A stretch of DNA of 30,515 bases from a virus, in IMG/VR virus record IMGVR_UViG_3300010885_026724, positions 1 to 30,515 of that record. One strand, 5' to 3'. The notes below the pieces were generated by a model that worked only from the letters and a program-made list of their open reading frames with translations, was not told the origin of the DNA and searched no databases. Within the stretch, counting starts at the first letter, position 1, and every line of letters starts with the position of its first letter. Made by a program: the position numbers and the translations under genes. This document shows positions 1 to 30,515 of this stretch, one piece after another.

Positions 1-201
1 ATGGGAATATCAACTAACCTTAATTATAACTATTCCCTATATGATAAGGGACAGATTCCTTCCCCTGTTATTTTAAGAGATATGGCAAATGCATATAAAT
101 GGGGACTCAAGACGATTTATTATACAAATTCTGATGACGGTAATGTGCATAATTTATCAGATGTTTCAGGCGGATGTGAAAGTGGGGCTTGCCAAGTTTA
201 A
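1..201 (+). CDS. nrdA: Ribonucleoside-diphosphate reductase large subunit, C-terminal fragment
   Basis: This is the last 66 residues of the class Ia reductase alpha subunit; the frame is open at the window edge, so the first ATG is internal and the true start lies upstream. The segment LKTIYYTNSDD matches the region just before the tail of NrdA, and the protein ends in CESGACQV, the C-terminal redox-active Cys pair (CxxxxC) that in E. coli NrdA (ending CESGACKI) re-reduces the active site using thioredoxin or glutaredoxin. It lies 3 bases upstream of nrdB. Identity is firm; only the tail can be seen. Confidence 0.93.
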   Translation: MGISTNLNYNYSLYDKGQIPSPVILRDMANAYKWGLKTIYYTNSDDGNVHNLSDVSGGCESGACQV

Positions 202-204
202 TTT

Positions 205-1290
205 ATGAAAAGAACTATATTTAATTTTGAACCTCGGAAGAACAACATTCTATTTTTGGGCGATCCTCTTGGAATCCAAAGATATGATAATCCTAAATAT
301 CCTGTATTTGCTGAATTGGCACGGAAACAGAAGCAGTTCTTATGGATGCCTGAACGAATCAGTCTCTTAGAAGATCGTCCTAAATATCGGGGACTATCGG
401 AAACGGAGCGGTTTATTTTTGACACAAATCTCCGCGTCCAAACTCTTATTGACTCGTTGTTGATGAGAGGCTTGGATGTCCTTAAACAGAATGTAACAAA
501 TGAAGAATTAGAAGATTCTCTATCAGTTCATTCATTCTGTGAGACTTCTATTCATTCGTTCTCCTACACACATATCCTTAAATCATTGATGGATAAGAAC
601 ATGACACAGTTCTTTGATTCCATTTTACAAGATAAGAATATCACTGATAGAGCACAAACGATTGTGACTGCATATGATCAGTTATTTGAAGACGATAATT
701 CTGATAAGAAAACAGATATTCTCAATACTGTTATTCAGAATTATATCACGGAAGGTGTTTTATTCTATACGAGCTTTGTAACCAGTTTCTATTTTGGTTC
801 AAAGTTTGGGTTTAAATCGGCGGATATTGTTAAAGAGATTGCGCGTGATGAAAATCTACACGTTGCAAACTTCCAAAATATTTTCTCAATCTTAAAAAAG
901 AATGAAGAAGAAGGTTTTTATGATTTAATTAATAATTCCTCCTTTGAAGACAAGGTTTATACTGCATTTGGTGAAGCAGTACAGGCTGAAAAGGTTTGGT
1001 CTGCATATATTTTCTCCAAGGGAAACATGATTGGATTGAATGCGGATATTCTTGATTCTTATATCGAATGGATTGCAAACAATAGACTACAATCTATTGG
1101 GTATCGTAAAATATTTGAGACTAAACGTAATCCTCTCGGATCATGGATCAATCCCTATTTTGGTACTGACGGGGAAGGTAACGAAGTGAGAACACAAGTT
1201 GCGCCACAAGAATCACACACTATCACCAGTTATAAATTAAATTCTATTAACAATGATATTTCTGAAGAAGATATTGCAGATATGTTTTGA
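205..1290 (+). CDS. nrdB: Ribonucleoside-diphosphate reductase small subunit (class Ia)
   Basis: NrdB (361 aa) houses the diferric-tyrosyl radical that drives reduction of ribonucleoside diphosphates by NrdA in the cytoplasm. Visible ligands, by comparison with E. coli NrdB, are D83 (LIDSLL), E113 and H117 (ETSIHSFSY), E183 (EGVLFY), E216 and H219 (RDENLH); the radical tyrosine is Y121. The acidic C-terminus ending in ADMF fits the R2 tail that docks on R1. One oddity is that E113 and H117 are four residues apart, whereas the usual ExxH spacing is three. The start follows nrdA by 3 bases and has no Shine-Dalgarno sequence. The stop codon sits inside the -35 box of the next promoter. Confidence 0.96.
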   Translation: MKRTIFNFEPRKNNILFLGDPLGIQRYDNPKYPVFAELARKQKQFLWMPERISLLEDRPKYRGLSETERFIFDTNLRVQTLIDSLLMRGLDVLKQNVTNEELEDSLSVHSFCETSIHSFSYTHILKSLMDKNMTQFFDSILQDKNITDRAQTIVTAYDQLFEDDNSDKKTDILNTVIQNYITEGVLFYTSFVTSFYFGSKFGFKSADIVKEIARDENLHVANFQNIFSILKKNEEEGFYDLINNSSFEDKVYTAFGEAVQAEKVWSAYIFSKGNMIGLNADILDSYIEWIANNRLQSIGYRKIFETKRNPLGSWINPYFGTDGEGNEVRTQVAPQESHTITSYKLNSINNDISEEDIADMF

Positions 1291-1314
1291 CAACTATCTA
1301 TGATAGTGTAAAAT
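1287..1314 (+). promoter_or_regulatory. Sigma70-type promoter, 16-bp spacer
   Basis: TTGACA (1287-1292), a 16-bp spacer and TAAAAT (1309-1314); the -10 box ends 8 nt before the ATG at 1323, so almost no leader is expected. The TGA stop of nrdB lies inside the -35 box. The spacer holds a 6-bp inverted repeat, ACTATC-TAT-GATAGT (1293-1307), which might be an operator. Confidence 0.72.
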
Positions 1315-1322
1315 AGTCAGGT

Positions 1323-1700
1323 ATGCCTCAAATTGATAGTTCTTTATTGAATGTTATTAAAAACCTTCTATCTCAGAAGGAAGGATGGGATATAGTATGC
1401 CCTGAATGCATTCGACCCCGTAGATTAGTCTATAAATTCGGTTCATCCTCCTTAGCATTATATCTTGCACTGTCAAAGGGTGATGGATGGATGGATATTA
1501 AGCTGAATAGTTGCGACGATATTAGACGTTTAGAGGATTATGATATTTTTGACGAGGTATATACATGCAGTTCAGAAGTTATATCATTGTTCATGTGTAA
1601 ACATAAAGATTTACAAGATGCATTGTTGCTCGATGATTATGGTTCTATTAAAATTATTTTTAAAGATTTATGGGATGGGTTTATTAATTATTTAAAGTAA
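1323..1700 (+). CDS. Hypothetical protein with one CPEC motif
   Basis: I do not recognise this 125-aa protein. It has a predicted helical N-terminus, a single CPEC pair near residues 26-29, two more cysteines in its second half and a hydrophobic, aromatic C-terminus (DLWDGFINYLK). One CxxC pair alone does not make a zinc ribbon. It is the first gene behind the promoter at 1287, and the ATG lies 8 nt after the -10 box, which supports this start. No signal peptide or clear membrane segment is visible. Confidence 0.8.
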   Translation: MPQIDSSLLNVIKNLLSQKEGWDIVCPECIRPRRLVYKFGSSSLALYLALSKGDGWMDIKLNSCDDIRRLEDYDIFDEVYTCSSEVISLFMCKHKDLQDALLLDDYGSIKIIFKDLWDGFINYLK

Positions 1701-1708
1701 ATACCGTA

Positions 1709-1966
1709 ATGGGTATTATTGAAATGATTTCTGCTTTACTACAATTATTGATACAATTTTATAAGTTAAAAAATCAGTCATTATTTTTCGATATTATTAA
1801 TTCTTTTGAAACAACCTTACATAAATTAAGCGAAAAACGTGAGAGTTTAAGAAAAAATGCAGATAGCAAATCACAACAGGAAGCAGATGATGTTATGAAC
1901 GAAGTTATCGAAACGCAAAAAAAGAAAAAACTATTCCTAGACGATTGGAAGGCACAGCATCCATAA
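1709..1966 (+). CDS. Small N-terminally hydrophobic coiled-coil protein, possible i-spanin
   Basis: This 85-aa protein has a short hydrophobic N-terminal stretch (IIEMISALLQLLIQFY, residues 3-18) followed by a charged, probably coiled-coil region rich in K, E, R and Q. One base separates it from a small lipoprotein gene. An inner-membrane coiled-coil protein followed by a small outer-membrane lipoprotein is the layout of Rz/Rz1-type spanin pairs, which fuse the two membranes of Gram-negative hosts at lysis. The role is inferred from topology and neighbour; the hydrophobic stretch is short for a membrane span and no endolysin or holin lies next to it. Confidence 0.8.
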   Translation: MGIIEMISALLQLLIQFYKLKNQSLFFDIINSFETTLHKLSEKRESLRKNADSKSQQEADDVMNEVIETQKKKKLFLDDWKAQHP

Positions 1967-1967
1967 T

Positions 1968-2174
1968 ATGAAAAAATTATTTTTAATCCTATTTTTAGTC
2001 TCCTGTACTCATTCTCAAGTGGGGCAAAATATCTACCAACCAAAGGTGTTAATTCTATCTCCCCATACACGGGTTCAAACTAAAGAAGGAATTTATACCA
2101 GCCAAGATAAAGACGAAATCTGGTATTCGCAAGAAAGTATCAGCAAGCTAGAAAAACAACTCTCACAATTTTAA
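1968..2174 (+). CDS. Small lipoprotein, possible o-spanin
   Basis: This 68-aa protein starts with a classic lipoprotein signal (MKKLFLILFLVSC): basic n-region, hydrophobic core and lipobox LVSC with lipidated C13. The mature part is about 55 residues and contains EGIYTSQDKDEIWYSQES, resembling the GxYT...W.S pattern I associate with phage Rz1-like lipoproteins. Together with the upstream coiled-coil protein it could be the outer-membrane half of a spanin. The lipoprotein call is firm; the spanin role is inferred. Confidence 0.85.
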   Translation: MKKLFLILFLVSCTHSQVGQNIYQPKVLILSPHTRVQTKEGIYTSQDKDEIWYSQESISKLEKQLSQF

Positions 2175-2177
2175 CCA

Positions 2178-2897
2178 ATGAAATATAGATCATTATTTAT
2201 TTCTGATGTGCATCTAGGCTTATCACATACAAAGTTATGGAAATTGCTCAATTTTATCAGAGATAATGAGTTTGAAAATATTTTTCTAGTTGGGGATATT
2301 ATTGACGGATGGAAGCTGAAACGAAAATTTGAATGGCATGAAGATGCGAACACTTTCGTTCAAAAGATTTTTCGACTATCCCGTAGAGGGGTTAATATTG
2401 TTTACTTGATTGGCAATCATGATGAATTTTTATATTCATTTGAAAATCAAAGTTTTGGGGAAATTTTTATCAAGGAAAAATATATCCATACTACGGTTAA
2501 AGGTGAACGGGTGATGCTTATTCATGGACACCAGTTTGACGGAATTATTAAATGCAATAAATGGTTGCAGTGGATTGGTAGCATGTTGTATGAAAGTTTA
2601 ATCAAATTTAATGTTAAGTTTAATCTGATTCGTCATAAATTTGGATTAGGATATTGGTCGCTTAGCAAATTTCTTAAAAGTAAAACAAAAGAGGTTGTAG
2701 GATATGTCAATTCATTTGAAGACACTTTGATTGATTATGCTAAAAATCATAAAGTTGATAGTATTTTATGTGGTCATATTCATACCCCTACATTAAAATT
2801 AGGAGAAGTTAATTACTATAATACAGGAGATTTTGTGGAAAATTCTACATGTTTTGTGGAGACATTGGAAGGTGATATGCAACTCAAAGAAATTTAG
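2178..2897 (+). CDS. Calcineurin-like metallophosphoesterase, LpxH2/YbbF-like
   Basis: This 239-aa protein carries the full metallophosphoesterase signature: D10-V-H12 (DVHLG), GD40xxD, GN80H81D, H116/H118 (HGH) and GH200xH202 near the end, which bind two metal ions. Length and motif spacing fit UDP-2,3-diacylglucosamine hydrolase-like enzymes; a phage member might act on a phospholipid, a nucleotide signal or a nucleic-acid end. It follows the lipoprotein by 3 bases and is probably co-transcribed with it. The fold and metal sites are clear; the substrate is unknown. Confidence 0.92.
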   Translation: MKYRSLFISDVHLGLSHTKLWKLLNFIRDNEFENIFLVGDIIDGWKLKRKFEWHEDANTFVQKIFRLSRRGVNIVYLIGNHDEFLYSFENQSFGEIFIKEKYIHTTVKGERVMLIHGHQFDGIIKCNKWLQWIGSMLYESLIKFNVKFNLIRHKFGLGYWSLSKFLKSKTKEVVGYVNSFEDTLIDYAKNHKVDSILCGHIHTPTLKLGEVNYYNTGDFVENSTCFVETLEGDMQLKEI

Positions 2898-2900
2898 TCG

Positions 2901-2928
2901 TTGACAAGTGATTAAAAACTGCTAACAT
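2901..2928 (+). promoter_or_regulatory. Sigma70-type promoter, 16-bp spacer
   Basis: TTGACA (2901-2906), a 16-bp spacer and TAACAT (2923-2928). The -10 box ends 10 nt before the ATG at 2939, leaving a leader of only a few bases. It starts 3 nt after the metallophosphoesterase stop codon. Confidence 0.65.
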
Positions 2929-2938
2929 ATAGCCACGT

Positions 2939-3346
2939 ATGTTTGATAATAATATCGGAATTTTTAATGTTCGTTCGTTTTCCACACCAGATGGTATTCG
3001 TCGTGCTATCAAAATGTGTCGAACACATCATACCTATTCAACACATGGGTCAATGCAGTACTGGATAAATAATCCTGATAATATTCAAAACATTATTTTT
3101 CTTATCCGTGAAGGTATTCCTATCGGCACCCTAATGGTCTTAAAAATAAATGACCAAAATGTTGCTTGCAATTGCGGAACATGGGTATATCCTGAATGGC
3201 GTAAACTTGGCGTAGGACGATACTTAATGGAAAAAGCTAATCAAATGAGATTAAAACTTAAACCGTGGACAGGTACATATCAGTCAAAAGCTTTTTACGA
3301 AAAAACATGGTCAAAATACGAAAGAACTTCTTCAATTAATCAATAA
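2939..3346 (+). CDS. GNAT-family N-acetyltransferase
   Basis: This 135-aa protein has the GNAT acetyl-CoA site: a beta strand (CNCGTWVYPEWR) followed by motif A, RKLGVGRYLM (about 88-97), and the late AFYEK element before the last strand. GNAT enzymes transfer an acyl group to an amine of a small molecule, peptide or protein. The substrate cannot be read from sequence. It begins a new transcription unit behind the promoter at 2901 and is followed 5 bases later by another small gene. Confidence 0.88.
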   Translation: MFDNNIGIFNVRSFSTPDGIRRAIKMCRTHHTYSTHGSMQYWINNPDNIQNIIFLIREGIPIGTLMVLKINDQNVACNCGTWVYPEWRKLGVGRYLMEKANQMRLKLKPWTGTYQSKAFYEKTWSKYERTSSINQ

Positions 3347-3351
3347 AATAT

Positions 3352-3690
3352 ATGTATGAATCAGGTGAAAAATTAGTATGCGTTGATGACAAGATTCATC
3401 CAGAAATCGCGTTCCTTTATAAACAACTTCCGAAAAAGGGACAAGTATATACTTGTCGTGAATGCTCTATCGGCACTACTAATGTGTTTGCCGCAGATCA
3501 AAATGTTACATTTAAAGTTCTTCTGGAAGAACTTGTTAATGACATTGACCCTTATACCGAAACAGGATGCAGGGAAGAATTAGGATTCCGTTCTGATAGA
3601 TTCGCTCCAGTCGAGAAGATCGAAGAAGAAGAGGAAGATTTTGCCCTTGTGGGAGTAGGTGCAGAAAGCGATAAACCCCATTGGCTATAA
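3352..3690 (+). CDS. Conserved phage-type small protein (GxKVxCxDD / RFxP pattern)
   Basis: This 112-aa protein has an order of motifs I associate with conserved hypothetical phage proteins: GEKLVCVDD near the N-terminus, KKGQVYTCRE in the middle and LGFRSDRFAPVE near the end, the part after RFxP being a poorly conserved acidic tail (EEEEED). It may be a small beta barrel, similar in look to SH3-like domains, but I know of no assigned function. No ribosome-binding site is visible. Confidence 0.82.
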   Translation: MYESGEKLVCVDDKIHPEIAFLYKQLPKKGQVYTCRECSIGTTNVFAADQNVTFKVLLEELVNDIDPYTETGCREELGFRSDRFAPVEKIEEEEEDFALVGVGAESDKPHWL

Positions 3691-3746
3691 TTATGAAACG
3701 TTTATCAGGGCTGTTGCAGAAGATGCTTAATCATGAATAAAATATT

Positions 3747-4148
3747 ATGGGATACACTGCAATAGTTTTAGAAGAAAAAGATCAGAATAAGATCAAAGAG
3801 CGCGTTATAATGCTTAACTTGCCTGATTGGGATGTTAAATGCCATCATTGCACTTTGCATATGGGGTTGCCTACTGTAGAAGAAGATGCGGTGTACAATC
3901 ATTCTTTTATTCTTGTTATTGATGCCATTGGTATCAGTCACAAAGCCGTAGCATTTAGAGTGACCGATATTGTGCATCCTAAAGGAGTTCAAATTCGTTC
4001 TTCAAATGATATTCCACATATCACCCTATTGGTTAATTCTAAAGATGGTGGTAAAGCTGTAGATTCTAATGCAATTACTAATTGGATCGCAGTTGAACAA
4101 AACAAACAACCTCTCCGATTAATGGGGAGACTTAAATTCGTTGAATAA
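3747..4148 (+). CDS. 2H-phosphoesterase-like protein
   Basis: This 133-aa protein has two HxTL motifs, H34-C-T-L in CHHCTLHMG and H91-I-T-L in IPHITLLVN, spaced about 57 residues apart as in the 2H phosphoesterase fold (LigT, cyclic phosphodiesterases, RNA-repair CPDases). A GGKAVDSN segment (101-108) follows the second motif. Known 2H enzymes open 2',3'-cyclic phosphates, ADP-ribose cyclic phosphate or, in anti-CBASS Acb1, cyclic oligonucleotides. Lying two genes before the NAD salvage pair, it could process RNA ends or a nucleotide signal. The two-motif match is clear; the substrate is open. Confidence 0.82.
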   Translation: MGYTAIVLEEKDQNKIKERVIMLNLPDWDVKCHHCTLHMGLPTVEEDAVYNHSFILVIDAIGISHKAVAFRVTDIVHPKGVQIRSSNDIPHITLLVNSKDGGKAVDSNAITNWIAVEQNKQPLRLMGRLKFVE

Positions 4149-4513
4149 TGAACAGAAAAATACAATTAGAAAATATAGCAATCATCCTTGCTAAAATATG
4201 GATATTGTTTAGGAATAAATCTAATTGGATGCGTTTTAATTACTCACGGACTGATATAAACCAAAGAGATACTTATTGTATTCTTGGAGCAATAGGAAAA
4301 TTCGCAAAAGGATCAGATGGTGCAGCAGCCAATAGATTTTTAACTAATGCATTAACCTCCTACGTGAGTTCTAAACAATTAGTTATCAACACTGGAAAAT
4401 ATCCATTAAATTTGGCATCTTTTAATGATGCTGTTCCTTATGAATTAATGATGGCATTTATTAAAAACACTTATGATAATTTAGTGTATGATTTAGACCA
4501 CAATTTGATTTGA
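4148..4513 (+). CDS. Hypothetical protein, DUF6197-like pattern
   Basis: The 121-aa product has a YCILGAIGKF segment in its first half and LASFNDAVPYELMMAFIKN near the end. This pairing (xCxLGA... then WND/FND followed by a helix) resembles the small phage family DUF6197, whose function is unknown; I am only moderately sure of the match. Its start overlaps the preceding stop as TAATG, so the two are translationally coupled. Its own TGA stop lies in the -35 box of the nadM promoter. Confidence 0.8.
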   Translation: MNRKIQLENIAIILAKIWILFRNKSNWMRFNYSRTDINQRDTYCILGAIGKFAKGSDGAAANRFLTNALTSYVSSKQLVINTGKYPLNLASFNDAVPYELMMAFIKNTYDNLVYDLDHNLI

Positions 4514-4538
4514 CTAGCAGGTAAACATGTGATAGAAT
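4510..4538 (+). promoter_or_regulatory. Promoter giving a leaderless nadM transcript
   Basis: TTGACT (4510-4515), a 17-bp spacer and TAGAAT (4533-4538), followed by exactly 6 nt and the ATG at 4545. With initiation 7 nt after the -10 box, the start codon would be the 5' end of the mRNA. The -35 box contains the TGA stop of the upstream gene. Confidence 0.75.
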
Positions 4539-4544
4539 GTATAT

Positions 4545-5453
4545 ATGAAAGAAAAAGTAAACAGAAACGACATCGGAATTATTGTGGCGAGATTTATGGT
4601 TCATGAGCTTCATGAAGCACATAAAGACCTTATTCAAAGTGTCATTGATCGTCATGAACGAATTATTATCTTTCTTGGGTGTTCTCCTTTACGTAACACA
4701 TTAAACGCTCCTTTAGATTTTAAACATCGTGCGGCAATGATCCATGATGATTTTCCTGATGTAGAAGTTCACTATGTTGATGATAATCGTAGTGATGAAG
4801 TTTGGTCAGCAAATCTTGACAGACAAATTGCTAAATGGTCCGCCCCCGGTCAAACCGCTACTCTATACGGTTCCCGTGATAGTTTCCTTAAACATTATAA
4901 AGGTAAGAATCCTACATGTGAACTTGAATCAGAGATTTTTATTTCGGGTTCACAAGTCCGTAAAAGCATTATTGTTAATTATCCGTCATCTAAGGATTAT
5001 CGTGCGGGTGTTATTGCTGCTACAGGGCAGCACTATCCTACGGCATATCAAACGGTTGATATTGCTATTCTTAATGAAGATGAAACAGAACTTCTACTTG
5101 CTAAAAAACCCCGTGAAGCAAAATGGCGCTTTGTAGGAGGTTTTAGTGACCCCCGTAGCAATAGCCTCGAAGAAGATGCACGCCGCGAAGTTCAAGAGGA
5201 AACAGGTATTGAAATCTCTGATCCTAAATATATTGGAAGCACTAAGATTGATGATTGGCGTTTCCGTGGTGAAAAGGATTGCATCAAAACGGCATTCTTC
5301 TCTGCCAAATATTTATTTGGTAAACCGGAAGGGGCTGATGATGTAGAAGCTGTAAAATGGTTCAAAATTGATAGCCTCACTCCGAGTGATTTCGTCTATG
5401 AACATAATGTTTTGTGGAAGATGTTTACTAAAAAATTCGATTGGAAGCACTAA
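4545..5453 (+). CDS. nadM: Bifunctional NMN adenylyltransferase / Nudix hydrolase
   Basis: This 302-aa enzyme should join NMN and ATP to make NAD+ (N-terminal domain) and hydrolyse an ADP-ribose-like nucleotide (C-terminal Nudix). Residues 11-26 (GIIVARFMVHELHEAH) hold the nucleotidyltransferase HxxH-type site and ISGSQVRKS (133-141) the second ATP motif. The Nudix box is about 199-221 and ends REVQEETGI; N207 replaces the usual first Glu of the box. The architecture matches phage KVP40-type and cyanobacterial NadM-Nudix proteins. The last residues (WKH) come from a 71-bp duplicated segment read in another frame, so the native C-terminus was probably replaced. It works with the NAMPT gene downstream. 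Confidence 0.95.
   Translation: MKEKVNRNDIGIIVARFMVHELHEAHKDLIQSVIDRHERIIIFLGCSPLRNTLNAPLDFKHRAAMIHDDFPDVEVHYVDDNRSDEVWSANLDRQIAKWSAPGQTATLYGSRDSFLKHYKGKNPTCELESEIFISGSQVRKSIIVNYPSSKDYRAGVIAATGQHYPTAYQTVDIAILNEDETELLLAKKPREAKWRFVGGFSDPRSNSLEEDARREVQEETGIEISDPKYIGSTKIDDWRFRGEKDCIKTAFFSAKYLFGKPEGADDVEAVKWFKIDSLTPSDFVYEHNVLWKMFTKKFDWKH
5232..5302 (+). repeat. 71-bp direct repeat, copy 1 (inside nadM Nudix domain)
   Basis: An exact 71-bp copy of this segment recurs at 5440-5510, 208 bp downstream. Here it encodes residues 230-253 of the nadM product (IGSTKIDDWRF onward). Begins ATTGGAAGCACTAAG and ends GGCATTCTTCTC. Confidence 0.97.
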
Positions 5454-5510
5454 GATTGATGATTGGCGTTTCCGTGGTGAAAAGGATTGCATCAAAACGG
5501 CATTCTTCTC
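5440..5510 (+). repeat. 71-bp direct repeat, copy 2 (nadM stop codon region)
   Basis: Identical to 5232-5302 with different flanks on both sides. In this position it is read in another frame, supplies the last codons and the TAA stop of nadM (5451-5453) and then continues as non-coding DNA. It may be a recombination scar or an assembly-graph artefact. Confidence 0.97.
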
Positions 5511-5660
5511 GATTATAGTGTCAATCATAAGATATACATATCCGCCAGAGGATATTCAGCAGTATTAATTAATTCACAAGGATTAAAGAAAATAAAAGAT
5601 AAAATAACACAATTAAAAATACCTTACTTAGAAAGAAAATGGAACAATGAGCAGACTTAA
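5511..5660 (+). pseudogene. Headless remnant of an unidentified gene
   Basis: Directly after repeat copy 2 there is an open stretch of 49 codons without a usable start, beginning DYSVNHKIYISARGYSAVL and ending ERKWNNEQT before a TAA at 5658-5660. It overlaps the first 14 bases of the NAMPT gene, as an authentic upstream gene in this genome would. The residue pattern looks like true protein, so it is probably the 3' end of a gene whose front was removed by the event that created the 71-bp repeat. I cannot assign a family. Confidence 0.55.
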
Positions 5661-7044
5661 ACATAATATCATTTTAAATAGCGATTGCTATAAATATACT
5701 CACTGGCTACAAATTCCGAAAAAGACCAGCTTCATGCATACTTATGTAGAAGCACGGGGCAGTTCTATTGAAGGAATTGATTATACTCGTCCTTTTGGTT
5801 ATCAAGGTTTCTGCATGGATTATCTTGTTGGACAAGTCATTGAAGAATGGATGATTGACGAAGCAGTTGAATTGCTTGGCGAAGTTTTCCAAACTCATGA
5901 ATATTTTAATGAGAAAGCTTTCCGGCATTTGCTTTCCGAACATGGGGGCAAGTTACCAATCACTGTTCGTGCAGTTGAAGAAGGCAAACGAGTTGGATTG
6001 AAAAACGTTCTTATGAGCGTTGAGGCAGAAGGTGAAGAATTTGCATGGCTTGCTCCGTGGATTGAAACAATGCTCTTACGTGCCGGATGGTATGGTACTA
6101 CAGTTTGTACTGTTAGTAGTGTCATTAAAGATATGGAAAAGAAATATAGTGCTATTTGTGGTGGCCCTATGAATATCTGTTTCTTAAATGATTTCGGTGC
6201 GCGGGGAGTTTCTAGCCATGAATCGGCTGAAATTGGAGGCGCAGCACACCTTGTAAATTATTATGGAACGGATAATATGGAAGGTTTGCGATGGGCAAAA
6301 CATCGTTATGGAAAATGTGCAACGGGTTATTCGGTTTTTGCTTCTGAACATAGCACAACCACTATCTATACTAAAGCAGGTGAAGTTAATGCTTATACAC
6401 ATTTCTTAACTACTGTTCCTAGTGATAAGATTATTTCGATTGTACCAGATTCCTATGATTACGAGAATGCTGTTCGTAATATCTTTGGTAAGATTTTAAA
6501 AGAATTAATTCTTTCTCGTTCGGCACCTACCGTGGTTCGTCCTGACAGTGGCGATCCTGTCACAATGGCAGTGTTGACCCTTAAATGGCTATGGGAAGAT
6601 TTTGGTGGAACAACCAATGAAAAAGGGTTTAAAGTTTTGAATCCTAAAGTTCGTGTCATTTACGGGGATGGTATTAATTTACAATCTATTGATACGATTC
6701 TTCAAGCGGTTATCGCTGCCGGATTCAGTATTGAAAATATCATCTTTGGTATGGGTGGTAAACTCCTTCAAGGTGTTGATCGTGACACCTTTAAGTTCGC
6801 TTGTAAGCTGTCTTATGCGATTGTTGACGGTCAACCTGTTCATATCTTCAAAGACCCTATCACCGATCATGGTAAGAAATCTAAATCGGGTTTGCTTAAA
6901 TTGATTATTAAAGATGGTGTATATCAGACGGTTCAACGTCATGAATACCCTGAATTGAAAGATGAACTTGACATTATCTTTAAAGATGGTAGTCTAGTGA
7001 AGACTCTGACTTTTGATCAGATTCGCAAAAACGCAGAAAACTAA
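5647..7044 (+). CDS. nadV: Nicotinamide phosphoribosyltransferase (NAMPT)
   Basis: This 465-aa type II phosphoribosyltransferase should convert nicotinamide and PRPP to NMN, the substrate of the NadM domain upstream. Recognisable segments are SDCYKYTHW (12-20), GARGVSSHES (184-193), YGTD209, SEH235ST (phosphorylated histidine of NAMPT), VVR298PD300SGDP (PRPP/nicotinamide site) and VIYGDG341-342. Length fits NAMPT (about 460-490 aa) rather than nicotinate phosphoribosyltransferase. With nadM it forms the two-step NAD+ reconstitution route known from phages, which restores NAD+ after depletion by host defences. Upstream DNA is AT-rich with no convincing ribosome-binding site. Confidence 0.96.
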   Translation: MSRLKHNIILNSDCYKYTHWLQIPKKTSFMHTYVEARGSSIEGIDYTRPFGYQGFCMDYLVGQVIEEWMIDEAVELLGEVFQTHEYFNEKAFRHLLSEHGGKLPITVRAVEEGKRVGLKNVLMSVEAEGEEFAWLAPWIETMLLRAGWYGTTVCTVSSVIKDMEKKYSAICGGPMNICFLNDFGARGVSSHESAEIGGAAHLVNYYGTDNMEGLRWAKHRYGKCATGYSVFASEHSTTTIYTKAGEVNAYTHFLTTVPSDKIISIVPDSYDYENAVRNIFGKILKELILSRSAPTVVRPDSGDPVTMAVLTLKWLWEDFGGTTNEKGFKVLNPKVRVIYGDGINLQSIDTILQAVIAAGFSIENIIFGMGGKLLQGVDRDTFKFACKLSYAIVDGQPVHIFKDPITDHGKKSKSGLLKLIIKDGVYQTVQRHEYPELKDELDIIFKDGSLVKTLTFDQIRKNAEN

Positions 7045-7053
7045 ACAAATATT

Positions 7054-7422
7054 ATGAAAGATATACTTCGTCGGGTAGGATTGGTTGCAATTTTTATTAG
7101 TGCGATTGTAGTAGGATTGATTATGGAACATGGCCCTACAAAGCCAGTTAATTATGATATTCCTGTAAAACCACTTGTAATGGGAGAATCTCCTGTTAAT
7201 TTGGTTCCTAATATTAAAACCGAAACGATTGTATCATCTGATATTAAGTCGAATGCCGATTTTATGAAATTGGTTAAGACCTTTCCTGATGGGGCATTTA
7301 AGAGTAATTTACTCTTTGTGCTTGCCGCAGATTACAATGGTGACAGTATCAAGCTTAATGAGATTCTACAAGCCTACGGAAAGTTAGTTCGCGCACAATT
7401 ACAAAAGCAAAACACTTTCTAA
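7054..7422 (+). CDS. Membrane-anchored hypothetical protein
   Basis: This 122-aa protein has one N-terminal membrane span (VGLVAIFISAIVVGLIM, about 8-24) preceded by RR, so its C-terminal ~95 residues should lie in the periplasm. The outer part has a proline-rich linker and a helical end (ADYNGDSIKLNEILQAYGKLV). I do not recognise the family. It follows NAMPT by 9 bases and is probably co-transcribed with it. Confidence 0.8.
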   Translation: MKDILRRVGLVAIFISAIVVGLIMEHGPTKPVNYDIPVKPLVMGESPVNLVPNIKTETIVSSDIKSNADFMKLVKTFPDGAFKSNLLFVLAADYNGDSIKLNEILQAYGKLVRAQLQKQNTF

Positions 7423-7426
7423 ATAA

Positions 7427-7605
7427 ATGAGAGCATATATTAATACCGATATTGGTAACTATAAATGCGCAGGGTTAGAAGGTGAGATTGTGGGGAATGT
7501 GGTAAAGATTTCTATGTCTTTATGCCTGATGAAAAAACTTCTTATCAGAAATCACCTGCTTTTAAGGGGTGCATCTTTCTTAAAGAATATTTTATAATTT
7601 TATGA
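7427..7605 (+). pseudogene. Small phage gene broken by one missing base in a GGGG run
   Basis: The ATG at 7427 opens a frame that reads MRAYINTDIGNYKCAGLEGE and then degenerates to a stop at 7597. Adding one G to the run at 7492-7495 restores a continuous 59-codon frame (GEIVGECGKDFYVFMPDEK, then SYQKSPAFKGCIFLKEYF) ending at TGA 7603-7605, which overlaps the next ATG as ATGA, the usual junction in this genome. The restored frame reads as a real small soluble protein of unknown role. Whether the lesion is real, a programmed shift or a base-calling error cannot be decided here. Confidence 0.75.
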
Positions 7606-7925
7606 AGCGTGTTTATGAATTTCGTATTTGGGATAAACTCCTAAATAAGATGATTAATTATCATCCTTGGATTACAATTGATGAAACACATGTGTTAATG
7701 CAGTTCACGGGCTTTGTTGATAAAATAGGTAGCAAGGTGTTTGAAGGCGATATTGTCAAGATGATAAATTCTAAAGCATATTATATAATATGCTTTAACA
7801 CTAGGACAAATACCTACACTGCAAGCGGTTTTCCTTTGAATGCTAATAATGGTAGATACGTAGATACGCGGGATGTCCATGTAATCGGTAATATCTACGA
7901 AAATCCTCATCTTTTAACCTCTTAA
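7602..7925 (+). CDS. YopX-like phage protein
   Basis: This 107-aa protein matches the YopX family layout: an N-terminal YEFRIWDKLLNKMI, the central LMQFTGFVDKIGSKVFEGDIVK, and the C-terminal VHVIGNIYENPHLL. YopX proteins are widespread in phages and mobile elements and form small beta-rich oligomers of unknown function. The start overlaps the repaired upstream gene by ATGA. A 26-bp perfect DNA palindrome lies inside its coding sequence, encoding KAYYIICF. Confidence 0.9.
   Translation: MKRVYEFRIWDKLLNKMINYHPWITIDETHVLMQFTGFVDKIGSKVFEGDIVKMINSKAYYIICFNTRTNTYTASGFPLNANNGRYVDTRDVHVIGNIYENPHLLTS
7772..7797. repeat. 26-bp perfect palindrome
   Basis: The half-site TAAAGCATATTAT is followed directly by its exact reverse complement with no loop. 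It lies within the YopX-like gene. A perfect 26-bp palindrome is much longer than chance allows for one short gene; it could bind a dimeric protein or form a cruciform. Confidence 0.95.
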
Positions 7926-7927
7926 TG

Positions 7928-7956
7928 TTGAAATGGGCTGGCCCATGTGGTATCTT
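7928..7956 (+). promoter_or_regulatory. Possible promoter with dyad in spacer
   Basis: TTGAAA (7928-7933), a 17-bp spacer and TATCTT (7951-7956), ending 9 nt before the ATG at 7966. The spacer holds the dyad ATGGGC-TG-GCCCAT (7933-7946). Both boxes are weak, so this is a candidate only. Confidence 0.4.
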
Positions 7957-7965
7957 TACTTCCTT

Positions 7966-8292
7966 ATGAAAAACAATAATAAAACACAGAATAATAAAAC
8001 ACAGAATATTAAAATTAACATCACTGATAGCGTTGCGAGAGCAGCAAAAGCGCGTCTTCCTATTGTGGTAGATGCATTGGATGGTAATGCGCGTCTTCGC
8101 TGCAACCGTTGGCCCGGTATGACTTCTCTTTATGATTCGCATCGTATGTTGAGTCTAATTGAGGATTTGGCATTTGGTTATTCTATTTCTGCAAATAGAA
8201 TAGTAACACTTCAATCAGAAGTTACTACCTTTAGTGCAGTTCTTGGCCCGCAGCTATTCAGTGCAGTGGGTACCATGATCGCACAAGCATAA
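7966..8292 (+). CDS. Hypothetical protein with N-terminal Asn/Lys/Gln-rich tail
   Basis: The 108-aa product starts MKNNNKTQNNKTQN, a low-complexity tail containing a repeated NNKTQN, then a mixed region (SVARAAKARLPIVVDALDG) and a hydrophobic C-terminus (TFSAVLGPQLFSAVGTMIAQA). I chose this ATG rather than the one at 7933 because the upstream one would lie in the possible promoter and inverted repeat. It is the last gene before a strong terminator. The family is unknown. Confidence 0.7.
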   Translation: MKNNNKTQNNKTQNIKINITDSVARAAKARLPIVVDALDGNARLRCNRWPGMTSLYDSHRMLSLIEDLAFGYSISANRIVTLQSEVTTFSAVLGPQLFSAVGTMIAQA

Positions 8293-8318
8293 TCAGGTAA
8301 TTAGTTAATAGAAAGTGG

Positions 8319-8352
8319 GGAAAACTCAAGTTAGAAATAACTTGAGTTTTCC
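8319..8352 (+). terminator. Intrinsic terminator
   Basis: A perfect 14-bp stem (GGAAAACTCAAGTT paired with AACTTGAGTTTTCC) with a 6-nt AGAAAT loop is followed by a T-rich tail (TGTTTTC). It lies 26 nt after the upstream stop codon and ends the run of genes from nadM or NAMPT. It is the clearest terminator in the window. Confidence 0.78.
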
Positions 8353-8370
8353 TGTTTTCTGGTGTAAATT
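8342..8370 (+). promoter_or_regulatory. Probable promoter of the SDR gene, leaderless spacing
   Basis: TTGAGT (8342-8347), a 17-bp spacer and TAAATT (8365-8370), then exactly 6 nt to the ATG at 8377. The -35 box lies in the descending arm of the terminator, so termination and initiation are packed into the same bases. Confidence 0.5.
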
Positions 8371-8376
8371 ATAACA

Positions 8377-9252
8377 ATGAAAATAGCAATTATAGGCGAC
8401 GGATATATCGGACAGGCATTTAGTAGTTTGGGGGATGTGATTGATAGAGACACTATCAACTTTCTAACAGACGATGGTACTATTAAATTTTATGCATTTA
8501 TTCAAAAGTATGATGTGTTTATAAACACTTATGAATATAAACACCCATTTTACCGAAAAGAAACACGGACGCTATATAAAACATTATGGCACGAAAATGC
8601 TGAATTTGTTAATAGATTGTCTGCCGAATGTGATTTATGTGGGAAAAAGTTTGTGCAGATTAGCACGGCTGATCTATATGGTAATTATTTCAAATGGGAT
8701 AAAGATGTGGAAACCTCTACTGCCCTTGATGTTGGTACCGATTACCGATTTACTAAATTAGCCGCAGAAAAGTTTTGCCATCCGAAAGATTTGATTATCC
8801 GTATTCGGAATGCCTTTGATGCTAATCCTCATCCTGACAATGCCATTATTAAGGGATACATGGCTGATAGGATGTATGCATGGGCGGATACATGGTCATA
8901 CCTTCCTGATGTAGTAAAGGCTGTTAAAATGCTCTTAGAACAGGATAAATCGGGCATCTATAATATCGTAAACTTTGAGGCATCTAGTCTTTTCTATTGT
9001 TTAAAAACTGCCATTGGAATTCCATTCTTTAAAAGCATTGATCCTATCAAAGAAGATATGGAGAACTTTCTCATGAAGGAGTTCGATAATGTTCGTACTC
9101 ATAATGATACAAACGGTTCCAAAATTAAAGAATTATATCAAATGATGCCTTTAGATGCCGCAATGATTTTATCATGGCAAGGAATCGAAAATCACTATAA
9201 TACCAATTTTAATGAAGAAAAGTTCTTGCAGACATTGAAAGGTAGTGTATAG
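8377..9252 (+). CDS. NAD(P)-dependent extended SDR, sugar epimerase/reductase-like
   Basis: This 291-aa protein has the Rossmann motif GDGYIGQAF (G7-x-G9-x-x-G12), a mid-fold QISTADLYG segment (95-102, with T97) and the catalytic Y123-RFT-K127. This is the layout of extended short-chain dehydrogenases such as RmlD, GalE and GDP-sugar reductases that act on nucleotide sugars. The segment after residue 160 is divergent, so the substrate is unknown. It starts a new transcription unit after the terminator. Its NAD(P) use fits a genome that also carries NAD salvage, and a glycosyltransferase-like gene lies 4 kb downstream. Confidence 0.88.
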   Translation: MKIAIIGDGYIGQAFSSLGDVIDRDTINFLTDDGTIKFYAFIQKYDVFINTYEYKHPFYRKETRTLYKTLWHENAEFVNRLSAECDLCGKKFVQISTADLYGNYFKWDKDVETSTALDVGTDYRFTKLAAEKFCHPKDLIIRIRNAFDANPHPDNAIIKGYMADRMYAWADTWSYLPDVVKAVKMLLEQDKSGIYNIVNFEASSLFYCLKTAIGIPFFKSIDPIKEDMENFLMKEFDNVRTHNDTNGSKIKELYQMMPLDAAMILSWQGIENHYNTNFNEEKFLQTLKGSV

Positions 9253-9253
9253 T
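9226..9253 (+). promoter_or_regulatory. Probable internal promoter, leaderless spacing
   Basis: TTGCAG (9226-9231), a 16-bp spacer and TATAGT (9248-9253), then 5 nt to the ATG at 9259. It lies over the end of the SDR gene. The -35 box is poor but TTGCA is also used by two other promoters here. Confidence 0.5.
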
Positions 9254-9258
9254 CTCTC

Positions 9259-9789
9259 ATGAGCAATATCCTCCAAAAAATTATTAATGCCCCTTCCACG
9301 GTTAAATTTAATACAGATGAAGTACCAAATATTTCAGAACCTATTAAAGATACTCTCATAGAAGATAATAATGATATTGAGTATAAGTTTTTAAACCCAT
9401 CAAACCAAGATATTATGGATAATATTCCGCAGACCTCTTTAAATGTATTAATTTTGGATATTTCCTTATTTCTATATGCATACCTTTTGAAGATTAAACA
9501 GTTCTTTGAAGATGCTTGGGACGGTTTAATATATGTAATCACATATCGAGCAGAAATCAAAACTGCTAAAACACTTGCTAAAGAACATAAAATCAAACAA
9601 AAGAATTTTATTAGTAATCAAGTATGTGCGATGGTGCCTGTTATTGCCCGTTTTAATAATTGTAATTCTTGTTGGGCTGAAGGAGTTTCTGGTGATACGG
9701 TGTACCAAGTTCGTAACCAGCATAAAACTGTAAAAAATAGAAATATTGCTCGTCATTGGGCAGTGAACACTCAACAAGCCGTTTCCTAA
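9259..9789 (+). CDS. Hypothetical protein with one hydrophobic segment
   Basis: I do not recognise this 176-aa protein. It has a polar, acidic N-terminus (about 1-55), a hydrophobic segment (SLNVLILDISLFLYAYLL, about 60-77) that may be a membrane span, then a basic region (AEIKTAKTLAKEHKIKQK). A CNSCWAEG motif near residue 136 places two cysteines beside a tryptophan; a single Cx2C cannot define a metal site. The start is set by a promoter whose -10 box ends 5 nt upstream. Confidence 0.8.
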   Translation: MSNILQKIINAPSTVKFNTDEVPNISEPIKDTLIEDNNDIEYKFLNPSNQDIMDNIPQTSLNVLILDISLFLYAYLLKIKQFFEDAWDGLIYVITYRAEIKTAKTLAKEHKIKQKNFISNQVCAMVPVIARFNNCNSCWAEGVSGDTVYQVRNQHKTVKNRNIARHWAVNTQQAVS

Positions 9790-9797
9790 TTACTGTC

Positions 9798-10028
9798 ATG
9801 AACATCATTTTATTTGCAATCCTTTTCTATATCATTCCTATGGTTCCGGCTATTCCATTTGTTAAATTTTATAATAAGCGGAGAAAAGGTGATCCAAATA
9901 ATCAGCTTAACCCCGGTATTATATTAACTTCATGGATTTTTTGGGCAATAGTTAGCCTAGATTGGCTTGAACAACATTTCATTGCCGATAAAAGAGTTGC
10001 AAAATTCTTTAATTATGAAGGACAGTGA
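9798..10028 (+). CDS. Small membrane protein
   Basis: The 76-aa product has two likely membrane spans, residues 2-20 (IILFAILFYIIPMVPAIPF) and about 41-56 (ILTSWIFWAIVSLDWL), joined by a basic loop (KFYNKRRKGD). I chose the ATG at 9798 over the upstream in-frame ATG because the latter lies inside the preceding gene and adds residues that do not look like a signal. Two-span small proteins of this type in phages are sometimes holins, but nothing here proves it. Confidence 0.72.
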   Translation: MNIILFAILFYIIPMVPAIPFVKFYNKRRKGDPNNQLNPGIILTSWIFWAIVSLDWLEQHFIADKRVAKFFNYEGQ

Positions 10029-10038
10029 TTAGAAATTT

Positions 10039-10659
10039 ATGAGTAAAATATCAAATATCATTAAACCATATATCGCTGGGCCTATGAGCGGGCATCCAGA
10101 ATTCAATTATCCTGCATTTTTCAAAATGGAAAATATGTTGCGGGATTCGGGTATTGAAGATATTCTCAATCCGGTGTACATTGCAAATGGTGAATTAAAT
10201 CTTCCATATGATTTTTATATTCGTCATTCCTTGCAATTGTTGATTAAAGCGCAATCCATTGTAATGTTAAATGGATGGAAAGGTAGTAGGGGCGCAGAGT
10301 TGGAATATCATGTAGCGAAAACTATGGGAATTCCTGTTTTTACTCAAGAATTGGAGCCGCTTATCGAAGAATCCCCTATTACCGATCAAGAAAATATTGA
10401 TATTTTTGCAGAGGCACAAAATCTTATAAATGGTGCTCGGCAAGCATCATATGGTTCTCCTAAACAGAATTTCACTGCAATTGGGCGAATTTGGGGAGCA
10501 TTGCTCAATATCCCTGATATTGCTCCTGAAATTGTGGCAATTATGATGGCAGGTTTAAAACTTGCTCGCCAATCAAATGTCCATAAAATGGATAATTTAG
10601 TGGATGTGATAGGATATGTAGGCACCATTCCTCTAATTAGAGCCGATTCATCCGTTTAA
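10039..10659 (+). CDS. DUF4406 (deoxyribosyltransferase-like) fused to a DUF6378-like domain
   Basis: This 206-aa protein has two parts. Residues 1-105 contain YIAGPMSGHPEFNYPAF (11-27) and LNGWKGSRGAELEYHVAKTMG, the pattern of DUF4406, a relative of nucleoside 2-deoxyribosyltransferases; E87 matches the usual catalytic Glu position. Residues 122-206 contain INGARQASYGSPKQNF and IMMAGLKLARQ... DNLVDVIGY, resembling DUF6378, a phage domain of unknown role often found next to nucleotide enzymes. The fusion suggests action on a nucleotide or base. Family names are from memory of motif order. Confidence 0.85.
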   Translation: MSKISNIIKPYIAGPMSGHPEFNYPAFFKMENMLRDSGIEDILNPVYIANGELNLPYDFYIRHSLQLLIKAQSIVMLNGWKGSRGAELEYHVAKTMGIPVFTQELEPLIEESPITDQENIDIFAEAQNLINGARQASYGSPKQNFTAIGRIWGALLNIPDIAPEIVAIMMAGLKLARQSNVHKMDNLVDVIGYVGTIPLIRADSSV

Positions 10660-10662
10660 GAG

Positions 10663-10690
10663 TTGACAAATCTCCGATAAGGAGTAATAT
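10663..10690 (+). promoter_or_regulatory. Sigma70-type promoter of the amidoligase A1 operon
   Basis: TTGACA (10663-10668), a 16-bp spacer and TAATAT (10685-10690), 22 nt before the ATG at 10713. It probably drives A1, the S8 protease and the 46-aa peptide gene, since no terminator or other promoter is seen before 13029. Confidence 0.7.
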
Positions 10691-10712
10691 AGATTTCAAT
10701 CACCGATACAAT

Positions 10713-11885
10713 ATGGAAACTAGCGAGACTATTAATTTTAAATTTACTAGAGGACTAATCACTCAAGAACAAGCATTAATTATGCTCAAGGAAAGGTATC
10801 CACGAACACCGTTCATGTATTGTGTTGATGCTAAACAATTCTATAAAAAAACCCTATGTTTACAATCCCCGCCTTCAGGAAATTGGTACTATAATAGATG
10901 GAGTTTTTGTGATGTGTGGCGTAAAGACGGGAGCCGTATATACGTTCATAGTGACGATATACAGTCTATATCTTTCTATTGCCGATGCTCCGATAAACAT
11001 TATCATTCTGATGATTTTACGCCAATTGAATGTGACGGTGAAAAAGTGTGTTTGGAACACTGTAGAGATAAAATCGAATTAGATAACGGTGTCTATTATT
11101 ATAAAATAATCGTAAACGATGATAATGTTGATGATTCAGGACGTTCGCCCTACCATTCTGTAAAACGTCTAAGTTCGCGCCATCAAGGGATAGGCGTTGA
11201 ATTGGAACTGGAATGTCATTCAGATATTTGGAATTTTTGTGACAAGGCTAGAAGTTTTGGAATCTTTGCAGAAGATGACGGTTCTCTCGACGAAGAGACG
11301 GGAGTTGAATTAATTGGGCCTATTGCACCATTTGAAGATTATGTTAAATGGAAACATTGGGGGCCAATGTTTGATATTTTCAAAGAACACGACTGTATAG
11401 GACATGATGCAGATGGTGATTATGGTATCCATGTGTCTTTATCTCTTTCACTTTTTAGTGATTTGGACTTGTCTAAATTTGTTTTATTCTTTAACACTTG
11501 TTCAAGATTATGTAAGATTGTTGCACAACGAGACACTATTTATAGTGGCTCATATGGTTGTCAACGTGAGCATAAACGTTTTAAAAAGACATTTACTGAT
11601 AAATATGAAGCAGTTAAGGTGGATGCTGTTCGGGCAGAAGTTCGCATCTTCCGTTCCACTATTCGTAAAGATCGTTTCTTGAAGAATATTGAGTTTTGTG
11701 AGGCAGTTCGCCATGCGGTAAAAACAATGTCAGCAGGTACTGTTTTACGACAAGCAGAAGCAGAAAAAGCATTCTTAACTTTCCTCACTAAGGAAAGAAA
11801 AACTTATCCAAATTTGTATAATTTCCTTGCCGAGAATAAATTGGTTGTGTCTAAAAAGGTGCAAAATAAAAATATCAAATCTTAA
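10713..11885 (+). CDS. GS-fold amidoligase A1 (Amidoligase_2-like) with Cys/His-rich N-domain
   Basis: This 390-aa protein matches the Amidoligase_2 family, ATP-dependent carboxylate-amine ligases with a glutamine-synthetase fold. The core holds GIGVE163LE165, DDGSL (188-192), GVE199LIGP, YGIH240VS and E309VR311IFR314. Before it lies a Cys/His-rich module (FYC90RC92, H96xH98, C107, C113, C117) that may bind zinc and perhaps the substrate. It heads an operon with a subtilisin-like protease and a small basic peptide and has no glutaminase beside it, unlike A2 and A3. It may use a free amine or peptide amine instead of ammonia. Family call firm; substrate unknown. Confidence 0.88.
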   Translation: METSETINFKFTRGLITQEQALIMLKERYPRTPFMYCVDAKQFYKKTLCLQSPPSGNWYYNRWSFCDVWRKDGSRIYVHSDDIQSISFYCRCSDKHYHSDDFTPIECDGEKVCLEHCRDKIELDNGVYYYKIIVNDDNVDDSGRSPYHSVKRLSSRHQGIGVELELECHSDIWNFCDKARSFGIFAEDDGSLDEETGVELIGPIAPFEDYVKWKHWGPMFDIFKEHDCIGHDADGDYGIHVSLSLSLFSDLDLSKFVLFFNTCSRLCKIVAQRDTIYSGSYGCQREHKRFKKTFTDKYEAVKVDAVRAEVRIFRSTIRKDRFLKNIEFCEAVRHAVKTMSAGTVLRQAEAEKAFLTFLTKERKTYPNLYNFLAENKLVVSKKVQNKNIKS

Positions 11886-11911
11886 AATGATGCTTCGGGA
11901 TAAATATTTTT

Positions 11912-12892
11912 ATGCCCGACCCTCAAACTTCTCTACCAGTTTATACGATACATGATGTGGGTGATATTGAAACCCTAAGTCAGATTTATCCACAAAATAT
12001 CATTGCGCTTGATATTCCTAGACTATGGACTAAAACTAAAGGAAAAGGGGTAATTGTTGCCGTATTGGATACAGGTATCCACACTCATCCTGATTTGGTA
12101 AAAAATATTGATATTTCAAAATGTCGATCATTCATTCCAAATGAAGATATATTTGATAATACTGTTGGGCACGGTGTTCACTGTAGCGGAATTATCGCGG
12201 CACAGAACGATGAACAAGGGGTTGTAGGCATTGCGCCCGAAGCAACGATTGTCAGTGTCAAAGTGCTTGATAAGAACGGCAGAAGCCAAGGAAATAGCAT
12301 TGTAGAGGGATTAGAGTATTGTCACAAACTCCAACCAGACATTATCAATCTTTCATTGGGAAATATATCTCCTATGCCAGATGCATATGAAGTTATTAAA
12401 AGATTGGTTAAAAATAATATAATAGTTGTTGCGAGTGCAGGTAATAATGGAACAGAAGGGATATTGTACCCTGCTGCATATGATGAAGTTATTGCAGTAG
12501 GATCATATAGCAACTCTACTATAAAAGACCGATCATTGTTTTCCTCATATGGGGATGCACTAGATATTATGGCTCCCGGTGAAGAAATATTTAGTACGTT
12601 CTTAAATGGACAATATTGTGTCATGTCTGGTACTTCGATGGCATGCCCACATATTTCTGGAGTCATTGCTTTATTAATAGCATATTATAAAAAATCTAAT
12701 AAGATTTTAACAGTTGATGATATTCGCAAGCTATTATTAACCACTGCTAGTGATATTGGTAAAAAAGGGTTTGACAAAGAGAATGGATGGGGTATAATAG
12801 ACCCTGACAGATTATTTGATAATCTACCTGCCGAAATCGCAATTAAAAAACCCTCTTTTTGGCAAAAAATTAAACTATTTTTTAAACGATGA
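11912..12892 (+). CDS. Subtilisin-like serine protease (S8), no signal peptide
   Basis: This 326-aa protease has a complete S8 triad: D53 (VLDTGI), H87 (GHGVHCSG), S242 (SGTSMACPH), with oxyanion N178 (SAGNNG). There is no signal peptide and no long propeptide (about 45 residues before the core), so it should act in the infected cell's cytoplasm, like intracellular subtilisins. A short basic C-terminal tail (FWQKIKLFFKR) may touch membrane or nucleic acid. It sits between amidoligase A1 and a 46-aa peptide gene that overlaps its stop codon (ATGA), so it may mature that peptide or an A1 product. The protease call is firm; the target is inferred. Confidence 0.94.
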   Translation: MPDPQTSLPVYTIHDVGDIETLSQIYPQNIIALDIPRLWTKTKGKGVIVAVLDTGIHTHPDLVKNIDISKCRSFIPNEDIFDNTVGHGVHCSGIIAAQNDEQGVVGIAPEATIVSVKVLDKNGRSQGNSIVEGLEYCHKLQPDIINLSLGNISPMPDAYEVIKRLVKNNIIVVASAGNNGTEGILYPAAYDEVIAVGSYSNSTIKDRSLFSSYGDALDIMAPGEEIFSTFLNGQYCVMSGTSMACPHISGVIALLIAYYKKSNKILTVDDIRKLLLTTASDIGKKGFDKENGWGIIDPDRLFDNLPAEIAIKKPSFWQKIKLFFKR

Positions 12893-13029
12893 GTAGTAAA
12901 TCTACTTTAAAGTGTAAAACATCCTCAAGAGCACAAGTAAATTTCCGTAAGAAACAACGGATTTTAATGAATCGTAAACAGAGACACGCCCAAAGATGCA
13001 AATATCAAATAAACGAAGAAGAGAAATGA
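12889..13029 (+). CDS. 46-aa strongly basic peptide
   Basis: The start codon overlaps the S8 protease stop as ATGA, which supports coupled translation. The peptide runs MSSKSTLKCKTSSRAQVNFR and then a K/R/Q-rich middle, with an acidic end EEEK and two cysteines (about residues 9 and 37). It could be a nucleic-acid-binding peptide, a ribosomal-protein-like fragment or a substrate of the neighbouring amidoligase and protease. I recognise no family. Confidence 0.62.
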   Translation: MSSKSTLKCKTSSRAQVNFRKKQRILMNRKQRHAQRCKYQINEEEK

Positions 13030-13052
13030 TTTAACCTGCACCATTGCCCATC

Positions 13053-13733
13053 ATGAATAAAAACGAAGTCCAATCCCCTGAGACTCACATACCGCATCAC
13101 ACCAGACTGGGTGACACCATCATAGGAGTGAACAATGCAATCGTCCTTGCCAAGCTAGCTGGTAAACCGCTTCGCTTCGCGTTGCACCCAAAACGTCTGG
13201 CGTGGAACGTGAAAGAGCAAAAACTCTATGAGCAACGGTTAGAAGCGGCCTTGTACCTGTTCGACCACGAGGGTCATCTTAACTTAGTGAACGATCGAAT
13301 TGACCCTGTAAAAGTGCTGAGCACGCACCCGCAGTCGTGTTACCTAGATAACGCCAAGGCGTCCGTGTCGTGCACGACCCCACGTGATATAGTGTGTTAC
13401 CATTTTAGACCACGGACCGGGAGGGTAACACATAAAGATAGACTGGAATTGACTTCTTTCCTTTCCGATCAGTCAGAAGTGATTGACTGCCACGACTACG
13501 GGTTAAAGCATGGGTTAATTCCGCTCATTGAGGTCATGCGTACATGCCGCTACTTCGTCGGGGCTGATTCTGGGATGTCGCATATAGCACACGCCATCGG
13601 ACTAGAAGCCCACTTAATTAAGTTCAGTTGCAAGGAAAGCTGGCTACGGAAGTGGCACAAGTTCAATCAGTACACTTTCTATGAGAGAGTAGAAGACTTC
13701 ACGAAAACCAAGAGAAGCTGCGCAGTGCAGTAG
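13053..13733 (+). CDS. Glycosyltransferase family 9-like protein on a GC-richer island
   Basis: The 226-aa product has an early RLGDTIIGVNNAIVLAKLAGKP (about 18-39), like the GDxxxxxPxxxxL start of heptosyltransferases, and a late FVGADSGMSHIAHAIG, the nucleotide-sugar-binding GxDSGxxHxAxAxG motif of GT9. It is much shorter than the usual 320-350 aa, so it may be a trimmed or divergent member. Codons are markedly richer in G and C than in all neighbours, a sign of recent transfer. I chose the ATG at 13053; a TTG nine bases earlier is also in frame. It may modify a surface glycan; the exact reaction is unknown. Confidence 0.72.
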   Translation: MNKNEVQSPETHIPHHTRLGDTIIGVNNAIVLAKLAGKPLRFALHPKRLAWNVKEQKLYEQRLEAALYLFDHEGHLNLVNDRIDPVKVLSTHPQSCYLDNAKASVSCTTPRDIVCYHFRPRTGRVTHKDRLELTSFLSDQSEVIDCHDYGLKHGLIPLIEVMRTCRYFVGADSGMSHIAHAIGLEAHLIKFSCKESWLRKWHKFNQYTFYERVEDFTKTKRSCAVQ

Positions 13734-13742
13734 TCTACTTAG

Positions 13743-13871
13743 AGCGACATCAGCTTGGCGCACTCGGGATTTCGCAAAGATGTTATTGACCATGAAACAT
13801 GGAAAGATTTACATCGTGTCTTTGTTGAAACCCGTTCCAGTACAATTAACATGCTTCTATTACAACCATGA
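13743..13871 (+). pseudogene. 3' remnant of a gene cut off by the GC-rich insert
   Basis: After the glycosyltransferase stop codons the same frame stays open and reads GFRKDVIDHETWKDLHRVFV and then ETRSSTINMLLLQP before TGA 13869-13871, which overlaps the ATG of the next gene as ATGA. From about 13775 the base composition returns to that of the phage. The stretch lacks a start codon of its own in a sensible place, so it looks like the tail of an older phage gene whose front was replaced by the insert. Confidence 0.55.
13825..13852 (+). promoter_or_regulatory. Possible promoter, 16-bp spacer
   Basis: TTGAAA (13825-13830), a 16-bp spacer and TAACAT (13847-13852), 15 nt before the ATG at 13868. 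It lies in the gene remnant; box quality is modest. Confidence 0.4.
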
Positions 13872-14071
13872 AATTTAGAGTATTTGATAATAAATTACAG
13901 AAAGATGTAACAGACTCGGAAGAATTTTTCATGTCTCCTGATGGGGATATTTTTTTATTTCAGAGTCATTATGATAGTTACTGGACAGAATCTTTATCTA
14001 ATAAGTTTTTTAAAAAGGATGGGGTGAAACACGTACGTTACACGGTTCAATGGGTAAATAATCCCGTATGA
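13868..14071 (+). CDS. Small hypothetical protein, YopX-like N-terminus
   Basis: This 67-aa protein starts MKFRVFDNKLQKDVTDSEEF, similar to the FRxWDxxxxxxxxx opening of YopX-like proteins, followed by FFMSPDGDIFLFQSH. It lacks the later parts of YopX. It overlaps the upstream remnant and the downstream membrane-protein gene by ATGA at each end, typical of translational coupling. Function unknown. Confidence 0.78.
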   Translation: MKFRVFDNKLQKDVTDSEEFFMSPDGDIFLFQSHYDSYWTESLSNKFFKKDGVKHVRYTVQWVNNPV

Positions 14072-14382
14072 CATTTATTGAACTTATAATCTATTTTCTT
14101 GCATGTTCGGGAGTAACCTTTACAATAGTGCATTCGGAGATATTTTCAATTCTAGGAATTAGACAATTCCTTCATAAATCAGAATTCTTTAAGAAATTAA
14201 CCAGTTGTGCTTTTTGCACCGGATTCTATGTTGGAATGGGTTTGCTTATTTTTATGCCTCTTTCTTATATGAGTTGTATATTGCCTTTTGCTGCAAGCGC
14301 ATTTACCTTTTTATGGGATCGTATCGTTATTTTACTTGACGAGAAAATAGTTAAATTAGAAAATAAAAGACAAGGAAAGTAA
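14068..14382 (+). CDS. Membrane protein with CAFCTGF motif (DUF1360-like)
   Basis: The 104-aa product has three likely membrane segments (about 4-22, 47-68 and 69-90) and a central SCAFCTGFYVGM motif. A short CxxCxGFxxG motif within a small membrane protein is characteristic of DUF1360-type proteins found in spore-formers and phages; their function is unknown. The start overlaps the preceding stop by 4 bases. The match rests on this motif and topology. Confidence 0.78.
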   Translation: MTFIELIIYFLACSGVTFTIVHSEIFSILGIRQFLHKSEFFKKLTSCAFCTGFYVGMGLLIFMPLSYMSCILPFAASAFTFLWDRIVILLDEKIVKLENKRQGK

Positions 14383-14410
14383 TTGACTAGTGTTGGATAT
14401 GTGATAATAT
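14383..14410 (+). promoter_or_regulatory. Promoter giving a leaderless transcript
   Basis: TTGACT (14383-14388), a 16-bp spacer and TAATAT (14405-14410), then 5 nt to the ATG at 14416. It begins at the base after the upstream stop codon. This favours the ATG at 14416 over an in-frame TTG at 14383. Confidence 0.68.
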
Positions 14411-14415
14411 GTGAT

Positions 14416-14763
14416 ATGAGCATGAATATTCATATCATTTCGATAGGAGAAATCACTTATCCAAGTGGTATAAAGAAACATCATATAGAAAGTTTCAATT
14501 GTAACCAAACGCCCACTAAAATTACAAATGAAATATTAGCTTCTTCTAATCCTATTCAAGCATATAAGGATTGGGTTATGTCTTATAGCGAAGATGCACA
14601 AATAGAAGAATATGATTATGACACATGGGATGACAAAACAGATTATTATCTTGTGATTCGTTATAAAACCGTAAATTATGGGAAAGAACATTGTGAAGAA
14701 CTTGACAAGTTCATTAATGATGCTACAGTAAAGGGTATGAAACTCGATATTTATTCAATGTAA
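14416..14763 (+). CDS. Hypothetical acidic protein
   Basis: This 115-aa protein (MSMNIHIISIGEITYPSG...) has a beta-rich start and an acidic, tyrosine-rich centre (EEYDYDTWDDKTDYYLVIRY). No known family is apparent. The promoter just upstream places the mRNA start at or within a base of the ATG at 14416; a second ATG at 14422 is possible. It is followed by the 3D-domain lipoprotein gene 1 base later. Confidence 0.78.
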   Translation: MSMNIHIISIGEITYPSGIKKHHIESFNCNQTPTKITNEILASSNPIQAYKDWVMSYSEDAQIEEYDYDTWDDKTDYYLVIRYKTVNYGKEHCEELDKFINDATVKGMKLDIYSM

Positions 14764-14764
14764 C

Positions 14765-15241
14765 ATGAAAACAATTTTACTAATTCTTACAGGTCTATCA
14801 TTAGTGTCTTGTACCCTGCCGAAACTTGACAATACTCCTAAACCCATCAATATTCGCACTACGGCATATTGTGGGGCAGGTGAAAAAGATCATGTGAAAT
14901 ATGGTAACAAGACTGCAATTGGAACTCCTTTGAAACGGGACAAGTCTATTGCTGCTGATTTGTCAATTTTTCCTATTGGCACAAAATTGAAAATCGGTGA
15001 TATTGTTTATGAAGTAGATGACTATGGTTTTGCTCTTATTCATGAGAAGGAAAAGCCTGTTCCTACTATTGACATTTATAAACCTACTCGTTCCCAAATG
15101 AATAAATGGGGTGTGAAATACTTCACTAATGTTGAAGTGGTGGAGTGGGGTTCATATGAACAAAGTGCAAAACTATTAAAAGATCGTTTGCGTTATTCAC
15201 ATTGTCGTGTAATGTATAACCGTATCCAAAAGAAACTATAA
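14765..15241 (+). CDS. 3D-domain lipoprotein (MltA/RlpA-like fold)
   Basis: This 158-aa protein has a lipoprotein signal with lipobox LVSC (C16) and then a 3D domain: TTAYCG, KTAIGTPL, SIAADLSIFPIGTKLKI, EVDDYGFA and TIDIYKP, with the three aspartates that give the domain its name. 3D domains occur in lytic transglycosylases and secreted peptidoglycan-active proteins. It is therefore a candidate cell-wall-active or lysis-related protein anchored to the inner face of the outer membrane. The domain call is good; enzymatic activity is not certain because the usual larger MltA domain is missing. Confidence 0.87.
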   Translation: MKTILLILTGLSLVSCTLPKLDNTPKPINIRTTAYCGAGEKDHVKYGNKTAIGTPLKRDKSIAADLSIFPIGTKLKIGDIVYEVDDYGFALIHEKEKPVPTIDIYKPTRSQMNKWGVKYFTNVEVVEWGSYEQSAKLLKDRLRYSHCRVMYNRIQKKL

Positions 15242-15279
15242 AGATGAAACGTTATTTATTGATTGCATCTTAAATTTTT

Positions 15280-15429
15280 ATGAACAATAAAGAACCAGAA
15301 CTTGAAATCTCACCAGAGTATAAAATCAAGATGGAAAAAGAAGGTATGCTTGATGCTTATCAAGGTGCTTCCCCTGAATTTCCTGATTGCCCTTATTATA
15401 TGATGGGATATAATAGCGTAAAATATTAA
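15280..15429 (+). CDS. 49-aa hypothetical protein
   Basis: A short ORF reading MNNKEPELEISPEYKIKMEK and ending CPYYMMGYNSVKY. The helix plus Cys-Pro-Tyr and GYN pattern loosely recalls ribosome-modulation-factor-like small proteins. It lies 38 bases after the 3D lipoprotein gene and 4 bases before the next small ORF. Coding status is supported by tight packing and amino-acid composition only. Confidence 0.6.
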   Translation: MNNKEPELEISPEYKIKMEKEGMLDAYQGASPEFPDCPYYMMGYNSVKY

Positions 15430-15433
15430 TTTT

Positions 15434-15580
15434 ATGGATTGGCCTCAATTTTTTATGGATGGTTACTCGCTAACCATGAAAGAGTTAGTAGATAGATATT
15501 CTCGTTTATCAGAATCACAAAAATTAGAATATAAACAATATTTAGGATTTCTTTTAACTCTCAAATACCATGGATACTGA
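15434..15580 (+). CDS. 48-aa hypothetical protein
   Basis: The ORF begins MDWPQFFMDGYSLTMKELVD and continues as a helix rich in Ser, Gln and Tyr, ending LTLKYHGY. It overlaps the start of the next gene by 11 bases. No family is recognised; it is called from packing and composition. Confidence 0.6.
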   Translation: MDWPQFFMDGYSLTMKELVDRYSRLSESQKLEYKQYLGFLLTLKYHGY

Positions 15581-15857
15581 AATATTTGAAATCATTAAAA
15601 AGCGGCACGAAGATAGTGCGTCTGATCCTATCTATATGGAAGGATATAATCATGCGATGGGTGCGAAAAATCCATATAAATATCCTACCAAGACCAATCA
15701 GGCATTGATTAAGATTGCAGGCATTCCAACAACATTAACCGATAAACAGAAGCGCATGCTTACTATGTGGCGCAATCGTCTTTATAAAACTAAATGGTCA
15801 CGATGGTCAACAGGTTACTGGACTAAAGATTATCACCAAGAAATCAAATTCGTTTGA
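15570..15857 (+). CDS. Hypothetical protein with GYNxAMGxxNPY motif
   Basis: The 95-aa product has a helical start (IFEIIKKRHEDSAS), then IYMEGYNHAMGAKNPYKYP and a basic, Trp-rich C-terminus (MWRNRLYKTKWSRWSTGYW). The GY...NPY element recurs in other small proteins here (49 aa at 15280, 54 aa at 23144) and resembles the core of ribosome modulation factor. A ribosome- or RNA-binding role is possible but unproven. Its TGA stop lies inside the -35 box of the following promoter. Confidence 0.75.
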   Translation: MDTEIFEIIKKRHEDSASDPIYMEGYNHAMGAKNPYKYPTKTNQALIKIAGIPTTLTDKQKRMLTMWRNRLYKTKWSRWSTGYWTKDYHQEIKFV

Positions 15858-15881
15858 CTAACACACTATTAAGTGTATTAT
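15854..15881 (+). promoter_or_regulatory. Sigma70-type promoter, 16-bp spacer with inverted repeat
   Basis: TTGACT (15854-15859), a 16-bp spacer and TATTAT (15876-15881), 12 nt before the ATG at 15894. The spacer contains ACACT-ATTA-AGTGT (15863-15876). Confidence 0.68.
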
Positions 15882-15893
15882 AGGGAATACACA

Positions 15894-16400
15894 ATGCCAG
15901 TTATTACTACCAGTGAACCAAAACTGCCTCTTATGGTGGTTGAACAGCCGCAACCACCTTCTTTTCTGAATTGGAAAGACGCAGAAGCTCTCGTTAAACA
16001 AGGGTTTGCTACGACACGAATTGAATTTAGTCTTAAACAAGTTAATAACCTTCTTAGTGAAAATTTCACGGTTACAGAAAACTTAAATAAGTTATATTAT
16101 CTTATTCGTAAACCGTGGACAAATGGGAAAATTTCTGCATTAGCATTATCATATTATCATCCTTTATATATCGTAGTAGATGGGGGTGGAACCGTATTAC
16201 GTATGATTAAAGGTAAAGTGGAAAAGGCTCAAGCCCCCGGTGCTATGGAATTTAGATATTTCGGTCTTATTCTTAGAAAATCTAAACCTTTGAAGCCTCA
16301 TGAAAAAAGCATGAGCGTGTATAATGGGCCGTACACTGATGATAATGTTCGTACAAGAACCGCTTATTTTAATTATCAACGAAAGAAACGCGAGGTATGA
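15894..16400 (+). CDS. Hypothetical protein
   Basis: This 168-aa protein has a proline-rich N-terminus (about 1-27), a mid helix (WKDAEALVKQGF), a beta-rich part (SYYHPLYIVVDGGGTVLRMI) and a basic C-terminus (YFNYQRKKREV). I recognise no family. The ATG at 15894 follows a promoter; an earlier GTG in frame at 15873 falls inside its spacer and is unlikely. The stop overlaps the next start as ATGA. Confidence 0.8.
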   Translation: MPVITTSEPKLPLMVVEQPQPPSFLNWKDAEALVKQGFATTRIEFSLKQVNNLLSENFTVTENLNKLYYLIRKPWTNGKISALALSYYHPLYIVVDGGGTVLRMIKGKVEKAQAPGAMEFRYFGLILRKSKPLKPHEKSMSVYNGPYTDDNVRTRTAYFNYQRKKREV

Positions 16401-16741
16401 AAATTGTTATTAATGATTGTAATGGAGAGTTTAGTCTTTCCGAAGAAGCCGTTAGCCAATATGCGGCTAGAAGGAATCTTATTCTTTATATGAAAAGAAT
16501 TCCCACAGAATGTATCTACTTTACTAAACCAAAAGATTTACGTAAAGATGCATACGATGGTATATGGGAACCGAAACGGCATATTCCCCGTTTTGATATG
16601 GTATTAGTTGACATTGTTGAAAAGATGGGTAAAAAAGCAAATACCATTTATTCAAAACTTATTGTTAAAGAAGTTGACACCGACTCCAAATGGTCTATAG
16701 TAGAGGATGACGGTAAAGAATGTATTGTATATGACACATAA
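16397..16741 (+). CDS. Conserved phage-type protein (MKIVINxxxGxFxLS family)
   Basis: The 114-aa product starts MKIVINDCNGEFSLSEEAV and later has RFDMVLVDIVEKMGKKANTI and WSIVEDDGKE. I recognise this arrangement from widespread hypothetical phage proteins, but know of no function. A GAGGT lies 1-5 bases before the ATG, too close to be a normal ribosome-binding site; ATGA overlap with the upstream gene suggests coupling. The 3' end carries the promoter of amidoligase A2. Confidence 0.82.
   Translation: MKIVINDCNGEFSLSEEAVSQYAARRNLILYMKRIPTECIYFTKPKDLRKDAYDGIWEPKRHIPRFDMVLVDIVEKMGKKANTIYSKLIVKEVDTDSKWSIVEDDGKECIVYDT
16674..16701 (+). promoter_or_regulatory. Promoter of amidoligase A2 inside the preceding gene
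   Basis: TTGACA (16674-16679), a 16-bp spacer and TATAGT (16696-16701), then 5 nt (AGAGG) to the ATG at 16707. The spacing predicts a leaderless mRNA beginning at or next to that ATG, which supports 16707 rather than the in-frame ATG at 16731 as the start. Confidence 0.7.
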
Positions 16742-18386
16742 TCTAATTCTTAAAGACATTTTAGCATTTGTTCTCGCTCAAGACGATAACAAGACTGTTC
16801 GCTATGGTGGGCAAGGACTAGATAGTTTACTGGCACACTATGTAACTTCTAAGATTGACCAAAGTATTCATAAAGTAATATTTGCAGGATATTATTCTGT
16901 GAAAGTAGATACTGGTGATTACTGGAATTCAGATCATTGGTTCTCACAAGAAGATGATATTCCGTTATTCCTAATTAAAATTGATAAATGCACAACTTAT
17001 AAACAGATTAAAGAATTAATTGATACACCTATGAACCTTACAAAAGAGCAAGCGCATATCTTGGAGATTGCTAATAAGACACATAATAACGGCGAAGTTA
17101 ATATACACCGCGCCTTGCAATTGGTTAATAGCATTTTTTCGCCAGATGATAAGAGAGAAGCAGTGTATGTACGTGATGCGCGTAGAGCAGAACGGATTCA
17201 AATCTATAATCCATCTATCCATCATTATGATATTTTTACACAACAGTATTGGCAAGATTCTTCTACTTTTATCAAAATTTATCGTAAAAATGGTTCTTTC
17301 TTTCTCGGAAGCGAAGAATACATAAGTGATGATATATGCTTTTATTGTAAATATAAAAGAAAATGGTATTATAAAGAGGATTATACATGTATTGTGTGTG
17401 AGGGAGATATGCTTTGCTTGGAAGCAAATATCAAGCGGGTATTTCTATGGAGTGATGGTACATATCGTTATAATAAACAAGGTGACGATGTTCCAACGGC
17501 ACCTGAACGTTGTTCTGTTTCAGGATATCATTGTGCGTCTCGTCCGTCATGGTGGAGACATGCCGTAGGAATTGGTATGGAATTGGAAATTAATTGTTCT
17601 GATCGAGATAAACTAGCAAGCATGCTATCTGCTGACATTCTTACTGAACGAGACGGGTCTTTGAGTGACCGTACTGGAGTTGAATTGATTGGCGGGCCTT
17701 ATACTTGCGAAGATTATCAAAAAGGTAAAACTCCATGGAATGAGACTCTTAATCATATTAAGAAAATTGGTGGAGAGGGGCATAATGCAGGCACCGGATA
17801 CGGTATCCATCTATCTATTTCTCGTTCTCTTTTTACCACATTACATGCTGCTAAATTTATTGTTTTCTTTAATCAACAATCTACTCTTGTTAAGTTAGTG
17901 GCGCAGCGTGGCACTATCTATAGTGGTCATTATGGCACTCGTCTTAATGTCACTAATACCGTGGTTGAAAAACTTGATTTAAACGGGTACGATCATGTTC
18001 AGCAACGATGCAACAAAAAAACCAAAATAGTACAAACTGGTAAATATGAACCTGTATTTGCAGATAATAAAAGATTAGAAGTTCGTGTTTTCCGTTCTAA
18101 TCTTCGATGGGAACGTATTTTGAAAAATGTTGAATTTGTTCAAGCAGTGTTTGACTTCACTCGCGATTGTGGTATTAGTGTAATAGCTGACACCTACAAA
18201 GGAACACCAGCTTTTCTTGAATGGTTACAACGTCAAAACGATTTCAAAACTTTAAAAGAATTCCTACACGAATCTAAAAATAAGAAATCATTTACTATTG
18301 ATACTACTTCCGTCACTAATAATACACTGTTGGAAACTTTCACCTTCAAACCTAAAACCCCACAGTCATCTGTATCTGAACAATAA
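16707..18386 (+). CDS. GS-fold amidoligase A2 (Amidoligase_2-like) with long N-terminal region
   Basis: At 559 aa this is the longest of three amidoligases. The core starts near residue 288 with GIGMELEINCSD, then ERDGSLSDRTGVELIGGPYT, GYGIHLSISRSLFTT and EVRVFRSNLRWER: the acidic, His-Ser and Arg motifs of the GS-like ATP-binding fold. An upstream CFYCKYKRKWYYKEDYTCIVC segment parallels the Cys-rich module of A1; the first ~200 residues are unlike A1 and A3 and may bind the substrate. The partner is the stand-alone glutaminase G1, 2 bases downstream, which should deliver ammonia. Predicted reaction: ATP-dependent amidation of a carboxylate. The substrate is unknown. Confidence 0.88.
   Translation: MTVKNVLYMTHNLILKDILAFVLAQDDNKTVRYGGQGLDSLLAHYVTSKIDQSIHKVIFAGYYSVKVDTGDYWNSDHWFSQEDDIPLFLIKIDKCTTYKQIKELIDTPMNLTKEQAHILEIANKTHNNGEVNIHRALQLVNSIFSPDDKREAVYVRDARRAERIQIYNPSIHHYDIFTQQYWQDSSTFIKIYRKNGSFFLGSEEYISDDICFYCKYKRKWYYKEDYTCIVCEGDMLCLEANIKRVFLWSDGTYRYNKQGDDVPTAPERCSVSGYHCASRPSWWRHAVGIGMELEINCSDRDKLASMLSADILTERDGSLSDRTGVELIGGPYTCEDYQKGKTPWNETLNHIKKIGGEGHNAGTGYGIHLSISRSLFTTLHAAKFIVFFNQQSTLVKLVAQRGTIYSGHYGTRLNVTNTVVEKLDLNGYDHVQQRCNKKTKIVQTGKYEPVFADNKRLEVRVFRSNLRWERILKNVEFVQAVFDFTRDCGISVIADTYKGTPAFLEWLQRQNDFKTLKEFLHESKNKKSFTIDTTSVTNNTLLETFTFKPKTPQSSVSEQ
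17571..17734 (+). repeat. Duplicated amidoligase core segment, copy in A2
   Basis: Two blocks identical to A3 at the DNA level, 17571-17619 (49 bp) and 17672-17734 (63 bp), lie at constant offset (+2201). They encode GIGMELEINCSDRDKLA and the TGVELIGGPYTCEDYQKGKTP region. Sequence between and around them has diverged. Confidence 0.93.
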
Positions 18387-18388
18387 TT

Positions 18389-19225
18389 ATGTGCTTACTT
18401 ATTCTTAAACCTCAAGGAAAAACAATTCCTACTAATTTTCTTGAAAATGCTCACCAGAGTAATCCACATGGTTGCGGTGTTGCCGTGGCTCGTAATGGCA
18501 AAATTAAGATTGAAAAATCTGCAAGATGGAGTGCTGATGAAGTTAATAAAGTGTTAGCATCTAATGTTGATGCTCCTGCTATTGTTCATTTTCGATGGGC
18601 AACGCATGGCAGTAAGACATTTGATAATACACATCCTTTTAAATTGAATGATAATTGGGTAGCCGCTCATAACGGTGTTATTCCCTCTGTTCAGACAGAG
18701 GGCGATGAAAGCGATACACGCGCATTCTTGCGTCAACATGTGATGCCATTGCTAGAAGTAGGTGTACGTCTTGATGATAATGATATTCTAACTATGTTAG
18801 GAAAATCTATGGGTAATGCAAATAAAATGACTTTCCTATCTGCGGATGGAAGTTATGGAATTGCTAACGAAACTGCGGGGCATTGGCGAGACGGTGTATG
18901 GTATAGTAATAATTCTTATCTTGATTATACACCCCCTGCACGCTCATGGAGTCCCCGCTCTAAGCATAGAACTCATTCATGGTCTAGTTGGGACGAGGGG
19001 GAACAACATGATGTTTATTTCTCCGATAACTTTAAACGCCCCCGCAAAGGTACTAAAGGTGTTCCCTTTGCTACCGAAGATGATGATCTTTATGAAGAAG
19101 CATGGCATACTTTTGATATTACATCGTTGTGGTGTGATAATTGTAATCAGCGTGTTATTGAAGAATTTAGAATTGAATCTCGTTCGGGGTTGTGTTACTG
19201 CCACCGTTGTTATGATCAAATCTAA
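18389..19225 (+). CDS. Stand-alone class II glutamine amidotransferase G1 with C-terminal Zn ribbon
   Basis: This 278-aa Ntn-type glutaminase carries nucleophile Cys2 directly after Met, then HFR69WATHG, THPF (H82), AHN95G96 and ESD109TR, the residues that bind and cleave glutamine in GlmS and PurF. It has no synthase domain, so the ammonia must go to a partner, here amidoligase A2 just 2 bases upstream. The C-terminus carries a likely zinc ribbon (C249DNC252 and C271HRC274), perhaps for docking. Initiator Met removal should expose Cys. G2 is its duplicate. There is no ribosome-binding site, and translation probably depends on the upstream gene. Confidence 0.93.
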   Translation: MCLLILKPQGKTIPTNFLENAHQSNPHGCGVAVARNGKIKIEKSARWSADEVNKVLASNVDAPAIVHFRWATHGSKTFDNTHPFKLNDNWVAAHNGVIPSVQTEGDESDTRAFLRQHVMPLLEVGVRLDDNDILTMLGKSMGNANKMTFLSADGSYGIANETAGHWRDGVWYSNNSYLDYTPPARSWSPRSKHRTHSWSSWDEGEQHDVYFSDNFKRPRKGTKGVPFATEDDDLYEEAWHTFDITSLWCDNCNQRVIEEFRIESRSGLCYCHRCYDQI

Positions 19226-19227
19226 GG

Positions 19228-19255
19228 TTGACTTATCTATTTTTTAACGTAATCT
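19228..19255 (+). promoter_or_regulatory. Sigma70-type promoter of the A3-G2 unit
   Basis: TTGACT (19228-19233), a 16-bp spacer and TAATCT (19250-19255), 9 nt before the ATG at 19265. Starts 2 nt after the G1 stop codon. The second module therefore has its own promoter. Confidence 0.65.
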
Positions 19256-19264
19256 ACACCTGTA

Positions 19265-20620
19265 ATGAATACATTAACTATTCTTCAAAATGCTTTGCTG
19301 GCGAAAGATATTTCTCAAGCTAAAGCCGTTCGCTATGCTAATCATCGCCTTGGTGGTGATTGGGCAGTAGCGCAAGATACTAAACGTTTAAGTGAGAAAG
19401 ACTGCCTTATTGTAGATTTACATGGGGGTTATCACGAAACAACCAATGCATTATTAAAAGTTCGTATTTCTGCTACACGCACAGCAGGAACAGCATGGGT
19501 TTCGGCTGTCAAATTCCATCGCGGAATGTTGCCAGATATTTATACTTGTCAACTTACACATGAATTAGTATCTGAAGCATACATACCTCGTTTTACGGTT
19601 ATTAATCAATATAACGAAAATATCATTGTAGCAGGTTCTTATTGTGAACGGCAAGGATATATTTTTCGTTGGCTTGATGGGTCATATCATACTATAAGGC
19701 AACCTGAAGCAAGAACCGTTCGTAATTACCATTCGGATAATCGCCCCCGTTGGTGGAGAACTGCACAGGGTATTGGTATGGAATTGGAAATTAATTGTTC
19801 TGATCGAGATAAACTAGCAACTAAACTTCATTCAGAAATTCTTGCAGAACGAGACGGTTCTCTTGATTCATATACTGGAGTTGAATTGATTGGCGGGCCT
19901 TATACTTGCGAAGATTATCAAAAAGGTAAAACTCCGTGGGAGCAAACATTAACTACCATTAAAGATATTGGTGGAGAGGGTCATGCTGCCACAGGTGGAT
20001 CAAATTTCTACGGAATCCATCTATCTCTTTCCCGTTCATTATTTACCACTTTCCACGGTGCTAAATTTGTAGTGTTCTTTAATCAGCAAAAGCAACTTTG
20101 CCAACTTATCGGTCAACGTTCGACTCTTTATGGAGTTATTAATAGTTCCGGTTACGAAATTCGTAAGAAGGTAAAGGATGTAGTATATTTCAGTGGTGCT
20201 GATCGCGATAAAACTACTATTCATTCACATATCCAAGGGGATGTTCGTGATAAAATTACAAGTAAAAATACTTCATACTACAGTGAAACCTCTAAATATG
20301 AACCTGTCCGAGTTGATGATAAACGTTATGAAGTGAGAATTTTCCGCTCTAATCTTCGATGGGAACGTATTCTAAAAAACGTTGAATTTGTAGATGCTGT
20401 AAAGGAATATACAAGGGATGCGTCTGCATCGTCGGTATCTACTCCCTATACGGGAACGGTTGATTTCTTATATTGGCTAGGTAAACAAGCGGGTTATACG
20501 CACCTTAAAGCCTTCCTTGTTGACAATGCTGCTAACTTCGACGATAGTAAAAACTCCGAAGATTTTAAACAACGGGTCAACTTCAAACTAAACAAAACGC
20601 TCACTACGACTGATCTATAA
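19265..20620 (+). CDS. GS-fold amidoligase A3 (Amidoligase_2-like)
   Basis: This 451-aa paralogue of A2 has the same core: GIGME173LE175INCSD, ERDGSL (195-200), GVE207LIGGPYT, YGIH252LSLSRSLF and EVRIFRSNLRWER, then a C-terminal helix. Parts of the core are identical to A2 in DNA, while the N-terminal 165 residues differ; they keep only a trace of the Cys module (YTC95...SYC127) and so probably recognise a different partner. Between the core motifs lies an insertion (about 300-345) absent from A1. It is followed 1 base later by glutaminase G2. Expected to amidate a carboxylate using ammonia from G2. Confidence 0.88.
   Translation: MNTLTILQNALLAKDISQAKAVRYANHRLGGDWAVAQDTKRLSEKDCLIVDLHGGYHETTNALLKVRISATRTAGTAWVSAVKFHRGMLPDIYTCQLTHELVSEAYIPRFTVINQYNENIIVAGSYCERQGYIFRWLDGSYHTIRQPEARTVRNYHSDNRPRWWRTAQGIGMELEINCSDRDKLATKLHSEILAERDGSLDSYTGVELIGGPYTCEDYQKGKTPWEQTLTTIKDIGGEGHAATGGSNFYGIHLSLSRSLFTTFHGAKFVVFFNQQKQLCQLIGQRSTLYGVINSSGYEIRKKVKDVVYFSGADRDKTTIHSHIQGDVRDKITSKNTSYYSETSKYEPVRVDDKRYEVRIFRSNLRWERILKNVEFVDAVKEYTRDASASSVSTPYTGTVDFLYWLGKQAGYTHLKAFLVDNAANFDDSKNSEDFKQRVNFKLNKTLTTTDL
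19772..19935 (+). repeat. Duplicated amidoligase core segment, copy in A3
   Basis: Contains 19772-19820 and 19873-19935, identical to 17571-17619 and 17672-17734 in A2. The high DNA identity is confined to the catalytic core. Confidence 0.93.
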
Positions 20621-20621
20621 T

Positions 20622-21563
20622 ATGTGTCTATTACTTTTTAAACCTGCTGATAAAATTGTCCCCGATAAACATTTAGTTATTGCTGACAAAAATAATCCAC
20701 ATGGATGCGGTATAGCAGTAGCTATGGGTGATAAAATTATCATCGAAAAGGCTCCATCATGGGGTGCAGAGGAAATTATTAAATTGCTTGCTAAATATGA
20801 GGGGCATCCTGCTATTGTTCATTTTCGTTTTGCTACACACGGTAGCAAAAACGTTGAAAATACCCATCCATTTCGTTTAAATGAAGAATGGGTAGCCGCT
20901 CATAACGGAGTTATTTCTAATGTAAAAACCCTTCATGATGAAAGCGATACACGGGCATTTCTTCGTTTAAATGTTATTCCTATTTTAGAAAATCAATGGA
21001 AACTAACTGATGACGATGTAATTAAATTACTTGCTCAAGAAATGGGAGTAGGTAATAAAATGACATTCATGGATAAAACTGGCAATATTGCTATTGCCAA
21101 TGAGGATCAAGGTCATTGGAAAGATGGTATTTGGTATAGTAATCATGGTTATGGTGCTTGTAATTATTACGGCATGGATGACGATTATGATTATGAACAG
21201 GCATATTGGGATAGTCGGGCATATCATGGAAGTACTAATTATCACCCTGTTACCCCTGCTAGTTCTACGTCACGTTTTAGTGCATTTGGGCGTGTTATCG
21301 AAGAAGATACCGTTTCGCCACCTGCATCCTCTCTAATGGTGCTCCCTGACAAGGTAAACAGTTATAAAGAGAACTGGATGGTGATGGATACGCTTAATAC
21401 GTTCTGTGATTGCTGCCATGAACAAATTTGGGGGGCATATGCACTAGAAAGCACTAATAATATGATTGTGTGCCAAGATTGCTCTAGGTTTCTACCTAAC
21501 TCATTAAATTTACCTAAATCATTTAAAAGGGATTCTATTGAGATAAATGCAATGAAAAAGTAA
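20622..21563 (+). CDS. Stand-alone class II glutamine amidotransferase G2 with C-terminal Zn-binding motif
   Basis: This 313-aa paralogue of G1 keeps all key residues at the same positions: Cys2, HFR69FATHG, THPF (H82), AHN95G96 and ESD109TR. Compared with G1 it has a longer linker after residue 180 with aspartate- and tyrosine-rich stretches (YYGMDDDYDYEQAYW) and a Cys cluster (C262DCC265, C284QDC287) followed by a 26-residue basic tail. It directly follows A3 and should be its ammonia donor. Linker and tail differences between G1 and G2 suggest pairing specificity. Confidence 0.93.
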   Translation: MCLLLFKPADKIVPDKHLVIADKNNPHGCGIAVAMGDKIIIEKAPSWGAEEIIKLLAKYEGHPAIVHFRFATHGSKNVENTHPFRLNEEWVAAHNGVISNVKTLHDESDTRAFLRLNVIPILENQWKLTDDDVIKLLAQEMGVGNKMTFMDKTGNIAIANEDQGHWKDGIWYSNHGYGACNYYGMDDDYDYEQAYWDSRAYHGSTNYHPVTPASSTSRFSAFGRVIEEDTVSPPASSLMVLPDKVNSYKENWMVMDTLNTFCDCCHEQIWGAYALESTNNMIVCQDCSRFLPNSLNLPKSFKRDSIEINAMKK

Positions 21564-21604
21564 AATAGTGCTTGATAAACCTCTAAAATATATTATGGTG
21601 TCAT

Positions 21605-21763
21605 ATGGAAATCGGATCAACAGTCTTTTTTATTCACAAAGTTAATGGTGAACAAGATTATTTGAAAGGGATATTTATCGAATTACTTCCAAATGGAAAA
21701 TATTTGGTACGTACTGAAGATAATGTAGAATTTGAATTAGATAAAGACGAAATTAAACAATAA
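21605..21763 (+). CDS. 52-aa small beta-rich protein
   Basis: The product MEIGSTVFFIHKVNGEQDYL continues GIFIELLPNGKYLVRTEDN and ends acidic. Alternating hydrophobic strands and turns suggest a small SH3-like or Tudor-like barrel. No family is recognised. It lies between the amidoligase block and a small basic protein gene. Confidence 0.68.
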   Translation: MEIGSTVFFIHKVNGEQDYLKGIFIELLPNGKYLVRTEDNVEFELDKDEIKQ

Positions 21764-21768
21764 AAATT

Positions 21769-21975
21769 ATGAACAAACAAACTCGACTAGGTAAAAACAC
21801 TGAACCAAATTTCTGCGTGCGTAATGGCGGAGCTAACCCTATTATCTCGCCTGTTACTCATGGTAAGTTTGCGTTCCAAGACCCTGCTCAAGCAGTGGCA
21901 CGCAAAAAGGCAAACGGTTCACGCTCATGGCGTGTAACTGGTAAGCATCCTTCATCGTCAAATCGTAACAAGTAA
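21769..21975 (+). CDS. Small basic protein
   Basis: The 68-aa product is basic and rich in Asn, Ser, Arg and Lys (PAQAVARKKANGSRSWRVTGK), with one cysteine. It may be largely unstructured and could bind nucleic acid. It follows the previous gene by 5 bases. No known family. Confidence 0.75.
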   Translation: MNKQTRLGKNTEPNFCVRNGGANPIISPVTHGKFAFQDPAQAVARKKANGSRSWRVTGKHPSSSNRNK

Positions 21976-21998
21976 AAATTATATCGAGGGGCAGGTAT

Positions 21999-22676
21999 AT
22001 GGCAAAAAACAAGTTCAAGAATCATGCGGCTGTGATGCGGAATAAAACCGAATCACAAGTTGTTATCACTCAATGGAAAAATATTCCACTTTTGCGCCAT
22101 CGTCGCAGAACATCGAGAAATTTTTCAGGTTGTAGGATTAAACGAGTCCCTATTGATGCTGGTATTAGCTATTTGCTAACTAATAAGGAAAATTATTTGC
22201 TTAATAACTATCCTAATCTCGGTTTTTATAAATTCTTCGATGAAGAAATTAAGAAGATCAAGGATTATTATGGTACTATCACTGATTCAAATTATACTGT
22301 TACAGAAATGAAGCAGCATTTACCTGTATGGTTTGTTGACTTAGTTATTCGCCTAATACCCCGTTCATTAAATGATAGAAATTTCTGGCATTCCTATCTA
22401 AAATTTTCCGAAAGTTTTGATAATTGCACAGGGGGTAGTTTTAGAGAACAAACAGATGTTAGGAAGTTTTTCTATGCACGGTTTGAGAAATCACTCGCAG
22501 GAACCTTAGAACCTGATGTTATCTCATTCGTTCCTGTTCCTAGAAACATACCTTTAGGAAATTTAGATGACTATGTTTCTAACATTGCATCTTTGCGCAA
22601 TACGTCAGCATATTTCGGCCAAATGATAGACTCCTTCAATGACTACCGTGCGACGACGAGAGGATATACCGTTTAA
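21999..22676 (+). CDS. Hypothetical protein with a real Shine-Dalgarno site
   Basis: This 225-aa protein has a basic N-terminus (LRHRRRTSRNFSGCRIKR, about 31-48), a mid region with aromatic helices and a C-terminal part containing ISFVPVPRNIPLGNLDDYV. I recognise no family; the basic patch suggests nucleic-acid binding. Its leader contains GAGGGG 8 bases before the ATG, one of very few credible ribosome-binding sites in the window, so it may be translated differently from its neighbours. Confidence 0.82.
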   Translation: MAKNKFKNHAAVMRNKTESQVVITQWKNIPLLRHRRRTSRNFSGCRIKRVPIDAGISYLLTNKENYLLNNYPNLGFYKFFDEEIKKIKDYYGTITDSNYTVTEMKQHLPVWFVDLVIRLIPRSLNDRNFWHSYLKFSESFDNCTGGSFREQTDVRKFFYARFEKSLAGTLEPDVISFVPVPRNIPLGNLDDYVSNIASLRNTSAYFGQMIDSFNDYRATTRGYTV

Positions 22677-22717
22677 TGGTAACGGTTATTGGGGAAGTAA
22701 TGACACCAATTCTTTAA

Positions 22718-22993
22718 ATGATTAATAGTATTATATCCTTAAAGGCATTCTTATTTGTCCATGGCACAACAACCATTGGCAACACAAGAATATCCCGATC
22801 AGTTAGAAATAACCGAAGTGTAGTTTGGATTACACATACAAATGATCCAGACACAAAATGTGAATATGTAGAAACTCTTAGAAAAATTCATCCTATGTTG
22901 ACTTTTGGTAATCTATGTTTACTTGGGCGCTGTAAATATGAGAACGGCGATGTTCGCAAGGAATACTCTGTTATTTTTGAAATCAAACGATAA
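22718..22993 (+). CDS. Hypothetical protein
   Basis: The 91-aa product has a hydrophobic start (SIISLKAFLFVHGTTTIGN), a beta-rich middle (SVVWITHTND) and a charged end (YSVIFEIKR). No signal cleavage site or known motif is clear. Upstream 40 bases hold a short inverted repeat (ACCGTT...AACGGT, 22668-22686) of doubtful meaning. Confidence 0.72.
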   Translation: MINSIISLKAFLFVHGTTTIGNTRISRSVRNNRSVVWITHTNDPDTKCEYVETLRKIHPMLTFGNLCLLGRCKYENGDVRKEYSVIFEIKR

Positions 22994-22999
22994 TCTATA

Positions 23000-23113
23000 A
23001 TGTCTTACAAATTTGATAGTCAATTCAAACTTGGGCCAAAAATTGATCCAGTTGATCCTGCAATTTTGGTAAAAAATATACCTATGTTATTTTCGCTATT
23101 ATTTCATTCTTAA
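23000..23113 (+). CDS. 37-aa hypothetical peptide
   Basis: The ORF reads MSYKFDSQFKLGPKIDPVDP and ends in a hydrophobic stretch (IPMLFSLLFHS). It lies between two well-supported small genes at typical spacing. Coding status is uncertain because it is short and shows no family. Confidence 0.42.
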   Translation: MSYKFDSQFKLGPKIDPVDPAILVKNIPMLFSLLFHS

Positions 23114-23143
23114 ACAAATTGAACACCTTCTAAACTAAAATAT

Positions 23144-23308
23144 ATGGACGAAAATAAACAATATCAAGAAGGATGGGATTCTTTTTTCAAGTTGCTTGAC
23201 AAAGATGAAAATCCATACGATAGTAAGGACGAAGTATCCGCCTTTGATTGGGTAAAGGGTTGGATGGATGCAGCAAGTGCATCGGACAAATGGGATTACA
23301 AATTTTAA
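23144..23308 (+). CDS. 54-aa RMF-like small protein
   Basis: The product has YQEGWDSFF, DENPYD and FDWVKGWMDAAS in order. This G(Y/W)...xPY...WxxGWxxA arrangement resembles ribosome modulation factor, the small protein that dimerises 100S ribosomes, although the usual basic residues are replaced by acidic ones. It may instead be a phage mimic or an unrelated fold. The ATG is embedded in AATATATGG with no ribosome-binding site. Confidence 0.68.
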   Translation: MDENKQYQEGWDSFFKLLDKDENPYDSKDEVSAFDWVKGWMDAASASDKWDYKF

Positions 23309-23317
23309 AAAAAATCT

Positions 23318-23593
23318 ATGACTAAAAACGAAGCACTGAAACTATTGGCAGGTAATAGACCATTGGATGATCTATTGCTTAAACAAATTCGAGAAGCAAT
23401 TACAGACGGAGTTTCTTCCCCTGAAACTGATGAAGCAGTACTGACAAAGTATGGTACGGCAGAAGTGGAGCCTATTGTTGTAGGTTCAATACCAGTGGGC
23501 GACGAACAAGAATCTGATGATGGCGATGAATATTATGAATCGTCCGAATCATATGAAGATGAGTGGGAAAGTTCTGAAAGTTCTGAATGTTAA
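23318..23593 (+). CDS. Protein with acidic Asp/Glu/Ser repeat tail
   Basis: The 91-aa product has a helical N-half (NEALKLLAGNRPLDDLLLKQ, then REAITDG) and a C-terminal tail built from D, E, S and Y (YYESSESYEDEWESSESSEC) with repeats of ESSES. Such tails are typical of disordered DNA mimics or charge-based binders. No family is recognised. Confidence 0.78.
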   Translation: MTKNEALKLLAGNRPLDDLLLKQIREAITDGVSSPETDEAVLTKYGTAEVEPIVVGSIPVGDEQESDDGDEYYESSESYEDEWESSESSEC

Positions 23594-23599
23594 TTATTC

Positions 23600-23630
23600 C
23601 GCAATCATGTTGACTTCTGACATGATTGCG
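23600..23630. repeat. 11-bp inverted repeat around a -35 box
   Basis: CGCAATCATGT and ACATGATTGCG pair perfectly across a 9-nt centre (TGACTTCTG). No T-run follows directly, so it is a poor terminator. The left arm and centre contain the -35 box of the promoter at 23610-23637, which fits an operator, though a hairpin at the end of the upstream mRNA is also possible. Confidence 0.8.
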
Positions 23631-23637
23631 TTATAGT
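23610..23637 (+). promoter_or_regulatory. Promoter embedded in a dyad
   Basis: TTGACT (23610-23615), a 16-bp spacer and TATAGT (23632-23637). The start codon at 23675 follows after a leader of about 31 nt that ends in a run of nine T and TCATTTTCTC. Confidence 0.6.
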
Positions 23638-23674
23638 TCATAGTCAGTTAAACCAATTTTTTTTTCATTTTCTC

Positions 23675-24571
23675 ATGCTTCTTGTCGGCTCCCGTGCTCT
23701 TATTCATTACGGTTTCAAGCGTACTCCTAAAGATTGGGATTATATCTCAACTCAAGCAGATTATGATGAATTCGTAAAGGAACATAAGGATCGTATTGTT
23801 CTTATCACAGATAAGAAATGGGGGCATCTTGTGTATATGCAAGGTTCTGATCCTATTGAAATTGAAATCGTTGAAAAGCGTCCATCCACACAAGTATTAA
23901 TGGACAATTGGGATAATTGGTTCCCTTATCCGCCACATAAGGAAATCGCCCCTAATGTTCTACTTTATGCATTAAAAATGTCCCATCGTTTCCTTAAGAA
24001 TTCTCCACATTTTCTTAAGACTATGCGAGATATTAAAGAAATGGAAGAAAAATATGGCAAATGGCCTATTTATATGGATAGATTTCGGGATTGGTATAAG
24101 ATGCGTGTAGCAGAAACATATGATTATTCCCATCCTTCTCTCAATAGAAAGAAAAAGGATTTCTTTGTTGACGATTTCTATGTATATGATCATGATCAAA
24201 TTCATGCCATTGTTGCAATTAATGAATTGCCCGCATTTAATTACTTTAAAGAAGATGCAGCAGAAGTTAAATGTTCTAAAGAGAAATTCTTTGAATGTGA
24301 CGAATCTATTCGGTTAGCAGCAGTTTATGAAGAATCATGCGTGCTTGCATTGGAACGTCATCAAATCACTAATAATTTTTCACCTACTCCTGAAAAAAGC
24401 TTTCTTATTTCACTTGAAAAAGTTTGCACAGGTATCACTAGCGGTTGGTTTCGCGAGGTCGCATGGACTAACTATGACAAAGTAGTTGACTTATATCACA
24501 AAAGAGGTAAGAGTAACTATGTTGACCTGTTTAAACAGGCTGTTGAATCAGGCACAATTAAACCCCAATAA
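23675..24571 (+). CDS. Nucleotidyltransferase-superfamily-like protein
   Basis: The 298-aa product begins MLLVGSRALIHYGFKRTPKDWDYI: the GSRA (5-8) and DWDY (20-23) pair is the hG[GS]xxx...DxD signature of minimal nucleotidyltransferases (MNT, AbiEii-like). The rest is helical with an aromatic-rich C-terminus (GWFREVAWTNYDKVVDLYH). Relatives transfer NMP to proteins or RNA, including tRNA-targeting toxins and phage enzymes. The very short distance from Met1 to the motif leaves no earlier strand. A U-rich leader precedes it. The motif is clear; the function is uncertain. Confidence 0.8.
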   Translation: MLLVGSRALIHYGFKRTPKDWDYISTQADYDEFVKEHKDRIVLITDKKWGHLVYMQGSDPIEIEIVEKRPSTQVLMDNWDNWFPYPPHKEIAPNVLLYALKMSHRFLKNSPHFLKTMRDIKEMEEKYGKWPIYMDRFRDWYKMRVAETYDYSHPSLNRKKKDFFVDDFYVYDHDQIHAIVAINELPAFNYFKEDAAEVKCSKEKFFECDESIRLAAVYEESCVLALERHQITNNFSPTPEKSFLISLEKVCTGITSGWFREVAWTNYDKVVDLYHKRGKSNYVDLFKQAVESGTIKPQ

Positions 24572-24574
24572 AAT

Positions 24575-24802
24575 ATGAAAATCACCATTGATCATACCCC
24601 AAAAGCACCAGAAACTAAATTTCCAGTATTAATGAAACTAAAACCTAGTTTCACTGACCATGATGTGATTGTGTATTTCACTGCTCCAAAAATAGGGATA
24701 ACCATGCAACATCCAGACTACCCGTTTGGTAAAAGCCGTTCAGATTGGACTGACATGAATAACTGGATGCCATTTAATGGTCAAATTATCCTATCAAATT
24801 AA
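24575..24802 (+). CDS. 75-aa hypothetical protein
   Basis: The product (MKITIDHTPKAPETKFPVLM...) is beta-rich with a VIVYFTAPKIGITMQ core and a Trp-containing end. It resembles small phage beta proteins but no family is recognised. It starts 3 bases after the nucleotidyltransferase-like gene. Confidence 0.75.
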   Translation: MKITIDHTPKAPETKFPVLMKLKPSFTDHDVIVYFTAPKIGITMQHPDYPFGKSRSDWTDMNNWMPFNGQIILSN

Positions 24803-24803
24803 T

Positions 24804-24848
24804 ATGAACAATCTGAAAAAATACGGGTATATCGAACATAATTATTAA
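24804..24848 (+). CDS. 14-codon upstream ORF coupled to the next gene
   Basis: MNNLKKYGYIEHNY ends in TAA whose last A is the first base of the next ATG (TAATG). Such overlap suggests translational coupling and a possible leader peptide. Very short, so uncertain. Confidence 0.3.
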   Translation: MNNLKKYGYIEHNY

Positions 24849-25093
24849 TGATAATGAACATTAAACTTACTAAAAAACTCCCTGATAAAGAAGGTCAATA
24901 TCTTATCAAGTGGAAAATGAGAAACCTATTTGAACTGATTACAGTGGTTCTTATCCCTGCGGGAAATGCATATGGGCTTTACCACGAAGAATATCTTGCT
25001 ATTGAAGAATGGCGTAAACAGAACATATGCCATATCAATATGAAAATGGTAATCGGTATCAGTGAAAAACTAGAAGAAGAAAAACCAGAATAG
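24848..25093 (+). CDS. 81-aa hypothetical protein
   Basis: The product is beta-rich (GQYLIKWKMRNLFELITVVL, then YGLYHEEYLAIEEW) with an acidic end EEEKPE; the layout (LP..EGxYL.K.......  EW) resembles small phage proteins of unknown role. A second ATG six bases later is possible. The first ATG overlaps the upstream stop as TAATG. Confidence 0.74.
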   Translation: MIMNIKLTKKLPDKEGQYLIKWKMRNLFELITVVLIPAGNAYGLYHEEYLAIEEWRKQNICHINMKMVIGISEKLEEEKPE

Positions 25094-25112
25094 GTATTTT
25101 TTATTATACTAT

Positions 25113-25140
25113 TTGACAATGTGGTTTGATAGAGTAAAAT
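25113..25140 (+). promoter_or_regulatory. Promoter giving a leaderless transcript
   Basis: TTGACA (25113-25118), a 16-bp spacer and TAAAAT (25135-25140), then exactly 6 nt to the ATG at 25147. Confidence 0.77.
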
Positions 25141-25146
25141 ACCTAC

Positions 25147-25428
25147 ATGAATTATAGCCCATCTGAAACATATTTTGATACATGTCGAATGTTTGATATG
25201 AAAGAAATTAAATTTTCCGAAATTCGGAAGAGATGGTTTTATAACCATTATGTTTTATATCAATCCAAAGGAACTTTCAGTCATAATTGTTTTACGTTTT
25301 CAACAGAACAAGCATTGAAATTTTCTAAATATCCCGGTAAATGGTATGGGCCTTTCTGGAACAGAAATGAAGCAGATGACTTTGCCCGTACTGTAGAACG
25401 CACTCATGCTAATTTTGTATTAGGTTAA
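25147..25428 (+). CDS. 93-aa hypothetical protein
   Basis: The product has an aromatic, basic central region (RKRWFYNHYVLYQSKGTFS) and a GPFWNRNEADDFARTVERTH segment that looks like a helix following a strand. No family is recognised. The leaderless promoter spacing fixes the start. Confidence 0.8.
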   Translation: MNYSPSETYFDTCRMFDMKEIKFSEIRKRWFYNHYVLYQSKGTFSHNCFTFSTEQALKFSKYPGKWYGPFWNRNEADDFARTVERTHANFVLG

Positions 25429-25433
25429 TTTAT

Positions 25434-25462
25434 TTGACAATGAATAATAAGTAGGGTATAAT
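25434..25462 (+). promoter_or_regulatory. Consensus promoter giving a leaderless transcript
   Basis: TTGACA (25434-25439), a 17-bp spacer and a perfect TATAAT (25457-25462), then 5 nt to the ATG at 25468. One of the two strongest promoters in the window. Confidence 0.82.
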
Positions 25463-25467
25463 TACCT

Positions 25468-25593
25468 ATGATTTTATTCACTATCAAATCCAAAAAGAAA
25501 AAGGAGCGCAAACTTTTTGCCCCTGTTACCAAACAGGAGACAAACAAGATGGCATATAATCGTAAAAAGAAACATAAGAAATCCGAAGAATGA
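25468..25593 (+). CDS. 41-aa very basic peptide
   Basis: MILFTIKSKKKKERKLFAPV is followed by an internal Met and NRKKKHKKSEE; more than a third of the residues are Lys or Arg. A consensus promoter ends 5 nt upstream, so high expression early in infection is likely. Candidate roles are nucleic-acid binding or host-protein inhibition; none is shown. The stop overlaps the next ATG (ATGA). Confidence 0.72.
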   Translation: MILFTIKSKKKKERKLFAPVTKQETNKMAYNRKKKHKKSEE

Positions 25594-25783
25594 TTGAATA
25601 TATGCCATTACCTAAAAAAGAAATCCCTCAATTATGGGGAATAGAAATCTGTGAAGCAGGGGTATGGAATGATTATTTTATAGAGAAAGTTTAATAGATG
25701 CATTGACAAAGGCATCGGAAGTGGTAAATTATGTGGACGAGAAACACGTACGCATCGTGACTCCTGATAATAAAATAATTTGA
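25590..25783 (+). pseudogene. Small gene broken by one missing base in a TTTT run
   Basis: The frame opens at 25590 (MIEYMPLPKKEIPQLWGIEI, then CEAGVWNDYF) and stops early at 25694. Adding one T to the run at 25676-25679 joins it to a second open stretch (YRESLIDALTKASEVVNYVD, then EKHVRIVTPDNKII) ending at TGA 25781-25783, one base before the next ATG. The rejoined 64-codon product reads as an ordinary small protein of unknown family. Same type of lesion as at 7427-7605. Confidence 0.75.
25703..25730 (+). promoter_or_regulatory. Possible promoter of the Cys-repeat gene
   Basis: TTGACA (25703-25708), a 16-bp spacer and TAAATT (25725-25730), 54 nt before the ATG at 25785. It lies within the frame-shifted gene and overlaps coding sequence, so chance is possible. 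Confidence 0.45.
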
Positions 25784-25784
25784 T

Positions 25785-26282
25785 ATGAATTTCTCTTGTT
25801 CCGATTGCTGCCCTAATACAGAAACTTGTTGTAATTGCCAAGATTTAACCAATTGCTCCGATTGTAATTATTGTTATAATTGTAAGAATTGTGGAGTATG
25901 TACTCTATGTGATTTCTGTAATGACAGTTCATATTGTTACTCATGTTATTATTGCGATGAATGTTTTTATTGTTATGGTTGTAAAGACTGTAAATTTACT
26001 ACCAATGCCATCTTTTGTAAAAAGGTTATATATAGTTCATTTACTATATTTTGTTTAGATATTGAACGCGAATCTTATAAAGCATTTAACAAGTCTGTAA
26101 AATTACAAAGATATAAAGAAATTGTAGAAGAAGTTATTAGAATTCTTCCTAATTGGCAGCATTGTGCTGTTGCAGGATTCTGGCAATCTGTTAATGTTCG
26201 TCAATGGAAAGCACTGATGGTTATTCCAGAATTTGACAGAGATATTGTTGAACAAATTACCAAAATTGAAATCCCTATTTAA
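25785..26282 (+). CDS. Cysteine-repeat (xxC)n protein
   Basis: The 165-aa product has about 21 cysteines in its first 72 residues, many in runs of a tripeptide xxC: SDC NYC YNC KNC GVC TLC DFC and, after a short break, YSC YYC DEC FYC YGC KDC. Spacer residues are mainly Tyr, Asn and Asp. The remaining 90 residues are an ordinary globular domain (VIRILPNWQHCAVAGFWQ). The period recalls beta-helical or pentapeptide-like coils with Cys stacked in one ladder, or a multi-metal/disulfide scaffold. Without a signal peptide it would be cytoplasmic, which favours metal binding over disulfides. Function unknown. Confidence 0.85.
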   Translation: MNFSCSDCCPNTETCCNCQDLTNCSDCNYCYNCKNCGVCTLCDFCNDSSYCYSCYYCDECFYCYGCKDCKFTTNAIFCKKVIYSSFTIFCLDIERESYKAFNKSVKLQRYKEIVEEVIRILPNWQHCAVAGFWQSVNVRQWKALMVIPEFDRDIVEQITKIEIPI

Positions 26283-26312
26283 AGGATGGATAGCATGCTG
26301 ATTTAATGTTGA
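26281..26312 (+). repeat. Remnant copy of the 3' end of the gene at 26408
   Basis: This 32-bp stretch matches 26591-26622 with one mismatch; in the intact copy it encodes KGWIAG and the stop codon. A promoter of the same design follows in both places, so this is the scar of a tandem duplication whose first gene copy was mostly lost. Confidence 0.8.
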
Positions 26313-26346
26313 TAATGTCGAGTATGAAGCAAATTTACTTAATGTC

Positions 26347-26374
26347 TTGACAAACACCTGATACCTGATATATT
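26347..26374 (+). promoter_or_regulatory. Promoter with conserved leader, copy 1
   Basis: TTGACA (26347-26352), a 16-bp spacer with two CTGATA-like units and TATATT (26369-26374), then a 33-nt CA-rich leader to the ATG at 26408. Spacer, -10 box and leader resemble those at 26619. Confidence 0.75.
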
Positions 26375-26407
26375 AATCTCCTAACCTCAAAATCAAATAA
26401 AAATACT

Positions 26408-26611
26408 ATGACCGTAAAAGACCTCATTACAGAACTTTCTAAGCAAAATCCCGAAGCAGAAGTGCTTAATTATGTGGAAGAAGCGGAAGAATATGGATAT
26501 ACTGAAAAAGTCGTGTCAATTACTAATCAGGATGATATGCCATATGCTAAGTGTGATGTACCTGAAATTGATGGTGAAGTTGTCCTAATTAAAGGATGGA
26601 TAGCAGGCTGA
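26408..26611 (+). CDS. 67-aa acidic phage protein
   Basis: The product starts MTVKDLITELSKQNPEAEVL, the TVxELIxxLxxxxPxAxV opening common to small phage proteins of unknown role, and is acidic in the middle (EEAEEYGYTEK). Its last codons and downstream promoter are duplicated upstream. The ATG follows a 33-nt leader lacking a ribosome-binding site. Confidence 0.82.
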   Translation: MTVKDLITELSKQNPEAEVLNYVEEAEEYGYTEKVVSITNQDDMPYAKCDVPEIDGEVVLIKGWIAG

Positions 26612-26622
26612 TTTAATGTTGA
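26591..26622 (+). repeat. Intact partner of the 26281 remnant repeat
   Basis: Carries the end of the 67-aa gene and the first bases of the next promoter. 31 of 32 bases match 26281-26312. Confidence 0.8.
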
Positions 26623-26646
26623 CAAACTGCTGATAACTGATATATT
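26619..26646 (+). promoter_or_regulatory. Promoter with conserved leader, copy 2
   Basis: TTGACA (26619-26624), a 16-bp spacer and TATATT (26641-26646), then a 25-nt CA-rich leader to the ATG at 26672. Clearly related to the promoter at 26347. Confidence 0.78.
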
Positions 26647-26671
26647 AACCTCTCAATCAAATAACAAAAAC

Positions 26672-26989
26672 ATGATCCTCTCATACATTCGTCAAACCAA
26701 ACTCGCCTTGTCTCCAAAAACCCGTATTCAGATGCCATTCACTCGTAAGGTGGGCGTTCTAATCGGTTTCCTCGATGCAGATAATTATATTCGTATTGGA
26801 TATTCTGCTCTTAATACCAAGTCTGATGATGTGTTTAATCGTGAACAGGGTATTGAGCTTGCCGCACAGAATACAACTTGTGCATTGACTCCCGAAGTGA
26901 TTGCAAAGATGCCTATCAAGGTGCGCCAAGCACTTCCCGCATTCATTAATCGTTGCGAACGCTACTTTAAGAAAAGCGTAATCCGCTAA
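26672..26989 (+). CDS. 105-aa hypothetical protein
   Basis: The product has a basic start (QTKLALSPKTRIQMPFTRK), a beta-rich GVLIGFLDADNYIRIGYSAL and a helical end with VRQALPAFINRCERYFKK. I do not recognise the family. Its higher use of GC-ending codons and strong promoter suggest good expression. A tRNA-like element lies 9 bases downstream. Confidence 0.83.
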   Translation: MILSYIRQTKLALSPKTRIQMPFTRKVGVLIGFLDADNYIRIGYSALNTKSDDVFNREQGIELAAQNTTCALTPEVIAKMPIKVRQALPAFINRCERYFKKSVIR

Positions 26990-26998
26990 TTTTACAAT

Positions 26999-27081
26999 GT
27001 AGCAGTAGCCGGAGTGAGCTTCTACCTCATTAACCGTAATAGGAGTTGAAAATGCAGGTTCGATTCCTGTCTGCTATACCA
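26999..27081 (+). tRNA. tRNA-like element with degenerate anticodon arm
   Basis: A 7-bp acceptor stem (GTAGCAG/CTGCTAT, one G-T pair), a textbook T-arm (GCAGG-TTCGATT-CCTGT) and encoded ACCA at the end are present, and AGC/GCT with a GG-containing loop can serve as a short D-stem. Length is 80 nt before CCA. I cannot fit a 5-bp/7-nt anticodon arm; the middle instead folds as CCT-c-ATTA / TAAT-AGG with loop ACCG. It is either a decayed tRNA, a tRNA with an insertion, or a tRNA mimic. No anticodon is assigned. Confidence 0.5.
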
Positions 27082-27110
27082 TTTTACATTTTATAAACCC
27101 ATATAAATAT

Positions 27111-27347
27111 ATGATCCTTCCTAAAATCCGTGTTGAACCTGTTTTTAAAGCAAGCGATAATTCTTGCCATACTACCTCAAAAGATGCAAAATTGCATGAA
27201 TGTGGACTTGAGTTGCGCCGTAAACTGATTGATAAAGGTTACGTTGATACTGATGGCAAAGTGAAAGCAATTGCGCTTGAGTTGGCAAAACATTATGAAT
27301 TGTTCTCTGATGTATTTGATGCCGTGCGCCGTGTTCGTCGTGCTTAA
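27111..27347 (+). CDS. 78-aa helical hypothetical protein
   Basis: The product has a basic helical C-half (LELRRKLIDKGYVDTDGKVK and FDAVRRVRRA) and two Cys/His pairs (SCHT, LHEC) in the first third. It follows the tRNA-like element by 29 bases and precedes a TTGCAT-type promoter. No family is recognised. Confidence 0.77.
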   Translation: MILPKIRVEPVFKASDNSCHTTSKDAKLHECGLELRRKLIDKGYVDTDGKVKAIALELAKHYELFSDVFDAVRRVRRA

Positions 27348-27363
27348 TTAGTTTATAAATCGC

Positions 27364-27391
27364 TTGCATAATGATTAGAGTATGGTATAAT
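27364..27391 (+). promoter_or_regulatory. Promoter with TTGCAT -35 box
   Basis: TTGCAT (27364-27369), a 16-bp spacer and a perfect TATAAT (27386-27391), then 28 nt to the ATG at 27420. TGGTATAATACCA is a near-perfect dyad over the -10 box. Confidence 0.72.
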
Positions 27392-27419
27392 ACCATTAAC
27401 AATAAATTTGCTTAACAAT

Positions 27420-27872
27420 ATGGCAATCGACTATAAAATTATAATGGTACTGGGTGTACCGTTAGATCACAAGGATTTGACTGTTCAATCTACAGTTACA
27501 AAATACAATCCTGATACAGGCATTCCATATGAAAAGAAAATGTCAAAAGATTTTGACGTTTTTTCACTGAATGGTAAAGAGTTATTCAGATTTGAAATGT
27601 CTGAATTTGATCAAGCAGGATACCCTATAAATGGTGAACAATATCCCGAATTAGAAATTCTTCCAGAAGATTTCAATCTATATGTCAGTGAAAAATGTGT
27701 ATTAGGAATAACTATAGGAGAAAGTGCATATGTATCGGCAGGTGTTTCTCCAACATTAGAGTTGCCTCATGTTCATGAAGAACAGATTAGAAATGTTAAA
27801 GAATTATTTAAACAATTAGGAATAGATAACGTTAATCCTAAGACTTTCGCAATCCTTGCAGTAAGTTACTAA
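27420..27872 (+). CDS. 150-aa hypothetical protein
   Basis: The product (MAIDYKIIMVLGVPLDHKDL...) alternates beta strands and turns, with FDVFSLNGKELFRFEMSEFD in the middle and a helical C-terminus (EEQIRNVKELFKQLGID). I chose the ATG at 27420; an upstream in-frame TTG at 27408 is not needed. Function unknown; it may be a small phage-specific alpha/beta protein. Confidence 0.8.
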   Translation: MAIDYKIIMVLGVPLDHKDLTVQSTVTKYNPDTGIPYEKKMSKDFDVFSLNGKELFRFEMSEFDQAGYPINGEQYPELEILPEDFNLYVSEKCVLGITIGESAYVSAGVSPTLELPHVHEEQIRNVKELFKQLGIDNVNPKTFAILAVSY

Positions 27873-27894
27873 TAAATTTATATTTAAAATATAT

Positions 27895-28215
27895 ATGTGG
27901 AAAAAATTATGTTCTTGGCTATTTGGTGATGCCTCTCCTCGTCCTGCCCCTATCCAAAAAGATATTGGTAGAATTGTTGCAACAATTCACTTGAAATCTG
28001 GTGATAATATTGTAGGAGAATTTGTTGGAAAAAATAAAGGATTTTCTAAATTCTATGGTGGTGAATGGATTCCCTTTACAACGCATGCTACTTACGTATA
28101 TAATGACTGGTTGGATAATCTCCAATTCATTAAAGATCATGACATTGACATTCCTGTAACTGAAATTATTTCTATTACAAAAGAACATTTTGAAAACATT
28201 GTGACAGTTGAATAA
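27895..28215 (+). CDS. 106-aa hypothetical protein
   Basis: The product has a short amphipathic start (MWKKLCSWLFGD) that could touch the membrane, then a beta-rich region (IVATIHLKSGDNIVGEFVGK) that resembles an LSM/SH3-like barrel, and an acidic helical end. The stop overlaps the next start as TAATG. No family is recognised. Confidence 0.78.
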   Translation: MWKKLCSWLFGDASPRPAPIQKDIGRIVATIHLKSGDNIVGEFVGKNKGFSKFYGGEWIPFTTHATYVYNDWLDNLQFIKDHDIDIPVTEIISITKEHFENIVTVE

Positions 28216-28364
28216 TGTTAGTGTATAAATCCATTTGCCCTGTTCTTTCAGAATATAAAAGTTGGTATAAAATCCGTAAGTTTCTTAAGAATTTCGGATT
28301 AACCCGTGGGGAACAAAATAAAGTGATTGACTTTTGCGATTGCAAGCCTACTATTAACCAATAA
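28215..28364 (+). CDS. 49-aa small protein with CDC motif
   Basis: The ORF runs MLVYKSICPVLSEYKSWYKI and ends NKVIDFCDCKPTINQ, with a basic helix between. The start codon overlaps the preceding stop (TAATG), supporting translation. Its 3' end carries a possible promoter for the next gene. No family is recognised. Confidence 0.65.
   Translation: MLVYKSICPVLSEYKSWYKIRKFLKNFGLTRGEQNKVIDFCDCKPTINQ
28327..28354 (+). promoter_or_regulatory. Possible promoter, 16-bp spacer
   Basis: TTGACT (28327-28332), a 16-bp spacer and TACTAT (28349-28354), 13 nt before the ATG at 28368. Lies in the upstream small ORF; the -10 box is weak. Confidence 0.45.
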
Positions 28365-28367
28365 TAT

Positions 28368-28658
28368 ATGAAAGACACTGCCAATTTTGAAATCACTATT
28401 GATGTAACTGGATCGGTTACACAAGGCATCTTGCTTACTTGTGAACAACAAATGTCTAAAGAGACATTTATTGAAAAAATGAAAGAAGGGAAAATTGCTA
28501 CTTCTATTGGACACGGTAATAACGATGGAAAAATCTATTTGATAGACTTTCCAACATTTTCTGAAATTGGAAAAGTGGTATATCAGGTGTCTAATGATGA
28601 CACTGAACTAACAATTGCTGATTATGAATTTTCGGATGAAGAATCTTTTAGTGAATAA
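28368..28658 (+). CDS. 96-aa hypothetical protein
   Basis: The product begins with a beta strand pair (NFEITIDVTGSVTQGILLTC), then a helix (SKETFIEKMKEGK) and ends in an acidic tail (DYEFSDEESFSE). No family is recognised. It is the last gene before the promoter of the RuvB-like ATPase. Confidence 0.78.
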   Translation: MKDTANFEITIDVTGSVTQGILLTCEQQMSKETFIEKMKEGKIATSIGHGNNDGKIYLIDFPTFSEIGKVVYQVSNDDTELTIADYEFSDEESFSE

Positions 28659-28663
28659 ACTGC

Positions 28664-28691
28664 TTGCATAACTCTCCTGATAGCGTAATAT
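28664..28691 (+). promoter_or_regulatory. Promoter of the RuvB-like gene, TTGCAT -35 box
   Basis: TTGCAT (28664-28669), a 16-bp spacer and TAATAT (28686-28691), 42 nt before the ATG at 28734, the longest leader found here. The leader lacks a ribosome-binding site (CTAACTAACTCTTCAA). Confidence 0.7.
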
Positions 28692-28733
28692 AGATACCTC
28701 AACGGAAAACAAACCTTCTAACTAACTCTTCAA

Positions 28734-29735
28734 ATGCCTAACTCTACTACTACTATTCATCCAAACTTCGCTGGAATCGTTGGACAAGCGCGTGCAAAAG
28801 AACTGCTTTCGGCAGGAATCGTTGCTGCTGGTGCTGGTCGCGCTGCAATTCAGCCTCTTATTGATGCGCCTCCCGGTTGCGGCAAAACTGAAATTGCTCA
28901 TCGCTATCTTGATGCGCTTGAAGCTCAAGGGTTCCGCACTATGCGCCTTGCTTCCCCTCGCGAAATCCGCCTTGCTGGTGGTGCATGGGATGACTTCGTT
29001 TCTATGGTGATGAATCCTACCTCTCCATATGCTGTCTATTTTGATGAAGCTCATGAAATGGTGGAAGATAATGTTAAGAATATGAATACGTTGTTTACGT
29101 TTATTCGTAAGGCAATGGATCGCACTAATGATAATCGTGACATTGTTCTAAGTGAAGAATTTTCTACTCGCTTTGATCGCTCTAAAAATGTTATCATGCT
29201 CTCTACTAACTTCATGCATAAGCTAGACAAGTCGGGTGCCTTGCAATCTCGCTTTGATCATCTTAAACTTGATTTGTATCGGGAAGATGAACTTAAACAG
29301 ATTCTTACTCGTATGATGACTGTTAATAATATGCGATGGGAAAGTGAAGAAGTCCTTACGGTGATTTCCCGTTGTGGTCGTGGCACTGCCCGCCCCATCA
29401 AAAATATCGTAGAGCAAACTCTTACGGTGATTGGTAATGATCGCCCTTTGACTATGAACGATACTATGCGCGTTCTTCGTCTCATGAAACTTTTCCCCAA
29501 AGGTCTTTCTGCGGAAGAAATTCAATTGCTGCAAATGGGTGTCAATCGCGAAATCAAGGATAATCAATTCCTTGCTACTGTACCAAGTGTTGAGCCTTCG
29601 CAATTGCGTATGTTCAAGGGATATTTGACTTCCCCTGAAGTTAATTTCCTTGCCATCACCCCCCGTGGAATGGAAACCACTAAACGTGGTAAGCAATACC
29701 TCTCTCTGATTGCAGCAAAAGGATTTCTTGACTAA
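28734..29735 (+). CDS. RuvB-like AAA+ ATPase
   Basis: This 333-aa AAA+ protein has Walker A PPGCGKT (46-52), Walker B VYFDEAH (101-107), sensor 1 N159 (LSTNF), a likely arginine finger R173 (QSRFD), sensor 2 in GRGTARPIKN and a C-terminal winged-helix part with YLTSPEVNFLAITPRG. This order, and the ITPRGMETT segment in place of RuvB's TPRGR, point to a RuvB-type branch-migration motor or a related clamp-loader-like ATPase. No RuvA or RuvC lies in the window. Codons are rather GC-rich, fitting high expression. The AAA+ call is firm; RuvB-like is likely. Confidence 0.88.
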   Translation: MPNSTTTIHPNFAGIVGQARAKELLSAGIVAAGAGRAAIQPLIDAPPGCGKTEIAHRYLDALEAQGFRTMRLASPREIRLAGGAWDDFVSMVMNPTSPYAVYFDEAHEMVEDNVKNMNTLFTFIRKAMDRTNDNRDIVLSEEFSTRFDRSKNVIMLSTNFMHKLDKSGALQSRFDHLKLDLYREDELKQILTRMMTVNNMRWESEEVLTVISRCGRGTARPIKNIVEQTLTVIGNDRPLTMNDTMRVLRLMKLFPKGLSAEEIQLLQMGVNREIKDNQFLATVPSVEPSQLRMFKGYLTSPEVNFLAITPRGMETTKRGKQYLSLIAAKGFLD

Positions 29736-29755
29736 TCGCTAATCTAATATATAAT
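29728..29755 (+). promoter_or_regulatory. Consensus promoter giving a leaderless transcript
   Basis: TTGACT (29728-29733), a 16-bp spacer and a perfect TATAAT (29750-29755), then exactly 6 nt to the ATG at 29762. The -35 box overlaps the last codons (L-D-stop) of the ATPase gene. Confidence 0.82.
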
Positions 29756-29761
29756 AGCTAA

Positions 29762-30049
29762 ATGAATCCTAACATTGCAGATTTAACTAAACTAAAACAT
29801 GGTGACTTGTTTACTGTTCTGGCTACTGAAGAATGCTATACAGAAGGGAAAGTTGCGGCGGGGCGTATCTTCCGAGTGAGAGAGTTAGCATATCCTTATC
29901 TGTTTGCAGATCATAATACCGGCCCGAATCAATGGATTAACTCCCCGTGGCGTTTAATTCTGGATCAAGGAATTAGTATCATCTTGCTTACACCTGATGC
30001 ACTATTCACTCGCAAGAAAAAATCAAAATTAAAAAATAAAAAGAAGTAA
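29762..30049 (+). CDS. 95-aa hypothetical protein with Lys-rich tail
   Basis: The product has a beta-barrel-like N-half (LKHGDLFTVLATEECYTEGK and GRIFRVRELAYPY) and a C-terminal tail of mostly lysine (RKKKSKLKNKKK). The tail suggests binding to nucleic acid. The leaderless promoter 6 nt upstream fixes the start. Confidence 0.8.
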   Translation: MNPNIADLTKLKHGDLFTVLATEECYTEGKVAAGRIFRVRELAYPYLFADHNTGPNQWINSPWRLILDQGISIILLTPDALFTRKKKSKLKNKKK

Positions 30050-30054
30050 AGCGG

Positions 30055-30082
30055 TTGACTTAATCTTAACTTAGTGTATAAT
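30055..30082 (+). promoter_or_regulatory. Consensus promoter, 16-bp spacer
   Basis: TTGACT (30055-30060), a 16-bp spacer and a perfect TATAAT (30077-30082), 9 nt before the ATG at 30092. It supports that ATG over an in-frame GTG at 30074 which overlaps the -10 box. Confidence 0.82.
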
Positions 30083-30091
30083 AAAAATCTT

Positions 30092-30505
30092 ATGAAGAAA
30101 CTCCTGTTCAATCTTACTCTCTCAATCAATCCTGATACTGATGCATCTTCGACTGTTGATGCAATTGAAGCACTCAATAATGAGCTTATCCGGCGTGGCT
30201 ATTCGGCTAATGAATCGGTTGCTCGTTCGGCCCCTGCTTCTAAACAGTCCGCACAAGGCCCGCTTGAATTGCACTGGTGTAAGACGCGGGAAGTTCGTGG
30301 TGTTCGTCGCACTGATGGGCGTAGTTCTGAAGAGCAGGCGGAATATAATTTGCGCACCTATCTAGGATATGGTGATGAAGAAATCAAAGAAATTTTGGAT
30401 AATGCGCTTGTTGCAGATATTCAAAATACAGAAAATTCTGGACAATCGGGAGTTGTTCATGATGACAGTGGGGAAGAGGATATTGTGGAATCGTCACTGT
30501 TTTAA
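30092..30505 (+). CDS. 137-aa hypothetical protein with acidic tail
   Basis: The product starts MKKLLFNLTLSINPDTD, continues with a helix (VDAIEALNNELIRRGY), a polar linker (about 45-62), a basic RxxRGVRRTDGR segment and a helical YLGYGDEEIKEILDNAL, ending in an acidic tail (DDSGEEDIVESSLF). No family is recognised. The window ends 10 bases after its stop. Confidence 0.82.
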   Translation: MKKLLFNLTLSINPDTDASSTVDAIEALNNELIRRGYSANESVARSAPASKQSAQGPLELHWCKTREVRGVRRTDGRSSEEQAEYNLRTYLGYGDEEIKEILDNALVADIQNTENSGQSGVVHDDSGEEDIVESSLF

Positions 30506-30515
30506 GTAGGGTGGA

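Follow-up and report, generated by a model that had tools for sequence, protein, structure and literature searches.

Does a phage gene pair made up of an amidoligase and a glutaminase act as a single enzyme, and if so, what does it modify? The question is raised by a locus in which two such pairs follow one another. It lies in the window, the whole stretch of DNA analysed here, which is an entire IMG/VR record of 30,515 nt and probably represents only part of a larger phage. The ORF call for the first amidoligase, A2, spans 16707-18386 on the + strand (559 aa). After 2 nt comes G1 (18389-19225, +; 278 aa), a stand-alone class II glutaminase with a cysteine at position 2 and a CxxC...CxxC ribbon at its C-terminus. 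A further 39 nt separate G1 from A3 (19265-20620, +; 451 aa), a paralogue of A2, and a single nucleotide separates A3 from G2 (20622-21563, +; 313 aa), a class II glutaminase paralogous to G1 that ends in the same kind of ribbon. The initial annotation had described two amidoligases, each followed 1-2 bases on by a glutaminase, and the + strand ORFs agree with it exactly. The A2 start could instead be 16731, because a start at 16707 gives a 35-nt overlap with the preceding ORF and has its GAGG sequence directly against the ATG.

The window also holds a third amidoligase paralogue, A1 (10713-11885, +), which is solitary and has no adjoining glutaminase. A subtilase-family (Peptidase_S8) gene at 11912-12892 begins 26 nt after it. 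Elsewhere, positions 25785-26282 encode a small protein that consists mostly of dense cysteine repeats (CxxC and alike) and has no Pfam match. A simple scan placed a Shine-Dalgarno-like sequence upstream of 3 of 36 gene starts in the window; so few hint at a host with Shine-Dalgarno-poor initiation, for example one of the Bacteroidota or cyanobacteria. A reading of the locus as a defence system was rejected after a PADLOC scan gave no match.

Protein families and active-site residues

A2 comprises a unique N-terminal part (residues ~1-180), a Cys-rich, zinc-ribbon-like segment (~213-238) and an Amidoligase_2-type core (~288-525). The amidoligases contain the motifs GIGMELE (E-x-E), DGSL, GVELIGG, YGIHLS and EVRxFRS. 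When A2 and A3 were searched singly, neither had a match in Pfam, NCBIfam or PADLOC scans, and A1 scored 14.4 bits against Amidoligase_2 (PF12224), under the gathering cut-off of 22. All three match an unnamed phage family, phrog_16683. Because A2 and A3 lack a Pfam or NCBIfam match of their own, any claim about their fold needs profile-profile evidence. In an hhalign comparison, a profile of A1-A3 matched an alignment of PF12224-matching relatives with a probability of 98.9% (E 1.5e-17); those relatives match PF12224 itself at about 1e-6 to 1e-11. The residues G-x-E-x-E, DGS, E, G-x-H, S, R, Y and E-x-R are invariant in nine of nine divergent amidoligases, A1-A3 included. Judged by these comparisons, A2 and A3 are divergent Amidoligase_2-type proteins.

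A glutamine-synthetase-like fold is predicted for A1-A3 by homology to the family, which is filed under that fold. The prediction draws on homology rather than structure because the structure models proved unusable: AlphaFold models of A2 and G1, built from alignments of 3-4 sequences, had pLDDT values of 37-38, too poor for use. A Foldseek search with the A2 model (pLDDT 37) returned no significant match; glutamine synthetase appeared at rank 10 with E 0.43, which is not evidence. A profile of the amidoligases likewise found no relative of solved structure. The initial annotation had placed A2 and A3 among GS-fold amidoligases. Its motifs are present and the family assignment holds at the profile-profile level, but Pfam and NCBIfam searches with either protein singly did not make the placement.

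G1 and G2 both exceed the Pfam GATase_4 cut-off of 23 bits (25.6 for G1 and 32.3 for G2), and they are 42% identical over 290 residues. Met1-Cys2, R69, T72, H82, N95-G96 and D109 are invariant in all 15 aligned glutaminases. A profile of this alignment matches the glutaminase domain of GlmS (1xff) with E 2.9e-13, aligning R, HNG and D with the known glutamine-pocket residues of GlmS. G1 and G2 keep the glutamine-binding and catalytic residues of GlmS, and we predict that both are glutaminases. Neither has a synthase domain. The earlier description of class II glutaminases with a full catalytic set and no synthase domain is borne out by the GATase_4 scores and the 15-sequence alignment.

In the ligases, the cores are conserved and the N-termini are not. 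A2 and A3 are 52% identical over a core of 324 residues, and A1 is 36-40% identical to its paralogues. Nothing similar to A2 residues 1-244 could be detected in A3, whose own N-terminal part is unrelated and lacks CxxC pairs; the two N-terminal domains do differ, as the initial annotation had it. Among relatives, the N-terminal parts range from ~30 to 440 residues and are seldom alike, whereas the cores align. Variable N-termini are, by this comparison, a general feature of these amidoligases, and they would be compatible with target-recognition domains.

This pattern bears on what the enzymes modify. The N-terminal and zinc-ribbon-like parts could aim each pair at a host or phage protein, a tRNA or another RNA, with the two pairs differing in target. 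The variation of N-termini among paralogues and phages around a constant core fits such a role. So do the CxxC-rich segments that precede the core in many amidoligase relatives, and the C-terminal CxxC...CxxC that G1 and G2 have in common with the glutaminase of the IMG/VR contig L018. However, zinc ribbons may merely serve docking between the two proteins or their stability, and the A3 N-terminal part has no CxxC pairs at all. We regard a protein or RNA target as doubtful. A fully modular system for amidating proteins or RNA, with a fixed core re-aimed by exchangeable N-termini and spread by whole-pair duplication, seems less probable still. If it were real, a single phage could have several distinct amidation targets.

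Conservation and duplication of the pair

The initial annotation had proposed a genome-context search for the same pair, the absence of which from related phages would speak against a joint function. We checked phage records with a G homologue singly and then scanned them with iterated profiles; G was the query, so the tally is conditional on finding G. An amidoligase gene is followed by the glutaminase gene on the same strand in MEP401, MEP402, Marvin, two Manatee Spring phages, two faecal contigs, C75C1, a Christensenellales phage, both pairs of Acinetobacter phage 313, StenR_269, Bifidobacterium phage BA720P3 and L018, and likewise on a mycobacterial plasmid. The two genes overlap by 10 nt at one extreme and lie ~1.1 kb apart at the other; most spacings are below 100 nt. 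In an IMG/VR sample, the amidoligase lies upstream in 25 of 27 G loci (25 of the 26 with upstream sequence), loci that are not independent because most are MEP401 relatives. The other two comprise one locus cut by the contig end and one without an amidoligase. Twenty-three of the 27 are MEP-like and retain the 10-nt overlap even where GATase identity falls to 47%; the remaining two A-G loci have gaps of 78 and 514 nt. The amidoligase thus precedes the glutaminase in nearly every relative, and the objection from lack of co-occurrence fails.

A few loci depart from this arrangement. In halovirus ChaoS9, the gene upstream of a glutaminase relative shows, by eye, motifs like those of amidoligases but scores an E of only 0.4. 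No amidoligase was found in the examined stretch of Bifidobacterium phage BP742P1. On Leisingera and Natrinema plasmids, two distantly related class II GATases lack an amidoligase match nearby and probably serve another function. Scans with the window proteins returned one relative, L018, from viral contigs and none from species genomes. Separately, one IMG/VR contig (L059:1-2204) has exact 120-nt end repeats and holds only a Marvin-type glutaminase and amidoligase, which would fit either a tandem A-G array that has collapsed or a small circle.

Amidoligases also occur alone, as A1 does in the window and as does a gene of a C. difficile phage (L029), which shows that the ligase does not always need an adjoining glutaminase. 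At that C. difficile phage locus (L029:4737-6926), the solitary Amidoligase_2 gene is followed by one for an RlaP-type RNA-repair nucleotidyltransferase. Some Amidoligase_2-type enzymes are predicted to be amine or peptide ligases. A could therefore join two organic substrates in a peptide-like ligation, while G worked independently as a glutaminase or another Ntn hydrolase. We consider this separation unlikely, given that order and adjacency are kept across very divergent phages, that the MEP group retains its 10-nt overlap and that the pair has been co-duplicated twice.

The evidence for co-duplication comes from trees of the core regions. A2 and A3 are sisters (support 0.989) within a clade that includes A1 (0.998), and G1 and G2 are likewise sisters (0.993). 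In Acinetobacter phage 313, the members of its two pairs are sisters for both A and G (1.000 each). The two gene trees agree in both the window and phage 313, so the whole pair has been duplicated at least twice, independently. A2 (17571-17734, +) and A3 (19772-19935, +) share a near-identical DNA stretch, 87% identical over 164 nt, with exact tracts of 49 nt and 63 nt. Where these tracts fall, in two 30-codon blocks, 86-88% of the shared amino acids use the same codon, compared with 25-71% in other core blocks, which suggests local gene conversion between A2 and A3. By NG86, dN is 0.43 and dS 1.13 in the A core, against 0.57 and 1.52 in G; dS is close to saturation, and the values indicate purifying selection and nothing further.

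The conserved order of A then G supports a two-subunit, glutamine-dependent, ATP-driven amidotransferase, and we think it probable that each pair forms one. In such an enzyme, G, an Ntn-type class II glutaminase with Cys2 made catalytic by removal of the initiator methionine, would hydrolyse glutamine. A, the glutamine-synthetase-like amidoligase, would activate a carboxylate with ATP and amidate it with the released ammonia, perhaps passed within a physical complex and through an ammonia channel. Once a tandem duplication in this phage lineage had copied the whole pair, the cores would have been kept while the ligase N-termini diverged or were swapped, most simply for two targets or for two variants of one. 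Different substrates for A2 and A3, as the initial annotation suggested, would fit this course of events. Its idea of a split amidotransferase likewise gains from the conserved pairing and order, the protein families and the intact glutaminase residues, all read from sequence. As a gene module the pairs are real and well supported, and the chemistry is plausible; their function is a proposal. Conserved pairing and order, together with at least two independent duplications, sharpen what was a loose prediction into the hypothesis of a two-subunit enzyme that can be put to the test. The tandem copies have their cores in common but unrelated N-termini, and so also offer a built-in comparison for mapping target choice.

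Candidate targets and known phage modules

If each pair is such an amidotransferase, its target would most likely be the carboxylate of a host peptide or gamma-glutamyl-type compound, for example a cell-wall stem peptide. A specific form of this explanation is that the phage modifies host peptidoglycan, by amidating a stem-peptide carboxylate or forming a gamma-glutamyl or isopeptide linkage, and so blocks superinfection or alters wall processing. Two phages carry a glutaminase fused to a gamma-glutamyl cyclotransferase (GGACT) with an amidoligase upstream (L007:5001-6218 and L008:5001-5897), an arrangement that fits gamma-glutamyl chemistry. The halovirus is harder to reconcile with a wall target: its Halobacterium host has no murein, although the gene upstream of its glutaminase relative is too divergent to count as an amidoligase. 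The zinc-ribbon-like segments, for their part, would point rather to cytoplasmic protein or nucleic-acid targets. A modification of peptidoglycan has been hypothesized for related phage genes, for example in accounts of phiEco32/RIO-1-type cassettes (PMC10580990, PMC5498523, PMC11318856, PMC11945000), where it is itself a prediction. In the window, a fragment, there was no match to GGACT/GGCT (PF06094), none to ATP-grasp among the proteins scanned (all but a few small ORFs) and none to the COOH-NH2 ligase (PF14395) in a search run without a positive control. Because these genes gave no match, the cell-wall reading rests on analogy, and we think it possible rather than likely.

The window also contains a NAMPT gene (5647-7044; Pfam NAPRTase and NAMPT_N) next to one for a Nudix-domain protein whose N-terminus resembles an NMN adenylyltransferase by eye (4545-5453). 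Their proximity suggests a phage NAD salvage pair. In Acinetobacter phage 313, too, NAMPT lies a few genes from one A-G pair, so the amidotransferase might conceivably act in pyridine-nucleotide metabolism, on a nicotinate-type carboxylate. NAD salvage genes are common in large phages, however, and of the 15 records examined, almost all with A-G genes, only two contain NAMPT. We set this most improbable link aside on the strength of that count.

The initial annotation had offered the locus as an undescribed system, a claim that does not survive comparison with the literature. According to PMC10580990, PMC11318856 and PMC11253131, Iyer et al. 2009 had already predicted that phages combine an amidoligase with a class II GATase. 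Annotations of the pair exist for MEP401/402 and Marvin as well as for phages of the LUZ24/RIO-1 type (PMC10580990, PMC5498523, PMC3890496), and related phage genes are described in PMC5498523, PMC3890496, PMC11318856, PMC11253131 and PMC11945000. PMC10580990 places the pair in OM43 phages; it traces the idea of a role in superinfection, put forward for phiEco32, to Iyer et al. 2009, and an idea involving a secondary metabolite to the Marvin paper. The pair turns up in phages with widely different hosts. In these papers it is usually read as a cell-wall modification module; its function is given as a prediction, and the passages on the genes report no enzyme test. A search of the open-access literature turned up no description of an A-G-A-G tandem.

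MurT is a Mur-ligase-type enzyme and GatD a class I-type glutaminase, so the MurT-GatD pair is not homologous to the A-G pair. The two are alike in outline, as a co-transcribed ligase and separate glutaminase that yield a carboxamide (PMC3267633). The glutaminase domains of GlmS and PurF share with G1 and G2 the Ntn class II type and the Cys, R, HNG and D residues; unlike them, G1 and G2 have no synthase domain and neighbour a separate GS-like ligase gene.

Among phages, the peptidoglycan cassettes of the phiEco32/LUZ24/RIO-1 type also combine an amidoligase with a class II GATase and are described as lying among early or replication-region genes (PMC3890496, PMC5498523). They additionally contain genes for an ATP-grasp protein, for a COOH-NH2 ligase or second amidoligase, and for GGCT, whereas the window, as a fragment, gave no GGCT match and its scanned proteins no ATP-grasp match. 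The Methylophilales phages MEP401 and MEP402 resemble the window in having an amidoligase (PF12224) and an adjoining, stand-alone GATase (PF13522). Their amidoligase N-terminus is likewise long and variable, and the genes are reported as AMGs (PMC10580990). They differ in carrying a single copy with a 10-nt gene overlap, and their proteins are only 20-30% identical to those of the window. Mycobacteriophage Marvin (gp105-gp106) and its mycobacterial plasmid homologues show the same order, with CxxC-rich segments in both proteins, but Marvin has one copy and a gap of ~80 nt. Acinetobacter phage vB_AciJM_313 also has two different A-G pairs, each gene sister to its paralogue; these are not in tandem but ~13 kb apart on opposite strands, one of them in the repeated genome ends. 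The window carries a known phage module in duplicate, and its local twist is the tandem duplication of the whole pair together with the unrelated N-termini of A2 and A3.
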